Origin: Archangium gephyra | Lineage (GTDB): Bacteria > Myxococcota > Myxococcia > Myxococcales > Myxococcaceae | DNA length: 64,000 bases | Assembly (NCBI RefSeq): GCF_001027285.1 | Contig: NZ_CP011509.1 | Coordinates: 7,588,501 to 7,652,500, forward strand | Direction: 5' to 3' | Shown: positions 1 through 64,000 of the stretch, piece by piece | Numbering within the stretch: position 1 is the stretch's first letter | Layout: each line of letters starts with the position of its first letter | Notes under the pieces: generated by a model | The model's database searches: none | Seen by the model: the letters and a program-made list of their open reading frames with translations, nothing else | Told to the model about the DNA's origin: nothing | Program-made: the position numbers and the translations under genes

Positions 1-2
1 CG

Positions 3-1829
3 GGCCCCATGGGCTTCGAGAAGAAGCTGGTGGTCAAGCGCATCCTCCCCCACCTCGCGGAGGACTCCTCGTTCATCGAGATGTTCTTCTCCGAGGCCAG
101 GCTCGTCGCGCTGCTCAATCATCCCAACATCGTCCAGATCTTCGACTTCGGCGAGGCCGACGGCGCGTACTTCCTCGCCATGGAGTACATCGACGGGTTC
201 AACCTGCGGACGCTCCTCAAACGGGCGCACGCGACGGGTGGGCCCCTGCCCGTGCCGCTGTGCGCGAAGATCGTCTCCACCGCCTGCGAGGGCCTCGCCT
301 ACGCCCACGAATTCGTGGACCCCACGACGGGCAAGCCGTTGCAGCTGGTCCACCGTGACATCAGCCCCGACAACATCCTCGTGTCCTCCAGCGGAGCGGT
401 GAAGCTGGTGGACTTCGGCATCGCCAAGGCCGCCAACCAGATGCACCGCACGCAGACGGGCGTGGTCAAGGGCAAGGTGGCCTACATGCCGCCCGAGCAG
501 CTCCAGGGCAAGGCGCTCGACGCGCGGGCCGACCTCTTCGCCCTGGGCGTCGTGCTGTATGAGCTGCTCAGTGGCCAGAAGCCCTTCGAGGCCGAGAGCG
601 AAGCGGGCATGATGCAGGCCATCCTGTTCGAGCCGCCCGTCCCGGTGACGGAGCGCCGCGGCGATGTGCCCACGAGCATCCAACGCGTCCTCGAGCGCGC
701 GCTGGCCAAGGACCGCAACGCACGCTACGCGAGCTGCCGCGAGCTGCAGATGGACCTGGAGCGCTACCTGCGGACCTGCGAGGACCCCGTGGGGCCCATC
801 GACATCGCACGGCTCGTCGCGCGCATCTCCTCGCTCGAGCAGGCGAAGACGGAAAGGGACCCGGGCGCGAGGCCCCCACCAGAGGTGCCTCCCAGCAACT
901 CCCTCGTCGCTCCCGCGGCCGAAACCCGGAACGACTTCTCTCCGTCACAGGGAAAGGCGTTGACGCGGGGCACGGCCGCACCGACGGAGGTGACTCCACC
1001 CCCCCGGAGTGGGCCGTCCCCGGCCGAGGATGACTCCATCCCGACGGCTCCCGTGCGGCCCTCTTCCATGAGGACCGCCCCGAGGCGGTGGCCCAGGGTG
1101 GCGGCCCTGTGCTCCGCGGTGTTGGTGCTGGCGAGCATGGGTCTCTGGCGGGCGACCCGCCCGGCGCAAGTCTCCGCGGCCCCTGTGGCTCAGACGGTGC
1201 CGGAAGAGCCCCCTTCCAGCTCCGGGCAAGAGGGGCGAACCAATACGGGCTCATCGCCGACTTCAAGCGGACCCAACGAGACAGCCCTGACCGGGACCCT
1301 TCCAACAACGCCTACAGGCAATCCTCCACCCGCCGGGCCAACGAAGCCACTCGAGCCAACGAATAAAACCGAGGTGCCTCCCCCCGAGCCACCCAAGCCG
1401 GAGACGGAACTGGCCTTCTTCCGGGTCGAGTCCACTGTCGAAGGCTCGGTGCGGGTGAATAACAAGCTCGCCGGGCGCACTCCCGTTGTGATGAAGGACC
1501 TTCCCCCCGGAAAGGTGACCGTGGAGATCTTCGACAAGCAGCAGGGCTTCTCCAAGCGGCAGGTCTTCGAGCTCAAGCCCGGCGACAATGGCGTCCTGCG
1601 CCTCAAGATTGGCAAGGGGAAGCTGGCGTTCCGCGTCCGGCCCTACGCCACGGTGATACTCGACGGAAGGAAATTGGGCCTCACTCCACTGAATTCAGTG
1701 GAGGTCTACGAGGGCCGCCACACCATCAAGCTCATCAATGAGGAGCTCAAGAGGCAAGTGGAGGAGGAGTACGTGGTCAAGGCAGGCGGCGACCACGTCT
1801 ACACGGCCAACCTCAACGACAAGCGTTGA
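3..1829 (+). CDS. Ser/Thr protein kinase with C-terminal PEGA domain, 5' end missing
   Basis: This is a Hanks-type kinase that phosphorylates protein Ser/Thr residues. It is open to the left edge: the glycine loop is missing, and the first visible residues already hold the ATP-binding Lys (VVKRILPHL) and the helix-C Glu (SEARL), so the ATG at 9 is internal. The catalytic loop HRDISPDNIL lies near visible residue 115, followed by DFGIAKA and the activation segment ending in PPEQ. A Pro/Thr/Ser-rich linker (about 270-360) leads to one membrane span near 365-385, a second Pro-rich stretch, and a C-terminal PEGA-type beta domain from about 465 to 605. The kinase is therefore cytoplasmic and the PEGA domain periplasmic, a common myxobacterial layout. 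Its substrate cannot be read from the sequence. Confidence 0.93.
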   Translation, partial: GPMGFEKKLVVKRILPHLAEDSSFIEMFFSEARLVALLNHPNIVQIFDFGEADGAYFLAMEYIDGFNLRTLLKRAHATGGPLPVPLCAKIVSTACEGLAYAHEFVDPTTGKPLQLVHRDISPDNILVSSSGAVKLVDFGIAKAANQMHRTQTGVVKGKVAYMPPEQLQGKALDARADLFALGVVLYELLSGQKPFEAESEAGMMQAILFEPPVPVTERRGDVPTSIQRVLERALAKDRNARYASCRELQMDLERYLRTCEDPVGPIDIARLVARISSLEQAKTERDPGARPPPEVPPSNSLVAPAAETRNDFSPSQGKALTRGTAAPTEVTPPPRSGPSPAEDDSIPTAPVRPSSMRTAPRRWPRVAALCSAVLVLASMGLWRATRPAQVSAAPVAQTVPEEPPSSSGQEGRTNTGSSPTSSGPNETALTGTLPTTPTGNPPPAGPTKPLEPTNKTEVPPPEPPKPETELAFFRVESTVEGSVRVNNKLAGRTPVVMKDLPPGKVTVEIFDKQQGFSKRQVFELKPGDNGVLRLKIGKGKLAFRVRPYATVILDGRKLGLTPLNSVEVYEGRHTIKLINEELKRQVEEEYVVKAGGDHVYTANLNDKR

Positions 1830-1849
1830 GGTTCAAGGCCGCTTCCAGG

Positions 1850-2068
1850 TCAGCGCATGTTGTTGATGATCGCCATCCTGTTTTCATGCATCTGCTTCAT
1901 CATGTTGGTGATGAAGTTGATGAGCTGCTGCTCCTGCTCCGCCTTCCACTTGAGGACGGCCAACTCCCGTTCCCCTTCGGGAAGCTTCGCGAAGTACGCC
2001 TCCATGCTCTTGCTGGGCGTGGGCTTGTAGGAATCAAGCAACCTGGTGGCGGCCTCAATGGCAGACAT
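1850..2068 (-). CDS. Small charged hypothetical protein (72 aa)
   Basis: The 72-residue product begins MSAIEAATRLLDSYKPTPS and is predicted mostly helical, with a central Lys/Glu-rich stretch and a Met/Asn-rich C-terminus. The start at 2068 is preferred over longer in-frame options because AAGGGA sits about six bases upstream. It has no signal peptide, membrane span or recognisable domain. It converges with the kinase gene, 20 bases from its stop. Its codon use fits the neighbours, so I believe it is real, but I cannot name a function. Confidence 0.6.
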   Translation of the reverse strand: MSAIEAATRLLDSYKPTPSKSMEAYFAKLPEGERELAVLKWKAEQEQQLINFITNMMKQMHENRMAIINNMR

Positions 2069-2278
2069 GATCCATCCCTTTTCAGCGTGGGCCCCCAACC
2101 GCGGGGCACCAAGAGATAGGACGTGGCCACCCTCGAGACCATGCACACCCTGGTACGAGAGGAAAGTGGAGTTATCACCAAGGACAGCAAGCAAGCGCTA
2201 CCAGATGCCTCCTGTCCGTCTCGGAGTGTGCGGACAGATGGGGTCGCCCGGGCTGAAGGGGCGGCCCCATCGCGTTCG

Positions 2279-3355
2279 CTACGGCCTGAGCCCGCAGACG
2301 GCGTAGTCACTGCACGTGCCGAAGGAGCAGGTCGCGGGCGCGGCGCACTCCCGGGAGTCGCGACACGTCTCGCCTACCTGGGCGTAACGGCGCTGGCATG
2401 TTCCTCGCGCCGAGGTACGGGGGTCCACCGCGGCGCAATAGAGGTCCCCCGCGCATTCCTGGCTCCCGCGGCACGCGGCTCCCTCGGAGAGCAGCGCCCG
2501 GCACGTCCCACGCTCGTCCCGCTCGGCGTCACAAAAGAAGTCCCGCCCACACACCTGGGTGGCCCAGGAGGAACTCGCGGACACCGCGAGGCACTCCGCG
2601 CCCTCACCGGCTCGCTTGCGGCAGGTTCCACCGACACAGGCCAGGTTCCAGGCGCACAAAGGCCTGGATGGATCCCACACGTCGCAAACGTCCCCCTCGG
2701 CCGCGATGCGCAGGCAGACGCCTCCGGTCGTGCAATAAAGACCGGGTTCACAGGCAGAGGCCTCATCACCACAGTACTGGCCCTCGCCCACGGGCTTGGG
2801 CTCCTCGCAGACCGAGCTCCCGGCGACCAGTCCAGGCGCGCACCACCAACGGGTCTCGAACGTGACGGCCTCTCCCTTCTCGATCCGGGGCCGGCACTCC
2901 CCTCGACACTCAGCGTTGTTGTCGACGGCGGTGCAGTAGGACCGGGGGCCACAGTCGGCCATGGAAACGCAGGACTTGCCGTCGGCCACCACCCCGGTGA
3001 GGAACCGGCAATCATCGGTCACCCCGAAGCCCAGCCGGGTGACCTGCGAGGACAGCGGGCCCTCGGCGCAGGAGCCGCTCCGGATCTTCTCCAGGCACGC
3101 CCCCGCGGCACCCGCGTCGTAGCGCGTCCACCCATCGGCGAGGGCCTCATCATACTTCCGCGCGAGTCCGTACCGGGGGACGACCTGATGCCTCACCTCG
3201 CGCTCACAGGCGCCCTTGTCCAGGTACACCCCACAGCGCACGTACCGCTCGCACAGCGCCTCGGCGAGCTTCCCGTCGAAGTCCTCCTTGCTCACGCCTC
3301 CACACGCCGCGAGCCACAACGCTCCCAACACCAGCACTGCCTGGTATCCGTGCAT
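2279..3355 (-). CDS. Cysteine-rich lipoprotein (Dickkopf-like repeats)
   Basis: The 358-residue secreted lipoprotein has signal peptide MHGYQAVLVLGALWLAACGG with the LAAC lipobox near residue 18. The start at 3355 follows a GAGGGGGG ribosome site; the alternative ATG seven codons upstream would overlap that site. The mature part has many evenly spaced Cys in small modules such as SCAEGPL, CGPRSYC, CEPGLYC and CAGDLYC, resembling the Dickkopf N-terminal cysteine-rich fold seen in many myxobacterial lipoproteins. It is probably disulfide-bonded and anchored to the envelope. No catalytic motif is visible, and binding or adhesion would be a guess. Confidence 0.8.
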   Translation of the reverse strand: MHGYQAVLVLGALWLAACGGVSKEDFDGKLAEALCERYVRCGVYLDKGACEREVRHQVVPRYGLARKYDEALADGWTRYDAGAAGACLEKIRSGSCAEGPLSSQVTRLGFGVTDDCRFLTGVVADGKSCVSMADCGPRSYCTAVDNNAECRGECRPRIEKGEAVTFETRWWCAPGLVAGSSVCEEPKPVGEGQYCGDEASACEPGLYCTTGGVCLRIAAEGDVCDVWDPSRPLCAWNLACVGGTCRKRAGEGAECLAVSASSSWATQVCGRDFFCDAERDERGTCRALLSEGAACRGSQECAGDLYCAAVDPRTSARGTCQRRYAQVGETCRDSRECAAPATCSFGTCSDYAVCGLRP

Positions 3356-3431
3356 CGCATTCCCCCCCTCGTTCATCGATGCGACTGAAGTGCGTGTCTC
3401 GGTGGGGGCCCCCCTGCCCCACCCACGCGCC

Positions 3432-4606
3432 CTACTTCTCTTCCTTCTTGGGCTCGTTCTTCTTGTCCATCATCTTCTTGGCGACGCTCTGGAGCGCGGA
3501 CGGGACGTTCTTGTCCCGGCTGAGATCCTTGATGTCGTTCTCGCGCAGGGTGCCCAGGAACTTCATGCCCACCGAGAGCGGCAGCTTGGGGTTCTTCAAC
3601 AGCGCCATCTTGATCTTGTAGTTCTTCGTGAACTCGCGGCTGTTGTAGATGATGCGCAGCACCTCCTCGTTGACGGCCTTGTTGGTGGCGCAGTTGAGGA
3701 CCTCGCCGTCGGTGATGCGAGGGCTGCGGATCACGGCCGTGCAGACGAGCTTGTTGGTGTCGCGGATGAGGAAGCTGCGCGCCTCCTTGTTGCCCAGCGT
3801 CGCCAGCTTGATCTTCTGCGCGATGCTCATCTTCATGATGCGCTGGGTGAGGCTGAGCTTCTTGGCCTCGGGAATGGCGGCGATGGGATCCTCCCCCTCC
3901 TTCGCCTCGACCGCCGGACCCGCGGCGGCGGCCTTGGGCGTGACATCCTCGAGCTCCTTGAGGATCTCCTCGGCGGTGGGACCGGCCTCGGGCGGCGCGG
4001 CGGAGGGCCCGAAGACGCGGACGCGGGCCGCCTGCATCTGGGGCACATCCACGACGGCCATGCCGCTGCGCACCGCGAAGTCGCACACGTTGTCGATCAG
4101 CGCCGGGGTGGCATGGGGGTTGGCGCACAGGCCGCGGATGATGTTCTCGGAGCGCAGCACGCGCAGCTGGTTCTGCCCGATGATCTCCGCGATCTTCGCG
4201 CTGCAGGTGCGCGCCACCTCGGCCACGGCGTCATCCGGCGTGGAGGGGTTGAGCACGAGCATCTCCGCCAGGGCGTCCTTGCCGGACAGCAGCGAGAGGA
4301 ACCAGCCCAGCACGGGGGCCGCGACGGCCTCGTCACGCAGGCCCGCGGAGAAGCGATCCGGCAGCGCCGCGGCCGACTTGGCGGCCGTCTCCCGCACGGC
4401 CGCGTCCGCGTCGAACGTGAGCATGAAGAGGACACCGAGCATGTCCGAGGGCGCCAGCGGCACCATGGCCTTGGCGGCCATCATCCGCAGGGGCACGGGC
4501 GCGGCCGGGTCCACATGCTTGCGCATGTTGGGCGGGAGGAAGTCGGCGGTGATGGGACAACCGGCGGGGGCAGCGGGAGCCGCGGGGGTCTGCTGGGGAG
4601 CGGTGC

Positions 4607-4610
<4 letters not shown>
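3432..4610 (-). CDS. HEAT/leucine-rich-variant-like protein coupled to coaX
   Basis: This 392-residue soluble protein has no signal peptide. After a Pro/Ala-rich start it consists of short helical pairs of HEAT or leucine-rich-variant type, with recurring [20 protein letters not shown] and SPRITDGEV turns, interrupted by an Ala/Pro/Glu-rich linker around residues 195-235. The C-terminus is very Lys/Glu-rich. Its ATG overlaps the coaX stop by four bases (ATGA), so the two are translationally coupled. The recurring helical turns suggest a protein-binding scaffold. I cannot assign a function or say why it is tied to CoA synthesis. Confidence 0.7.
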
Positions 4611-5377
<767 letters not shown>

Positions 5378-5392
5378 GGCTCGCCGCGCAGT

Positions 5393-6397
5393 CTAGCGGG
5401 GCCGGAGTTGCTCCACATCCCCGGCGAGCACCCTTTCCAGCGAGCCCCCGGCCGTCCGCACCAGCAGTGCACCCGACGTGTCGATGTCTTCAGCCACACC
5501 GCGCAATTCCGACCCACCGGTACGCACCAGCACCTCCTGGCGCAGCGTGGCGGACAGTTCCTTCCAGCGCTCGCGCACCGGCTCGAAGCCCACCTCGAGG
5601 TGCAGATCCAACCACTCCTCCAGGCGGCCCCAGAGAGAAGCGGTGAAGAGGGCGCGGTTGACGCGCCGGCCCAGCGCCTGGGAGAGCGACGTGGCGGTGG
5701 AGGCCACCTCGGGCGGGAAGTGCTCGGGGCCCGCGTTGAGGTTCACGCCAATACCGAGCACCACGAAGTGCACCCGCTCCGGCTCCGCGGACAGCTCGGT
5801 GAGGATGCCCGCCACCTTGCGGCCGCCAATCTGCACGTCGTTGGGCCACTTGATGAGGGCCTCGGCGTCGGCCTCGCGCAGGGCCTCGGCGAGCGCCACC
5901 GCGGCCACCAGGGTGAGCTCGGGCGCGCGCTGGGGCGGCAGCTCCGGCCGGAGGATGGCGGAGAAGTACAGGTTCAACCCGTGGGGCGACACCCAGGTGC
6001 GGCCCCGGCGGCCCTTGCCCGCCGTCTGCTGCTCGGTGATGACCACCTCGCCGTGCTCGGCTCCGTCCGCGGCCAGCCGGAAGGCGGCCTCGTTGGTGGA
6101 CGGCAGCGAGTCGTGGAAGTGGATGTTCTGCCCCAGGTCATGCGTGGACAGCAGCGGCGTCAGCTCCAGCGGCGAGAGCCGATCCGGAACGTCCACCAGC
6201 CGGTAGCCCCGCGCGGGCACGGCGTCGATGCGGTAGCCCTTCTCGCGCAGCGACTGCACGTGCTTCCACACCGCGGTGCGTGACAGGCCCAGCTTGGCGG
6301 AAAGCGCCTCGCCCGAGAGGAACTCCTCCCGTCCGTCCGCGAGGAAGCCGAGGATGATCTCCTGCTGCGTCTGCTCGGCGTTCTCGGTGACACCCAT
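5393..6397 (-). CDS. birA: Biotin--[acetyl-CoA-carboxylase] ligase, group II
   Basis: BirA makes biotinyl-AMP and transfers biotin to the carrier protein of acetyl-CoA carboxylase. The 334-residue form starts at 6397, where AGGGAGG sits about eight bases upstream; a longer in-frame start at 6457 lacks such a site. A winged-helix HTH occupies about residues 12-68, including LSRTAVWKHVQSLREKGY, so this is the two-domain type that can also repress transcription. The biotin loop GKGRRGRTW lies near 125-133, IKWPNDV follows, and a small C-terminal beta domain ends the protein. The ribosome site overlaps a 7-bp inverted repeat at 6409-6432. It is followed directly by coaX. Confidence 0.94.
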   Translation of the reverse strand: MGVTENAEQTQQEIILGFLADGREEFLSGEALSAKLGLSRTAVWKHVQSLREKGYRIDAVPARGYRLVDVPDRLSPLELTPLLSTHDLGQNIHFHDSLPSTNEAAFRLAADGAEHGEVVITEQQTAGKGRRGRTWVSPHGLNLYFSAILRPELPPQRAPELTLVAAVALAEALREADAEALIKWPNDVQIGGRKVAGILTELSAEPERVHFVVLGIGVNLNAGPEHFPPEVASTATSLSQALGRRVNRALFTASLWGRLEEWLDLHLEVGFEPVRERWKELSATLRQEVLVRTGGSELRGVAEDIDTSGALLVRTAGGSLERVLAGDVEQLRPR

Positions 6398-6408
6398 GCC
6401 ACGAACCT

Positions 6409-6432
6409 CCCTGGGAAAAAGGGCCCCCAGGG
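6409..6432 (-). promoter_or_regulatory. birA: Inverted repeat overlapping the birA ribosome site
   Basis: CCCTGGG (6409-6415) and CCCAGGG (6426-6432) can pair around a 10-base loop in the birA leader. On the mRNA the downstream arm holds CCCAGGG and the next bases complete AGGGAGG, the predicted ribosome site, so folding would mask part of it. It could also be the end of the hom transcript. Confidence 0.4.
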
Positions 6433-6505
6433 TAGGGATCGGCGGCCCCGCTTTCAACAGGCTCCGCCGGGTGGTGGACCTTCGCTCGATTGCCCGCCTG
6501 CCCTC

Positions 6506-7831
6506 CTAACGGCTGGCGAGCAACACTCCCGGGCCTTCCTCGATCCGGATGACCTGGGTAGGTGCACGTGTGCTGCGCAGCGAATCAATCCACTGCACGG
6601 CGGCCGCCACGTCCGCCTCGCGGGTGTCGTGGGTGAAGACGACGATGGTGGCGTGCGAGTCGGCGGGACGCGGGGGGCGCTGGAGCACCGAGTTGATGCT
6701 CACCCCCTTCTCGCCCAGCACGCTGGCGATGCGCCCCAGCACACCGGGCTCGTCGCTGACGGAGAAGCGCAGGTAGACGGGCCCGCGGCGCTCCCCGGAG
6801 GACAGCAGGGGCACGTCGTGCACGTGGGGCGGACACGGCAGCGGCAGCCGCCCGGACACACCGGCCAGGAGGTTGCGGCAGGTGTCGATGATGTCGGACA
6901 CCACCGCGCTGCCCGTGGGCAGGTCTCCCGCCCCCCGGCCCGAGTAGAGCGAGGCCCCCAGGGCGGCGGACTGGAGCAGCACCGCGTTGAAGGCACTGCT
7001 CACGTCCGCCAGGGGGCTGGCGGCGGGGATGAAGGCCGGGTGCACGCGCACGTCCAGGCCCTCGGGGGCCCGGCGCGCCGTGGCGAGCAGCTTGAGCACG
7101 TACCCCGCCTCGCGCCCGTAGGCGATGTCCGTGGGGGTGAGGCTCGTGATCCCCTCCACGAGGATGGACTCGGGGGACACGCGCGCGGAGAAGGCCAGCG
7201 AGGCCAGCAGGCACAGCTTCTGCGCCGCGTCCATGCCGCTCACGTCCAGCGTGGGATCCGCCTCCGCGTAGCCGAGCTCCTGCGCGCGCCGGAGCGCGTC
7301 CGCGTAGCTGGCCCCCTCGTTGGCCATGGCCGAGAGGATGAAGTTGGTGGTGCCGTTGACGATGCCGGTGAGCGACTCCACCCGGTCCGAGGCGAGCGCC
7401 TCGCGCAGCGTGCGGATGATGGGGATGCCACCGCAGACGGCGCCCTCGAAGTGCACGTCCACCCCGCGCGCCAGCGCCTTCGAGTAGAGCGCCTCACCGT
7501 GCGCCGACAGCAGCGCCTTGTTGGCCGTCACCACGTTGCGGCCCGAGGCAATGGCCTGCTCGAGGTACTCGCGCGAGGGGCTCAGCCCGCCCATCAGCTC
7601 CACCACCACGGAGACATCCTTGTCCTCGAGGATCGTCTTCATGTCATGGGTGATGAGCGAGGCGGGCACGTCTTCCGGCCGCGACTTGCCCGCGTTGCGC
7701 ACCAGCACATGGCGCACGCGCACCCGTGCGCCCAGACGGCGCTCGATGTCCTTCGCGTGGTTGGCGAGGATGCGGTACGTGCCCAGTCCCACGTTGCCCA
7801 GTCCCAGCAGGGCGATGCCGATCTCCTTCAT
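6506..7831 (-). CDS. hom: Homoserine dehydrogenase with ACT domain
   Basis: This enzyme reduces aspartate semialdehyde to homoserine with NAD(P)H, the branch point to threonine and methionine. The 441-residue protein begins with a Rossmann motif GLGNVG at residues 10-15. The substrate domain includes AVCGGIPIIRTLRE and NGTTNFIL, both hallmark sequences of the family. A C-terminal ACT domain spans roughly 355-430 (YLRFSVSDEPGVLGRIASVL), suggesting feedback control by threonine. GGGGAGGGAG lies just upstream of the ATG. It sits 22 bases downstream of a lipoprotein gene in a minus-strand run. Confidence 0.95.
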   Translation of the reverse strand: MKEIGIALLGLGNVGLGTYRILANHAKDIERRLGARVRVRHVLVRNAGKSRPEDVPASLITHDMKTILEDKDVSVVVELMGGLSPSREYLEQAIASGRNVVTANKALLSAHGEALYSKALARGVDVHFEGAVCGGIPIIRTLREALASDRVESLTGIVNGTTNFILSAMANEGASYADALRRAQELGYAEADPTLDVSGMDAAQKLCLLASLAFSARVSPESILVEGITSLTPTDIAYGREAGYVLKLLATARRAPEGLDVRVHPAFIPAASPLADVSSAFNAVLLQSAALGASLYSGRGAGDLPTGSAVVSDIIDTCRNLLAGVSGRLPLPCPPHVHDVPLLSSGERRGPVYLRFSVSDEPGVLGRIASVLGEKGVSINSVLQRPPRPADSHATIVVFTHDTREADVAAAVQWIDSLRSTRAPTQVIRIEEGPGVLLASR

Positions 7832-7853
7832 GTGACTCCCTCCCCTGCGTTGT

Positions 7854-8456
7854 TCAGCGGCCCGAGTCCTGGAGCTTGTAGGACGCCAGCTCCAACCATG
7901 TCTGCGGCAGGCGCTCGCCGTTGCTCTTCTCGGCGGACACCTCGATGCGCACCAGGCCCACGCCCTCGGCGAAGGTGAGCGCGTTCACCAGGGTCGTCTC
8001 CCCATCCACGCGGTTGCGCGCCTCCACCCGCACACAGTGCGGGAAGGAGCCCGCGGGCGCCTCGCAGGGCACTCCCGCCTGGAGGATGCGGTAGCGCTCG
8101 GTGGAGGACACGGACACCACGTTGGTCCACTGGTTGCCCTGGGTGAGCGGGCCGCGCAGCAGGTAGCGCTTGCGGTCTCGCACGCCGAAGCCGTCCACGG
8201 ACAGCTGCCCGCCCTGGTTGTCGTGGAAGTACCCGTCCTCCTCCTTGAGCACCTCCACGTCCACCGTCCGATCCGCGCGGCCGTTGACCCGGTACGTCCA
8301 GCGGTTGCCCACGGCCAGCGGGTAGTACGCGGCCAGGGAATCGGAGGGACGGGTCTCCTGCTCGACCACCTGCTGCCGGCTCGAGGAACACGCGCCAGCA
8401 CCCACCACCAGCAGCGAGGCCCCGAGACCCCACCGTACGACAGACGAGAGCTTCAT
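7854..8456 (-). CDS. Hypothetical lipoprotein (200 aa)
   Basis: The signal peptide MKLSSVVRWGLGASLLVVGAGACSSS has a GAGAC lipobox with Cys at about residue 23. The mature part begins with a Ser/Gln/Glu-rich tether, then a domain starting YYPLAVGNRWTYRVNG, a beta-rich pattern found in many secreted bacterial proteins of unknown role. No catalytic residues stand out. It starts five bases after the upstream HEAT lipoprotein gene ends, so the two are surely cotranscribed and may work together at the envelope. Confidence 0.8.
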   Translation of the reverse strand: MKLSSVVRWGLGASLLVVGAGACSSSRQQVVEQETRPSDSLAAYYPLAVGNRWTYRVNGRADRTVDVEVLKEEDGYFHDNQGGQLSVDGFGVRDRKRYLLRGPLTQGNQWTNVVSVSSTERYRILQAGVPCEAPAGSFPHCVRVEARNRVDGETTLVNALTFAEGVGLVRIEVSAEKSNGERLPQTWLELASYKLQDSGR

Positions 8457-8461
8457 AGGTG

Positions 8462-9391
8462 TCAGTGTTCCGCGCGGTCCGAGCCGCGCGCCTCCGGAGC
8501 AGAGAGCTTGCGTGATGCCAGGAGTGTATCCAGTGCCTGCTGGGCCGCGGCCTGCACATCCGGCTGATCGTGCCCTTGTGCCACGGTGAAGAGGTACGCC
8601 TCGGCCTCGGGCCCGCCGATCTCCCCGATGGCGAAGACGACCTCCTGCACGAAGCCGATCTCCCGGTCCTTCACCAGGTCGATGAGCGCGGGCACCGCCT
8701 CCCGCGACTTCATCTCCGCCAGCGCGCCGATGGCCTTGCGCACGGTCTGCGCATCGTCCTCCTCGAGCTGGCGGATGAGCAGCGGCGCCGCCGCGGGGTT
8801 GCGCCGGTCGGCCAGCACGCGCAGCGCGAACTCGCGGATGCGGTCATCCTGGGACTGGAGATCCTGAAGCAGTGCCGCGTCCGGGCGCTCCACCGCCGCC
8901 AGCTGGAGCGCGGCCGCCTGCGTCACCTGGGTGAGCGCGCGGCGCAGGGCCTCGCGCACGGCCTCGCGCCGGGCCTCGGCGTCCTTGCGCTCCACGCGCA
9001 CCTCGCCCAGCCCCACCACCTGGTAGCGCTGATCGTCCTCCTCGCCCCGGCGCTCCATGGACAGGGTGACGCCCACCTCGGCGAAGGAGTACGCACTGCC
9101 GTCCTTGAGCGCCTCACGGGTGAAGGGCAGCTCGAGCGTCAGGGTCCAGGCGCCCTGCGCGCGCTTGTCCCTGGCGCCCTTGTCACCCTCTCCGAGCAGC
9201 TCGAAGCGGCGGCTGTCGCGCAGGGTGCGGGCGAAGAGATCGTGAACGTCCGTCGAGGCCCAACCGAGCAGGCCGTTGTCGACCAGAGTCGCGCCCTGGA
9301 TGGAGAGGCGCGCCACCGGAAAGCTCGGCTCCCGCGAACGGCAGGCGCCGAGCATCAGGGCCATCAAGACGATGAGCAGGCCGGGCTTCAT
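8462..9391 (-). CDS. HEAT-repeat lipoprotein
   Basis: The 309-residue lipoprotein has signal MKPGLLIVLMALMLGACRSRE (lipobox LGAC, Cys near 17). Residues 25-165 form a domain with beta segments and an Ala/Arg-rich helix. From about 175 to 295 there are HEAT-type helical repeats with spaced LQSQDDRIREFALRVLAD, EEDDAQTVRKAIGALAEM and REIGFVQEVVFAIGEI units. HEAT arrays usually bind other proteins. It sits directly upstream of the 200-aa lipoprotein in the same operon. The partner is unknown. Confidence 0.82.
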   Translation of the reverse strand: MKPGLLIVLMALMLGACRSREPSFPVARLSIQGATLVDNGLLGWASTDVHDLFARTLRDSRRFELLGEGDKGARDKRAQGAWTLTLELPFTREALKDGSAYSFAEVGVTLSMERRGEEDDQRYQVVGLGEVRVERKDAEARREAVREALRRALTQVTQAAALQLAAVERPDAALLQDLQSQDDRIREFALRVLADRRNPAAAPLLIRQLEEDDAQTVRKAIGALAEMKSREAVPALIDLVKDREIGFVQEVVFAIGEIGGPEAEAYLFTVAQGHDQPDVQAAAQQALDTLLASRKLSAPEARGSDRAEH

Positions 9392-9445
9392 ACCGGCCTA
9401 CCCTAACGCAGTCCCGCGCTCCTCTCACCCAGGAGCGCGAGGACC

Positions 9446-11047
9446 TCAGGCGTTTCCACCTTCCGGCGAGCCGCTCCCCGAGGAAGCAGGCCCACTGGAG
9501 GGTTCCGGCTCCGAGGGAGCACGGGCCCCCTCGGCGGCGGACTCGGCCTTCTCGGCGGCCACCCGGGCGTACTCCTCCGCGGCGGTGCGCTGGGCCTCGG
9601 CGGTGGCGGCGCTCTCCACGCTCGGGAAGGGCGACTGCCACTCGGCGGCCGTCCTCGTGGCCTCTCCCGGAGCCGCGAGGCCCTCGGCCCCCTCGGCGGC
9701 AGCGGCGGCGGCAGTGGCACCCTCGGCGGACGTCACTCCGGCGGCGGCTCCCTCGGTGGGCGTCGCCCCAGCGGCGGCGGCTCCTTCGGCGGGCGTCACC
9801 CCAGCGGCGGCACCCTCGGCGGGCGTCGCCCCAGCGGCGGCGGCACCCTCGGCGGGAGCGGCACCGGCCTCACCCGGCGCGCCCTCTGGACCCCGGCCAC
9901 CCCGGCCGCGACGGCCCCGGCGGCGGCGGCGGCGGCGCTTGCGCTCACCCGCGGAGGCGCCCTCTCCCGCCGCGCCTCCCTCGGGCTGACCACCCCCGGC
10001 GACGAAGGCGCTCGCGGCCTCCAGATCCTCGTCCTCGCCCTCGTCGTCTCCCTCCTCGCCCTCCTGCTCCTCGGCGAGTCCGGCGGGCGCGGTGGCCTCG
10101 GTGGGCGCGACGGCGGCGGGAGCAGCAGCCCCGGCGGCCTCGGCCTGCTCGGCCTGGGCGGAGGCCTGACGCTCGCGGCGGCGCTCCTCGCGGCGCTCCT
10201 CCCGCTCACGCTTGCGCTCCTCCCGCTCGCGCTGACGCTCCTCGCGGCGCGACGGCGCGGCCGGCTCGGCGGTGCCAGCCTCGCGCGGAGTCTCCGACTC
10301 CTCGGAGCCCTCCTCGCCGCCCTCGTCGGTGCGGGCCTGCTTCTCGCGCTGACGCTCCTCGCGGCGCTTCTGGGCCTCGTCGGCCTCGAGCTTCGCCACC
10401 TCGAAGAAGCGCTCGTCCACGTCGTACAGCTCCACCGTGGTGACGGTCACCGCGGCCTTGGCCTCGAGGAACTTCTCGCCGAGCGCGTCCCCGCACCAGA
10501 GCATCACCAGCGAGCCGCTCGCCTGGGCCTCGGTGCGCGCATCGCCCCGCACGTCCCCGGCGCTCGCCAGCAGACCCACCTGCGCCGAGTAGTGGCCCAG
10601 GTCCTTGCGCAGCTCCTGCACCGCCTTGCGATCCAACGACGGCGTGCCCTTGAGCATGCGGATGGCGTAGCGCAGGTCCACGCTGCCCTCGCGCTTGCGG
10701 GCGGTGAGCAGCGGGCCCTCCTTGGAGCGCTTGGCCACCTTCAGCTCCCGGAAGCCCAGCGCGTGCATCATCTTCACGACGGACTTCTCGAAGGCGCCCA
10801 CGTCCAGCTCGCCCAGGCGCTTGCGCAGCACCCGCGCCACGGCCTTGCGCGCGTCCTTCACCGCGGCACGCGCCGTGGTCAGCAGGGCGGCATCGGCCTG
10901 GGCCTCGGGAGTCGCGGCGGCGGCGGCACCGGCCCTCGGCAGCACCGGACGTCCATCCTCCAGCGGAATGCCCAGCGCGGCGGCGAAGGCGGCCTGCAGC
11001 TCCAGCGGCGGGGCCTCGCTCGGCGCACCGGCGCGCTCCAGCGCCAC
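9446..11047 (-). CDS. Restriction-endonuclease-fold protein with low-complexity tail (downstream half of a split gene)
   Basis: The 533-residue frame would start at a GTG (11045-11047) with no good ribosome site. It is in the same frame as the HARE-HTH gene upstream, separated only by a TAG and three codons. Residues 50-215 contain MMHALGFRELKVAKRSKEGP and later LVMLWCGDALGEKFLEAKA, compatible with a PD-(D/E)xK/Mrr-like fold, though I cannot confirm the active site. A long Arg/Glu-rich coiled region (about 225-300) follows, then an acidic stretch, an Arg-rich patch (KRRRRRRRGRRGRGG) and an Ala/Glu/Gly tandem-repeat tail. The charged tail suggests nucleic-acid binding. It is either the second part of one protein or a coupled separate gene. 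Confidence 0.6.
   Translation of the reverse strand: MALERAGAPSEAPPLELQAAFAAALGIPLEDGRPVLPRAGAAAAATPEAQADAALLTTARAAVKDARKAVARVLRKRLGELDVGAFEKSVVKMMHALGFRELKVAKRSKEGPLLTARKREGSVDLRYAIRMLKGTPSLDRKAVQELRKDLGHYSAQVGLLASAGDVRGDARTEAQASGSLVMLWCGDALGEKFLEAKAAVTVTTVELYDVDERFFEVAKLEADEAQKRREERQREKQARTDEGGEEGSEESETPREAGTAEPAAPSRREERQREREERKREREERREERRRERQASAQAEQAEAAGAAAPAAVAPTEATAPAGLAEEQEGEEGDDEGEDEDLEAASAFVAGGGQPEGGAAGEGASAGERKRRRRRRRGRRGRGGRGPEGAPGEAGAAPAEGAAAAGATPAEGAAAGVTPAEGAAAAGATPTEGAAAGVTSAEGATAAAAAAEGAEGLAAPGEATRTAAEWQSPFPSVESAATAEAQRTAAEEYARVAAEKAESAAEGARAPSEPEPSSGPASSGSGSPEGGNA
9690..9870 (-). repeat. Low-complexity Ala/Glu/Gly tandem repeats
   Basis: Near the C-terminus of the endonuclease-fold product a run of units of the form xxAEGAAAxGxTP/xxxEGAAAxGVT is repeated six or so times. 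Such tails are disordered and change length easily. No structural role is evident. Confidence 0.75.
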
Positions 11048-11056
11048 CGCCCCCGT

Positions 11057-11677
11057 CTACTTGGAGAAGGAGAACTGGGGCCGGCGGCCCGCGTCGATGC
11101 GGCGCTGGTTGTCCTCCAGCAGCGCGGTGAGCAGCGACTCCACCGTGGCGTCCTCCGCGGCCAGCTCCTTGGTCCGCGCCTGCTCCAGGATCTGCTCCGG
11201 GCGCAGGGCCACGTCGGCCTCGCTGAGGATCTCGAACACCACCTCCGGAATGGGCGGGAAGCGGCGGCGGCGTCCACCCCGTCCCTCCTCCTCCTCCTCC
11301 CGGCGGCGCTTGCGCTCGCTGCCACGGCCGGCCACCCGCACGTTGTCCGTGCGCGGCTCCGGGTGACGCTCGACCGGCCGCAGGGGCGGCAGGCTCTCCT
11401 CAGGATGGGCTTCCATCACCCCCGTCTGCGCCAGCGCCTCGGCATCCTCCGGCAACGCCCAATCGGCGAGCGCGAAGGTGTCCTTGGCGGTGACGACCAC
11501 CTTGCGATCGCGCGTCCTGCGAGCCATCGCCGCGAGCCGCGACAGCATCGTCAGCTCGGGCGTCTTGCCCACGTGGGACAGCAGGTTCTGGGCGATCGAC
11601 TTCTCGGTGATCTCGAGGAAGGTGAGGGGACGTCCTTCGCTCTCCAGCACGCGGAGAGCGGCCTCATAAAAAGTCAT
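11057..11677 (-). CDS. HARE-HTH domain protein (upstream half of a split gene)
   Basis: The 206-residue product starts MTFYEAALRVLESEGRPLTF, typical of the HARE-HTH (HB1/ASXL/restriction endonuclease HTH) domain, a winged helix linking chromatin or restriction factors to DNA. The HTH occupies about 1-75. A second helical module follows an Arg/Glu-rich linker (about 105-125): IPEVVFEILSEADVALRPEQIL to the end near 195. GGGGAA precedes the ATG at 11677. The frame ends in TAG at 11057-11059 and then continues open in the same frame into the endonuclease-fold region. In the known family, this HTH is commonly N-terminal to a nuclease domain in one chain, so the stop looks anomalous. Confidence 0.75.
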   Translation of the reverse strand: MTFYEAALRVLESEGRPLTFLEITEKSIAQNLLSHVGKTPELTMLSRLAAMARRTRDRKVVVTAKDTFALADWALPEDAEALAQTGVMEAHPEESLPPLRPVERHPEPRTDNVRVAGRGSERKRRREEEEEGRGGRRRRFPPIPEVVFEILSEADVALRPEQILEQARTKELAAEDATVESLLTALLEDNQRRIDAGRRPQFSFSK

Positions 11678-11780
11678 CGGCGAATTCCCCAACAAAATCG
11701 AACGGTTACAAAAATGTAGGTCCGTATAGGCGGCGGATGCTAGCCATCGCTATTCTGGCTTGTCAACGAATGGGGAAGGG

Positions 11781-13967
11781 ATGATCCGCTTTCGCGTCGG
11801 ACATCGATGGAAGCGCGAACCCGCGGAGGCGCCGCACGATTCCGTTTCGCTGGAGCTGGACGGGGTCAATCTGCTGCCTGGAGCGGTGGAAGAACCGCTC
11901 GTGGAAGCGGTGCCGGCGCTGGTGGAGGCCGTGGCGGGGCTGCACGCGGGAGGGCGGCGGCTGGCGCAGGTGTCGCTGACGGAGGCGCACCTGGAGCTGG
12001 TGCTGCGACGTTCAGGAACGGACATCGAGCTCCAGGTGGCGAGCCTGTCGCGGCCGGCCCGGCTGCTGCGCCCGCCGCTGAGGCTGGACGCCGAGGAGCT
12101 GGCGGAGGCGGCGCGGGTGGGCGGCCAGGGGTTCCTGGAGGACATCCGGAAGGTGGCCCCCCGGAGGCTGTCGGGGGCCGCCGAGCAGGGGCTCGAGCAG
12201 GCGCTGCGGCAGTTGGAGGAGCCGGTCCACCTCCGGGAGGAGCGGCGCCCCGAGCCCTTCACCCGGCGGGTGGCCCCCCCGGGGGTGCCCGGCTTCGGCT
12301 TCGCGCTGGACGACACGGATGACGTGCTGCGGCGCGCGGCGAGGGAGAAGGGCCCGGCGCTGGCGTCGCTGCTGTGCCCGGGAGAGGTGTGGCTGTCGCT
12401 GCCGGAACGGCCGGTGGCGTGGCGCGCCTCGGGGCCGCCCTTCCTGACGGCGCTGGAGCTGGCGCGGCAGGCGGCGGACCTGGCACGGGCGGTGGAGCTG
12501 GGCGAGCCGCGCTTCGGCCTGGAGCCCGCGGGCGTGCGTCCGGAGCTGACGCTGGACCTGAAGGCGGGCGAGGCGCGGCTGGGCGGGGCCACCTTCCCGC
12601 TGACGGGCGCGGCGCTGGTGGAGGCCATGTACCACCTGGGGCAGGCGCTGGCGGTGGCCATGTCGGAGCGCGAGCGGGCCCTGGCGGGCAACCCCTACCT
12701 GGTGGAGCTGACCGAGCGCTGCCGGGAAGGGCTCTCGCACCTGCGCGGGGCGGTGCAGCCTCCCGAGGAGAGCGGGATGGCGATGGCGCGGACGGCGCTG
12801 TCCACGGCGGCCTCGCGCCCGTTGAAGGTGCCGGGGCGCCTGCGCCGCCTGCGCTTCGATGACTTGTGGGAGCAACGCAAGCTGGCGGACGCGGACCAGG
12901 GGCGGCTGATGCTGGGGCGCCAGGGGCCGGTGTACTCGTCGCCGCAGATGGCGTGCGCCTTCGAGCGCAAGTCGGGCAAGCAGCTCTGGCGGCGGGCGGC
13001 GACGCACGGCGTGGCGGCCTCGACGGACGGCTACAGCCTGGCGGCGAGCGCCGTGCGCGTCTGCGGCTTCCATGGCAAGGGCGCGGGGGCGCGCTGGCTG
13101 CACGACCACGATGGGCTGCGCATCGGCCCGCAGCTGCTGCGGCAGGACGGACTGCTGCTCACCCTGTCGGATGATCGGATCGCCCTGGCCTACAACGAGA
13201 TGACGGGCCGGGAGATGTGGCGCCTGACGCCTCCGCGCACGCGGCGCAGCCACCTGAGCATCCATGCCCACCGGGCCCTGCTGGCGACGGACTCGGGGTA
13301 CCTGTACGGGCTGGACCTGGCGGATGGACAGGTGCGCTTCCGGGTGAGCGCGTCCCTGCCCTTCCTGGGACCCCCGGTGCCCTGGGGCCGGCGCTTCGTG
13401 GCCACCCTGGGACAGGGCTCGCACTTCGCCCTGCTGCTGTCGGACGCGCACACGGGCGAGGCGGCGTGGACGTACGAGATGTCGCTCGCCCTGCCCTCCG
13501 CGCCACTGCCGAGCGGGAAGCGGGTGTACGTGGCCGGGGAGCTGGAAGGCGAAGGCGTGCTGCTGTGCCTGGATGCGAACGGCCAGACGCGGTGGCAACG
13601 AACCCTGCACCTGGGCCCGGGGCCGTTCGCGCTGGCGAGGCTGCCGGGCGGAGTGCTGGTGACGTCGGCGCTGGGCGCGGCCACGCGGGTGAGCGACGAG
13701 GGCGAGGTGGACTGGCGGGTGGGCGCGGCGGGTGAGCAGCTCACCAAGGCGCTGCAGCCCATCATCTCGCGCGGCGTGGTGCTGGTGCCGGGCGAGCGCG
13801 TGCGCGCGGTGGATCCCGACAGCGGCAACGTGCTCGCGGAGGTACGGGCGGGCGCGGGCCTGATGGCGCTCCAGGCCGATGCCCAGCTCAACCTCTACTT
13901 CCTGGACGAGCTCGGGACGATCTCGGCCTACCGGCTCGTCTCGCACTTCGCGGTCGTGAGTAGTTAG
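11781..13967 (+). CDS. PQQ-binding-like beta-propeller protein
   Basis: The 728-residue protein shows no signal peptide. The N-terminal half (to about 350) is Leu/Ala/Glu-rich and unrecognised. The C-terminal half (about 370-728) has repeated blades of PQQ-like propeller type, for example KQLWRRAATHGVAAS, REMWRLTPP, EAAWTYEMSL, TRWQRTLHLG and DWRVGAAG, each with the conserved Trp that closes a blade. No enzymatic motif is seen, so a scaffold or sensor role is more likely than a quinoprotein dehydrogenase. The ATG at 11781 is chosen over an upstream TTG because GGGGA lies close by. It is divergent from the HARE-HTH gene across about 100 AT-richer bases. Confidence 0.8.
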   Translation: MIRFRVGHRWKREPAEAPHDSVSLELDGVNLLPGAVEEPLVEAVPALVEAVAGLHAGGRRLAQVSLTEAHLELVLRRSGTDIELQVASLSRPARLLRPPLRLDAEELAEAARVGGQGFLEDIRKVAPRRLSGAAEQGLEQALRQLEEPVHLREERRPEPFTRRVAPPGVPGFGFALDDTDDVLRRAAREKGPALASLLCPGEVWLSLPERPVAWRASGPPFLTALELARQAADLARAVELGEPRFGLEPAGVRPELTLDLKAGEARLGGATFPLTGAALVEAMYHLGQALAVAMSERERALAGNPYLVELTERCREGLSHLRGAVQPPEESGMAMARTALSTAASRPLKVPGRLRRLRFDDLWEQRKLADADQGRLMLGRQGPVYSSPQMACAFERKSGKQLWRRAATHGVAASTDGYSLAASAVRVCGFHGKGAGARWLHDHDGLRIGPQLLRQDGLLLTLSDDRIALAYNEMTGREMWRLTPPRTRRSHLSIHAHRALLATDSGYLYGLDLADGQVRFRVSASLPFLGPPVPWGRRFVATLGQGSHFALLLSDAHTGEAAWTYEMSLALPSAPLPSGKRVYVAGELEGEGVLLCLDANGQTRWQRTLHLGPGPFALARLPGGVLVTSALGAATRVSDEGEVDWRVGAAGEQLTKALQPIISRGVVLVPGERVRAVDPDSGNVLAEVRAGAGLMALQADAQLNLYFLDELGTISAYRLVSHFAVVSS

Positions 13968-13979
13968 GCTTATGAACAT

Positions 13980-14000
13980 GCGCCACACTTTCAGTGGCGC
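13980..14000 (+). terminator. Hairpin after the propeller gene
   Basis: A perfect 7-bp inverted repeat, GCGCCAC and GTGGCGC with a 7-base loop, begins 13 bases after the propeller stop codon. No T tract follows, so intrinsic termination is uncertain. It could be a Rho-assisted end or an mRNA 3' stabiliser. Confidence 0.4.
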
Positions 14001-14074
14001 GAATGGCCGTCCATGCGCAACCATCCCCGCGAGGCATCCGCTTCGCGGGCCTGGAGCCCGCCTGGAGGCAGGTC

Positions 14075-15133
14075 ATGAGCGTCACCCATGCATGGCGCGA
14101 GCTCGCGGCGCGGCTCGGGGTCGAGCACCCCATCATCCAGGCCCCGATGGCCGGCGTCACGACCCCGGAGCTGGTCGCCGCCGTGTCGAACGCGGGCGGG
14201 CTGGGCTCCATCGGCGCGCCCTACATGAAGCCCGCGGACATCGTTCAGTTCGCGCGGCGGGTGCGTGAGCTCACGGACCGGCCCTATCAGATCAACCTCT
14301 TCGCGCCCCAGCCACCACCCGCCCAGGCGGACCCGGGCCGGATGCTGGCGGAGCTGGCGCGCTACCACCAGGAGCTCGGGCTCGAGCCGCCGAAGCCCCC
14401 CACCTCTCCGTTCCCGCCCTTCGAGGAGCAGGTGGACGCCGTGGTGGAGAGCGGGGCGCCGATCTTCAGCTTCACCCTGGGGATTCCACCGCCCGCGGCA
14501 CTCGAGCGGCTGAGGTCACGAGGCGTGGTGATCCTCGGAACGGCGACGAACGTGCGGGAGGCGAAGCTGCTCGAGGCCGCGGGAGTCGACGCCGTGGTCG
14601 CGCAAGGCAGCGAGGCGGGCGGACACCGGGGGACGTTCGCGGAGCCCTTCGAGGCGGGGATGGTGGGCACCATGGCCCTGGTCCCGCAGGTCGCCGATGC
14701 GGTGCGCCTCCCGGTCATCGCGAGCGGAGGCATCATGGACGGGCGGGGAATCGCCGCCGCGCGTGTGCTCGGGGCGAGCGGCGTGCAGCTGGGCACGGCC
14801 TTCCTCACCTGCCCCGAGTCGGGCGCCACCGCCGCCTACAAGGCCGCGATCCGGGAGGCACGGGATGACTCGACGGTCATCACCCGCGCCTTGTCCGGAC
14901 GCCCGGCCCGAGGCCTCGCCAACACGCTGTCGGAGTCCTTCCGGGAAGAAGGTGCCCTCCTCCCCTTCCCGCTCCAGCACACGGCCACGGGTGCGCTGCG
15001 AAGCGCCGCGGCGGCCCGGGGGGACCCCCGCTTCATGACGCTCTGGTCGGGTCAGGCCGCCGCGCTCTCCCGCGGCCTTCCCGCGGCGGAGCTGGTGCGG
15101 CAGCTCATCGCGGAGTCCGAGCGGCTGGGGTGA
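14075..15133 (+). CDS. Nitronate monooxygenase (2-nitropropane dioxygenase family)
   Basis: This FMN-dependent enzyme oxidises alkyl nitronates, detoxifying compounds such as propionate-3-nitronate. The 352-residue TIM-barrel protein begins MSVTHAWRELAARLG; IIQAPMAGVTTPELVAAVSNAGG (about 19-41) and QGSEAGGHRG (about 180) are family signatures, with the latter holding the catalytic His. ASGGIMDGRGIAAARVLGASGVQLGTAF binds the FMN phosphate. GGAGG about seven bases upstream fixes the start at 14075. Relatives include EnoylACP reductase FabK, but the sequence favours the nitronate branch. No operon partner is evident. Confidence 0.88.
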   Translation: MSVTHAWRELAARLGVEHPIIQAPMAGVTTPELVAAVSNAGGLGSIGAPYMKPADIVQFARRVRELTDRPYQINLFAPQPPPAQADPGRMLAELARYHQELGLEPPKPPTSPFPPFEEQVDAVVESGAPIFSFTLGIPPPAALERLRSRGVVILGTATNVREAKLLEAAGVDAVVAQGSEAGGHRGTFAEPFEAGMVGTMALVPQVADAVRLPVIASGGIMDGRGIAAARVLGASGVQLGTAFLTCPESGATAAYKAAIREARDDSTVITRALSGRPARGLANTLSESFREEGALLPFPLQHTATGALRSAAAARGDPRFMTLWSGQAAALSRGLPAAELVRQLIAESERLG

Positions 15134-15154
15134 CGCGGCGCCGCGCCGTCTGGC

Positions 15155-15736
15155 TCAGGTGCTCTCTCGTACAACTCCCTGCCGGATGAGCTCCTTGGCC
15201 AGGAACGGGAAGTATTTCCGGATGAGGCTGAACGGCATTTCTCCGCTCCGGAATACTTCGTAGTACTCCGTACGGGCCTGGATGAATTCGCCATCATTCA
15301 GGTCCAGAAGCTCAATGGTCTCCTCGACGCGCTGACGCAAATCCGCAGGTAGCCCTTCTGCCGGAATGACCTGGAGCGTGGAGAGCTCAAGCGCGAACCA
15401 ACCATCCTGGACCTCAAACGGATCGAGCACGCTCTCCAGCGCATTCTTGCGTGCATTCATCCGGACACAGGCGAGCCGGTAGTTGGACCACTCGTACGTC
15501 AGGTCGCGGTGCTTCGACTTCGGCAGGAGGTGATCGACTGAGCGCGCGCCCGTCCCGCGCGGGATGTAGAGACTCGAGTAGGCACAGATGCCGCGGTAGG
15601 CGTGCCAGAGTTGTAACGCGCAGTGTTGCCAATGCGGACGCAATTCACCTTCCGGTGAAGGGAGATCGGACTGACCCGGCTGACGGACCTTGGAGTCGAA
15701 GTCCGAAGGCTCGGGCTGGGGCTCGACGTGGATCAC
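15155..15736 (-). CDS. HNH endonuclease-like protein, PtuB-like partner
   Basis: The 193-residue protein carries an HNH (beta-beta-alpha metal) core: CAYSSLYIPRG at 51, SVDHLLPKS at 66-74 with the catalytic-type DH pair, W83 and N85, then LACVRMNARKN at 89-98. This order matches the nuclease partner of AAA ATPases in Septu (PtuB) and retron-associated modules. Two of the four usual zinc-ligand cysteines appear replaced (Ser54 and Met93). Its ATG overlaps the ATPase stop by four bases, so the pair is coupled. It probably cuts DNA or tRNA when the ATPase is triggered, a role inferred from the family. Confidence 0.78.
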   Translation of the reverse strand: MIHVEPQPEPSDFDSKVRQPGQSDLPSPEGELRPHWQHCALQLWHAYRGICAYSSLYIPRGTGARSVDHLLPKSKHRDLTYEWSNYRLACVRMNARKNALESVLDPFEVQDGWFALELSTLQVIPAEGLPADLRQRVEETIELLDLNDGEFIQARTEYYEVFRSGEMPFSLIRKYFPFLAKELIRQGVVREST

Positions 15737-16977
15737 GGCTCGATCCCCGCAGCCTCCGCACGGGCCAGCCAGCGAGGCCAGAAGGGATCCGTATCCTTGA
15801 GCAGCCGGTAGAGCTCGTTGTGGATCTCCCGCACCTTCTCGATGGGCAGCTGCGGGTCCTTGAGGGCGGCCTTGGCGCGGGTGATGGCTTCCTCGGCCTC
15901 CACGGAGCGGGGCTCCTTGAGATCGAAGACCTCCGACGTGAGCCAGGCGTTGGCATCTCCCCGGGGCCGCCAGTCAGCACGCGTGACCTTCACGTCGCCA
16001 CCGACGAGGTCGAACATGAAGAGCGCGTCCTGCTCCGGATCGAAGTGGGGCTCGACGGAGGCCAACAACATTGGGGCGTGAGTGACCGCGAGGATCTGCA
16101 CCTTGACGTCGGGACGCAGCTCACTGGCCACGGACATCAGGGACGGCAGGATGAGCCGCTGCCACCGGGGATGAAGGTGTGCCTCCACTTCGTCCACGAG
16201 CAGCACGAGGGATTTGGATGTCTCCTCCCGAAGAAGCTCGGCGGCTCGTTGGTGTTCCTCCCAGGCCCAGACGAGCAGGTAGGCGAGCCCGACGATCCGT
16301 CTGACCGCGGCGGATGCGTGGGTGAGCGGAATGGTGCCGTAGGGCATCTCCAGCGTGGGGATGTCCCGCACGTCGTCGATACCGATGCGCGTGGGCTCTC
16401 CAGGCGTCAAGGGCTCCTGCTCGTGTGCGGAGAGTACCCGGAGGACACGCCGCAGACGCTCGAAGGGCTCCGACCTCTTGAGCTGCCAGGACACCCAGTC
16501 GCGAATGAGCCCGTTACACACGGCGCGGCCATTCCGCGCCAGACCGTCCCAGAGTTCTTCCCGTGAGAACTCATACTCTGGCAGTGGCGTATGCATGCCG
16601 TGCTGCCAGCGCAGGTCGTTACGGATGGGATCCCACACGGAGAAGCTCCCATCCACACGTGCATAGAGGGTCAGGCCTGGATTGATGGCGAATCCACTCG
16701 AATCAACCAGGTGCGGTGGAATGGTCTGAACAACGGTATGGCGCTTGCCATCGTTCCTGACGATCGATGCCTCGACCCTGGCCCTTCCCGGCCAATCCTT
16801 CCTGGGCAGGGCGGGGAGCGGCTCCCGCTCATGGGCGGTCAGCGCCCACCACGCCAGATCCAGCACGAACGTCTTGCCGAGACCATTGTCCCCGGTCAGC
16901 AGGTTGAGACGCGGGGCGAACGAGAACGACATCCGAGGGCTCGGCCCCACTCCCTCCAGCTTCAGCCCTTCGAGCAT
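15733..16977 (-). CDS. AAA/SMC-like ATPase, PtuA-like
   Basis: The 414-residue ATPase has Walker A GDNGLGKT at 29-36, a long insert, Walker B LVLLVDEVEAHLHP at 257-270 and a switch His in LAVTH (300). The EAHLHP sequence and the domain order are those of OLD/RecF-like AAA_21 ATPases found with nucleases in bacterial defence. In Septu systems the ATPase assembles with the HNH partner and responds to phage. It starts 114 bases upstream of the neighbouring minus gene's stop, so the pair forms its own two-gene operon. It has no reverse transcriptase or ncRNA beside it, so a retron is not supported. Confidence 0.82.
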   Translation of the reverse strand: MLEGLKLEGVGPSPRMSFSFAPRLNLLTGDNGLGKTFVLDLAWWALTAHEREPLPALPRKDWPGRARVEASIVRNDGKRHTVVQTIPPHLVDSSGFAINPGLTLYARVDGSFSVWDPIRNDLRWQHGMHTPLPEYEFSREELWDGLARNGRAVCNGLIRDWVSWQLKRSEPFERLRRVLRVLSAHEQEPLTPGEPTRIGIDDVRDIPTLEMPYGTIPLTHASAAVRRIVGLAYLLVWAWEEHQRAAELLREETSKSLVLLVDEVEAHLHPRWQRLILPSLMSVASELRPDVKVQILAVTHAPMLLASVEPHFDPEQDALFMFDLVGGDVKVTRADWRPRGDANAWLTSEVFDLKEPRSVEAEEAITRAKAALKDPQLPIEKVREIHNELYRLLKDTDPFWPRWLARAEAAGIEP

Positions 16978-17038
16978 GCCGCGTCCTCCTCACGCGAGGA
17001 GTAGCACCGTAGCGCGCTGAATCAAGGACAGAGGCGGC

Positions 17039-17071
17039 GGGTGGCACCCCGAACAGGCCGCGGTGCCACCC
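17039..17071 (-). terminator. Inverted repeat downstream of the 301-aa gene
   Basis: A perfect 10-bp inverted repeat, GGGTGGCACC and GGTGCCACCC, separated by 13 bases, begins 20 bases after the stop of the minus-strand gene at 17092 and lies just upstream of the ATPase gene. No T run follows. It may end the first transcript or insulate the ATPase-HNH operon. Confidence 0.45.
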
Positions 17072-17091
17072 GCGCGAGCGTCCCGGCCGGG

Positions 17092-17997
17092 CTACTTCTT
17101 CTGCGCCTTGGACGGATCGATCTCGTCCTCGGCCCGCTCGGTGACCTCGGCGCCCTCCCACTGCTCACCCGCGCCCAGCCGCCAATCGGAGGGCACGTCC
17201 AGCTTCCACACGTAGGTGGCCGTGACATCGCCGCCCGACACCGCGCGCGAGCTCACGTTGAAGGTGATCTCCATCTTCTTCACCTCGCTGGGCACCAGAT
17301 CCATGTCGTAGTGGCCCAGCACCATCTGCGGCGGGAACTCGGCGATGAAGCGCTCGGGATAGTCGACCTTCATCGACGGATCGTCGCCCGTCATCTCGCC
17401 GATGAGCTTCCCCCGCTCGTCGGTGAGCTTCCACTGGGTCTTGAACGCGGCGCTGGTGACCATCTTCTTCACCTTGCCGTCCGTGCGCTCCTCGCGGTGC
17501 GCGCCCCAGAGCGCCAGCTGCAGCCGCACCTGCGGCTTGTTGAGCACCTTCACCACGTCCGAGCTCACCACGTCCAGGCGCATGCCCTTGTCCGTGGCCG
17601 TCCACTCCGGCTTGTAACGGCCCTCGCGCATCTGATCGAACACCTTGCGCGTGTACTCGTAGTAGGCCTTGCGATCCGCCGCGCGGTCCTCCTTCTCGCC
17701 GCGCTTCTCGAGCTCCACCAGGTACGCGTCGAAGTCCTTGCTCAGCTTGAAGCGGCTCTGGTGCTCGCCAATCTGCTCGAAGTACGTCTTGAAGAAGGGC
17801 GCGAGCTCCTGCCGGTAGGAGGCCTCGTCCGGGTTGGTGCGCATCCAGCCCACGCGCTCCAGGTACGCACTCTGGATACGGGTGAACTCCGCCTCACGCT
17901 GGGCCGCGAGCGCCTTGGCACTCGAGGCGCGGTACGTCATCACCCCGCCAATGAGGATGCCGGCGATGATGACGATGACTCCGAAATAACGCTTCAC
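17092..17997 (-). CDS. Membrane-anchored hypothetical protein (301 aa)
   Basis: A GTG start at 17997 is preferred because AGGAG lies nine bases upstream. The product begins VKRYFGVIVIIAGILIGGVMTYRASS, a single N-terminal membrane anchor. The remaining region is charged and probably exported to the periplasm: a helical stretch (about 25-125) rich in Glu/Lys/Arg is followed by beta segments including RLQLALWGAHRE and VTATYVWKLDVPSDWRLG. It ends in a Lys-rich tail. I do not recognise the family. It is divergent from the MetX-like gene, whose predicted start lies 59 bases away. Confidence 0.72.
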   Translation of the reverse strand: MKRYFGVIVIIAGILIGGVMTYRASSAKALAAQREAEFTRIQSAYLERVGWMRTNPDEASYRQELAPFFKTYFEQIGEHQSRFKLSKDFDAYLVELEKRGEKEDRAADRKAYYEYTRKVFDQMREGRYKPEWTATDKGMRLDVVSSDVVKVLNKPQVRLQLALWGAHREERTDGKVKKMVTSAAFKTQWKLTDERGKLIGEMTGDDPSMKVDYPERFIAEFPPQMVLGHYDMDLVPSEVKKMEITFNVSSRAVSGGDVTATYVWKLDVPSDWRLGAGEQWEGAEVTERAEDEIDPSKAQKK

Positions 17998-18055
17998 GCG
18001 GAGATGCTCCTGTCTCTGGGAAATGACGGCCGTAGTGATATGAGACCTGCCTCGC

Positions 18056-19054
18056 GTGTACCAGACCACCGGCAGCGTGGCGTTACCGGTTGCACTTCCT
18101 CTAGAGGAGGGCGGCCTGCTGGGCGGGGCCCAGCTCGCCTGGTCCGCCTACGGTGAGCGCTCCGACGACAATGTTGCCGTGCTGCTGCACGATCTCCCGC
18201 ACTCGCACCGGGCGCTGGGGCCCGTGGAGCAGGCGGCCTTCCAGCCCTCGGGCTGGGGCACGGAGCTCGTCGGCGAGGGGCGGCCCCTGGACACCTCCAC
18301 GCTCCACGTGGTGGTGCCCAACCTGCTCGGCAGCCCCTTTGGCTCGACATCGCCGGTGACGGTGGACGCGCGGGCGGGCCTGCCCTACGGCGCGGCGCTG
18401 CCCACGGTGACGGTGACGGACATGGCGCGCGCGGTGGCGGCCATGCTCCGCGGCATGAAGGTGCGGCACGTGCGGGCGCTGGTGGGCGTGGGGCTCGGAG
18501 GGCTGGTGGCGCTGCGGCTCGCGGCGCTCTTCCCGGAGCTGCCGGCGGCGGTGGTGGTGCTGGGCGCCGCGCGCACCCTGCCCGAGGCCCAACGCGAGCG
18601 GCTCGGCCTCGCGCGCCACCTGCTGCGGTTGGATCCCGACTTCCACGAGGGCCAGTACACGCCGGGCCACGGGCCCAAGCGGACGCTGCGCAAGCAGTAC
18701 CTGGAGTACCTGCGGCTGGTGCACGGGCCCGCCGAGCCGGCGCTGGAGGCCGAGGCGGATGCCTTCGCGGAGGGCTTCGACGCGAACACGTGGGCGCTGC
18801 TGTGCACGGCCTACGCGGGAGGAGATGTCACCGACAGCCTGGCGCAGGTGCGGGCGCCGGTGCTGCTGGTGGCGGCGGCGGAGGACGCGCTGGCTCCTCC
18901 GTCCCGGGTGCGCGACACGTACCACCTGCTCAGCGCGGCGGGTGTGCGGGCGCACTACCACGAGCTGCCCGCGCCGAGCGCGCACGCGAGCCTGCTCACC
19001 CAGGTCCGGCGGCTGCACGGGCCGATGCGGGACTTCCTGCGCCGCCGCAGCTGA
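18056..19054 (+). CDS. MetX-like alpha/beta-hydrolase fold protein lacking the nucleophile Ser
   Basis: The 332-residue protein has the layout of homoserine O-acetyltransferases: AWSAYGERSDDNVAVLLHDL at the start, VVVPNLLGSPFGSTSP, then the nucleophile elbow, and the C-terminal Asp (ALAPPSR context, about 283) and His (PSAHAS, about 312). In active MetX the elbow reads G-x-S-x-G-G. Here it reads GVGLGG at 144-149, with Gly in place of Ser. The fold is convincing, but normal acyl transfer is unlikely. The start is a GTG without a clear ribosome site. It converges with udk, four bases apart. Confidence 0.75.
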   Translation: MYQTTGSVALPVALPLEEGGLLGGAQLAWSAYGERSDDNVAVLLHDLPHSHRALGPVEQAAFQPSGWGTELVGEGRPLDTSTLHVVVPNLLGSPFGSTSPVTVDARAGLPYGAALPTVTVTDMARAVAAMLRGMKVRHVRALVGVGLGGLVALRLAALFPELPAAVVVLGAARTLPEAQRERLGLARHLLRLDPDFHEGQYTPGHGPKRTLRKQYLEYLRLVHGPAEPALEAEADAFAEGFDANTWALLCTAYAGGDVTDSLAQVRAPVLLVAAAEDALAPPSRVRDTYHLLSAAGVRAHYHELPAPSAHASLLTQVRRLHGPMRDFLRRRS

Positions 19055-19058
19055 GCCG

Positions 19059-19694
19059 CTAGCGCTGCAGGTGGGGATTGACCAGCCGGCCGCGCAGCGC
19101 GCCCACGAGCATCCCGATGGCGATGTCGTTGTTGCCACCGTGGGGGACGATGATGTCCGCGTGGTGCTTGGAGGGCTCGACGAAGCCCATGTGCATGGGG
19201 CGCACGTGGCGCAGGTACTGGCTCACCACGTGATCGAAGTCGCGCCCGCGCTCGTGGATGTCGCGCTCGAGCCGCCGCAGGATGCGCAGGTCGTCGTCGG
19301 TGTCCACGTAGATGCGCACGTTCATCTCGTCGCGCACCGGCTTCATGTGCAGCACGAGGATGCCCTCGATGAGGATCATGTCCCCCGGGTCCACGCGCAC
19401 CGTGTGCTTCTGCCGGGTGGAGGTGACGAAATCGTAGACCGGCTTGTGGATGGGCCGGCCGGCCTTCAGCTCACGCAGGTGCTCCACGAGCAGGTCCGTG
19501 TCGAAGGCGTCCGGGTGGTCGAAGTTGACCTCCCGGCGCTCGGCCAGCGTCAGGTCCGACAGGTCCCGGTAATACGAGTCCTGATCGATGAAGGCCACGC
19601 GGCAGTCGGCGAGTGCATCGCGGACCTTCCGGGCGACCGTCGTCTTGCCGGAAGCGGTACCACCGGCGATGCCAACGACGAGGGGTGACGACAT
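19059..19694 (-). CDS. udk: Uridine kinase
   Basis: Udk phosphorylates uridine and cytidine in pyrimidine salvage. The 211-residue protein begins MSSPLVVGIAGGTASGKTT, with the P-loop GGTASGKT at about 11-18. DQDSYYRDL and NFDHPDAFDTDLL are the classic nucleoside-binding motifs, and YDFVTSTR and LIEGILVLH follow in the usual order. The length is typical. A longer reading from 19703 would use a TTG codon, so the ATG at 19694 is preferred. I see no operon partner; the gene converges with the MetX-like gene. Confidence 0.94.
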   Translation of the reverse strand: MSSPLVVGIAGGTASGKTTVARKVRDALADCRVAFIDQDSYYRDLSDLTLAERREVNFDHPDAFDTDLLVEHLRELKAGRPIHKPVYDFVTSTRQKHTVRVDPGDMILIEGILVLHMKPVRDEMNVRIYVDTDDDLRILRRLERDIHERGRDFDHVVSQYLRHVRPMHMGFVEPSKHHADIIVPHGGNNDIAIGMLVGALRGRLVNPHLQR

Positions 19695-19931
19695 GAGCCG
19701 CAACTACCGCAGCAGGGTGGGCACGCGCAAGACTGCGTCTGGAACCGGACAATTCCGGCCTCGTGCCCTCTGTCGGAGCCCCGACACCTCTCCCTCGTAC
19801 TCGAAGTCATCACCTTTACTGATTTCAGCCATAAGCGCATTCTTCAATCGGAGCGCATCTTCCTCGCGACCACGCCTTCGAGGCTCCCCGGGCCCAGGCC
19901 CGGACCCATCGCAACCGTTGGGGGGAAGCCC

Positions 19932-20867
19932 ATGCAAACCGGTGTCTTCGCCGGAGGTGTCCGTCGACTGGGGCTCGTGGTGCTGCTGCTGGCCGCGAGT
20001 GGCTGTGAACCGCTGGAAACGGCTCCCGAGCCGCTCGCCCGGCGGACCCACGCGGTCAAGGACCTGAACACCGGCAATGGCCTGTCGCTCAACGGCCTGT
20101 CCCTCAATGGGCTGTCGCTCAACGGGCTGTCGCTCAACGGGCTGTCCCTCCAGGGACTGGCCACCGCCGAGTTCGACGCCTGGTTCCAGCTGGACCCGGA
20201 GCTGCACGACGCGGTGATGAAGTACCTGGTCGGCTGCGCCGTCCCGTCCGGGGAGAGCCGCACCTATACGTCTCCCACCACGGGCAGGAGCTGGAGCTGG
20301 ACGGGGGCCCTGGGGCTCGCGCCGGACTGGAGCAACGGCAGGCCCGCCACGCTGGCCGAGCAACGCATCATCTCCGCCTGCCTCGCCGCCCACGTGGACA
20401 AGTACGAGCTCCACATCTCCATCTCCGTGCAGGGCCTGAGCGCCACGGGCGTGGCCATCCCCACCCCGGACTGGGAGCTGCTGCTCTACTCGGAGAAGGA
20501 GGCCTGCTTCTTCGGCAACCTCTTCAACGCCGAGGGCATCTACGCCGGCAACGACGGGCGCCCGCTCACCGACAGGGAGAGCACCGCGCGCACCTGCGCC
20601 CTCTCCTGCAGGAGGGACTTGAACACCCAGCCCTGCGCCCCCCTGCTGCGCGTCGAGCAGGACTGCGCGAGGTTCTGCACCCTGGATGCCGCGCGGCGCT
20701 TCTACGTGTCCTGCTCCTACAACGGCATCAGCTACCCGGCCATCACCACGCGGATGCTCCGCTCGGACATCTACATGTGCGGGGATGGTGTCTGTCAGGT
20801 GACCGAGAAGTGCGGCACGGGCGAGTCGTTCGACAACTGCGGCAGGGACTGCGGCCCCTGCCCTTGA
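19932..20867 (+). CDS. Repeat-bearing lipoprotein with Cys-rich C-terminus
   Basis: The 311-residue lipoprotein has signal MQTGVFAGGVRRLGLVVLLL ending in an ASGC lipobox (Cys25). Just after it come five 15-base repeats encoding NGLSL-type pentapeptides (about residues 49-73), a hallmark of a myxobacterial lipoprotein group. A central domain follows, with eight or more Cys between 100 and 275. The C-terminus reads CGDGVCQVTEKC then DNCGRDCGPCP, a compact Cys-rich module. The protein is presumably disulfide-bonded on the cell surface. It converges with the MNIO gene, only 15 bases away. Its function is unknown. Confidence 0.8.
   Translation: MQTGVFAGGVRRLGLVVLLLAASGCEPLETAPEPLARRTHAVKDLNTGNGLSLNGLSLNGLSLNGLSLNGLSLQGLATAEFDAWFQLDPELHDAVMKYLVGCAVPSGESRTYTSPTTGRSWSWTGALGLAPDWSNGRPATLAEQRIISACLAAHVDKYELHISISVQGLSATGVAIPTPDWELLLYSEKEACFFGNLFNAEGIYAGNDGRPLTDRESTARTCALSCRRDLNTQPCAPLLRVEQDCARFCTLDAARRFYVSCSYNGISYPAITTRMLRSDIYMCGDGVCQVTEKCGTGESFDNCGRDCGPCP
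20076..20150 (+). repeat. Five tandem 15-bp repeats (NGLSL)
   Basis: Five consecutive 15-base units of the form AAYGGSCTGTCSCTC encode NGLSL. They differ only at silent third positions, which indicates selection for the peptide after duplication. They sit between the lipid anchor and the globular domain and may act as a tether or a beta-helical rung. Confidence 0.85.
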
Positions 20868-20882
20868 CCCGGCCCGTGTGGC

Positions 20883-22532
20883 TCAGCCCCGGCGCAACAC
20901 CCCCAGGGCCCTGCCCTCCGTCAGCACCGCGGCGGGAAGCTCCTCCACCGCCCGGGGCGCCTGCACGAGCGAGCACAGCACCTGCAACAGCGAGGGCGGC
21001 ACCGGGAGCACCTCCAGTCCCCTGCCCCTGCGCCGCACGACGAAGGTCCATGGGCCCGGAGCCGGACGCCGGGCCACCTGCGCGAGCGACTCGAGGCCAC
21101 TCACGTCCAGCACCTCGCACGCCCACGCCCGCCCCGTGAGGTGGCGGCGCAGCGACTTCGCGGCGAAGACGAGCTCCGTGAGGTCCACCGGGAAGGAGCC
21201 CACGCGCACGTCCTCGGCGAGCCCCACCTGTCCCGGGCCGGGCGCCGGCGCGGGCCGCGTCATGAAGGCGTTGGGCAGGAACGTCTCGAAGGTGACCGCC
21301 GCCGCGGCGCCCTCGTCCGGACGCTCGCGCAGCTGGCGCCGCGCCCAGGACGCGAAGGCATGTCCCGGCGAGCGGCCCAGGCCCTCGAAGAGCTCGCGGA
21401 ACTCCTTGGAGGCGGTGAAGGCACGCAGCCCCTCGCGCGTGCCCGCGAGCAGCAGCCGCGACACCGGCCAGTCCCGATCGAGCGTCTCCGCCACCACCGC
21501 GAGCCGGAAGTCCGTCTCCGCCCGGGCCCCCTCTATGTCGCTCCCCGTCTCCGCCTTCACGCCGTAGCCGATGTCATAGAGGGACCACGGCTCGCTCTCG
21601 CGGGTGAGGGCCGGCGCGGGCTCCTTCACCGGCGTGAGCGTGAGCGGAGGCCTCGGCGGGGCGGCGGGCACCAGCTTGCGCAGGCGGCGCAGCGTGAGGG
21701 CGGCCACCTCGGACGGGTGTCCGTCTCCCTCGAAGGTGACGGCGCGCAGCGAGGGGCAGCGCGGCAACAGCGACTCCAGCAGGCCGAAGAGCTCCTCGCG
21801 CACGGGCTGGGTGTGGTCATCCACGTAGTAGCCCCGCCCGTTGCGCCGCGTGATGACACCACCGGCGAGGTGGAGCTCGATCACCTTGTCCAACGGGAAG
21901 CCGTCGAGCCCCGCCTCCAGGGGCAGCCCGGCGGCGAGCTGGTAGCTGAGCAGGTGTCCCAGATCGATCAGCAGCGGCAGGCCGGTGCGCGCGTGCACGC
22001 GGGCCAGGAAGTCCAGCACGTGCAGCTCGCCGCGCTTCGCGAAGGCGGCGGGGTTCTCCAGCGCGAGCGGCACGGACAGGTGCGACTGGACGTGGAGCGC
22101 ATGGGCCACGCTGTCGCGGACACCGGCCTCGGTGAAGGGAGGGGTGAAGTAGAGGTAGCCCGGGAAGGGCTGCCCGCCCGCGTGCCACCAGCCGATGTCG
22201 TTGCCCACCCAGGCGCTGCCCACGGCGCGCGCGTGCGCGTCCAGGTCCGCGAGTGCCTTCACCGGCTCCAGCTCGGGGCCGTAGAGGTTGAGGTGCACGG
22301 GGTGGAAGAGCACGGGCACCTCGCCGCGGCGCTCCCACATCTCGGGGAAGAGCGAGGCGTGCCGCCGCGTCTCGTCGAGCGACAGGGGGGCGCTGTACTC
22401 GACGTAGTCGAAGAGACCGGGCGACTCGGCGAGCAACCGGTAGGGGTGCGGCTGGTCCGCCGCGTCGAGGTTGCTGCTCAGGCCCAGCCCGCGCCAGGGG
22501 AGCTGCCAGGCAGCCGCTTCAGGGTGGCTCAT
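20883..22532 (-). CDS. MNIO (DUF692) oxidase fused to a C-terminal partner domain
   Basis: The 549-residue protein has an N-terminal TIM-barrel of the multinuclear non-heme iron oxidase family (about 10-285). Likely metal and active-site segments are VLFHPVHLNLYG, VGNDIGWWHAG, LALENPAAF, LLIDLGHLLSY, IELHLAGG, VDDHTQPV and VTFEGDGHPSE. MNIO enzymes such as MbnB and TglH modify Cys or other residues of ribosomal peptides, usually helped by a separate partner protein. Here a region of about 230 residues (about 320-549) with no homology I can name is fused on and may be that partner. No obvious precursor gene is adjacent; a Cys-tailed lipoprotein faces it. Confidence 0.82.
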   Translation of the reverse strand: MSHPEAAAWQLPWRGLGLSSNLDAADQPHPYRLLAESPGLFDYVEYSAPLSLDETRRHASLFPEMWERRGEVPVLFHPVHLNLYGPELEPVKALADLDAHARAVGSAWVGNDIGWWHAGGQPFPGYLYFTPPFTEAGVRDSVAHALHVQSHLSVPLALENPAAFAKRGELHVLDFLARVHARTGLPLLIDLGHLLSYQLAAGLPLEAGLDGFPLDKVIELHLAGGVITRRNGRGYYVDDHTQPVREELFGLLESLLPRCPSLRAVTFEGDGHPSEVAALTLRRLRKLVPAAPPRPPLTLTPVKEPAPALTRESEPWSLYDIGYGVKAETGSDIEGARAETDFRLAVVAETLDRDWPVSRLLLAGTREGLRAFTASKEFRELFEGLGRSPGHAFASWARRQLRERPDEGAAAAVTFETFLPNAFMTRPAPAPGPGQVGLAEDVRVGSFPVDLTELVFAAKSLRRHLTGRAWACEVLDVSGLESLAQVARRPAPGPWTFVVRRRGRGLEVLPVPPSLLQVLCSLVQAPRAVEELPAAVLTEGRALGVLRRG

Positions 22533-22658
22533 GGAGCGTCAACCCTACAGCGGGCAGCGCCCATTCTCAGCACTCCCGATGCCCGGCGGCCCCTCTCCCT
22601 CTGGGAGCACGACAATCCCCCTGATGCTCCGGCATGCTCCGCTCCCAGAGGTGAGGCG

Positions 22659-23915
22659 ATGAGCATCCGGGGTACGTGGCTCTGTTCGTGGATGTTGCTG
22701 GGAAGCCTGGGGTGCGCCGCCCTCCGGACGCCTCCGGAGGAGACCGCTCCCCCGGTGGCACCCGAGGTGGTCCGGGCCGATCTCCACGTGCACGTGACCA
22801 TGCGCGCGGCGCTCGGGCCCCTCTTCCAGGGCGAGCCCGGGGAGGGCGTGCTGGCGGGCTCGCACGCGGAGCGCTTCGTCAACCAGGTGGACGCGGCGGC
22901 GCTGCGGCGCGCGGGTGTGCGGCTCATCCTCGCGACCGTCTGGCCGCCCCCCGCCACCCGTCCCGGCCGCGGCGCGCTGGGCGAGGCCCTCCACCAGCTC
23001 GCGGAGCTCGAGTCCTTCACCCGGCGCAACCCCGACTTCGTGCTGGCCCACGGTGCCGCGGAGGCGCGGCGGAAGCTCGCGGACGGACAGCTCGTGCTCA
23101 TCCCCGCCGTCGAGGGCGGTGAGGGCATCCGGCGCGTGGAGGACGTGGACCTGCTCTACGCCGCGGGAGCGCGGTCCATCACCCTCGTCCACTTCTTCGA
23201 CAACCCGCTGGCCGACGCGGCCGATGACCAGTTCGGCGCGGCGGTGGGCGGCCTCGCCAACGGACGGGATGGAGGCCTGACGCCCCTCGGCGCGCAGGCG
23301 GTCCGGAGGATGCTCCAGCTCGGCATCCTGATCGACGTGGCTCACGCCAGTGATCGGACCATCGAGGAGGTGCTCGCCATCGCCGGGCCCGCCGGCGCGC
23401 CGCTCCTCTACTCCCATACCGGGGCCGGCTGGGCCGCGACGCGCTGCCTGAGCACGCCCCTCGCCCAACGGATCGCCGCGGGCGGAGGGCTGATCGGCAT
23501 CGGCCTCTTCCGCTCCCCCTTCCAGGAGGTTCCCCCCTCCGAACGCTGGGAGGGCTTCCAGCCGGGGACGTGTGACGACGACGTGGCCCACTGGCTGCAC
23601 TACGCGCGACAGGTGGGCCCCGAGGCCGTCCTGCTCGGCAGCGACTTCAGCAGCGCCATCCTCCGCGCCCGGCCAGGAGGCGCCTGTCCCCAAGGCCTCC
23701 GCCATACGGGGGACCTGCCCACCTTGTTCGCCGCCCTCGAGGCCCATGGCCTCTCCCGCCACACCCTGGACAACTCCGGCGAGCGGCTGCTGCGCCTGCT
23801 CGAAACGGTGGAGGGCCGGGCGGATCCCTCCGTCCTTCCGTCCGCTCGCAAACTCCCCGTGCCACGGGACGACCTTTTCCTCGAGCGGGTGGCTCCCCTT
23901 CCCCGGAACCAATGA
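22659..23915 (+). CDS. Membrane dipeptidase (peptidase M19 family), lipoprotein
   Basis: This zinc dipeptidase resembles renal dipeptidase and cleaves dipeptides, including some with D-residues. The 418-residue product begins MSIRGTWLCSWMLLGSLGCA, with the LGSLGC lipobox placing it on a membrane. DLHVHVT near 46 is the metal motif, then AVEGGEGIRRVED carries the bridging Glu, ILIDVAHASD and LLYSHTGA supply His ligands, and LLGSDFSS holds the conserved Asp. GAGGTGAGG just upstream sets the start at 22659 although the frame is open much further left. It is divergent from the MNIO gene by 126 bases. Confidence 0.88.
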   Translation: MSIRGTWLCSWMLLGSLGCAALRTPPEETAPPVAPEVVRADLHVHVTMRAALGPLFQGEPGEGVLAGSHAERFVNQVDAAALRRAGVRLILATVWPPPATRPGRGALGEALHQLAELESFTRRNPDFVLAHGAAEARRKLADGQLVLIPAVEGGEGIRRVEDVDLLYAAGARSITLVHFFDNPLADAADDQFGAAVGGLANGRDGGLTPLGAQAVRRMLQLGILIDVAHASDRTIEEVLAIAGPAGAPLLYSHTGAGWAATRCLSTPLAQRIAAGGGLIGIGLFRSPFQEVPPSERWEGFQPGTCDDDVAHWLHYARQVGPEAVLLGSDFSSAILRARPGGACPQGLRHTGDLPTLFAALEAHGLSRHTLDNSGERLLRLLETVEGRADPSVLPSARKLPVPRDDLFLERVAPLPRNQ

Positions 23916-24012
23916 CCTATGCTCGACGCTATAACCCCTACCCCAGCACACATCGGTGGCCTCGACGCGTCAGTCCTTGCTTCCGGCCGCCGGCTGCCGT
24001 AACTCGCCCCGC

Positions 24013-24453
24013 ATGCTCGCGCACTCGGTCGTGAATGGAACCAAGACCTGGACCACCCCGAACGGGGAGCTGCGGCTGTGGCAGCCCGCTCCGCACGTCA
24101 TCGTGACGCGCTTCCAGGGGGCGATGTACGACGCCCACCTGGCCCACCTCGCCATGATGAGCATCGAGGGAATCGTGTCCACCCAGACGAAGACGGACGT
24201 CTTCCATGACTGGGAGGAGATGGAGCTCTACGCCACCGAGGCGCGCACCATCATGACGGAGCGCGCCATCCCGCTCGCGCCCAAGCTCAACTCCCTGAGC
24301 GTGCTGTTCGGCTCGAAGGTGGTGCTGATGGGGGTGTCGCTGGCCAGCCTCAAGCTGGGCGGCATCAACACGTACACCAGCCGGGAAGACTTCGAGCAGG
24401 CCGTGCAGCAGGCCGCGGCCTCCCGGCCCGGAACGTTCAAGCCGCCGCACTGA
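24013..24453 (+). CDS. Hypothetical cytoplasmic protein (146 aa)
   Basis: The product, starting MLAHSVVNGTKTWTTPNGEL, has no signal or membrane span. Alternating beta and helix segments (VIVTRFQGAMYDAHLAHL, DVFHDWEEMELYATEAR, VLMGVSLASLKLGG) are reminiscent of STAS-like or myxobacterial DUF folds, but I cannot place it. The start is uncertain: a GTG at 23956 is also in frame, and neither start has a good ribosome site. It ends 10 bases before the HAD phosphatase gene and is likely cotranscribed with it. Confidence 0.65.
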   Translation: MLAHSVVNGTKTWTTPNGELRLWQPAPHVIVTRFQGAMYDAHLAHLAMMSIEGIVSTQTKTDVFHDWEEMELYATEARTIMTERAIPLAPKLNSLSVLFGSKVVLMGVSLASLKLGGINTYTSREDFEQAVQQAAASRPGTFKPPH

Positions 24454-24463
24454 GGTCCGCGTC

Positions 24464-25117
24464 ATGATCACCAACGTGGTGTTCGACTTCGACGGCACCA
24501 TCGCCAACTCGAGGTCCGTGGTCATCGCCGCGTACAACCAGGTGGCGGAGAAGCATCGGTTCAACCCGATGGTCGAAGCGGACATCCCCGTCTTGAGCAG
24601 GCTCTCCATCCCGGAGAGGTGCCGCAAGATGGGCGTCCCGCTCCTCAAGCTGCCCTTGGTGATGGCGGAGGTCGGCCGGACCTACAAGAACGTCATGGGC
24701 TCGGTGGTGGCCTTCGACGGCATGCTGCCCGTGCTCCAGACGCTCCACCGCCACGGCCTCACGGTCGGCATCATCTCGACCAACAATGCCGAGAACATCC
24801 AGCGGTTCCTCGCCAGGAACGGCATGGAGGCTGTTGTCCAGCGCATCCACTGCTCCAGCAACATGTTCGGCAAGGACAAGGTCATCTCCCGGTACCTGAA
24901 GACGTACGGGCTGACCCCCGAGCAGGTGCTCTACGTCGGGGACGAAGAGCGGGACGTGGTGGCCTGCAGGAAGACGAAGCTGCGCGTGCTGTCCGTGTCG
25001 TGGGGGTTCGAGGTGCTCGACGTCCTCACGAAGGCGGGCCCCGACTTCATCGCCCATCAGCCCACGGACATCCTCCAGCGGGTGGCGGAGCTGAACGGGT
25101 TGCCTCACCTGGCGTAG
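24464..25117 (+). CDS. HAD-superfamily phosphatase (phosphoglycolate phosphatase-like)
   Basis: The 217-residue protein begins MITNVVFDFDGTIANSRSVV, with the HAD nucleophile motif DFDGT at about 8-12. Motif II is GIISTNNAENI near 102, and motif III/IV is FGKDKVISRYLK and VLYVGDEERDVVACRKTKL. The small cap between about 15 and 80 matches the phosphoglycolate/beta-phosphoglucomutase subgroup. The natural substrate cannot be deduced. GAGGT about nine bases upstream of the ATG, and the 10-base gap after the preceding gene, point to a bicistron. Confidence 0.88.
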   Translation: MITNVVFDFDGTIANSRSVVIAAYNQVAEKHRFNPMVEADIPVLSRLSIPERCRKMGVPLLKLPLVMAEVGRTYKNVMGSVVAFDGMLPVLQTLHRHGLTVGIISTNNAENIQRFLARNGMEAVVQRIHCSSNMFGKDKVISRYLKTYGLTPEQVLYVGDEERDVVACRKTKLRVLSVSWGFEVLDVLTKAGPDFIAHQPTDILQRVAELNGLPHLA

Positions 25118-25176
25118 GCGCGCTCGAGGATCCGCCCGGCCCCAGTGTTCGCTGGCGTTCGGGGGCATCCGTTTGA

Positions 25177-26013
25177 TTACGTCCCTTTTACGTCCCTGTC
25201 GTTGCCGGTGGGCAGAGCTCGTGCCAGCGCCTGGCGCACCGCCGCGCGCACCGGCGCAGGCACCTCGTCGCCCGGGATACGACGGCACAGAGACACCGTA
25301 CGCTTGAGTGAGTCGCACGCCTGGGCACAGCGCGGGCAGCGCGACAGATGGTCCTCGAGGCGCACGCAGGTGGCCTGGTCCACGTCCTGCACGGCGAACT
25401 CCGAGAGTTGCTGCGCCAGCTCCGGGCACCCCTGGGCCTGGCCTTGAGCGCTCTCCCCCATGAGGGTGGAGAGGTGCTCGCGTAGCTGGAGGCGCGCGCG
25501 ATGCAGCCGGCTCTTGAGCGCCCGCACCTCGATACCCACCACCTGCGCCGCCTCCTCGGCCGAGAGACCCTCCACATCTCGCAGGATGAGCACCTCGCGC
25601 CAGGCCTCCGGCAGCGCGAGGATGGCCGCTTGCAACACCTCCCCCATCTGCCGCGCGTGGGCGGCCATGTCCGGAGCCGCCTCCTCCACGGCAACGTGGG
25701 TGGCCGCGGGAGAATCCAGGGGATGGAACTCCTCGGGGGCTCCGGCGCGCCGACGGCGCAAGCGAAAACAGTACGTGCGGGCCACCTGATACAGCCAGGT
25801 GGACAATGCCGCGCCGCCCCGGAACGCGTGGATGCCTCGAAAGGCCGCGAGCAGCGTCTCCTGAAGCACCTCCCTGGCGTCCTCCTCCGAGCCGCACATA
25901 CGCAGGCCGAAGCGGTACACCTGCTTCTCGTGGCGGGCGAGGAGCTCATCCACGGCCTTGTCGTCACCCGAGCGCGCGGCCTCCATCAACTGCTCATCGG
26001 TTCGCGTCGACAT
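25177..26013 (-). CDS. ECF sigma factor with C-terminal zinc-finger (anti-sigma-like) domain
   Basis: The 278-residue protein has sigma region 2 at about 5-75 (LMEAARSGDDKAVDELLARHE, FRGGAALSTWLYQVAR) and region 4 at about 125-180 (LILRDVEGLSAEEAAQVVGI, SRLHRARLQLREHL). A third domain from about 195 to 250 contains HLSRCPRCAQACDSLKRT, the His-x3-Cys-x2-Cys zinc motif of ZAS anti-sigma proteins. The fusion may let one protein sense redox or zinc state and gate its own activity. AGGAGG seven bases upstream fixes the start. It is divergent from the YeeE/YedE pair over 192 bases, a natural candidate target. Confidence 0.9.
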   Translation of the reverse strand: MSTRTDEQLMEAARSGDDKAVDELLARHEKQVYRFGLRMCGSEEDAREVLQETLLAAFRGIHAFRGGAALSTWLYQVARTYCFRLRRRRAGAPEEFHPLDSPAATHVAVEEAAPDMAAHARQMGEVLQAAILALPEAWREVLILRDVEGLSAEEAAQVVGIEVRALKSRLHRARLQLREHLSTLMGESAQGQAQGCPELAQQLSEFAVQDVDQATCVRLEDHLSRCPRCAQACDSLKRTVSLCRRIPGDEVPAPVRAAVRQALARALPTGNDRDVKGT

Positions 26014-26069
26014 CACCAAGCCTCCTGCTCGCTCTCTCCTATCACTTCTCTGTCGGAGAACGCTCGGCC

Positions 26070-26088
26070 GCCAGGAGGCGCTCCTGGC
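26070..26088. promoter_or_regulatory. Inverted repeat between the sigma gene and the YeeE operon
   Basis: GCCAGGAG and CTCCTGGC form a perfect 8-bp inverted repeat with a 3-base centre in the divergent intergenic space, 57 bases upstream of the sigma ATG and 118 bases upstream of the transporter ATG. It may be an operator or an mRNA hairpin. No protein can be assigned to it. Confidence 0.4.
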
Positions 26089-26205
26089 CGTCCCTCCAGG
26101 CTCGGGTGAATCCTTTTCCCGGCCTCCTGGCTCTCACGGAGCAGAGGTTTCCACATGATTTTCCATCAGCTTTTCGACGCCGGGTCCTCGACTCGAGAGG
26201 CAAAC

Positions 26206-26634
26206 ATGACAGGCTTTTCGCTTCCCCTGATGGGTGGGGTACTCATCGGGCTGAGTGCTTCGCTCCTCCTCCTCTTCAACGGCCGAGTGGCTGGCATCAG
26301 CGGAATCGTCGGCGGGCTCCTGGCCCCCAGCCGGGGTGAGGTTCCCTGGAGGCTGGCCTTCATCGCCGGGCTGGTAGGGGGCGGCTTTCTGGTACGCGCG
26401 CTGCTGCCCGGTGCCTTCGGCCAGGAGACGTCTTCGCCCGCTCCCGGCCTGACGGTGGCGGCCGGCCTCCTGGTGGGCCTTGGTACGCACCTGAGCAACG
26501 GCTGTACCAGTGGCCACGGCGTCTGCGGCGTCAGCCGCGGCTCCATGCGTTCCATCGTCGCCACCCTCGTCTTCATGGCGACGGGAGCACTGGCCGTCTT
26601 CGTCCTGCGCACGCTCAGGGGAGGTGTGCTGTGA
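26206..26634 (+). CDS. YeeE/YedE sulfur transporter, N-terminal half
   Basis: YeeE/YedE proteins import thiosulfate or related sulfur compounds through a pore lined with Cys residues. This 142-residue subunit has about four membrane spans, and contains LSNGCTSGHGVCGVSRGS near 95-112, the signature Cys-bearing loop. The start at 26206 (MTGFSLPLMGG) follows GAGAGG; an upstream ATG at 26155 is less likely. It covers half of the usual full-length transporter. Its stop overlaps the GTG of the second half by four bases, so the subunits are made together and presumably pair. Confidence 0.87.
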   Translation: MTGFSLPLMGGVLIGLSASLLLLFNGRVAGISGIVGGLLAPSRGEVPWRLAFIAGLVGGGFLVRALLPGAFGQETSSPAPGLTVAAGLLVGLGTHLSNGCTSGHGVCGVSRGSMRSIVATLVFMATGALAVFVLRTLRGGVL

Positions 26635-27086
26635 AGACGTCCCTCTCGGCGCTCCTGGCGGGCCTGTTGTTCGCACTCGGGCTCGGCGTGGGGGGGATGA
26701 CCGATCCCGCCCGGGTGCGGGCCTTCCTCGATGTCACGGGGAACTGGGATGCCAGCCTCGCCTTCGTCATGGCGGGGGCGCTCGGCACCCATGCGCTGTT
26801 GCGGCGCTTCATCCTGCGCCACCCCAAGCCCGTCTTCGCCCCGGCCTTTCCCACGGCCTCGCGGACGAAGGTGGACCGCCGTCTCCTCGTGGGGGCGGCC
26901 CTCTTCGGGGCCGGCTGGGGTCTGTCCGGCTACTGCCCGGGTCCCGCGCTCACCTCGCTGGCGAGCGGCGCATCCACGGCGCTGACCTTCGTGGCGGCGA
27001 TGCTCGGAGGCATGCTCCTCTTGCGCCTGTGGGAGAGCTCCCGCATTTCCCACGAGGCTGTCACCTCGAGCCGAGGAGGAGCGTGA
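26631..27086 (+). CDS. YeeE/YedE family transporter, C-terminal half
   Basis: The 151-residue membrane subunit begins with a GTG overlapping the previous stop (GTGA). It has four hydrophobic spans, and the motif GLSGYCPGPALTSL near 100-113 mirrors the Cys loop of the first half. Early GVGGMTDPARVRAFLDVTG is typical of DUF6691-type split YedE subunits. Together the pair would form the complete channel for sulfur-compound uptake. An ECF sigma factor divergent from the pair may control it. Confidence 0.87.
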   Translation: MKTSLSALLAGLLFALGLGVGGMTDPARVRAFLDVTGNWDASLAFVMAGALGTHALLRRFILRHPKPVFAPAFPTASRTKVDRRLLVGAALFGAGWGLSGYCPGPALTSLASGASTALTFVAAMLGGMLLLRLWESSRISHEAVTSSRGGA

Positions 27087-27216
27087 TGGCCGAGCAGCGC
27101 CCAGCTGCCGCCGCCCCTGGTGATGCGCCTGGAAGACGAGCAGGCACCTGTCTGGCTGTTCATGCGGGTGTGCTTCTCTCCGTGCAGATCTTCGGGGCTG
27201 GCCCCGAGGCTGATGC

Positions 27217-29316
27217 GTGCCTGACACCGCCTCTCATATCCTGCTGGTGGAGACTCCTCCCGCTCTTCAGCGGCACCTGCGCCTGGCACTCGGTCCGCTC
27301 GGCCTGCGCCTGCATTGGCCCGAGGTGGGGCAGGTGCTCGAGTCCCTGGACGGCCGGAGGGTCGCCGCGATGGTGCTTCCCCTGGCGAGCGAGGGTGGGC
27401 TTTCCGAGCGTCAGGCCCTGCGGCTGACGCGGGAGGCGCACGCCCGCGGTGTACCCGTGCTGCTGCTCACCCAGGAGCTCCCCGAGGCGGTGCGGGTGAT
27501 GGCCGCCCACCCGGTGGGCGCGGCGGACGTGCTGGCGTGTCCCTCCGAGCCGCAGGTCCTGCGCGCGCGGGTGGCCGGCCTGGTGAAGCGTTTCCAGGCG
27601 CACGCCGCCCAGGAGGCCCTGCGCGAGTCCGAGGAGCGCTACCGCCTCACCACGCTCGCCACCAGTGATGCCATGTACGACTGGGACATGGTGACGAACA
27701 GGCTGCACTGGAGCCCCCATGTGCGGACGCTCTTCGGCCATCCTCCGGCGGGGATACGCCCGGACTTCCACTGGTGGGCGCGCACCCTGCACCGGGAGGA
27801 CCGGCGGCGGGTGCTGGCGAGCCTGGGTGAGGCCATCGACCGCGGAGCCATCAAGTGGCGGGAGGAGTACCGCTTCGGCCGCGTGGATGGCTCGTACGCG
27901 GACGTGGTGGATCAGGGCTACATCCTGCGGGACACGAGCGGCCGGCCCCTGCGCATGGTCGGGGGCATGCAGGACGTCACCGAGCGCAAGCGCGCCGAGC
28001 GCAACCTGCGCTTCCTCTCCGAGGCGGGTGCGCGGCTGGGCTCCAACCTGGAGTTGGAGGAGACGCTGCACCGGCTGGCCTGGTTGAGCGTGCCCAGGCT
28101 GGCGGACTGGTGCAGCGTGGACATGGTGGGCGACAGTGGGCGCCTTCATCGGATGGCCCTGGCCCACCCCAAGCCACGCAAGCAGGCGCGGGCGTGCGAG
28201 CTGTGGACGCGGCAGGTGGAGTCCGCTTCCCGGCGGAGTCTGCTGGCGCATGTGGTGGAGACGGGGCGGCCGCGGTGGACCCCCACCATCACTCCCGCGC
28301 ACCTGGCGGAGGTGGCGGGAGGCAGCGTGGAAGCCCTGGCCGCACTCGAGCTGCTGGGAGCCGGCTCCTACATCCTGATGCCGCTGAAGGCGCGCGGGCG
28401 GGTCATGGGGGTGCTGGGCCTCGTCATGGCCGAGTCGGGCCGTCACCATGACGAGACGGACGTGGTACTGGCCGAGGAGCTGGCGAACCGGGCCTCCCTC
28501 GCCGTGGACAACGCGCTGCTCTACCAGCGGGCCCAGCAGGCCATCTCCGTGCGAGACGACTTCCTCTCCATCGCCGCGCACGAGCTGCGCACGCCCACCA
28601 CCTCCCTCAAGCTGAACGTGCAGGCGCTGCTGCGGCGGCTCTCGGGTGATGGCCCGATGCCGCCGCGCGAACAGCTCCTCTCCCGGCTGGAGAGCATCGA
28701 GCAGGGCGTGGCCCGGCAGGAGGCGCTGGGAAGCCAGTTGCTCGAGGTGACCAGCCTTTCGGCCGGGAGCCTCCAGCTCCATCGCGAGCCGGTGGATCTG
28801 GTGGAGGTGGTGCGCGGCGCGATGGCCCCTCTCGCCCAGCAGGCGGAGAAGGCCGGCTGCGAGCTGGTGCTGGTCGAGCACGGGCCCGTGGTGGGGCAGT
28901 GGGACCGGTCGCGTCTGGCGCAGGTGGTGACGCACCTGCTCGCCAACGCCCTCAAGTATGGAGCGGGCAAGCCGGTGCGGGTGCGCGCCGTGGGGGGGGC
29001 GGATTGGGCCCACCTCTCGGTGTCCGACAGGGGCATCGGCATCGCTCCCGAGCACCTGTCGCGCATCTTCGGCCGCTTCGAGCGCGCGGTGAGCGGCCAG
29101 CATTATGGAGGATTGGGGCTGGGGCTCTACATCACCCGCCGCATCGTGGAGGCGCTGAACGGGGAGGTGCACGTGAACAGCCGCCCAGGCCGGGGCTCTA
29201 CTTTCACCGTGAGGCTCCCCTACTCGCCAGTACGGCCACAGCCGCCCTCCCACGAGGCGCGGCAGTCCTCCCACGAGGAGGTGCCTGACCGGGACGGCTC
29301 CCTCCACGCAGACTGA
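27217..29316 (+). CDS. Soluble PAS-GAF sensor histidine kinase with degenerate receiver
   Basis: This 699-residue cytoplasmic kinase has an N-terminal receiver-like region (about 8-125) where the phosphoacceptor Asp is not visible (AAMVLPLASEGG). A PAS domain lies at about 140-260 ending MQDVTERKRAE, a GAF domain at about 275-425 (LSVPRLADWCSVD), and a HisKA domain with the phosphorylated His455 in AAHELRTP. The ATPase N-box has Asn577 (LLANALKYG), then DRGIGIAPE and GLGLGLYI. It probably autophosphorylates on His and signals to an unlinked regulator. GAGG eight bases before the GTG supports the start. Confidence 0.88.
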   Translation: MPDTASHILLVETPPALQRHLRLALGPLGLRLHWPEVGQVLESLDGRRVAAMVLPLASEGGLSERQALRLTREAHARGVPVLLLTQELPEAVRVMAAHPVGAADVLACPSEPQVLRARVAGLVKRFQAHAAQEALRESEERYRLTTLATSDAMYDWDMVTNRLHWSPHVRTLFGHPPAGIRPDFHWWARTLHREDRRRVLASLGEAIDRGAIKWREEYRFGRVDGSYADVVDQGYILRDTSGRPLRMVGGMQDVTERKRAERNLRFLSEAGARLGSNLELEETLHRLAWLSVPRLADWCSVDMVGDSGRLHRMALAHPKPRKQARACELWTRQVESASRRSLLAHVVETGRPRWTPTITPAHLAEVAGGSVEALAALELLGAGSYILMPLKARGRVMGVLGLVMAESGRHHDETDVVLAEELANRASLAVDNALLYQRAQQAISVRDDFLSIAAHELRTPTTSLKLNVQALLRRLSGDGPMPPREQLLSRLESIEQGVARQEALGSQLLEVTSLSAGSLQLHREPVDLVEVVRGAMAPLAQQAEKAGCELVLVEHGPVVGQWDRSRLAQVVTHLLANALKYGAGKPVRVRAVGGADWAHLSVSDRGIGIAPEHLSRIFGRFERAVSGQHYGGLGLGLYITRRIVEALNGEVHVNSRPGRGSTFTVRLPYSPVRPQPPSHEARQSSHEEVPDRDGSLHAD

Positions 29317-29385
29317 CGCGGGTCCCTCCCCGAAGGGTGCTCAGCCGGGCGGGTCGGTGCGTAGCTCCTCGATGAGCCGTACCGC

Positions 29386-31281
29386 CTATCCAGGTACAAC
29401 GCCGGTGGGCCGGGCCGCCTGCCGAGTGGCTTCGCCTCCGGGGAAGAGCAGCTCCAGGTGATAGCTGCCGCCCTCCAGGCGCGCCTGCACGGTGAGCCCG
29501 CTCTCGTGGAAGACGTCGAGCATGGGCTTGTTCGTCACCAGCACGTCGGCCTGGAAGCCCGGCAGTCCTCGCGCCCGAGCGGCCTCGCGGATGCGCCTCA
29601 TCAGCGCCGTGCCCACGCCCTTCCCCTGCCAGTCATCGCGCACCACGAAGGCCACATCCCCCAGCCCCGTCGAGGGCACCACGTCGTAGCGCACCACGCC
29701 CACCAGGTCGTCCGTGCCCGGCACGCACGCCACCAGGGCCAGGTTCTGCTCGTAGTCCGGGTTGACGAGCGCCTGCATCTCCTCGTGCGGGTGCCGCTGC
29801 TTGAAGCACAGGAAGCGCCGGTAGGTGCTGTCGTTGCTCAGCCCGTACATCAGGTCCTGCAGGGCCCGCTCGTCGGTGATTCGCGCGGGGCGGATGAGCA
29901 ACTCCTGCCCCGAGAGGATGCGCTCCACCCGCTCCTCCGTCCATGGGTAGCGAGCCTTGGGCACCACCTGATCCGGCAGCACCCAGTGCCGCGCCTTGGC
30001 CGCCGCCATCAGCTCCGCGCGAAAGTCCGGGTGGGCGATGTGGATGAGCGCCTTGGCCCGCTCGCGGATGTTCTTCCCCCAGAGATCCGCCACGCCATAC
30101 TCCGTCACCACATAGTGCACGTCGCCGCGGCTCGTCACCACGCCCGTGCCCGGCTCCAGCGCCGCTTGAATCCGGCTCACCGTGCCGCCCTTCGCCGTCG
30201 AGGGCAGGGCGATGATGGGCCGGCCTCCCCTGCTGCGCGCCGCGCCGCGGATGAAGTCCACCTGCCCGCCGATTCCCGAGAAGAAGCACCCGCCCAGTGT
30301 GTCCGCCGCCACCTGCCCGGTGAGGTCCACCGCCAGCGCTCCGTTGATGGCCACCATCCGCTCGTTCCGCGCGATCACGCCCGGATCATTGGTGAAGTCG
30401 CTCGGCCGCATCTCGATGGCCGGGTTGTCGTGGGCCCAGGCGTACAGCGCCCGGGTGCCCATGATGAAGGACGTCACCAGCTTGCCCGGCAACAGCGTCT
30501 TCTTGCGCCCGGTGATGACGCCTGCCTCCACCAGGTGCATCACCCCGTCGGACATCATCTCCGTGTGCAGCCCGAGGTCTCCGTGGTGGGTGAGCTGCGC
30601 CAGCACCGCGTCCGGAATCCTCCCGATGCCCAACTGCAGCGTGGCCCCGTCGGGAATCAGGCGCGCGATATGGCCGCCAATCTCCCGTGAGCTCTCGTCC
30701 TGTTCCTCGTGGGGGCGCTCCAGGAGCGGCTGGTCCACCGGGACCAGGCGGTGCAGGCGGCTCACGTGGATGAACGAATCCCCGTGCGTGCGCGGCATCC
30801 GGGGGTTCACCTCGGCGATGAGCAGCGAGGCCGCCTCCACCGCCGAGCGCACCACGTCCACCGAAACACCCAGGCTCACGTACCCGTGGGCGTCCGGCGG
30901 GCTCACCTGCAGGAGGACCACGTCCACGCGAACGCGGTGGCTGCGGATGAGCTCGGGAATCTCCGAGAGGAACACGGGCATGAAGTCCGCCCGGCCCTCC
31001 TGGACGGCCTTGCGTGTGTTGGCGCCAATGAAGAAGGCCGTGTGCCGGAAACGGTGCTGGTACTCAGGCTCCACATAGGGAGCCGGGCCCAACGTCATCA
31101 GGTGGACCACCTCGTTGTCGGCCAGGTGCTCGCCCTTCTCCACCAGGGCCTGGACCAGGGCCACCGGCTCGGCTGCTCCCGAGCCGATGAGGATGCGCCG
31201 CCCCGGTCGAACCAGGAGGATGGCCTCCTCCGCCGTCGACACCTTGTCCGCGTACCGCCGCTGCCAGTCCTGCGAGTCCAT
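29386..31281 (-). CDS. Acetyl-CoA hydrolase/CoA-transferase fused to GNAT acetyltransferase
   Basis: Residues 1-440 form a two-part CoA-transferase resembling 4-hydroxybutyrate CoA-transferase: the N-terminal part has RILIGSGAAEPVALVQALV, and the C-terminal part has GGCFFSGIGGQVDFIRGA and VVTEYGVADLWGKNIRERA. This moves CoA between short-chain acids or hydrolyses acyl-CoA. Residues about 465-600 form a GNAT domain (AFVVRDDWQGKGVGTALMRRI binds acetyl-CoA). Such fusions suggest acetylation-controlled CoA transfer or a combined function. The protein is cytoplasmic. It is divergent from the membrane sensor kinase. Confidence 0.86.
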   Translation of the reverse strand: MDSQDWQRRYADKVSTAEEAILLVRPGRRILIGSGAAEPVALVQALVEKGEHLADNEVVHLMTLGPAPYVEPEYQHRFRHTAFFIGANTRKAVQEGRADFMPVFLSEIPELIRSHRVRVDVVLLQVSPPDAHGYVSLGVSVDVVRSAVEAASLLIAEVNPRMPRTHGDSFIHVSRLHRLVPVDQPLLERPHEEQDESSREIGGHIARLIPDGATLQLGIGRIPDAVLAQLTHHGDLGLHTEMMSDGVMHLVEAGVITGRKKTLLPGKLVTSFIMGTRALYAWAHDNPAIEMRPSDFTNDPGVIARNERMVAINGALAVDLTGQVAADTLGGCFFSGIGGQVDFIRGAARSRGGRPIIALPSTAKGGTVSRIQAALEPGTGVVTSRGDVHYVVTEYGVADLWGKNIRERAKALIHIAHPDFRAELMAAAKARHWVLPDQVVPKARYPWTEERVERILSGQELLIRPARITDERALQDLMYGLSNDSTYRRFLCFKQRHPHEEMQALVNPDYEQNLALVACVPGTDDLVGVVRYDVVPSTGLGDVAFVVRDDWQGKGVGTALMRRIREAARARGLPGFQADVLVTNKPMLDVFHESGLTVQARLEGGSYHLELLFPGGEATRQAARPTGVVPG

Positions 31282-31636
31282 GAGCCCTCTCCTCCTGGCG
31301 TACTAGCAGTCTCCGTTCCAACGGTGCCGCCGGGAGAAGGCGGTGTCCTCCGGCGCAACCCGTGCGCCCCGGAGCGGGCACACGGCGCAAACCGTGCAGG
31401 CCTCGCTCTCCTGGGGGGGTCGGGGGCAGGGGGGCCTCCCACCTTGGAGAGCGTGGGGCGAAGCGAGGCCGCGCACTATCGAGCGGTACACGTCCCCCAG
31501 CCCCCACGGACAATGGACGCCTGGCGCGAGGCCCACGGCTGGCGCTCACCTTCCATGAGGTGTTCGGGTCTGGACCCCTTCACGTTGAGCAAGGCAGTTG
31601 CTCCCCGATCCAGACGATAATCACTCCTCCAGTCTC
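31282..31636. promoter_or_regulatory. Divergent intergenic region, 355 bases
   Basis: This region separates the CoA-transferase fusion and the membrane sensor kinase and must hold both promoters. It is GC-rich with several G runs. I find no convincing coding frame, tRNA or clear operator in it. Confidence 0.4.
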
Positions 31637-34582
31637 ATGACGACGCCGCCTCATAGCGATTCTCTCCGTCGGCTCGAGCGGGTGCTCGCGCGGTTGGTGC
31701 CGGCCGCGAGTGTGCTCGCCGTGCTGATTGCGTCGCTCGAGCTCATCGGCTGGGCCCCGGACAGCAGGTTTCTCATCCGGATCGTTCCCCTGCCGGGCGC
31801 GGGCATCATGATGCCGAACACCGCGATCGGCTTTGTCCTGAGTGGCACCGCGCTTTGGCTACTCCACGAAGAAGAGGCGGACCGGCGGCGGCGCGCATCA
31901 GGCCAGGTTCTCGCGCTCGTGACCCTGCTGTTGGGCGTCCTGACCCTCTCCGAGTACATCTTCAGCGTCGACCTCGGAATCGACCTCCTCCTCTTCAGCG
32001 AGAGCGTCCAGCGCCTGGCCGCGGAGCGCCCGGGACGGCCCTCGCCCATGAGCGCGTTGAGCTTCTGTCTCACGGGACTGGCGCTCCTGCTGCTGCATGT
32101 CAGGACCCGCCAGGGGTGGCACCCCGCCCGGCTCCTGGTCCTGGCCGTCATGCTCCTCTCCTCACAGGCCCTCCTGGGATACGTGTACCTGGAGGAGAGT
32201 GTGGTCGAGCCCGAGCGGCGCCTCTCCACCCTGCCGCCCTACACGCCCATGGCCGTTCACACGGCGCTCCTCTTCCTGCTGGTGTCGCTCGGCATCCTCT
32301 GCGTCCATCGCGAGCGCGGGCTGACCGGAGTGCTCCTCCGGGACGATGTGGGGGGCCTCATGGCTCGCCGGCTTCTCCCAGCGGCCATCCTCACCCCCCT
32401 GCTGGTGGGGGGCGTCCGGCTCCTGGGTGAACGGCTGGGGCTCTACGGGGCCACCTTCGGCGTCTCGGTCTTCGTGCTCCTCACGATCGCGGCCTTCCTG
32501 CTCGTGATCGCGCGGAATGCGAACGCCCTCTCCCGGCTGGACGCGCAGCACCAGGACATGGAGCAGTCGCTCCGTTTGTCGGAGGCCCGCTTCGCCGGCA
32601 TCGTCTCCAACGCGGCCGATGCCATCATCTCGATCGACGAGGAGCAGAAGATCACCCTCTTCAACGGGGGGGCGGAGCGGATCTTCGGCTACTCCGCGAG
32701 CGAAGCCCTGGGCCGTCCCTTGGACCTGCTCCTTCCCGAGCAGTTCCAGGCCCGCCACAGGCACTACATCTGGGAGTTCGCGGACCACGGGAGGACCGCC
32801 CGTCAGATGGGAGAGCGGCTGCCCATCCTCGGCCGGCGCAAGAGTGGCGAGGCGTTCACCGCGGAAGCCACCATTTCGAAGTTGGAGTTGAACGGGACGA
32901 AGCTCCTCACCGTCACCTTGCGCGACATCACCGCGCGCAAGCACGCGGAGGAAGGGCTGCGCAACAGTGAGGAGCGCTTCCGGACCGCGTTCGAGGATGC
33001 CCCGATCGGAATGGCCCTGGTCGGCCTGGACGGGCTGTTCCTGAACGTGAACGGCTCCCTGTGCGAGATCGTCGGCTACTCGCAGAAGGAGCTCCTCACC
33101 AAGACGTTCCAGGACATCACCTGGCCCGAGGACCTGGAGCTGGACCTGGCGAACGCGCGCCGGCTGCTCCAAGGAGAGATCAGCTCCTACCAGCTGGAGA
33201 AGCGCTACATCCACAAGGATGGCCACCTCGTGACCATCCTGCTGACGGGCTCGATGGTGCGCGACTCCCGGGGCGAGCCGCTCTACTTCATCGCGCAGAT
33301 CCAGGACATCTCCGAGCGCAAGCAGCTCGAACAGGCGTGGCGCCTCCTGGCCGATGCGGGCCCTCGGCTCGCGGCTTCGCTCGAGCCCCAGACCACCCTC
33401 GCCACCATCGCGGGGTTGAGCGTTCCAGCGCTGGCGGACTGGTGCGTGATCGATCTCCTCGGAGACGACGGGCGGGTGCACTGGGTGGAAAGCATGGCGG
33501 CCTCGCCCGAGAAGTCGCGGGTCCTGCGCGAGATGCTCACCGCCTATCCCCATGACCCGTCCCGCCAGGGACACATCGTCGCCGGCGTCCTCCGGACGGG
33601 GCAGCCGGCACTCATCCCGGAGATGCCTGAAGCGGTGCTCGAGGCGACGGCGGAGGACGCACGTCACCTGGAGCTGCTCCACCGCCTCGAGCCCCGCTCG
33701 GGCATCGTCGTGCCCCTCCTGGCTCGCGGGCGCACCCTGGGCGCGGTCATCCTCTCGGCGTCCGAATCAGGACGCCGTTACGGTGCCCGCGACCTCGCCC
33801 TGGCCGAAGAGCTGGCCCGCCGCGCCGCGCTCGCGATCGACAATGCCCGCCTCCACGAGAAGTCCGAGCAGGCGACACGCACTCGCGACGAGGTCCTCCG
33901 GATCGTCGCCCACGACCTGCGCACCCCCCTGAACGTCATCTCCCTGAGCACCGGGGTGCTCCTGAAGTGTCCGCCCGAGAAGCGGGCCACCGACACGAAG
34001 CGGCTCGAATCCATCCGCAAGGCGGTCGACCGGGCGAACCGGCTCATCCAGGACCTGCTGGACGTCGCCCGGATGGAGGCCGGCCGCCTCTCGGTGGACC
34101 GAGGACCGGAGCAGACCGCTCCCGTCGTCAAGGAGGCCGCCGAACTGCATCGCTCGCTCGCGGAGGAGAAGTCCATCCAGCTCACGGCCACCGTCCCGGA
34201 AGACGCTCCTGCTGTCTTCGCCGATCGCGACCGGGTGCTGCAGATCCTCTCGAACCTGCTCGGGAACGCGCTCAAGTTCACGCCCGTGGGTGGGCAGATC
34301 TCGCTTCGGGCCGAGCCGGCGGGGCGCATGATGCGGTTCTCGGTGAGCGACACGGGGCCCGGGATTCCCGAGGAGGACCTCCCCCACCTCTTCGAGCCCT
34401 TCTGGCAGGCGCCCACGGGGAAGAAGCTTGGGGCCGGCCTGGGCCTCGCCATCGTGAAGGGGCTCGTTGACGCCCACGGTGGACACCTCTGGGTCGAGAG
34501 CAGCCCTGGATTGGGAAGCACCTTCTTCTTCACGCTCCCCACCGCGAGTCCGGCCGAGGAACATCCCACACCTCACGCGTGA
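31637..34582 (+). CDS. Integral-membrane PAS-PAS-GAF sensor histidine kinase
   Basis: This 981-residue kinase has roughly eight membrane spans in its first 300 residues (for example ARLVPAASVLAVLIASLE and VFVLLTIAAFLLVIA). Two PAS domains follow (about 315-435 ending RDITARKHAEE and 440-560 ending QDISERKQLE), then a GAF (about 575-735, LSVPALADWCVID). HisKA has His759 in IVAHDLRTP; the ATPase has Asn877 (LLGNALKFTP), DTGPGIPEED and GLGLAIVKG. It likely senses a membrane-linked cue. The start at MTTPPHSDS (31637) is chosen over a TTG at 31598. No response regulator is nearby. Confidence 0.88.
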   Translation: MTTPPHSDSLRRLERVLARLVPAASVLAVLIASLELIGWAPDSRFLIRIVPLPGAGIMMPNTAIGFVLSGTALWLLHEEEADRRRRASGQVLALVTLLLGVLTLSEYIFSVDLGIDLLLFSESVQRLAAERPGRPSPMSALSFCLTGLALLLLHVRTRQGWHPARLLVLAVMLLSSQALLGYVYLEESVVEPERRLSTLPPYTPMAVHTALLFLLVSLGILCVHRERGLTGVLLRDDVGGLMARRLLPAAILTPLLVGGVRLLGERLGLYGATFGVSVFVLLTIAAFLLVIARNANALSRLDAQHQDMEQSLRLSEARFAGIVSNAADAIISIDEEQKITLFNGGAERIFGYSASEALGRPLDLLLPEQFQARHRHYIWEFADHGRTARQMGERLPILGRRKSGEAFTAEATISKLELNGTKLLTVTLRDITARKHAEEGLRNSEERFRTAFEDAPIGMALVGLDGLFLNVNGSLCEIVGYSQKELLTKTFQDITWPEDLELDLANARRLLQGEISSYQLEKRYIHKDGHLVTILLTGSMVRDSRGEPLYFIAQIQDISERKQLEQAWRLLADAGPRLAASLEPQTTLATIAGLSVPALADWCVIDLLGDDGRVHWVESMAASPEKSRVLREMLTAYPHDPSRQGHIVAGVLRTGQPALIPEMPEAVLEATAEDARHLELLHRLEPRSGIVVPLLARGRTLGAVILSASESGRRYGARDLALAEELARRAALAIDNARLHEKSEQATRTRDEVLRIVAHDLRTPLNVISLSTGVLLKCPPEKRATDTKRLESIRKAVDRANRLIQDLLDVARMEAGRLSVDRGPEQTAPVVKEAAELHRSLAEEKSIQLTATVPEDAPAVFADRDRVLQILSNLLGNALKFTPVGGQISLRAEPAGRMMRFSVSDTGPGIPEEDLPHLFEPFWQAPTGKKLGAGLGLAIVKGLVDAHGGHLWVESSPGLGSTFFFTLPTASPAEEHPTPHA

Positions 34583-34787
34583 GCTGCGCGGAAGCAGTTG
34601 GATTCTGGCGTTTCGAGGGCACCAAGACCCGGGATCTTGCTCGTCCCCGCCACCGACACGTCGTCTACCGCCGGACGGAGCACGGACCGGTTCTGTGCTG
34701 AAGGCCGCGCCCCCTCCCCGGAGACGGATGGAAACGAGGCGGTGCGGTGTCACCGTGTGCCGCTCTCCTCGAGGGAGGCACGGGGTC

Positions 34788-35843
34788 ATGCGGGCCAACG
34801 TCTTTCGTGGCGTGAATCAGTTTGGAATCGAAGAGGTGGAGCGTCCCAAGGCGGGCCCCGGTGAGGCGGTGGTGCGAATGACGCTCACCACCATCTGCGG
34901 CACGGACCTGCACATCGTGCGGGGCGAGTACCCGGTGAAGCCGGGGCTCGTCATCGGTCATGAATTCGTCGGCGTCATCGAGGAGTTGGGCGCCGGCGTG
35001 GAGGGCTACCGGGCTGGACAGCGGGTCCTGGTGGGCGCCATCACTCCGTGCGGGCAGTGCGGCGCCTGTCTTTCCGGGCTGCTCTCTCAATGTGGACACG
35101 GTGGCGGCCACGAGGCGCTCGGCGGCTGGCGCCTGGGCAACACGCTCAACGGCGTCCAGGCCGAGTACGTGCGCGTGCCCTCGGCCCAGGCCAACCTGGC
35201 CCCCATTCCCGACGAGCTGACGGATGAGCAGGTGGTGCTCCTGGCGGACATCGCCTCCACCGGCTTCAGCGGCGCGGAGTCCGGCAAGGTGCGCATCGGC
35301 GACTCGGTGGTGGTCTTCGCCCAAGGGCCCATCGGGCTGTGCGCTTCCATCGGGGCCCGGCTCATGGGCGCGGCCCTGGTCATCGGCGTGGATGGAGACG
35401 AGAACCGCCTGAAGATGGCGCACCGCATGGGCGTGGACGTGGTGCTCGACTACCGCCAGGTGGATGTGGTGCGGGAGGTGAAGCAGCTCACCAGAGGCGG
35501 CGTGGACGTGGCCATCGAGGCGCTCGGAACACCGGGCACCTTCGAGAATGCGCTGCGCTGCCTGCGGCCCGGTGGGACCCTCTCCAGCCTGGGCGTGTAC
35601 TCGGGGAAGCTGGAGCTGCCCCATGACGCCTTCGCGGCGGGCCTGGGTGACCACCACGTCGTCACCACCCTGTGTCCAGGCGGCAAGGAGCGCATGCGGC
35701 GGCTGATGGAGATGGTGCGGACCCGACGGGTGGACCTCACGCCGTTGATCACCCATCGTTTCAGGCTCGACGACATCCAAAACGCCTATGCTCTCTTCGG
35801 CGAACGGCGCGATGGCGTCATCAAGGTCGCCATCCGCCCCTGA
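34788..35843 (+). CDS. Zinc-dependent alcohol dehydrogenase (secondary-alcohol type)
   Basis: This medium-chain dehydrogenase oxidises an alcohol with NAD(P)+. The 351-residue protein has the catalytic-zinc motifs TTICGTDLH (about 34-42) and GHEFVGVIEELG (about 62). A structural-zinc-like loop, PCGQCGACLSGLLSQC, sits around 85-105, and the Rossmann segment VVVFAQGPIGLCAS near 175 binds the cofactor. GWRLGNTLNGVQAEYVRV matches bacterial secondary-alcohol dehydrogenases. GGGAGG lies about nine bases before the ATG at 34788. It follows the sensor kinase by 205 bases on the same strand. The substrate is unknown. Confidence 0.88.
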   Translation: MRANVFRGVNQFGIEEVERPKAGPGEAVVRMTLTTICGTDLHIVRGEYPVKPGLVIGHEFVGVIEELGAGVEGYRAGQRVLVGAITPCGQCGACLSGLLSQCGHGGGHEALGGWRLGNTLNGVQAEYVRVPSAQANLAPIPDELTDEQVVLLADIASTGFSGAESGKVRIGDSVVVFAQGPIGLCASIGARLMGAALVIGVDGDENRLKMAHRMGVDVVLDYRQVDVVREVKQLTRGGVDVAIEALGTPGTFENALRCLRPGGTLSSLGVYSGKLELPHDAFAAGLGDHHVVTTLCPGGKERMRRLMEMVRTRRVDLTPLITHRFRLDDIQNAYALFGERRDGVIKVAIRP

Positions 35844-35870
35844 GCGCCACCCTGACTCCTCCTGGATTCC

Positions 35871-36548
35871 ATGCACGCCCATGACACCGCGTTCTACCGG
35901 CGATGGATTACGGCCAACGGCCAGGCCGAAGCGGCCGGATTGGGAACGACCTTCGTCGCCGGGCGGCTGGCGGCCCCCTACCTCGAGCAGGTGACGGGCG
36001 GGGTGGCCATCCTCGGAGGAGCGCTCGGCGCGATCCTCCTGGGCGTCCTTCTCGAGGGCGTCGTCGTGGGGCTGCTCCAGGAGCGGGTCCTTCGTCAGCG
36101 GCTCCCGAGCCTGCGCCGGGGGGCCTGGCTGCTCGCGACCTCCGCCGGTGCCGGTCTGGCATGGCTCCTCGGAATGGTGCCGAGCACGGTCATGGCCCTC
36201 GGCGCCAACGCATCGCCAGGCCCGGCACCGGAGGAGCCAGGTGCGCTGGTTCAGTATGGACTGGCCATGGCGATGGGGCTCGTCACCGGCCCCATCCTCG
36301 GCCTGGCCCAATGGACGGTCCTGCGCGGCCTCGTGCCGGGCTCGGGCCGCTGGCTGTGGGCCAATGCGCTGGCCTGGGGCGTTGGAATGCCCGTGATCTT
36401 CATGGGAATGGATCTCGTGCCCTGGACCGGTCCCTTCGTGTTCGTGGCGCTCTCGCTGTACCTGGTCTGCGGTGTCACGGGCGTGGTCGTCGGCGCCATC
36501 CACGGGCGAGTGCTCGTGCGGCTTCTCCAGCCGCCAGGACCGGCATAG
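35871..36548 (+). CDS. Hypothetical multi-pass membrane protein (225 aa)
   Basis: The protein has about six hydrophobic spans: VAILGGALGAILLGVLLEGVV (about 44-64), a second near 90, GLAMAMGLVTGPILGLA (about 130-147), ALAWGVGMPVIF (about 165-178) and FVFVALSLYLVCGVTGVVVGAI near the end. The first 40 residues are soluble and charged. No transport or enzyme motif is visible. It starts 27 bases after the dehydrogenase stop, so the two are likely one transcript. A membrane protein of this size and topology is common in myxobacteria, without known role. Confidence 0.72.
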   Translation: MHAHDTAFYRRWITANGQAEAAGLGTTFVAGRLAAPYLEQVTGGVAILGGALGAILLGVLLEGVVVGLLQERVLRQRLPSLRRGAWLLATSAGAGLAWLLGMVPSTVMALGANASPGPAPEEPGALVQYGLAMAMGLVTGPILGLAQWTVLRGLVPGSGRWLWANALAWGVGMPVIFMGMDLVPWTGPFVFVALSLYLVCGVTGVVVGAIHGRVLVRLLQPPGPA

Positions 36549-36739
36549 CCCCCTGCCTGTCTGACTCTTGGTCCCCTCCTCGCTGCACGCTCCGTCCGAC
36601 ATTCGCCCTCTCCTGCGCTCTCGTCACCAGGGAGCGAACGGACCTCGCAGGGTTCCCCTCACCGCGAGAAACCCTACGTTTGGGTGAGGAGCTTTGCCAA
36701 CCGTCCTGTCGTGACGCTGTTGGCTGGAGGGAGCTCGCC

Positions 36740-39700
36740 ATGCAACAGACAACGGAGAACGTGCCCCTACAAGGACTGGGGGATACCTATCTACACGGCC
36801 AACTGGTCACGGCCTCACGGAATTGGTGGTTGTCCTGGCTGTATGACAACCAGAGCGGGATGGATACCGCCGCGAAAACGGGCCAGACCCTTCGAGCACA
36901 GGGGGCCACGGAGCTGACGGCCACGGAGAGACAAGGCCTCCTCCGGGAAATCCTTATGACCGCCAAGCATGAATGGTGGAAGGCCCGGCTCCAGCTCAAC
37001 AAGGCCCGTATGGACCTGATGCAGAACAAGGCCAACCACCTGCGCTCGCAGGGGGCCAGCACCACCGCCGCCGAGGACGACTCCATCAACCGTCAGTACG
37101 AGCCCTCGTGGCTCGGCAAGCTCGCGGATGCACGCAACCGCATCCTCCAATGCCAACGCGACTGGTGGAACGCCTGGCTCAATGACAACGAGGCCGTGAA
37201 AGCCGACGCCGAGACCCGGGCCAATGCCGTGCGCTCCAGCTTCGCGAGCATCACCACCGACGTCGAGCCGAGCGCCGAGGACGGCAAGAAGCTCCTCCAC
37301 GACGTCCTCATCACCGCCAAGCACGAGTGGTGGAGGGCCCGGCTCCAGCTCAACAAGGCCCGCATGGGCTTGATGCAGAGCAAGGCCGACCAACTGCGCG
37401 CCCGGGGGGGCAGCACGACCACTGCCGAGGACGACTCCATCAACCGTCAGTACGAGCCCTCGTGGCTCGGCAAGCTCGCGGATGCACGCAACCGCATCCT
37501 CCAATGCCAACGCGACTGGTGGAACGCCTGGTTCAATGACAACCCAGCAGCGAAGGCCGACGCCGAGAACCGGGCCAATGCCGTGCGCTCCAGCTTCTCG
37601 GGAATCACCACCGACCTCGAGCCGAGCGCCGAGGACGGCAAGAAGCTCCTCCACGACGTCCTCATCACCGCCAAGCACGAGTGGTGGAGGGCCCGGCTCC
37701 AGCTCAACAAGGCCCGTATGGACTTGATGCAGAACAAGGCCGACCAACTGCGCGCCCGGGGGGGCAGCACGACCACTGCCGAGGACGACTCCATCAACCG
37801 TCAGTACGAGCCCTCGTGGCTCGGCAAGCTCGCGGATGCACGCAACCGCATCCTCCCATGCCAACGCGACTGGTGGAACGCCTGGCTCAATGACAACGAG
37901 GCCGCGAAGGCCGACGCCGAGACCCGGGCCAATGCCGTGCGCTCCAGCTTCTCGGGAATCACCACCGACGTCGAGCCGAGCGCCGAGGACAGCAAGAAGC
38001 TCCTCCACGACGTCCTCATCACCGCCAAGCACGAGTGGTGGAAGGCCCGGCTCCAGCTCAACAAGGCCCGCATGGAGCTGATGCACGTCAAGGCCGACCA
38101 ACTGCGCGCCCGGGGGGGCAGCACCACCACCACCGAGGACGACTCCATCAACCGCCAGTACGATCCCTCCTGGAGCAAGCTGCTTGGTGGCTACCATGAT
38201 CAACTCCTCCAGGCGATTCAGAGCGGCTGGAATGCCCTGCTCGAGGGAGACACCGCCGCCCGGACCAAGGCCAACACCCAGGCCGAGGAGCTCCGCAAGA
38301 AGCTGTCAGGCCTGGCGGACCCTCGCGAGTTCGAGGTCACCGAGGAAGAGAAGCGCAAGATGCAGGACGTGGCGAAGCAGGAGCTGCGCCGCCGCCTGAA
38401 GCAGGCACTCCAGGCCTACTGGACGGCCTGGGCCGAGGACGACATCGCGGGCATCACTCAGGCCCAGAAGCAGGAGCAGACCCTGAAGCAGCGGGCCACC
38501 GGCATCTTCCTTCCCACCGACCATGAGCTTCCCGCCACCGAGCTTACCCAGCTCCAGCAACAGGCGCTTCTGACCGTACAGCGCGGTTGGTGGCGTGCCC
38601 GGCTGCGGCCCGACACGCAGGCGGTCCGCCGGAAGGAAGCTCAGCGACAGGAGCTCCAGAGCAAGGGTGTTCTGCTCACCCCGCAGCAGGAGGACTCCAT
38701 CGCCAAGGAGTTCGAGCAGGAATGGAAGCGGGCCCGTGAGGGGTGGCACGCCAGGCGTCTGGAATCCGAGCGCACCTACTGGCAGGCCTGGATGCGTGAT
38801 GACTCGTCCGGCATGGCCCAGGCCACCACGCAGGCGCAGGAGCTCGAGAAACAGCTCGAGGGCATCGTGCCGCTCATGGAGATTGACGTCGCCTTCCAGG
38901 AGCTGGCCACCCTGCTCCACGCGCCCCTGCTGGAGTTGCGCACTCAGTGGTGGCAGGCACACAAGAACAAGGATGAAGCTCGCGAAACCGCACTCGCCAA
39001 GAAACTCTCCGAGCTCGAGGGCAAGGGCGCCTTCCTCACTCCCGAGGAGGAGGAGAACCTCCGGGCCACCTACGGCAAGGACCTGCAGGCGCTGCGGGAG
39101 GAGTTCGACCTCGCCGTCTCCAACTACTACTCCGCCCTGAGCCTGCTGGCCTACACCGAGCCCACCAGCGACACACTCGCCGGGCTCGACAAGTCCCGGC
39201 AGGAGGTGGAGCGGCTGGGCGCCGAGCTCTCTTCGTCCGAGAAGGAGGAGCTCAAGAGCAAGCACCGCTCCAGCTACGCACTGCCCTCGGTGCTGAAGCA
39301 GGCCAGGCAGCGGCAGTTCGCCATACTCGCTCGCGAGGGGAAAGCGCTCACTGACAGCATCACCCTGAGCGAGCTCGGCCCCGCCTACGAATACCTGGGC
39401 CAGGAGGCGCAGGACCATGGCGGCTCGGCGGAGGTCATCCGCTACTACCTGGAGTTCCAGTCCGCACTCCAGCAGATGTGCCGCTACCTCCAGGACCCGG
39501 GGGCCGTCCCGGCCGCCGACAGCGACGCGGCCCAGGAGAAGATGAATCGGCTGCTCTCCGAGCACTCCGATCTGCCCTACGTGACGGAGTGGGGCCCGTA
39601 CAAGACGGCGCTCGCGGCCCTCGAGCAGGGCTTCCCCGCGGTGCTCCAGCAATACTGGCTGGAGAAGGCGGATACCGATGGCGCGGCTCCCCCGGAGGCG

Positions 39701-41380
39701 CTGAGCCGCAAGCTCGACCTCTGGCAGAACTACGTGTCCAGCACGCTCCGCGACACCCGGTACACCGCCGATTCACAGAACCAGCGCGTGCTCGACCTCA
39801 AACACGAGCGCTGGACGTTGCTCGAGAGCCTCGACGAGTCGTCGGACCTCTCCTCGGCCGAGACACGCCTGGAAGAGATTTCCCAGCAGGGAACCGAGGC
39901 CCGCAAGCAAGGCGCGACGCTCCCGGGTGACCGGCTGCTGAAGTGGGAGGAGGTCGAGCGAAGAAAGATCGACGAGCGCTACGTCACCGCGGAGCTGCTG
40001 CGCCGGCGGCTCGATGCCCAATGGGCGGGGAACCCCTCTGACGAGGTGAGTCAGCGGCTCGAGCACGCGCAGCGGCGCTCCCACCTGCTGCGCGCCTATG
40101 TGTCTGATCGTACCGCGCTCGACGCGGAAGTGGCCCGCAGATGGAAGCAGGAGCAGACCCCGGGTGGAGGGACCCAACCCTCCGCGGACACGCTCAGCAA
40201 GCTCATCGTGCAGGCGTCCGAGGAGTACCTGCGTATCGACCCCATCATCCCCTACAAGCTCGGCGGGCCCGGCAACCAGATGACGGCCGCGGACTACGCG
40301 GCGCTCGTCGCGAAGGGAAAGCCGCCTCCCGGCATCGACTGCTCCGGCTTCGTACGGCAGCTCATGCGGCGCGTTTCCTCCCTCCTCAAGGCTCCGGCCC
40401 CGACACTGGCCCCCGGCGAGGCGGCGTGCACCTACCTGGACCAGAAGCTGGTGGCGGGCTGCCCGAAAGTGCCCCTGAACGAGGCGCTCCCCGGAGACCT
40501 CATCGATCTGTGGGGCAAGCACATCCTGATGGTGGCCACGCGGACCGAGAACACGAACGGCACCATCTCGCTGGGAGTCACCGAGTCCAGCAGCACCGGG
40601 AAGACTTCCCCCCGCGGCCCCAAGTCCTTCGTCATCACCTTCCCGGCGAAGACACGGGCCATCGGCGAGCTCGGAGTCGTCGTCGATCAGAGCGTGGGCA
40701 ACGGGCGCGCGTACAGCCGGACGTACTACCGGGGGCGTGCCTACGAGGTCTACCGGCCGAACTACTGGCTCGACACCCTGCCAATCCCCCACACGGGGGT
40801 CACTCCGCCCCCACCGGCTCACACCGGCACGCTCAACGCCATCCTGCTGGAGTACGAACCCTCGGGCGCCTCGGCGACCACGGCCCGCCAGGACAAGCTC
40901 CCGGCCGGAGTGGGCTCGTCCCACAAGATGGCGGACGCGGACAAGCCGCTGCTGCGCACCCTCGCGGACTCCTTCCTCCAAGCGGCTCGGCGGTATGGAA
41001 TGCCGCCGGCGCTGCTGGCCGCCATCGCCAGCCGCGAATCCCGGGGAGGCGCCCTCCTCAAGAATGGCTGGGGAGACAACGGCAATGGCTACGGGGTGAT
41101 GCAGGTCGACAAGAACTACCACCAGCCCGTCGGCGAACCCAACAGCCTGGAGCACATCCTCCAGGCCACGGGCATCCTCCACGACTACCACGTGCAGGTG
41201 AAGGCAAACCATCCGGACTGGCCCGCCGTCCATCAGCTGCGCGGAGCCTTGGTGGCCTACAATTCGGGCGTCGGCAACGTCAAGACGATCGCGCGAATGG
41301 ACATCGGGACGACGGGGAACGACTACTCGAATGATGTCTGGGCCCGCGCCCAGCGGCTGCTGCCGGACTTCTCCGGCTGA
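36740..41380 (+). CDS. Giant Trp-rich repeat protein with NlpC/P60-like and goose-lysozyme-like domains
   Basis: The 1546-residue protein starts MQQTTENVPLQGLGDTYL after GGAGGGA and shows no signal peptide. Residues about 15-1050 form helical units of about 59 residues around WWxA or WW motifs (KHEWWKARLQLNKAR, CQRDWWNAWLNDNE), followed by linkers such as ADQLRARGGSTTTAEDDSI. Copies at about 72-478 are nearly identical; later ones diverge. Residues about 1165-1340 resemble NlpC/P60: GIDCSGFVRQLM, Cys1201. Residues about 1390-1546 resemble goose-type lysozyme/transglycosylase: AIASRESRGG (Glu1433), NGNGYGVMQVD and LVAYNSGVGNVK. It probably cleaves peptidoglycan peptide and glycan bonds, perhaps as an effector or predation factor. 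That role is inferred. Confidence 0.85.
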   Translation: MQQTTENVPLQGLGDTYLHGQLVTASRNWWLSWLYDNQSGMDTAAKTGQTLRAQGATELTATERQGLLREILMTAKHEWWKARLQLNKARMDLMQNKANHLRSQGASTTAAEDDSINRQYEPSWLGKLADARNRILQCQRDWWNAWLNDNEAVKADAETRANAVRSSFASITTDVEPSAEDGKKLLHDVLITAKHEWWRARLQLNKARMGLMQSKADQLRARGGSTTTAEDDSINRQYEPSWLGKLADARNRILQCQRDWWNAWFNDNPAAKADAENRANAVRSSFSGITTDLEPSAEDGKKLLHDVLITAKHEWWRARLQLNKARMDLMQNKADQLRARGGSTTTAEDDSINRQYEPSWLGKLADARNRILPCQRDWWNAWLNDNEAAKADAETRANAVRSSFSGITTDVEPSAEDSKKLLHDVLITAKHEWWKARLQLNKARMELMHVKADQLRARGGSTTTTEDDSINRQYDPSWSKLLGGYHDQLLQAIQSGWNALLEGDTAARTKANTQAEELRKKLSGLADPREFEVTEEEKRKMQDVAKQELRRRLKQALQAYWTAWAEDDIAGITQAQKQEQTLKQRATGIFLPTDHELPATELTQLQQQALLTVQRGWWRARLRPDTQAVRRKEAQRQELQSKGVLLTPQQEDSIAKEFEQEWKRAREGWHARRLESERTYWQAWMRDDSSGMAQATTQAQELEKQLEGIVPLMEIDVAFQELATLLHAPLLELRTQWWQAHKNKDEARETALAKKLSELEGKGAFLTPEEEENLRATYGKDLQALREEFDLAVSNYYSALSLLAYTEPTSDTLAGLDKSRQEVERLGAELSSSEKEELKSKHRSSYALPSVLKQARQRQFAILAREGKALTDSITLSELGPAYEYLGQEAQDHGGSAEVIRYYLEFQSALQQMCRYLQDPGAVPAADSDAAQEKMNRLLSEHSDLPYVTEWGPYKTALAALEQGFPAVLQQYWLEKADTDGAAPPEALSRKLDLWQNYVSSTLRDTRYTADSQNQRVLDLKHERWTLLESLDESSDLSSAETRLEEISQQGTEARKQGATLPGDRLLKWEEVERRKIDERYVTAELLRRRLDAQWAGNPSDEVSQRLEHAQRRSHLLRAYVSDRTALDAEVARRWKQEQTPGGGTQPSADTLSKLIVQASEEYLRIDPIIPYKLGGPGNQMTAADYAALVAKGKPPPGIDCSGFVRQLMRRVSSLLKAPAPTLAPGEAACTYLDQKLVAGCPKVPLNEALPGDLIDLWGKHILMVATRTENTNGTISLGVTESSSTGKTSPRGPKSFVITFPAKTRAIGELGVVVDQSVGNGRAYSRTYYRGRAYEVYRPNYWLDTLPIPHTGVTPPPPAHTGTLNAILLEYEPSGASATTARQDKLPAGVGSSHKMADADKPLLRTLADSFLQAARRYGMPPALLAAIASRESRGGALLKNGWGDNGNGYGVMQVDKNYHQPVGEPNSLEHILQATGILHDYHVQVKANHPDWPAVHQLRGALVAYNSGVGNVKTIARMDIGTTGNDYSNDVWARAQRLLPDFSG
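36949..38170 (+). repeat. 354-bp near-identical DNA repeats inside the giant gene
   Basis: Equivalent bases recur at 36977, 37331, 37685 and 38039, an exact spacing of 354 bases or 118 codons. Three full units and about 0.6 of a fourth are almost identical over their length, including at silent positions. This indicates recent tandem expansion or gene conversion, and copy number could vary between strains or be miscounted in an assembly. Confidence 0.9.
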
Positions 41381-41475
41381 CCGGGCCCGGGACACCTCTC
41401 GGGAGCGGATGACCTCTCCGTTCCCGAGATGCCCGAGCGCGCGCCCACTCCTCCCAGAGGACGCTGACGGAGGAC

Positions 41476-43101
41476 TCAATCCTCACGATCCGCCGGGGTG
41501 TCCTCTCCCGGCGGCGCCTCGTGGACTCGAAGCCCGGTGGACTCCTCTGGCGGGGCAAGGTCCACCCGCTCCGGTGCGAAGGGCGTGGGCGCGAGCTGCT
41601 CCAGAGTGAAGTCGTCCATGAAGGCGAACCCGACTCCGCGCAGTGCCAGCCCCACGCTGAGGTGCGTGGCCCCCACTGGCAGCGGCGGCGTCACCCACTC
41701 CCCTCGGACATAGGTGGTGGGGCTGGTGGGCAGATCCGGCCCCGCCGTCCAGGTGACCCAGGAGCCCGTGGCGGTGCGGTAGGAGGCGACGAAGGCGGCG
41801 CGCGAGTCCGTCTTGTACCAGGCGGACACCCAGTAGGAGCGCCCGGGCGTCGCGGCTGGCGCACACGTCCCCGTGTCCTGGGTCACCACCAGCCTCCGGT
41901 CTCCGCTGGTATAGCCGCTGATGCGCGGCCGTTGCGCCCAGCTCCCCGTGTGGGCCTCCGTCGTCCGCAGCCAGCCGCCCACCGTGGAGCCAAGGTTCTG
42001 CCGCGTCCAGCAGTCGGGCACGTTGTTCCCATCGCTGTCGGTCTCGAGCGAGGGGTTGCTCAGCGGGATGACCACGACCGGAGTGCCCGCGTCGGTCCCC
42101 GCATCCGTGCCCGCATCGGGGACACCGGCATCGGCTCCGGCGTCCGGAGTGCCCGAGTCCGGGACCCCCGCGTCGGAGACCCCCGCGTCGAACGGGAACG
42201 TTCCGCCGTCGCTCCACACGGGGGGCTTCACCGGCCCGCCCATCACCTCGTGGGTGGTCATCACGAAGGTGCCCCGAGAGGTGCGCGGTGCGAGCCATGC
42301 GAGAAACGCATCCAGGCGTGCCTCGGGAATGTCATAGGTGTCGTCGCAGGTGGCCGAGCCCGGGCAGATCCCATGCATGGAAATCAGCATCCAGCCTCCG
42401 CCAGCGGCCTCGACCTGGAGCACCAGGCTCTGCAGCTCCGCGAGCGTCCAGTCGCTCTTCACGGAGGTGGGGGTGCGGATGAGGAATGGATCCGCGGGAG
42501 GCAGCGACTCCGCCACCGGGCAGCTCGAGCAGCCGTCCGGGTTGCGGATGCCACCGACGGCGCGTGCGTTGTTGTAGTTGCATTCGACGACGAGCTGCCG
42601 GGCCGTGGGCGAGTCCGAGCTGAAGGGATAGGCGAACGACGTGACGGGAAAGCCGAGGCTCATCAGGGTGGCGCGATCGTCGCAGACCTCCCTCCGCGCC
42701 ACCTCGAGGGAGACCGCATCCAGGTCCGTATGGTTGGCGGTGTGGCTGCCAATCTCGTGGCCCGCGGCCGCGAGCGCGCGAACCTGGTCCAACGTGAGGT
42801 AGCCACTGCGGCCGAAGCGGCCGCTGCTCATGTAGAAGGTGGCTCGAAGCCCGTACTTGTTGAACACCTCCCCCGCGCGGGCCTGGTTGCTGACCGAATC
42901 CGCGAAGGAGAAGGTGACGATGGTGGAGCCAGGCGGAATGACGGCCGGAGCTGGCGCGAGGTCCTCCTGGCGCTCCCATGAGTGCTCGGCCCCCGGCGGT
43001 GCGGAGTCCCGAACGCAGGCCCCGACAAGCACGCCCGCGAGCGCGGTCACGAAGAGGACACGGCAACCGCGCCACAGGGCAAGACGGGGGAATGGGTGCA
43101 T
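41476..43101 (-). CDS. Polysaccharide deacetylase-family lipoprotein with Asp-Ala-Gly linker
   Basis: The 541-residue lipoprotein starts MHPFPRLALWRGCRVLF, with lipobox VGAC at Cys29. The NodB fold spans about 55-280: IGSHTANH gives the metal His120 and His124, TSFAYPFSS and WMLISMHGICPG follow. Motif 1, normally TFDD, reads TFSFADS at 63-69, so the usual catalytic Asp is not in place though Asp68 may bind metal. A linker of DAG/DAGVP/DAGT repeats (about 310-345) leads to a C-terminal beta domain (NPSLETDSDGNNVPDCW) like a carbohydrate-binding module. It would modify glycans outside the cell. Confidence 0.82.
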   Translation of the reverse strand: MHPFPRLALWRGCRVLFVTALAGVLVGACVRDSAPPGAEHSWERQEDLAPAPAVIPPGSTIVTFSFADSVSNQARAGEVFNKYGLRATFYMSSGRFGRSGYLTLDQVRALAAAGHEIGSHTANHTDLDAVSLEVARREVCDDRATLMSLGFPVTSFAYPFSSDSPTARQLVVECNYNNARAVGGIRNPDGCSSCPVAESLPPADPFLIRTPTSVKSDWTLAELQSLVLQVEAAGGGWMLISMHGICPGSATCDDTYDIPEARLDAFLAWLAPRTSRGTFVMTTHEVMGGPVKPPVWSDGGTFPFDAGVSDAGVPDSGTPDAGADAGVPDAGTDAGTDAGTPVVVIPLSNPSLETDSDGNNVPDCWTRQNLGSTVGGWLRTTEAHTGSWAQRPRISGYTSGDRRLVVTQDTGTCAPAATPGRSYWVSAWYKTDSRAAFVASYRTATGSWVTWTAGPDLPTSPTTYVRGEWVTPPLPVGATHLSVGLALRGVGFAFMDDFTLEQLAPTPFAPERVDLAPPEESTGLRVHEAPPGEDTPADRED

Positions 43102-43141
43102 GGGGCGTCCAATGTCTGCCCTCCGCCCCACCCCAGGCCAT

Positions 43142-43153
43142 GACCCCGGGGTC
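43142..43153. promoter_or_regulatory. 12-bp perfect palindrome in divergent promoter region
   Basis: GACCCCGGGGTC lies 40 bases upstream of the deacetylase ATG and 137 bases upstream of the membrane-protein ATG. A GGGAC-ATCA-GTCC near-palindrome sits closer to the latter, around 43260-43275. Both could be operators. The evidence is symmetry alone. Confidence 0.3.
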
Positions 43154-43289
43154 TGTCCGCATTGCCAGTCACCTGCCACATGTCCCTGGCTTCGGTGCGA
43201 GTCTGTCCGGAAATCTCCCCCACAGCCCCAGGGTTCGCAATACCCGCTGGTCGTGTACTCGGGACATCAGTCCGGGTAAGGAGAGAGAG

Positions 43290-44423
43290 ATGAACCTCGC
43301 CGCCGCAGTGTTCCTCCTGTTGCATGGTTTCGCGCACCTCGTGGGCTTCGTGGGCGCGTGGCGGTTGTCCTCGACGGTCCCGTACAAGACGACGATCCTC
43401 AACGGCCGGTTTGAGCTCGGAGACGGCGGCGTCCGCGTGTTCGGCATCCTGTGGCTCCTGGCGGCGCTCACCTTCGCCGTGGCGGCCGTCGGGGCCTTCC
43501 TGCGCTCCCCCTGGTGGGGGACGCTGACGCTGCTCATCGCTCTCTTTTCAGGCGTGCTGTGCGTCTTGTCCTGGCCCGAGGCGAAGCTCGGCCTCCTGGT
43601 GAATGTGGCACTCATCGCCCTGGTGGCGCTGGGCGCGATGGCACGCGGCAAGAACCTGGAGGGTCTCTATCAGGCGGAGGTGGCCGCGGAGCTGGCGAAG
43701 CATCCCGTCAACGCACCGGGGCTGATCACTGAAAACGGCATCGCCGGGCTGCCCCCACCGGTCCAGCGGTATTTCCGGGCGAGCGGCTTCATCGGGAAGC
43801 CTCACACCCTGAACGTGAGGCTTCACTGGAGCGGCATGCAATTGAAGCGCTCGCACGACGCCGACTGGATGGAGCTGTCGTGCCAGCAGTTCAACTCCGT
43901 TGCCGAGCCCATGCGGCTCGCGCTCATGAAGGGCCGGATGGCCGGAGTGATTCCGTTCGAGGGCAAGGACAAGTACCAGGATGGGCACGGCAACATGCTC
44001 ATCAAGCTGATGAAGCTCATCACGGTCGGAGACTCCAAGGGCACGTCCATGGACGAATCCGCGCTGGTCACCGTGCTTTCGGAGACGTTCATGGCGCCCT
44101 CGTACGCGCTCCAGGGTTACATGAAGTGGCAGCCCGTGGATGAGCGGAGCGCGAGAGCCGAGCTCACCTCCAACGGCATCACCGTGAGCGGCATCTTCCA
44201 CTTCAACGAGGCGGACGAGTTGGTCCGGTTCGACACGAACGACCGGTGGCAGGACGGCACTCCTCCGAAGAAGCTCCCCTGGTCGGCCCACCTCGAGGGC
44301 TATCGCATGGCTGGAGGAATCCGGTATGCGACGCGCGTCAGCGCGACCTGGCACGAGCCAACCGGCGACTACACCTACGTCAAGGGAACGATCGACTCGG
44401 TCGAGTTCAACGTGAGGAACTGA
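43290..44423 (+). CDS. DUF6544-like membrane protein
   Basis: The 377-residue protein begins [20 protein letters not shown] after AAGGAGAG, so the start at 43290 is firm. Four membrane spans fill the first 115 residues, including [20 protein letters not shown] and [15 protein letters not shown]. From about 120 on, a soluble domain begins [14 protein letters not shown], followed by [12 protein letters not shown]-like and [18 protein letters not shown] sequences typical of the DUF6544/DUF6920 group. The role of this family is not known to me. It is followed five bases later by the LOG-family gene, so the pair is probably cotranscribed. Confidence 0.75.
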
Positions 44424-44428
44424 CGCGC

Positions 44429-45157
44429 ATGGCGACACCCGACTCGCAGTGGGGCAAGGGAACGCGCGCCCACGAGGAGCGTCGTTTCCTGGAAGGAGCG
44501 CGGCCCCGTGGCATGGAGCTGGTCCGGGCGCTGCGCATCTTCGCCGAGTGCATCAAGGGCTTCCGCACGCTGCACTTCGTGGGCCCATGCGTGACGGTGT
44601 TCGGCTCGGCACGCTTCGGCCCGGAGCATCACTACTACGAACAGGCGCGGCGCATGGGGGCGGAGCTTGCCCGGCTGGGCTTCACGGTGATGACGGGCGG
44701 CGGGCCCGGCATCATGGAGGCGGCGAACCGGGGCGCCCGCGAGGCGGGAGGGCGCTCGGTGGGGTGCAACATCCAACTGCCCCACGAGCAGAAGCCCAAC
44801 GCCTACCTCGATACCTTCGTCGAGTTCCGTTACTTCTTCGTCCGCAAGCTGATGCTGGTGAAGTACTCGTACGCGTTCGTGGCACTCCCGGGGGGCTTCG
44901 GAACGATGGATGAGCTCTTCGAGACGGCGGTGCTCCTCCAGACGGGGAAGATCCGCGGCTTCCCGCTGGTGCTGATGGGAAGGGACTACTGGGAGCCCCT
45001 GGTGGACTTCCTGCGCGGGACGATGCTGGCGGAGGGGACCATCGACGCGACGGACCTGGAGCGGCTGGTCCTCACGGATTCGGTGGAGGAAGCGGCCGAG
45101 TGCATCCGCGGATGCCTGGAGGGGCGGCCGGAGTTGCTGCGTGCCAGGCCCACGTGA
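44429..45157 (+). CDS. LOG-family nucleotide 5'-monophosphate phosphoribohydrolase
   Basis: LOG proteins release a base from a nucleoside monophosphate; in plants and some bacteria this makes active cytokinins. The 242-residue Rossmann protein has [13 protein letters not shown] near 54, [16 protein letters not shown] near 87-102, and the catalytic [14 protein letters not shown] near 152-165 (PGGxGTxxE motif). TLHFVGPCV and the C-terminal helices fit the family. It starts five bases after the DUF6544-like gene. Whether it acts on cytokinin-like or ordinary AMP-type substrates cannot be told. Confidence 0.88.
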
Positions 45158-45176
45158 CGTCCCTGACGCCGCCCCC

Positions 45177-47585
45177 TCAGGCGCTCATCTCCTCCAGAGA
45201 CGCCGAGGCCACCGGGAGCGTGAAGCGGAAGGAGGAGCCCTCGCCCGGAGTGCTCTCCACCCAGATGCGACCCCCATGGGCCTCCACCAGGCCCTTGCAG
45301 ATGGCCAGCCCGAGGCCCGCGCCCCGCTTGTCCCGGGCATCCGCCTGCCAGAAGCGGTCGAACACGCGCGGCTGATGCTCGGGAGGGATGCCCGGGCCGG
45401 AGTCGCGCACCCAGAAACACACGTGGGTCCCCTCGAGCGCCGCCCCCACCTCCACCGAGCCCTCCAGCGGCGTGAACTTGAGGGCGTTGCCCAGCAGGTT
45501 GGAGAAGACCTGGAGCACCCTGTCCTTGTCGGCCAGCACCTGGGGCAGCTCCGAGCCCACCACCACCCGCAGCTCGTGCCGCTCCGCCAGCGGCCGGGCC
45601 CCGCCGAGCGCCTCGTTCACCAGGGTCTCGGGACTCTCCCGGGTTGGCCGCACCAACAGCCGCCCCGAGTCCATCCGCGTCACGGTGAGCAGATCCTCCA
45701 CCAGCCTGTCCATGCGCCGCACCGACACCTCGATGTTCGACACCACGCCCTGCACCGGTTCGGGGAGCATCGCGGCCTTCAGCTTGCGCCCGAGTCTGTG
45801 GGCCTGGAGGAGGATGGCGTGCAGCGGGTTGCGCAGATCGTGCGCCACCACCCCCAGCATCTCGTCGCGCGCGCGCGTGGCCTCTTGCGCCGTGCGGTAC
45901 AGGCGCGCGTTGTCGATGGCGAGCGCCGCGCGCCGCGCCAGTTCCTGCGCGAGCGCCAGGTCCTCGGGGCCCTGCCGCCGCTGGGACTGCTCCACCATGA
46001 GCAACAGGATGGCGCCCAGCACCTCCCCCCGCGCGCACAGGGGGACGCAGATGTACGAGCGCAGCCCCAGGCGGAGGACCAGCCGGTGGTGCTCCTCGTC
46101 GGTGGCGAGGGCGCGCAGGTGCTCCACCGACACCTCGCGCACCAGCTCGCTCTGCCCGGTACGAATGACGTACCCCGCTCCCGACGGCGCATCGAGCCGC
46201 ACGGGATAGCGGCGGCGCACCTCCTGGAGGAACCCGGCCTGGTGCGGCTCCACGTGTTCGACGGCGGCGATTTCCACCCGTCCCTCCGGTGTACGCAGGT
46301 ACACCACGCACGAATCCGCCAGGTCCGGCACCGCCAGCCGCGCCACCTGCCGGAGCGTGGCCTCGTAGTCGATGGACTCGGCCAGCAGCGCGCCGGCGGC
46401 CGCCAGGAAGCGCTGCTCGCGCTCGATCCGGTGGCGCTCCGTCACGTCCCGCAGCGAGACGATGTAGAGCCGCTCCGGGCCCTCGCCGAGCCTGGCGATG
46501 CAGGCCTCGAGGGGGAACTGCTCTCCATTCTTCCTGCGGCCAGACACCTCGCCGCGCCCGCCCATGTGCCGGGCCTGTGCGGGCCCCTTGCCAAAACGCT
46601 CCAGGTGCTGGCGATGCGCCTCCCGATGCCGCTCGGGCAGCAGCATGTCCAGCGGGGCCCCCACCACCTCCGAGCGCGTGTAGCCGAAGGTGGCCTCCGC
46701 CCCGTCATTGAAGAGGCGGATGCGCTGGTGCTCGTCCACGGCGAGGGTGGCGTCCGCGGTGATGGCGAAGATGCCGGCGAAGCGCGCCTCGGAGCGGCGC
46801 AGGGCCTCCTCCATGCGCAGGCGATCGGTGATGTCCCGCCCCTCCGGGACGATGTACGTCACCCGGCCCTCCTCGAAGACGGGGTTGAGCGAGAAATCGA
46901 TGGTGGCCACCTGACCGTCGGCCCCCAGAACGTCGGCCTCGTAGCGCACGAAACGGCCCTGGCTGGCCTCGGCGATGGCCTGGCGCAGCCGCTCCTGCGT
47001 GCGGGGCGTCAGCGTCCACCAGCGCGCCTCCCAGAAGGGGCGCCCCACCACCTGTGAGCGCTCCAGTCCACCGAACCGCAGGGCACTCGCGTTGGCCTCC
47101 AGCAACGTGCCGTCGGGCGATAGCAAGCCGATGAACTGGAAGGTGTGGTTGAAGATGGCGCGGAAGCGCTCGTCGCTGCGTCGCAGGGCCTGTGCTTCCA
47201 GGCCCAGGTCGTCCTCGAGGCGCTTGTGTCCGGTGATGTCGAGGCCCGTCCACACCCTGTACGCGTCTGGCCCGCCGGGCGAAGTCAGCGGTGCGCATGA
47301 CCAGGTAATCCAGCACCGCTCGCCGAGGGCCTTGCGTGCGGTGGCCTCCACCCGGGCCGGCTCACCCGCGCAGGCGGCGGAGAAGGCCGCGTGGAGGGAC
47401 TCGGTCCGATCGGCCACCAAGGGAGTCTGCCAGAGGAGGTGGCCCCGTACCTGCTCGAGCCTGCACCCGGTGAGCAGCGTACACGCCGCGTTCCACCAGC
47501 GGACCGTCCCCTGCGCATCCAGCACCACCACGAGCGCATGGAGGTCCTCCAGAAGCTTGAAGTCCTCTTCTGTTTCCCTGCGCAT
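45177..47585 (-). CDS. PAS-PAS-PAS-GAF sensor histidine kinase
   Basis: The 802-residue soluble kinase starts at MRRETEEDFKLLEDL (47585); upstream in-frame sequence is atypical. PAS domains lie at about 10-120, 130-250 (ending GRDITDRLRMEE) and 255-375 (VSLRDVTERHRIE). GAF is at about 390-555 (LAVPDLADSCVVYL). HisKA carries His582 in VVAHDLRNPLHAI. The ATPase shows LLGNALKFTP, DSGPGIPPEHQ and GLGLAICKG. The stop lies 19 bases from the LOG gene end, convergent. Its target regulator is not in the window. Confidence 0.88.
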   Translation of the reverse strand: MRRETEEDFKLLEDLHALVVVLDAQGTVRWWNAACTLLTGCRLEQVRGHLLWQTPLVADRTESLHAAFSAACAGEPARVEATARKALGERCWITWSCAPLTSPGGPDAYRVWTGLDITGHKRLEDDLGLEAQALRRSDERFRAIFNHTFQFIGLLSPDGTLLEANASALRFGGLERSQVVGRPFWEARWWTLTPRTQERLRQAIAEASQGRFVRYEADVLGADGQVATIDFSLNPVFEEGRVTYIVPEGRDITDRLRMEEALRRSEARFAGIFAITADATLAVDEHQRIRLFNDGAEATFGYTRSEVVGAPLDMLLPERHREAHRQHLERFGKGPAQARHMGGRGEVSGRRKNGEQFPLEACIARLGEGPERLYIVSLRDVTERHRIEREQRFLAAAGALLAESIDYEATLRQVARLAVPDLADSCVVYLRTPEGRVEIAAVEHVEPHQAGFLQEVRRRYPVRLDAPSGAGYVIRTGQSELVREVSVEHLRALATDEEHHRLVLRLGLRSYICVPLCARGEVLGAILLLMVEQSQRRQGPEDLALAQELARRAALAIDNARLYRTAQEATRARDEMLGVVAHDLRNPLHAILLQAHRLGRKLKAAMLPEPVQGVVSNIEVSVRRMDRLVEDLLTVTRMDSGRLLVRPTRESPETLVNEALGGARPLAERHELRVVVGSELPQVLADKDRVLQVFSNLLGNALKFTPLEGSVEVGAALEGTHVCFWVRDSGPGIPPEHQPRVFDRFWQADARDKRGAGLGLAICKGLVEAHGGRIWVESTPGEGSSFRFTLPVASASLEEMSA

Positions 47586-47692
47586 CTCTCGTCCCCCGAG
47601 GTGCAGGAGGGTGCGGGGCCTGGATGGGCATGCCTCTCCCGGCTCCGCGACGCCCCCTGTACAAGCCCTGGACACTAGCGCCGGTCAGGGAT

Positions 47693-47707
47693 GGGACTGC
47701 AAGTCCC
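47693..47707 (-). terminator. Short inverted repeat after the propeller lipoprotein gene
   Basis: GGGACT and AGTCCC with a 3-base loop lie about 84 bases after the stop of the minus-strand lipoprotein gene at 47791 and before the sensor kinase start. There is no T tract. This is a weak terminator candidate only. Confidence 0.25.
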
Positions 47708-47790
47708 CCCCATCAGGACCATGAGTGGAGCCCCGAAGAAATGGGCTCAAACGACTGGCCGCGGCTTCGCTGGTCAGGGTTCGCCGGAGC

Positions 47791-49200
47791 TCAAGGCCTC
47801 GAATCCAACAGGAACAGGTCGCGGCTTCCCGAGGGCCTGAGCGTGACGGGTCCCACGTCCATCGGGGCGATGAGGTCGCCGAGGAACACGCTCGACCCCT
47901 GCTCGTCCACCGAAACATGGTAGCTGCCAGCGGAGGTGCTCTGTCCTTCCGGATGAGCCATGGCGAAGCCCCGCGTCCAGCGCGGCCTGCCGTCGACGCG
48001 ATCGAACTTCGCCACGAAGAGGTTGTGGTCACTGCCAGCAACCCCCGCGAGCGGCCCCCGGCCGAGGTCGTTCCCGTTCTCGTACCTGCCGACCACCACC
48101 ACGTCATCCCGGTGGTCCATGGCGAGATCCAGGCCCTCCACACCGAAGTGCCGAACCCAGCGCTCGTCTCCGTCCCGGGTGAGCGCCAGCAGGAAGCCCT
48201 CCTGACCGCCCTCGGGCACGAACGTCCTTCCCTCGAAAGTCAAAGGCTCGCGGAAGGAGCCCGTCACCACCACGCGGTTGCCATGGACACCGATGGCATT
48301 GGCCTCCCCGAACGTCGTCTCGAGCTGCCGCCTCCACAGCCTCGTCCCCGACGGAGAGAACCTGCTCACGAAGGGGATGAAGTCCCGGGGCTCGAACAGG
48401 TCCGTGATGAGGGTACCGGCGAGGTAGAGGTTGCCGTCGCTGTCCACGGCCACGCCGCCCGACGTGCCGAACTGGAGCTCCTCGAAGACCCACTGGGCCG
48501 TGCCCCTGGCATCGAAGCGGATGAGCACCACGGAGCTGTCGGCGGTCGCGGTGCGGGAACCCAGGAACACCGCCCCGCGCAACGTGGCGGCCAGGGCGAT
48601 GTTTCCCGAGCGATCCGTGGCGAGCCCGTTCGCGTTGATGAAGCTGGTGAACTCCAGTGGGAAGACCCTCGACCAGACGTGTCTTCCCTTCGCGTCGAGC
48701 TCGAGGAGGAACAACCCCGTGGGGAACTCCCCAAGGGACAGGGGCCCTCCACCGAGATCCACGGTTCCCGTGACATTGCCGGCGAGCAGCACATGCCGAT
48801 CCGGTTTGGTGGTGATGGCCGTCACCACGACCGGGAAGGTCCGGGCCCACACGCGTGCGCCATCGGGGAGGTACTTCGCGACCACCGAGGCACTGACCCG
48901 CTCCGTCACCGGTGCCGTGCCGAGCGTCCCCCGCGCCTCCGAGAGGCTCCCGGAGAAGCTCGCGGCGATGAGCACGTTACCGTCCTTGTCGTGGGCCACC
49001 CCACCTGGCAGTTCCTCACTCGGACCGGTGAGCCGCTGGGTCCAGCGTGTCGCGCCGGACCGTGCACCGGGCTCCTCCTGGCCGGTCCAGGCCTGCTCCA
49101 CGTTGCCGGCCGCCTGGGTTTCTTCCATCCCCTCGACCATTCCTCCGCAGCCCGCGAGCAGCACGCTCAGCCAGAGGAGCTTCCCATTCCATTTCAGCAT
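47791..49200 (-). CDS. Beta-propeller (SBBP-like) lipoprotein
   Basis: The 469-residue lipoprotein begins MLKWNGKLLWLSVLLAGCGG (second of two adjacent ATGs, five bases after GGGGGAGG), with lipobox LAGC. From about 50 to the end there are repeated units: a D-x-DGN/DRSGN strand, VLLAG/ALAAT, then a GxGPL element (DLGGGPLSLGE, DLGRGPLAG) and WxRxF (VWARTFP, RWVRHFG). These are SBBP/delta-60-type beta-propeller blades. The protein is probably surface-exposed; a binding role is an inference. A closely related gene lies at 56200-58125 and a decayed copy lies directly upstream. Confidence 0.82.
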   Translation of the reverse strand: MLKWNGKLLWLSVLLAGCGGMVEGMEETQAAGNVEQAWTGQEEPGARSGATRWTQRLTGPSEELPGGVAHDKDGNVLIAASFSGSLSEARGTLGTAPVTERVSASVVAKYLPDGARVWARTFPVVVTAITTKPDRHVLLAGNVTGTVDLGGGPLSLGEFPTGLFLLELDAKGRHVWSRVFPLEFTSFINANGLATDRSGNIALAATLRGAVFLGSRTATADSSVVLIRFDARGTAQWVFEELQFGTSGGVAVDSDGNLYLAGTLITDLFEPRDFIPFVSRFSPSGTRLWRRQLETTFGEANAIGVHGNRVVVTGSFREPLTFEGRTFVPEGGQEGFLLALTRDGDERWVRHFGVEGLDLAMDHRDDVVVVGRYENGNDLGRGPLAGVAGSDHNLFVAKFDRVDGRPRWTRGFAMAHPEGQSTSAGSYHVSVDEQGSSVFLGDLIAPMDVGPVTLRPSGSRDLFLLDSRP

Positions 49201-49319
49201 CATGTCCTCCCCCACGAACACCGGAGTCCAATGCAACAGCTTGCGAACCTGGCCACAGGCCGCCTCCATGCTGGCGCCCTGGACGGATGCGGCGGGCTCC
49301 GCCTCCCACTCCCCCTCTC

Positions 49320-49780
49320 CTCTTCCACATGCGGCCAGGGCTGGCCATCCCCGAGGTCCACGCCACCGGCGCCCACGTCCAGGAGGATGTTGCGGTGGGA
49401 GTCCACGGCGACGTGACGGCCGAAGATGCCGCCCCCTTCCACTCCTGGCCCGGGGCCGAAGAGTTTCACCCACTCCAAGTGGCCCTGTTGGTCGTAGCGG
49501 GCCAGCGCGATGGCGCTGCTGGCGGCTCCCCCTGGAGCCATCACCTTCCTGTCCCCCAGGTCGAGCGTTCCGGTGAAGCTATACAGCACGAGGACGTGCT
49601 CCTCCCCATCCCTGGCCAGCGTCCCGGACTTCTCCGGCGGGAACTCGCCAATCACAGGCGCCTCGCCGGTAATCTGGTGGGCCCACCGCAGCGCGCCACT
49701 GGGAGTGCTCTGGTTTCAACGCACGCGGCGAGCCCCATCGCGAGCAGCAGGAGCGCCTGTCTCACAGTTCCAGGTTTCAT
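49320..49780 (-). pseudogene. Decayed propeller lipoprotein, frameshifted and truncated
   Basis: A good ribosome site (AAGGGGGG) and ATG at 49780 begin MKPGTVRQALLLLAMGLAAC, a lipoprotein signal. After about 24 codons the homologous frame shifts near 49705-49720: the original frame soon stops, while another frame continues STPSGALRWAHQITGEAP, then propeller blades (HVLVLYSFTGTLDLGD, LEWVKLFGPGPG, DSHRNILLDVGAGGVDLGDG) to about 49320. Homology ends before a complete propeller. It sits directly upstream of the intact paralogue, implying tandem duplication followed by decay. Confidence 0.7.
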
Positions 49781-50025
49781 GATGTTCCCCCCTTTTCACG
49801 GCAAGACGTCGCCGCAAGCCGTGTCCCTCAGCGGGCGAGCCTGACGCGGAGCCTGGCGCAAGGGTGCACATCCCCTCTCGCATCCGAAGCCGAACGGTGG
49901 GAGGGGCGTTGGGTTCATCCAAGGACCAACGAAAATCAGGAAGAAGGGCGGTGGTCTCTTGCGACCTGGAGGCGGGTTGTCCCGGCGTGGGCGAGCCCTA
50001 CCTTCCGGCAAGGAAAGGAATTGCC

Positions 50026-50757
50026 ATGACGAGACGCGGGCTTGGGCTCCTGGGTGGGCTGGCGGCCGTGGGGGCCGGGGGAGTGGGGGCGTACCGATTC
50101 CTCTTCCGGCCCTGGCACCAGCGGTGGGGAGCGACGGACGAGGAGATTGCGCGTCCCATGCCCGGCGACGAGGTGATTCCGAAACCCGCGTTCTCGTCGA
50201 CCCGGGCCATCACCCTCCACGCCACGCCGGAGGACATCTGGCCCTGGCTGGCACAGCTCGGCCGGGGGCGGGGAGGCTTCTACAGCTTCGACTGGCTCGA
50301 GAAACTGCTCGGCCTGGACATCACCAGCTCGGACCGTATCCTCCCCGGGTTCCAGCACCTCGCGCCCGGCGACGAGATTCCGGCGGCGCCCGACTACGCC
50401 CTGCCGGTGCGGGCCGTGGAGCCGCTCCGGTTCCTCGTCATCGGCCCGCGTCCGGACGAGCCCCGGGACTCCGCGGAGCTCACCTGGGCCATCGGACTCT
50501 ACCCTCGCGAAGACGGAACCACGCGCCTGGTCGTCCGGCTCCGCTCCGTCTACAGCTGGAGGCCCGGAGAGCCGCTCGTCACCTTGTTCATCGAGCCGGG
50601 CCATTTCCTTCTGGAGCGACAGATGCTCCGGGGCATCAAACGGCGGGCGGAAGCCCTGGCGAAGCACGGACACGAGCACCGGCCCGAGGGCGGGTCTCCC
50701 TCCGCCGGAGAGCCGCAGCCGTCGAGCCTCCACCCTTCCGGAGACTTCATCTCCTGA
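50026..50757 (+). CDS. Membrane-anchored SRPBCC-fold protein
   Basis: The 243-residue protein begins MTRRGLGLLGGLAAVGAGGVGAYRF after AAGGAAAGGAA, with one N-terminal hydrophobic segment. The rest, about 45-215, fits the START/SRPBCC hydrophobic-ligand fold: RAITLHATPEDIWPWLAQLG near 60, then FYSFDWLEKLLGLDI and the long C-terminal helix. Such proteins bind lipids or polyketide intermediates. No catalytic residues are evident. The neighbours give no clear functional link. Confidence 0.78.
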   Translation: MTRRGLGLLGGLAAVGAGGVGAYRFLFRPWHQRWGATDEEIARPMPGDEVIPKPAFSSTRAITLHATPEDIWPWLAQLGRGRGGFYSFDWLEKLLGLDITSSDRILPGFQHLAPGDEIPAAPDYALPVRAVEPLRFLVIGPRPDEPRDSAELTWAIGLYPREDGTTRLVVRLRSVYSWRPGEPLVTLFIEPGHFLLERQMLRGIKRRAEALAKHGHEHRPEGGSPSAGEPQPSSLHPSGDFIS

Positions 50758-50984
50758 AAACGTATTGCCCTTCACTCCCCCGCGTTCTTCCGCCGCCATG
50801 CCGCGGGTCGAGCGGAAGCACGCGCCCTCTCCTGGCAGGCTCCCCAGAGAGCCCCGCCTCTTCCGGCGGCTGGCAGGCGCCAGGTCCTTCCCCAACTTCC
50901 AAATCAGACTGACGTCTCGCCGCCCCGCTCCGCCAGGAAGGACCCCGCTCCCGGCGGCGCCTCGCGACCTCACTGGAGGCGAAC

Positions 50985-51302
50985 ATGCCCGTCCTGTTTG
51001 CGCTCTTCGCACTGGCCGTCCCGCGCCTGGTGGTGCTCGTGCTGTGGTTCTTCACGGGCTGGTTCCGGGGCATGTTCGACACGGTGCTCTGGCCCATCCT
51101 CGGCTTCATCTTCCTGCCCACCACGCTGCTCTGGTACTCGGCCGTGCAGCACTGGTTCGACGGGCAATGGACGCTCTGGCCCATCGTGGGGCTGGTGCTC
51201 TCCTTGATGCTCGACGTGTGGTCGAAGCACGGACGCGGCCAACAACCCGAGCCCCGGCCTCCTCGTCACGTGAAGACCCCTCGCCGCCCCGTCCCGGCGT
51301 AA
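50985..51302 (+). CDS. Small membrane protein (105 aa)
   Basis: GGAGG eight bases before the ATG supports the start. Hydrophobic spans include LFALFALAVPRLVVLVLWFFTG (about 4-25), TVLWPILGFIFLPTTLLWYSA (about 33-53) and LWPIVGLVLSLMLDVW (about 63-79). The C-terminus is Arg/Pro-rich and cytoplasmic. It resembles small uncharacterised membrane proteins of actinobacteria and myxobacteria. It precedes the FtsH gene by 136 bases on the same strand. Confidence 0.7.
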   Translation: MPVLFALFALAVPRLVVLVLWFFTGWFRGMFDTVLWPILGFIFLPTTLLWYSAVQHWFDGQWTLWPIVGLVLSLMLDVWSKHGRGQQPEPRPPRHVKTPRRPVPA

Positions 51303-51438
51303 CCGTGCCCGGGCCTCCAGTGCCGCAATCCTTGCGGTGCCAGGGGTCACTCCCGCAGTTCTTGCAGGCCCCTGACGGGAAGCCACTGGAGGTGCGGGGT
51401 CTCCCGGGAGTGGAACGTCGGTTGCTTCTCATCGGGGC

Positions 51439-53322
51439 ATGAACCCTGAGTCTCCCGTGGTGGGCAGCCGATGGTGGCAGGTGCTGCTGTTCGTGGTGCT
51501 GCTGACGCTGGGCTATCAGTTGCTGGACCGGGTGGAGCCCACCTCCTTCTCGTACACCGACTTCCGCGAGGCCCTGGCCGCGGGCAAGGTGCGAGAGGTG
51601 ACCGTCTCGCCCGAGCGCATCAGTGGGGTGATGGTGCCCGAGCAATCGGGCGGTGAGCCACGGCCCTTCGGCGTCATCCGGGTGGAGGACCCGGACCTGA
51701 TGCGTGAGCTGGTCGCGCACCGGGTGAAGGTGATGGGGACGGTACCCGGCAACCCGTGGTTTCAACTCGGCCTGTTGCTGTTGCCGTTGGCGCTCGTGTT
51801 GCTGGTGATGCGGCTGCGAGCGTCCGCGGGGCCGGGCACTCCCGGGGGCTACCTGTCGGTGGGGCGCAGCAAGGCGAAGGTGTACGTGGAGAAGTCCATC
51901 CCCGTGCGCTTCTCCGACGTGGCGGGCGTGGACGAGGCCAAGAGCGAGCTGCAGGAGGTCATCGAGTTCCTGCGCTCGCCGGACCGGTTCTCCCGGATGG
52001 GAGGCCAGGTGCCCAAAGGCATTCTCCTGGTGGGCCCCCCGGGCACGGGCAAGACGCTGCTGGCCCGGGCGGTGGCGGGCGAGGCCAACGTCCCGTTCTT
52101 CAGCATGAGCGGCTCGGAGTTCGTGGAGATGTTCGTGGGCATCGGCGCCGCGCGGGTGCGTGATCTGTTCGCCCAGGCGCGGCAGAAGGCCCCGTGCATC
52201 ATCTTCATCGATGAGCTGGACGCGCTGGGGAAGGTGCGCGCCACGGGGCCCAATGCGCACGAGGAGCGCGAGCAGACGCTCAATCAGCTCCTGGTGGAAC
52301 TGGACGGATTCGATCCGCGCGTGGGCGTCATCCTGATGGCGGCGACGAACCGGGCGGAGATCCTGGACCCGGCGCTGCTGCGCGCAGGGCGCTTCGATCG
52401 GCACGTGCTGGTGGACCGGCCGGACCGGGCGGGGCGGCTGGCCATCCTGAGGGTGCACGCGCGCAAGATGCCGCTGGAGGAGGAGAAGGACCTGGAATTC
52501 GTAGCGGCGATGACGGTGGGGGCGGTGGGCGCGGACCTGGCCAACATCCTCAACGAGGCGGTACTGCTGACGGTGCGCCGGCAGAAGGAGAAGGTGGGGC
52601 GCGCCGAGCTGGAGGAGGCGGTGGAACGGGTGGTGGCGGGCCCGGAGAAGCGCACCCGCGTGCTTTCTCCGGCGGAGCGCGAGCGCGTGGCGTTCCACGA
52701 GATGGGTCATGCGCTGACGAGCACCGTGCTCGCCACGGGCCAGTCGGTGAAGAAGATTTCCATCATCCCGAGGGGAATCGGGGCGCTGGGGTACACGCTG
52801 CAGCTCCCCACGGAGGACCGCTACCTGATGACGCGCGGTGAGCTGGAGGCGCGCATCGCCGTGCTGCTGGGGGGCCGGGTGGCCGAGGAACTGATGTACG
52901 GAGAGGTGTCCACGGGCGCGCAGGACGACTTGCTGAAGGCCACGGACATTGCCCGGAGCATGGTGAAGGGGTACGGGATGAGCGACTCGCTGGGCCCGGT
53001 GACGTTCGACCTGGAGCGCCGCTCGCCCCTGTACGACGGGAGTGCGCCGGGCTCACGCGGCGACTACAGCGAGGAGCTGGCGCGGCGCATCGACCAGGAG
53101 ATTCGCGGCATGCTGGACTCGCAGCACGCGAGGGTGACGCGGGTGCTCAGCGAGCGCCTCGAGCTGCTCCGGGAGGGAGCGGCGCGGCTGCTGGCCCGAG
53201 AGGTGATGTCGGGCGAGGAACTGGCCGCGCTGGTGGCCTCGGCGGAGGGCGAAGAGGAGCGCTCCGCGCCTGCTCGCCTCCGAGCCGAGCCCGCGGGCGC
53301 GAGAGCCGCCGGGAGCCGATGA
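51439..53322 (+). CDS. ftsH: ATP-dependent zinc metalloprotease FtsH
   Basis: FtsH degrades misfolded membrane and regulatory proteins at the inner membrane. The 627-residue protein has spans near residues 10-30 and about 110-130 ([19 protein letters not shown]). The AAA domain has Walker A GPPGTGKT at 199-206, [12 protein letters not shown] near 252 and an arginine-finger region [11 protein letters not shown]. The zinc site HEMGH is at 420-424. The second-region helix differs from the usual QRFGGG linker, and the sequence looks like a second, divergent FtsH rather than the main one. mgsA follows 101 bases later on the same strand. Confidence 0.93.
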
Positions 53323-53423
53323 GCCCACCGCGGACGTGCTCCTCGTCGAGTCCACATCCACCGCAGTGCTGCCAGGAGCCGGGGTCGACTCCATATTGGT
53401 TCCAGAGGGGATGGGGGGGGAGA

Positions 53424-53804
53424 ATGCAAAAAACGCTGGTGCTCATCGCACACGACAACAAGAAGCTGGCCATGGTGCAGTGGGCGCGTCGGCATCACGC
53501 ATGCCTGAGCCGTCACAAAATCCAATCCACCAGCACCACCGGCCAGTTGCTCCAGGAGGGCGCGGGGTTGAAGGTGGAGTGCCTGCTGAGTGGCCCCCTG
53601 GGAGGCGATGCGCAGGTTGGCGCGCTGGTGGCTTCGGGGCAGATCTCCGCCGTCATCTTCTTCGTGGACCCACTCACGGCCATGCCGCATGACCCGGACA
53701 TCAAGATGTTGATGCGCATCTGTGACGTCCATGACGTGCCGCTGGCGACCAACCCCGCCACCGCCGAGTGCATCCTCCGCTCCCACCTCCTCGAGAAGGA
53801 GTGA
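53424..53804 (+). CDS. mgsA: Methylglyoxal synthase
   Basis: MgsA converts dihydroxyacetone phosphate to methylglyoxal, a bypass that relieves sugar-phosphate stress. The 126-residue protein begins MQKTLVLIAHDNKK after a G-rich GGGGGGAGA site. LVLIAHDNKK, STTGQLLQ and the catalytic SGPLGGDAQVGALV (the Asp follows GG) are present, then FFVDPLTAMPHDPDI and the C-terminal NPATAE. The length is normal. The start excludes the open upstream frame, which would overlap ftsH. It lies directly downstream of ftsH and may share its promoter. Confidence 0.94.
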   Translation: MQKTLVLIAHDNKKLAMVQWARRHHACLSRHKIQSTSTTGQLLQEGAGLKVECLLSGPLGGDAQVGALVASGQISAVIFFVDPLTAMPHDPDIKMLMRICDVHDVPLATNPATAECILRSHLLEKE

Positions 53805-53854
53805 GCCCAAGCAGGAGCCCCCCAGGGCCGGGTCATTCCCGATGTCCGCTCCCC

Positions 53855-55291
53855 TCAGGGCGCGAAGAGTGAGGGGCCCTCCTCTACGGGCTCGTGACGG
53901 CGCGAGAGCCGGGCCCAGCACCTCTCCATTTCCGCGGCCAGGACCGGCAGGTCCGGGAACCGCTCCCCGTCCGCGCACACGGAGAGGTTGAGCTGCCCGG
54001 CATAGGACAGGATCGCGAATGACAGCCCGACGGTTCCCCCGAGGTTGTTCGCGATCGTCACCTCGAGAATCCGCGCGCCGAGCAGGTAGAGGGGCACCGG
54101 AGGCCCCACCAGGTCGCTCTCGAAGAAGTTCATCATGTGCTGCCGGCGAGCCAGGAAGCGCAGCAACCCGGACATCCCCACCCAGGCGATGACGTGTTCG
54201 GAGTTCGCCGCCAGCTCCCTCTTCTTCATCGCCCGGGTCGAGGCGGCGATTGCCGCCAGGCACGCCTCGGGCTCGGGCAGGTCCATGGGAAGGGAAACGA
54301 GTATCTGACCGGTCTTGTTGCCCAGGTCTCCCGTGTCCCCCGGAGGCCGCAGGGACACCGCCACGGAGGTAACAAGGGCCACGCCCTCGACCGGCTCGCC
54401 ACGATGAAGCAGCAGCGCCCTGGTGCCCTCCGCGATCAGGGCGAGCATGACATCGTTGACCTTGGCGCCCCGAGCATGGGCGGCGTCCCTCGCCTCGGCC
54501 AGCCCCATCCGCATCACGGCCAGGCGGCGGCTGACTCCAATGGGGGCGTTGAGAGAAGTCCTCGGCGCTCGCTGGCTTTCACGGAGGCTCCGCACCAGCG
54601 TCCGCCCGCCCGAGGCGACGGAGCGGGCGAGGACCACCGGATGGGCCAGCCGTCTCACGCCCCGCGCCAGCGCCGCCCCCTTCACGGCGAGGTTGTCCAC
54701 GAAGAGCCGCCCAGGGCTCGGTGGCGGCCGGGGTGACCATGGCGCCTCCTCCGGCTCCGCTGCGTCCGGCGCCAGATCGCACAGCGCGTTGAAGATACGG
54801 AGCGCGGCCCTCCCGTCGGCGATGGAGTGGTGCAGCTTCACCAGCACGGCGATCCGTCCGGACTCCAATCCCGTCAGGAACCAGAGCTCCCAGAGGGGCT
54901 TGGAGCGCTCCAGGAGCGTGCTCAGGAGCTTCTCGACGAGCCGCAGGAGTTGCGCTTCTCCACCCGGCGCCGGAATCTCCGCGTGGAGGATGTGCCGCTC
55001 CACGGCGAAGGTCGCATCGTCCACCCACAGCGGGGAGCCCAGGAAGGGCCCCGGCCGATACAGCACCTTGCGCAGCACGGGAGCCCGCTGCAACCGGCGC
55101 TCCAGGCGGAGCCGGAGCTCCTCCAGCCGCAGATGCCCGGAGGCGTCCAGGAGCGGCGCTCCCTCCAGCACCAGCAGCGCCCCGATGTGCGTCGGTGTCC
55201 GGGCATCCTCGAGCGACAGGAGCATCCGGTCCAGGGAACCCAGCCGGTGATACCGGGCAGTCCTGGCGCCGTCTGCCATTGTCGGTTCCAT
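53855..55291 (-). CDS. Wax-ester synthase/diacylglycerol acyltransferase (WS/DGAT)
   Basis: WS/DGAT enzymes join acyl-CoA to fatty alcohols or diacylglycerol, making neutral storage lipid. The 478-residue protein has LSSLDRMLLSLED-like start, then LVKLHHSIADGRAALRI near 134, in which HHxxxDG is the catalytic motif. Later GVSRRLAVMRMGLAEARD, VNDVMLALIAEGTR and PVPLYLLGARILEV are typical. The start could be 55291 or 55279, both in frame. It is divergent from a PAP2 phosphatase that could supply diacylglycerol, a plausible lipid-storage pair. Confidence 0.9.
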   Translation of the reverse strand: MEPTMADGARTARYHRLGSLDRMLLSLEDARTPTHIGALLVLEGAPLLDASGHLRLEELRLRLERRLQRAPVLRKVLYRPGPFLGSPLWVDDATFAVERHILHAEIPAPGGEAQLLRLVEKLLSTLLERSKPLWELWFLTGLESGRIAVLVKLHHSIADGRAALRIFNALCDLAPDAAEPEEAPWSPRPPPSPGRLFVDNLAVKGAALARGVRRLAHPVVLARSVASGGRTLVRSLRESQRAPRTSLNAPIGVSRRLAVMRMGLAEARDAAHARGAKVNDVMLALIAEGTRALLLHRGEPVEGVALVTSVAVSLRPPGDTGDLGNKTGQILVSLPMDLPEPEACLAAIAASTRAMKKRELAANSEHVIAWVGMSGLLRFLARRQHMMNFFESDLVGPPVPLYLLGARILEVTIANNLGGTVGLSFAILSYAGQLNLSVCADGERFPDLPVLAAEMERCWARLSRRHEPVEEGPSLFAP

Positions 55292-55488
55292 GCCCCGCAA
55301 CCATGGAGATGGCGGCGACACGAGGCGACCTGCCCGATGGCGCGAAGCGGACGAGCACCCCCAGCGCTCGCTCCTTCCTTGGGTGTGAGGCAGGCCAGCC
55401 AGCCAGCGGCAGGCATGGCTTGTGCACATCCTTGCCGTGCAGGCAGTACGCGCGCGCAAGGATTGCGTCCTCGCGCACCGAGGGAGTC

Positions 55489-56187
55489 ATGAGCCCACCC
55501 AGGTCCAACGTCTCCGGCCCCTTCCCCTTGTACCAGGACGGGCGTTTGTCCCTGTCCGGCGTCTCCGAGTGGCTCGAGCGGCGGAACAAGCTCGTGCTGG
55601 CCATCGCGGCCACCCTGCTGCACTCACTCCTCTATGGAATTCCCAACCGCATCCACCTCGCCCTGCCGGTGGAGTTGCCCATGACGTGGCTGGACCGCGT
55701 CACGCCCTTCATTCCCCTGACGTTCTGGCTCTACCTGAGCGACTACGCGCTGGTGTTCATCGCCTTCATGCTGTGCCGGCGTCCGGGCAGTGCGGCGCGC
55801 TTCATCTACGCCTTCTTCACCGTCGTAGGGGTGGCCACGCTGGTGCACTGGGTCTTTCCCACGGTCTACCCGCGAGCGCTCTACCCCGTCCCGGCGGAGG
55901 CCTCGCCCTTCATGCAATGGATGGTGGCGCGCTTTCGCGAGCTGGACAGCCCCGCCAGCTGTCTACCGAGTCTCCACGTGGCGACCGCCTTCCTCTCGGC
56001 GTTCGCGGTGGTGGCGGAGGCGGATCGCCGCGGGCCGGCCCTGGTGGCGTGGGCGGCGATCGTCTGGGGCAGTACCCTCACCACCAAGCAGCACTACCTG
56101 GTGGATGGAGCCACGGGGCTGCTGTTGGCCTTGGCCGTGTGGGCCCTCTACTACGCCAGGCAGCCCGCTGGCACGAGAGGCGGATGA
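55489..56187 (+). CDS. PAP2-superfamily membrane phosphatase
   Basis: The 232-residue integral protein has about six membrane spans. PAP2 motifs are ASCLPSLHVATAFLS near 158-172 (PSxH), and TKQHYLVDGATG near 202-213 (HxxxD, catalytic His). This family removes phosphate from lipid phosphates; the sequence resembles the inositol-phosphotransferase-like branch. GGGAG lies just before the ATG at 55489, and upstream sequence in frame is not coding-like. It is divergent from the WS/DGAT gene by 197 bases. Confidence 0.87.
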   Translation: MSPPRSNVSGPFPLYQDGRLSLSGVSEWLERRNKLVLAIAATLLHSLLYGIPNRIHLALPVELPMTWLDRVTPFIPLTFWLYLSDYALVFIAFMLCRRPGSAARFIYAFFTVVGVATLVHWVFPTVYPRALYPVPAEASPFMQWMVARFRELDSPASCLPSLHVATAFLSAFAVVAEADRRGPALVAWAAIVWGSTLTTKQHYLVDGATGLLLALAVWALYYARQPAGTRGG

Positions 56188-56199
56188 GCAGCCCGCGTG

Positions 56200-58125
56200 T
56201 CACTTCCCGAGCCGCAGGATGAAGAGATCATCCGAGAGGCCATCCGCGCCCACGGTGGGTGTCACCGGGCCGGCGCCGAAGTCCACCGGGGCGCGGAAGT
56301 ACCCCACGACGGTGCTCTCGCCATTCACGGCCGCCGCGACATCATTCGCGGTGGCGTTGAGCGATGGGAACGCGCGGACCCAGCGGACGTCTCCCTGGAT
56401 GCGGTCGTACTTCGCGACGAAGAAGTTGCCACCGGACGGCAGGCCGAACACCGGACCCAGCCCGAAGTCGGCGCTGTCCACATACTCTCCGGTGACGACG
56501 ACCCCGTCGCGCGGATCCATCGCGAGGGAGGTGAAATGGCCACTGAAGGACCGGGCCCAGCGCTCCTCGCCATCCCGGGTATAGGCCACGAGGAACGCCT
56601 CCTGCACGGTCGAGGCAATGACGTCCCGGCCCCGGAAGCGGAACGTGCTGGAGAAGTTCCCCGTCGCCACCACGCGGTTGCCATGCACCGCCACGTCGAA
56701 GGCCTCGCCCACGGTGTCGAGCACGTGCATCCAGAGCTGCCGTCCGTCCGGGGACACCTTCTCGATGAATGGCCGTCCCTGGCCGTCACTCCCGCTGGTG
56801 TACACCTGGTCGCGGCTGTCCACGGTGACGCCGAGGTGGCCGAACCGGAAGTCCGAGGGACCGCCTCGCACCCATTCCAGCCCGCCGTCCGGGTCGAACC
56901 GCACCAGGACGCCCATGCTGTCGGCGAGGGTCGAGAGGGGTCCCGAACCGAAGTCCACGGGGAAGTCCGTGATGTCGCCGGCCAGCAGGATGTGGCCGCC
57001 GCTGTCCGTGGCCAGGGCGTTCGGTGGGAAGCGGTTGAAGCGCTTGGACCAGACGTGCCGGCCCTCCCGGTCCAGCTTCACGAGGAAGGTGCCCAGCAGC
57101 GGACCTCCTCCGAAATCGGTGGGTGCCGCGTCCGAGAGGCCGGCGAGCACGATGTTCCGGTCCCGGTCCACGGTGACCGCGAGCACACAGGCCGGGCCAC
57201 CGGGGAAGGTCCTGGTCCAGAGGCGCTCACCGTTCGGACGGAGCTTCGCCAGCAGGAGGGAGCCAGGCCCGTCGCCCTCGAGTGCCAGGGGCCCTCCCTC
57301 GAGCCGGTCATCGAAGAATCCCGCGACGATGATGTTCCCGTCCCGATCGTGCGTGACCACGTCGGCGTGGTCCTCTCCGGTGCCGCGGGGGTGGAGGACC
57401 CAACGCGTCTCGCCCCGGCCCTGGTCGGACCCGAGCCGCACCCGCACGTTGTCCAGGCCCCAGAGCTCGTTGGCGTCCGAGCGGGGCGGGCTGGCGAAGC
57501 GCAGCGTCAGGTCGCCGCCCGTGTGCCGGAAGGTGAAGGAGAGCCGGTAGACGGAGTCCCCCACACCGATGTAGCCGGACTCATCCGGGTAGCCGAGCGT
57601 CCCCTTCTCCGCGGCGCCCGTGAGGCCCGGATTGTTCCCCAACGGAAAGCGCTGTGGCCAGGCCTGGAAGAACTGGGGCACGAACGGGAAGTCATCGTTG
57701 GAGAAGGTCGTCTCCAACAGCGTCGGCCCTCCGTCCACCGAGAGCCTCCAGATGTCGGGCGAGAAGAAGCCCGTGTCATTGCCGTCCCACGTCAGCAGGA
57801 CGAACAGGTCGAAGGACACCGTCACCGTGTCGTGCCGGGGCAGGTCCTTGAGGGTGAGGGTGACGTCCTCCACCCCGAACTCTCCCAGGAAGCGGCGCCC
57901 GCCCACCGGCGTCACGTGGGTGCGCGCCGGGGACCACTCGGACCCCACGCTTCCCTCGAAGTCCTCGAAGTACTCGAACCCGGGCGGGTCCCGCGAGTCA
58001 TGTGCCTGCTCCCGCGCCCCCGGTTCCAGGTCCTCCTCATCGCCCCGCACGTCGTCCGTGACGCCGCACCCCGCCAGCCCCGCCAGGACAAGCACGAGCC
58101 AGGCCCCTCGCAGCCATGTCTTCAT
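56200..58125 (-). CDS. Large beta-propeller (SBBP-like) lipoprotein with N-terminal lectin-like domain
   Basis: The 641-residue lipoprotein begins MKTWLRGAWLVLVLAGLAGC, lipobox LAGC. Residues about 45-235 form a beta-rich domain (FEYFEDFEGSVGSEWSPA, DTVTVSFDLFVLLTWDGND, LWGLDNVRV) resembling concanavalin-like binding domains. From about 245 on there are propeller blades with HDRDGNIIVAG, DRDRNIVLAGL, DSGGHILLAGD and DSRDQVYTSG and linking DFGxGPL units, as in the 469-aa paralogue. A strong hairpin lies directly upstream of its ribosome site. It probably binds glycan or protein at the cell surface. Confidence 0.82.
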   Translation of the reverse strand: MKTWLRGAWLVLVLAGLAGCGVTDDVRGDEEDLEPGAREQAHDSRDPPGFEYFEDFEGSVGSEWSPARTHVTPVGGRRFLGEFGVEDVTLTLKDLPRHDTVTVSFDLFVLLTWDGNDTGFFSPDIWRLSVDGGPTLLETTFSNDDFPFVPQFFQAWPQRFPLGNNPGLTGAAEKGTLGYPDESGYIGVGDSVYRLSFTFRHTGGDLTLRFASPPRSDANELWGLDNVRVRLGSDQGRGETRWVLHPRGTGEDHADVVTHDRDGNIIVAGFFDDRLEGGPLALEGDGPGSLLLAKLRPNGERLWTRTFPGGPACVLAVTVDRDRNIVLAGLSDAAPTDFGGGPLLGTFLVKLDREGRHVWSKRFNRFPPNALATDSGGHILLAGDITDFPVDFGSGPLSTLADSMGVLVRFDPDGGLEWVRGGPSDFRFGHLGVTVDSRDQVYTSGSDGQGRPFIEKVSPDGRQLWMHVLDTVGEAFDVAVHGNRVVATGNFSSTFRFRGRDVIASTVQEAFLVAYTRDGEERWARSFSGHFTSLAMDPRDGVVVTGEYVDSADFGLGPVFGLPSGGNFFVAKYDRIQGDVRWVRAFPSLNATANDVAAAVNGESTVVGYFRAPVDFGAGPVTPTVGADGLSDDLFILRLGK

Positions 58126-58623
58126 GAGTCTCCCCCTCCGGAACGAAGCCGCCCCACCCAGGCGGCGCGCTTCGTTCCCGGCAGCACCATGGCAATCCCA
58201 CCCATGGGGAAGGTGCTGTCCGCGAGCGCGGTGCAACGTGCTCCAGCGGATACACGCGGCTGCCCGTGCACTCCCCAGGCGGGACAGGTCGCTTCTGGTT
58301 GGGCAGCGGCACTCCGGCAGACGAGAAGCCCGAGCAACACCCCGAGGCAGACAGGACCATGGGGCAATCCCCCATGGCGCCCCTCCCCTCTCCAGCGTGC
58401 GACACGGCGGCACATTCCAGCACCGTGTCAGCCGGAGAAAGCCACGGGGATTGCCCTTCCGGTCTGGCAGAACGTTGGCCACACTGCCCTTCACCCTGGC
58501 CTACCTGGCCTGTTGGTTGGGCGCTGTTGCGTACCGTCTCCCGAACGGATGCCTCCTCCTGAAGGGGGCGCCCAACTTCCCTCACCGTGAGAGGCGTTCC
58601 GCCTCGCGGCGGAGGGGGACATC
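58126..58623. promoter_or_regulatory. Divergent 498-base intergenic region
   Basis: This is the longest non-coding stretch, between the propeller lipoprotein and the ELWxxDGT lipoprotein. Short frames in it have no ribosome site or coherent protein character. Apart from the hairpin at 58140-58178, I find no RNA gene or clear promoter boxes. Confidence 0.45.
58140..58178 (-). promoter_or_regulatory. Stable hairpin abutting the ribosome site of the 641-aa lipoprotein
   Basis: GGAACGAAGC (58140-58149) and GCTTCGTTCC (58169-58178) are a perfect 10-bp inverted repeat. Inside it, CCGCC/GGCGG can extend the stem with a small bulge. On the mRNA it ends a few bases before GGAGGGGGAG and the ATG at 58125. 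It may control translation or mRNA stability. Confidence 0.55.
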
Positions 58624-60063
58624 ATGACCAGGAAACCCAGAAGACTACCGCTGGTGTTGTTGGCGCTCGGGCTCATCCACTGTGGCGAGCCACCCGCGGC
58701 GCCCGTGGAGGACGAGGCGCTCGGTGAGGCGCCGCGTTCTCTCGGGGCCACGCGCCAGGCCACGTGTGTCCCGGCGGTCCGGGTCGGGGAGTTCACGCCC
58801 GGCAGGGTGAGCGACCTGACGGACGTGGAGGGCACGCTCTTCTTCACCGTGGACAACGCGCTGTGGAAGAGCGACGCCACGCCAGAGGGCACGGTGCTGG
58901 TGAGGGACTTCTCCCCGGATGAAGCAGGCGGGGGACCGAGGGATTTGACCGAGGCGCGCGGGCTGCTCTTCTTCGTGTCCGGGGGCACGTTGTGGCGCAG
59001 CGATGGCACGGAGGCCGGCACCTTTCCACTCGTCACCTCCACCCTGCCCGGCTTCGATCCACATATCACTCCGCTGCGCGAATACCGGGGCCGGCTCTTC
59101 TTCCGGATGATTGCCCCTGGGCTCGGAGAGGAACTGTGGTCCAGCGATGGCACGCGCGCGGGAACCCGGCTGGTGGCGGACATCAATCCCGGGCCGCCGT
59201 CCAGCACCCTCTTCGAGAGTGTGGTGACCGCGAGTGGCGACTTCGTTTTCGGAGCCCACCTGGGCGAAGACGAGGAAGAGGTAGTACTGCTGAAGCTGAC
59301 CCGCACGGGGCGCCTGGAGGAGCTCTTCCGCGTCCGGGCGAGCGAGACCTCCATCTTCAGTCTGACCGCGGTCGGAGACCGGTTGTTCTTCCTCATCGAC
59401 CCCGGGGATCGGGGCGAGGCCTCGCTGTACACCAGCGATGGAACACCGGGAGGCGCCTCGCTCGTGAAGTTCTTCGGGCGCGCCTCCACGCCCCGGGCCT
59501 TCACCGCGTTCGACGGCCGCCTCTTCTTCGTCGCCGAGCCGGAGGAAGAGGGAGATTTCTTCAGCATGGAGTTGTGGGTGAGTGATGGCACGCCCGGTGG
59601 AACCCACCTGTTCGCGGACATCCGCCCCGGGCTCGAGGGGGCGCTCCCCACGGGGCTGACCGTATTCGAGGGGCTGCTCTACTTCTCCGCGGATGACGGC
59701 GTGCACGGACGCGAGCTCTGGGCAACCGATGGGACGGTGGAAGGCACACGGCTCGTGCAGGACATCCGGCCCGGCACCGATGGCTCCGGCCCGTACGGCC
59801 TGCGCTCCGCGAATCGGAAGCTCTACTTCGTCGCGGACGATGGCCTGCATGGCGCCGAGCCCTGGAAGGTCTACCAGGGGCGTGCGCGCCTGGTGACGGA
59901 GCTCGTTCCCGGGCCCGTGGGCTCGGCCCCCCGGGTGATGGGGTTCGATCCCGACGAGGAGGAGGTGTTCTTCCGCTCCGATGGGTACGTCTTCTTCGAG
60001 ACGGGGGAGGATGTCGGCTCGCTCTGGGCCATGAAGACTGGCGCCTACTGCCCCCCGCGGTGA
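58624..60063 (+). CDS. ELWxxDGT-repeat lipoprotein
   Basis: The 479-residue lipoprotein starts MTRKPRRLPLVLLALGLIHC after GGAGGGGG. The mature part is built of about seven units with (L/E)W-xx-DGT followed by a xGT (ALWKSDATPEGT, TLWRSDGTEAGT, ELWSSDGTRAGT, ELWVSDGTPGGT, ELWATDGTVEGT), each followed by LV-DI-PG and FF-x strands. ELWxxDGT repeats form a beta-propeller, common on myxobacterial surfaces, with unknown ligand. No enzyme motif is seen. Confidence 0.85.
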   Translation: MTRKPRRLPLVLLALGLIHCGEPPAAPVEDEALGEAPRSLGATRQATCVPAVRVGEFTPGRVSDLTDVEGTLFFTVDNALWKSDATPEGTVLVRDFSPDEAGGGPRDLTEARGLLFFVSGGTLWRSDGTEAGTFPLVTSTLPGFDPHITPLREYRGRLFFRMIAPGLGEELWSSDGTRAGTRLVADINPGPPSSTLFESVVTASGDFVFGAHLGEDEEEVVLLKLTRTGRLEELFRVRASETSIFSLTAVGDRLFFLIDPGDRGEASLYTSDGTPGGASLVKFFGRASTPRAFTAFDGRLFFVAEPEEEGDFFSMELWVSDGTPGGTHLFADIRPGLEGALPTGLTVFEGLLYFSADDGVHGRELWATDGTVEGTRLVQDIRPGTDGSGPYGLRSANRKLYFVADDGLHGAEPWKVYQGRARLVTELVPGPVGSAPRVMGFDPDEEEVFFRSDGYVFFETGEDVGSLWAMKTGAYCPPR

Positions 60064-60255
60064 AGGCGCTGAGGGCGGTGGGTGGGCCCGTGTCTGCCTG
60101 TCTGGGTTCGCAGGAGCCATCATGCCTTGCGCATGGCAGGACAGTTCCTGTCCTTGGGGTGTGCTTACCCATCCATCGGGCGCTCGCTTGCGGCACCCCA
60201 TCCCCGTGCCCAGGTCTGCCGTGTAGGGAATCAAACAAGCCACGGGTGACATCCG

Positions 60256-63200
60256 ATGATCCCGACGACCAGCCAGCTCACGCAGCCAGCCTTTTCCAAT
60301 CCCTCCCAAAACGCAAAGGTGCCTCGGGAGGGGCTGGTCATTTCCTGGTTGGCCCAGGGATCGGACTCGTATCTCCTCTCGCTGTGGGACTTCACCACGC
60401 GCGTTCAGCTCATCAACCGTGCCGTGGTTCGAGGCAGTAGCTACCCGGTGCCCGCCTCGTTTCTCGTCGAAGGACATACCTACGGAGTCGAGCTTGCCGC
60501 CGTGGCCTCCAACGGCGCCACCGTCTGGGCGGATCCTCCCCTGATGTTCACCGTGGGCAAGCCGGAGGTGGTGCTGACTCCGCCGGTTTTCGCGAAGCCT
60601 TCCCCTGGTGCCCAGGTGCCGCGAGAGAACCTCACCATCTCCTGGTCGGCCAAGGGAGCGGACTCGTATCTCCTCTCGCTGTGGAACTTCACCACGCGTG
60701 TTCAACTCATCAACCGAGCCGTGCTTGCTGGCACGAACTACACGGTGCCAGCCTCGTCCCTGGTCGAAGGACATACCTACGGAGTCGAGCTCGCCGCAGT
60801 GGCCTCCAATGGCTCCACGGTCTGGGCGGATCCACCGCTGATGTTCTCCGTGAGCCTTCGTGCGCGGGCTCCAGTGATTACGGCGATCAAGGTGGAGCCC
60901 AAGGAGACGGGGGCGATGATCACCTGGATGACGGACCGGACGGCGAACACCTGGGTGGTCGTGGATGGCAGGGACTTCGGACGGGAAGAGGCCACGACAT
61001 ATCACTGGGTGGTGGTGGATGGCCTGCAGCCCGGCAAGGTCTACAGCGCGCAACTGCGCTGCAAGGTGGGGACGAATGGCGACGTGGCCATCGAGTATGT
61101 CGAAGTGAAGCCAGGCGCCGCGCCGGCTCCGGTGATCACCGCGGAGAAGGCGGAGCCCACGGAGATGGGGGCGGTAATTACCTGGACGACGGACCGGCCG
61201 GCGAACTCGTGGGTGGTGGTGGATGGCAGGGACTTCGGGCGAGAGGAGGCCACGACGTCCCACCGGGTGGAGGTGGATGGCTTGCAGTCCGGCAAGGTCT
61301 ACAGCGCGCAATTGCGCTGCAAGGTGGGGGCGAATGGCGAGGTGGCCATCAAGTATGTCGACGTGAAGCCACGGCCACCGCGGGCCCCGGTGATGACGGC
61401 GATCAAGGTGGAGCCCACGGAGACGGGGGCGGTGATCACCTGGACAACGGACCGGACTGCGAACACCTGGGTGGTCGTGGACGGCAAGGACTTCGGACGG
61501 GAGGAGGCCACGACATCCCACCGGGTGGTCGTGGATGGCTTGCAGCCCGGCAAGGGCTACAGCGCGCAACTGCGCTGCAAGGTGGGGGCGAATGGCGACG
61601 TGGCCATCGAGTATCGTGAAGTGAAACCACAACCCGCGCCCGCCCCGGTGATGACGGCGATCAAGGTGGAGCCCACGGAGGAGGGGGCGGTGATCTCCTG
61701 GACAACGGACCAACCGGCGAACTCGTGGGTGGTCGCCGATGGCAGGGACTTCGGGCGGGAGGAGGCCACGACGTCCCACCGGGTGGTGGTGGACGGCCTG
61801 AAGCCCGGCAAGGGCTACCGTGCACAACTCCGCTGCAAGGTGGGGAAGTCTGGCGACGTGGCCATCCGGTATCGTGACGTGAAGCCCCAACCCGCGCCCG
61901 CCCCGGTGATGACGGCGATGCATGCGGAACCCACGGAGGAAGGGGCGGTGATCACCTGGACGACGGACCGGCCGACGAACTCGTGGGTGGTCGTGGATGG
62001 CAGGGAATTCGGACGGGAGGAGGCCACGACGTCCCACCAGGTCGAGGTGGATGGCTTGGAGCCAGACACGGAGCACACCGCGCACCTGCGCTGCAAGGTA
62101 GGGAAGTTCGGCGAGGTGGCTACGTTTTCTCTCCCCCTCAAGACGAATCCTCCCGACGCCAATTACAGGCTGCGGAAGATCCTGACGAACATCGGACTGA
62201 ATCCCGAGAGCTACTCGCCGATGGACGGGCCGTCGTACCGCCTCATCGATCTCCTCGAGGATCAACCCGTCGTGGGCGTCCCGAACGAGTTTGGGATTAC
62301 CAGCACGGGCCCCAAGATCGAGCGCCTCCAACGCATCTACCAGCAAATCGGGTTCAACATCCCTCAGGAGGCGATGGGCAACTACAACCATAGCTGGTGG
62401 ACCATTTGCGCCACCCGGGCGCTCATGGCCTTCTTCGGCGTGGGCTGGATGGGAGAGGAAGGCAAGGACAGCGATGTGGGCAAAGTCATGTGGCCCAAGC
62501 TCATCGACTACCTGAGCAACCTCGGCGGGCTGAGCATGGCGGCGCGTGCGCAGCAAGCCGCCATCCTGCGCGAGCTTCAGGAAGCCAAGAACACCCAGGC
62601 CCTGAAGTGGGCGGAGGAGGAGGCTCTGCTCGAGGCGCTGCGCAATGCGAATACCCCGGGAGCGGTGACCCCGGGAGGAGTGTCTCAGTCCCCGGATGCC
62701 AACCTGCTCCGGTCCCTCTCCAGCGAGCGCATCCTCGCACTGCGGCAGCGCTTCAACGTGACGTCATCGGAGGTGGGCGGACCGCTTTGGGCCGACATGT
62801 ACAGGAACCCGGCTTCCGCCTGGCTCACCTCCGCCACCGCGCTGAACTTCATCTCGTATCTCGACGAGCACATCCCCGACAGTTTCAAGGTCACGTGGAC
62901 GAAGCTCCCACCAACAAAGTTGGTGGTAGAGCATGCACCCAACAGCACCCAGGCCCTGGACGACGTCGCCTTCGAACCAGAGGACTGGCAAGAGGCGTAC
63001 GCGTGGTTCGTCGGGGCCGTGGCCCCCCTGTGGTCCGTCTTCAAACCGGAGCTGCTCGCGGGGATGCTCGGCCCTTTGAAGGTCACCCTGAACATGATCG
63101 AGCACGCGTTTCTGGAGTCGAGGTCGCTCAGGCCCGAGTTCGGGGAGACGCCCAAGTTCTACTCCCCGTCCCGCAGCATCTACATCGGGCCCGCGGTCCT

Positions 63201-64000
63201 GGCTGGAAAGCTGAGGGGCGAGCTCAACCTGCAGCCGAGTGGACCGTTGGAGGCGGTCGCGGAAGGGGTTGTCCTCGTGGTGGCGTACGCGACCCTGGCC
63301 AATGCCGACTCCGCCACCGGTACCAGGAGCTTCGGCGGCCCGTATCTCAAGCTCATGGCCTGGGAGTTCTTCAAGTCCATGAGTGGTCCGGTGGCACTGC
63401 CACTGCCGGAAGTCGCCAAGACGGACTGGATGGCGGCGCTGGCGCTGCTGACCACCGCGAAGAAGGCCTACGACAGCGTCCAGAAGAAGGTGGCGGACGA
63501 AGAGGATGGGCTCCAGAAGCAGCTCGCCGCCACCGGCCTGGCCCTCACCTCGGACGAGTTGGGCAAGTACGTGGCGGCGTTCCGAGCCTCCGACAAGCAC
63601 AAGGAGGCTTTCGACAACCAGGCCGCCGCGGTCCAAAACCTCGCCCAGGTGCTCCACGTCCATCGGCGGACCGGGCTCGAGCAGGCCGCGAATGATTCCG
63701 GGAAGAACGCCCAGTTCCTCTACGACGCCTTGAAGATCGTGGCCAACTCCGCTTCGTCCGAGGTGGTGCTGGAATACCTCGGGGATATCTGCATCAAGGA
63801 CAGGCCGCTCCAGTACGCCTTCCAGCGCTTTCCGGTGGTCGATGAGCTCGCCCTGCCCGCCGTTCTTCACACCGCCGCCCGTTTCATCCTCGAGACGGAC
63901 AAGCCGGAGCAGGCGTGGGAGCAGCTCAAGGAGATGATCGCTCCCTTCATGAGCGCCAAGGATCACATCGAGGCCTTCGGCGATCTTCGTGAGGCCTGGG
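60256..64000 (+). CDS. Giant repeat protein with FN3-like domains, open at right edge
   Basis: The frame runs uninterrupted from ATG 60256 (an in-frame TGA lies at 60247) to the window end, at least 1248 residues, with no signal peptide. Two 99-residue units (about 23-200: SYLLSLWDFTTRVQLINRA, GVELAAVASNGATVWADPP) precede five 86-residue FN3-like units (about 205-634: VVVDGRDFGREEATTS, VDGLQPGKVYSAQLRCKVG). Beyond about 640 is a region I do not recognise, including a Glu/Ala-rich coil near 770-800 and helical stretches to the end. It is not in the usual secreted format, so secretion, if any, would use a non-Sec route. The function is unknown. Confidence 0.75.
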   Translation, partial: MIPTTSQLTQPAFSNPSQNAKVPREGLVISWLAQGSDSYLLSLWDFTTRVQLINRAVVRGSSYPVPASFLVEGHTYGVELAAVASNGATVWADPPLMFTVGKPEVVLTPPVFAKPSPGAQVPRENLTISWSAKGADSYLLSLWNFTTRVQLINRAVLAGTNYTVPASSLVEGHTYGVELAAVASNGSTVWADPPLMFSVSLRARAPVITAIKVEPKETGAMITWMTDRTANTWVVVDGRDFGREEATTYHWVVVDGLQPGKVYSAQLRCKVGTNGDVAIEYVEVKPGAAPAPVITAEKAEPTEMGAVITWTTDRPANSWVVVDGRDFGREEATTSHRVEVDGLQSGKVYSAQLRCKVGANGEVAIKYVDVKPRPPRAPVMTAIKVEPTETGAVITWTTDRTANTWVVVDGKDFGREEATTSHRVVVDGLQPGKGYSAQLRCKVGANGDVAIEYREVKPQPAPAPVMTAIKVEPTEEGAVISWTTDQPANSWVVADGRDFGREEATTSHRVVVDGLKPGKGYRAQLRCKVGKSGDVAIRYRDVKPQPAPAPVMTAMHAEPTEEGAVITWTTDRPTNSWVVVDGREFGREEATTSHQVEVDGLEPDTEHTAHLRCKVGKFGEVATFSLPLKTNPPDANYRLRKILTNIGLNPESYSPMDGPSYRLIDLLEDQPVVGVPNEFGITSTGPKIERLQRIYQQIGFNIPQEAMGNYNHSWWTICATRALMAFFGVGWMGEEGKDSDVGKVMWPKLIDYLSNLGGLSMAARAQQAAILRELQEAKNTQALKWAEEEALLEALRNANTPGAVTPGGVSQSPDANLLRSLSSERILALRQRFNVTSSEVGGPLWADMYRNPASAWLTSATALNFISYLDEHIPDSFKVTWTKLPPTKLVVEHAPNSTQALDDVAFEPEDWQEAYAWFVGAVAPLWSVFKPELLAGMLGPLKVTLNMIEHAFLESRSLRPEFGETPKFYSPSRSIYIGPAVLAGKLRGELNLQPSGPLEAVAEGVVLVVAYATLANADSATGTRSFGGPYLKLMAWEFFKSMSGPVALPLPEVAKTDWMAALALLTTAKKAYDSVQKKVADEEDGLQKQLAATGLALTSDELGKYVAAFRASDKHKEAFDNQAAAVQNLAQVLHVHRRTGLEQAANDSGKNAQFLYDALKIVANSASSEVVLEYLGDICIKDRPLQYAFQRFPVVDELALPAVLHTAARFILETDKPEQAWEQLKEMIAPFMSAKDHIEAFGDLREAW
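60322..60850 (+). repeat. Two 297-bp direct repeats
   Basis: The block starting PREGLVISWLAQGSDSYLL recurs 297 bases later as PRENLTISWSAKGADSYLL and continues to WADPPLMF in both, with very high identity. The module has an Ig- or FN3-like strand pattern. It lies at the N-terminus of the giant right-edge gene. Confidence 0.88.
60868..62157 (+). repeat. Five 258-bp direct repeats encoding FN3-like domains
   Basis: Units begin at about 60868, 61126, 61384, 61642 and 61900, an exact 258-base (86-codon) period. Most bases are shared, even silent ones; the fifth has diverged at its C-terminal end. This points to recent duplication or gene conversion and a potential for copy-number change. Confidence 0.9.

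Follow-up and report, generated by a model that had tools for sequence, protein, structure and literature searches.

Organization of the ptuA-ptuB locus

The window, that is, the whole stretch of 64,000 nucleotides of Archangium gephyra DNA that was analysed, carries on its minus strand two overlapping genes encoding an ABC/SMC-type ATPase, PtuA, and a predicted HNH nuclease, PtuB (Table 1). Both open reading frames lie where the initial annotation had placed an ATPase and its partner. The start codon of ptuA is an ATG preceded by GGAGGA, and that of ptuB is a GTG. In the 4-base overlap, ptuA ends with CCG-TGA and ptuB begins with GTG; the junction thus reads GTGA, and not ATGA as first reported. 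This arrangement suggests that translation of the two genes may be coupled.

PtuA has a Walker A motif, GDNGLGKT (residues 29-36, including K35), a Walker B motif that reads, with its downstream residues, LLVDEVEAHLHP and holds D262, E263, H267 and H269, and a switch histidine, H300. In PtuB, the histidine and asparagine of the HNH core are H69 and N85. The features previously noted, namely Walker A with K35, Walker B, the switch histidine and the HNH histidine, are all recovered in the translations. In addition, K35, D262, E263, H267, H269 and H300 are invariant in an alignment of 18 PtuA sequences, as are H69, N85, N94 and K97 in an alignment of 19 PtuB sequences.

Table 1 Features of the ptuA-ptuB locus (positions in the window)
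Feature	Position	Strand	Evidence
Accessory insert of ~1.94 kb with the pair	15149..17090		Empty-site alignment against the relative G004; single copy in the genome
ptuB, HNH nuclease (predicted), 193 aa	15155..15736	-	PADLOC PDLC00348, structure match, alignment of 19 relatives
GTGA overlap of ptuA stop and ptuB start	15733..15736	-	Sequence
ptuA, ABC/SMC-type ATPase, 414 aa	15733..16977	-	PADLOC PDLC00307, structure match, invariant catalytic residues
Inverted repeat GGGTGGCACC...GGTGCCACCC between the 325-aa gene and ptuA	17038..17068	-	Read from sequence

The pair is flanked by genes for a nitronate monooxygenase and a 325-aa protein, and its description as an orphan among housekeeping genes is right as far as location goes. 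In the relative G004, these flanking genes (94% and 89% protein identity, respectively) are only about 34 bases apart. Since they adjoin there, the ~1.94 kb found between them in A. gephyra is an accessory insert; gain here and loss in G004 are both compatible with the data. Archangium lansinium, which has the nearest named copy, in keeping with the myxobacterial host first proposed, carries the pair at the equivalent site. The pair is absent from this site in G002, G003 and G005, two of which (G002 and G005) have it elsewhere.

The base composition of the pair is foreign, with GC3 values of 0.81 for ptuA and 0.74 for ptuB versus 0.91-0.93 for the neighbours. Both genes are under purifying selection, dN/dS against the A. 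lansinium copy being 0.16 for ptuA and 0.19 for ptuB. The inverted repeat upstream of ptuA is possibly a terminator of the 325-aa gene, albeit a weak one with no T run; a terminator scan did not flag it, and no promoter or terminator pattern was found by the scan at the locus.

We also looked for a defence island in the window. The other genes scanned matched PADLOC only as IetA, TRIP13, PDC-S02 and HEAT, which look like general families (one such match is an FtsH-type AAA/M41 protease), and the idea was rejected. Elsewhere in the window, a tandem NGLSLNG-repeat protein with a Cys-rich end is encoded convergently to an enzyme of the MbnB/TglH/ChrH family (19932-20867 and 20883-22532); A. lansinium and G003 each have two copies of the repeat protein.

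Both proteins belong to the Septu family

PtuA matches the PADLOC PtuA model PDLC00307 over residues 1-412 (E = 9.2e-168), and PtuB matches the PADLOC PtuB model PDLC00348 over residues 1-191 (E = 8.7e-72). From these E values and the dN/dS ratios, the pair is real, far above chance. With two full-length matches encoded by adjacent genes, the likeness to Septu (PtuAB) is stronger than the initial annotation had stated, and similarity to defence ATPase and HNH families, whose absence would have spoken against it, is established by the same two models. We observed no notable difference from the Septu type I systems that these models describe, and the branch is already catalogued, as both genes are recognized by PADLOC.

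Pfam assigns only AAA_21/AAA_15 to the ATPase, and HNH to the partner below threshold. The NCBIfam models for retron-type PtuA, retron-type PtuB and TIGR02646 match below their cut-offs, PtuB scoring 32.8 bits against TIGR02646 (cut-off 52.15) and 33.5 bits against NF041761, the retron-type PtuB model (cut-off 150). Of the profile matches initially suggested as a check, those to PtuA and PtuB were obtained with PADLOC, whereas that to TIGR02646 stayed below its cut-off.

Predicted structures and comparison with studied systems

AlphaFold models of PtuA and PtuB have mean pLDDT values of 82.6 and 82.1, respectively. The PtuA model superimposes on solved PtuA chains with Z scores of 20-22 (best 22.4, rmsd 3.6, 287 aligned residues), Rad50 being next with a Z score of 18. 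The PtuB model gives Z scores of 12-15 with solved PtuB chains (best 14.7, rmsd 3.2, 173 aligned), as compared to about 4 for other HNH domains (next unrelated fold 4.2). Among solved structures, E. coli Septu PtuAB and the retron Ec78 proteins rank first for both proteins. In alignments with solved PtuB, H69 and N85 are matched to its His and Asn. Identity to the studied PtuA and PtuB in the structure alignments is just ~15-22%. A C-terminal motif of PtuA, D-x-FW-x-x-W (residues 397-403), is conserved and lies outside the structure alignments.

E. coli Septu PtuAB (PDB 8ee4, 8eea, 8sux) shares with the present pair the folds, the aligned HNH His and Asn and the two-gene form. However, its proteins are longer (465 and 243 aa versus 414 and 193 aa here), and identity is ~16-20%. 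The PtuAB effectors of retrons Ec78/Eco7 and Ec83 (9nnb, 9vh1, 9e8z) also have the folds and the HNH core in common with it, but these retrons carry an extra reverse transcriptase and msDNA, and retron PtuA has an N-terminal extension of ~60 residues that is missing from PtuA of A. gephyra. In the E. coli Septu EcB88, defence requires K43 or D316 of the Walker motifs and H75 or N91 of the HNH motif (PMC13096335). The counterparts of the essential Walker A Lys, Walker B Asp and HNH His and Asn are K35, D262, H69 and N85, and the two HNH residues have the same 16-residue spacing in both proteins.

Distribution and genomic context of the branch

Among 193 genomes of the phylum, the branch is patchily distributed, with 37 PtuA genes in 29 genomes. 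Pairing is obligate: PtuB is encoded immediately downstream of PtuA in all 37 cases, and the single full-length PtuB lacking a PtuA sits at a contig end. Outside the phylum, relatives were found in one Desulfovibrio and one Spartobacteria MAG. Plasmid-borne relatives occur in Azotobacter, Allocoleopsis and Azospirillum; an Aeromonas relative lies on a 4.9 Mb record listed as a plasmid but probably chromosomal. None was found in the phage collection searched.

Most relatives lie among unrelated ordinary genes, with no clear defence island, and their neighbours, which vary by locus, include transporters, a TonB receptor, a WD40 protein and a SLOG protein. The possibility that Septu here has a third gene was considered and rejected, as the neighbours have in common just inherited local synteny. 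The PADLOC defence candidate PDC-M17 occurs close to a related pair at two myxobacterial loci. There, PDC-M17A/B (L047:6046-8306 and L048:10875-14210) are on opposite sides of PtuAB in the two species, and L047 also has a partial MkoA-like match.

Two damaged copies were observed. In G027 (L045:6867-10321), a DDE transposase gene (7788-9161) lies within a related ptuA and splits it. G004, the species with the empty site, has a degenerate copy of the same branch (G004:C75:38136-39588), in which the ptuA match is truncated and ptuB is in two pieces. The A. gephyra genome contains a second Septu pair (G000:C1, ~6623.0-6625.0 kb; L052:8012-10017), which belongs to another branch (PDLC00278 / PDLC00315).

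Alternative explanations

The pair could be a domesticated housekeeping module, in which a RecF/Rad50-like ATPase and a nuclease would serve cellular DNA repair or RNA turnover. RecF and Rad50 are indeed among the weaker matches, the majority of copies sit amid ordinary genes, and selection on the pair is purifying. The patchy occurrence, the empty site in the sister species, the foreign composition, the plasmid-borne relatives and the existence of one transposon-broken and one degenerate copy argue against it, and we consider it improbable. Since decayed copies of the branch are known in G027 and on contig 75 of G004, the pair could also be an inactive Septu remnant. Here, however, the frames are intact, all invariant residues are kept and both dN/dS values are below 0.2, which makes decay highly unlikely.

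Two further readings concern related systems. Retrons Ec78 and Ec83 employ the same two proteins and the genome has six reverse-transcriptase domains, as would suit a type I-A retron effector whose reverse transcriptase and ncRNA are encoded elsewhere. Yet the nearest of these domains (an RVT_1 match) is more than 2.1 Mb from the pair, in agreement with the earlier statement that no reverse transcriptase is close by; none was seen among the relatives' neighbours examined, and no Rfam family matched above cut-off in 13900-18200, a search that covers Rfam families alone. Moreover, stand-alone Septu requires no reverse transcriptase. Septu type II and retron type I-A were accordingly rejected, there being neither an adjacent reverse transcriptase nor an Rfam RNA nearby, and a retron with distant components seems extremely improbable. 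The missing reverse transcriptase and ncRNA had been taken as the sign of a variant system, which is not supported. Lack of a reverse transcriptase is in fact the rule, since merely ~7.6% of Septu systems have one according to the PADLOC authors (PMC8565338), and the two-gene form is ordinary Septu type I. Finally, the ATPase also matches AriA (1.5e-19) and GajA (1e-12), as it might in another ATPase-nuclease system such as PARIS (AriAB), Gabija (GajAB) or OLD. These matches are ~150 orders of magnitude weaker than that to PtuA, the partner is an HNH protein with a PtuB fold, and a TOPRIM domain is matched in neither protein. The three systems were rejected on these grounds, and the chance that the pair belongs to one of them is negligible. 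Overall, the pair is very probably a genuine, intact and ordinary stand-alone Septu type I, with a defence role assigned by analogy.

Possible mode of action and implications

How such a stand-alone Septu could act is suggested by its studied relatives, from which the complex, the restraint of the nuclease, its target and the defence role are all taken. In E. coli, PtuA oligomerizes and associates with PtuB at a ratio of 6:2 (PMC12948488). By analogy, an oligomer of the A. gephyra ATPase would bind PtuB and, in a healthy cell, hold its HNH nuclease idle. Phage infection would alter the state of the complex, via nucleotide level or a DNA or RNA signal. PtuB, once freed, might then cut nucleic acid, either phage DNA or host tRNA, and phage growth would stop. 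The E. coli ATCC 25922 Septu is reported to target DNA, whereas for retron Eco7 and for Septu EcB88 the target is tRNA-Tyr (PMC11555353, PMC13096335). We found no phage test of this branch. The branch is far in sequence from every studied Septu, and it is conceivable, if rather unlikely, that it responds to a distinct trigger or acts on a distinct target (such as a different tRNA or a different DNA structure), read out by the C-terminal PtuA residues 397-403.

Taken alone, the locus is routine, as PADLOC's models already detect both of its genes. It contributes a clean and compact Septu pair for which a sister species offers an empty-site control, and its genome holds another Septu of a different branch. 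The PtuAB systems studied so far differ as to what they cut, phage DNA in one case and host tRNA-Tyr in others, and a distant branch would help to tell which of the two is ancestral.
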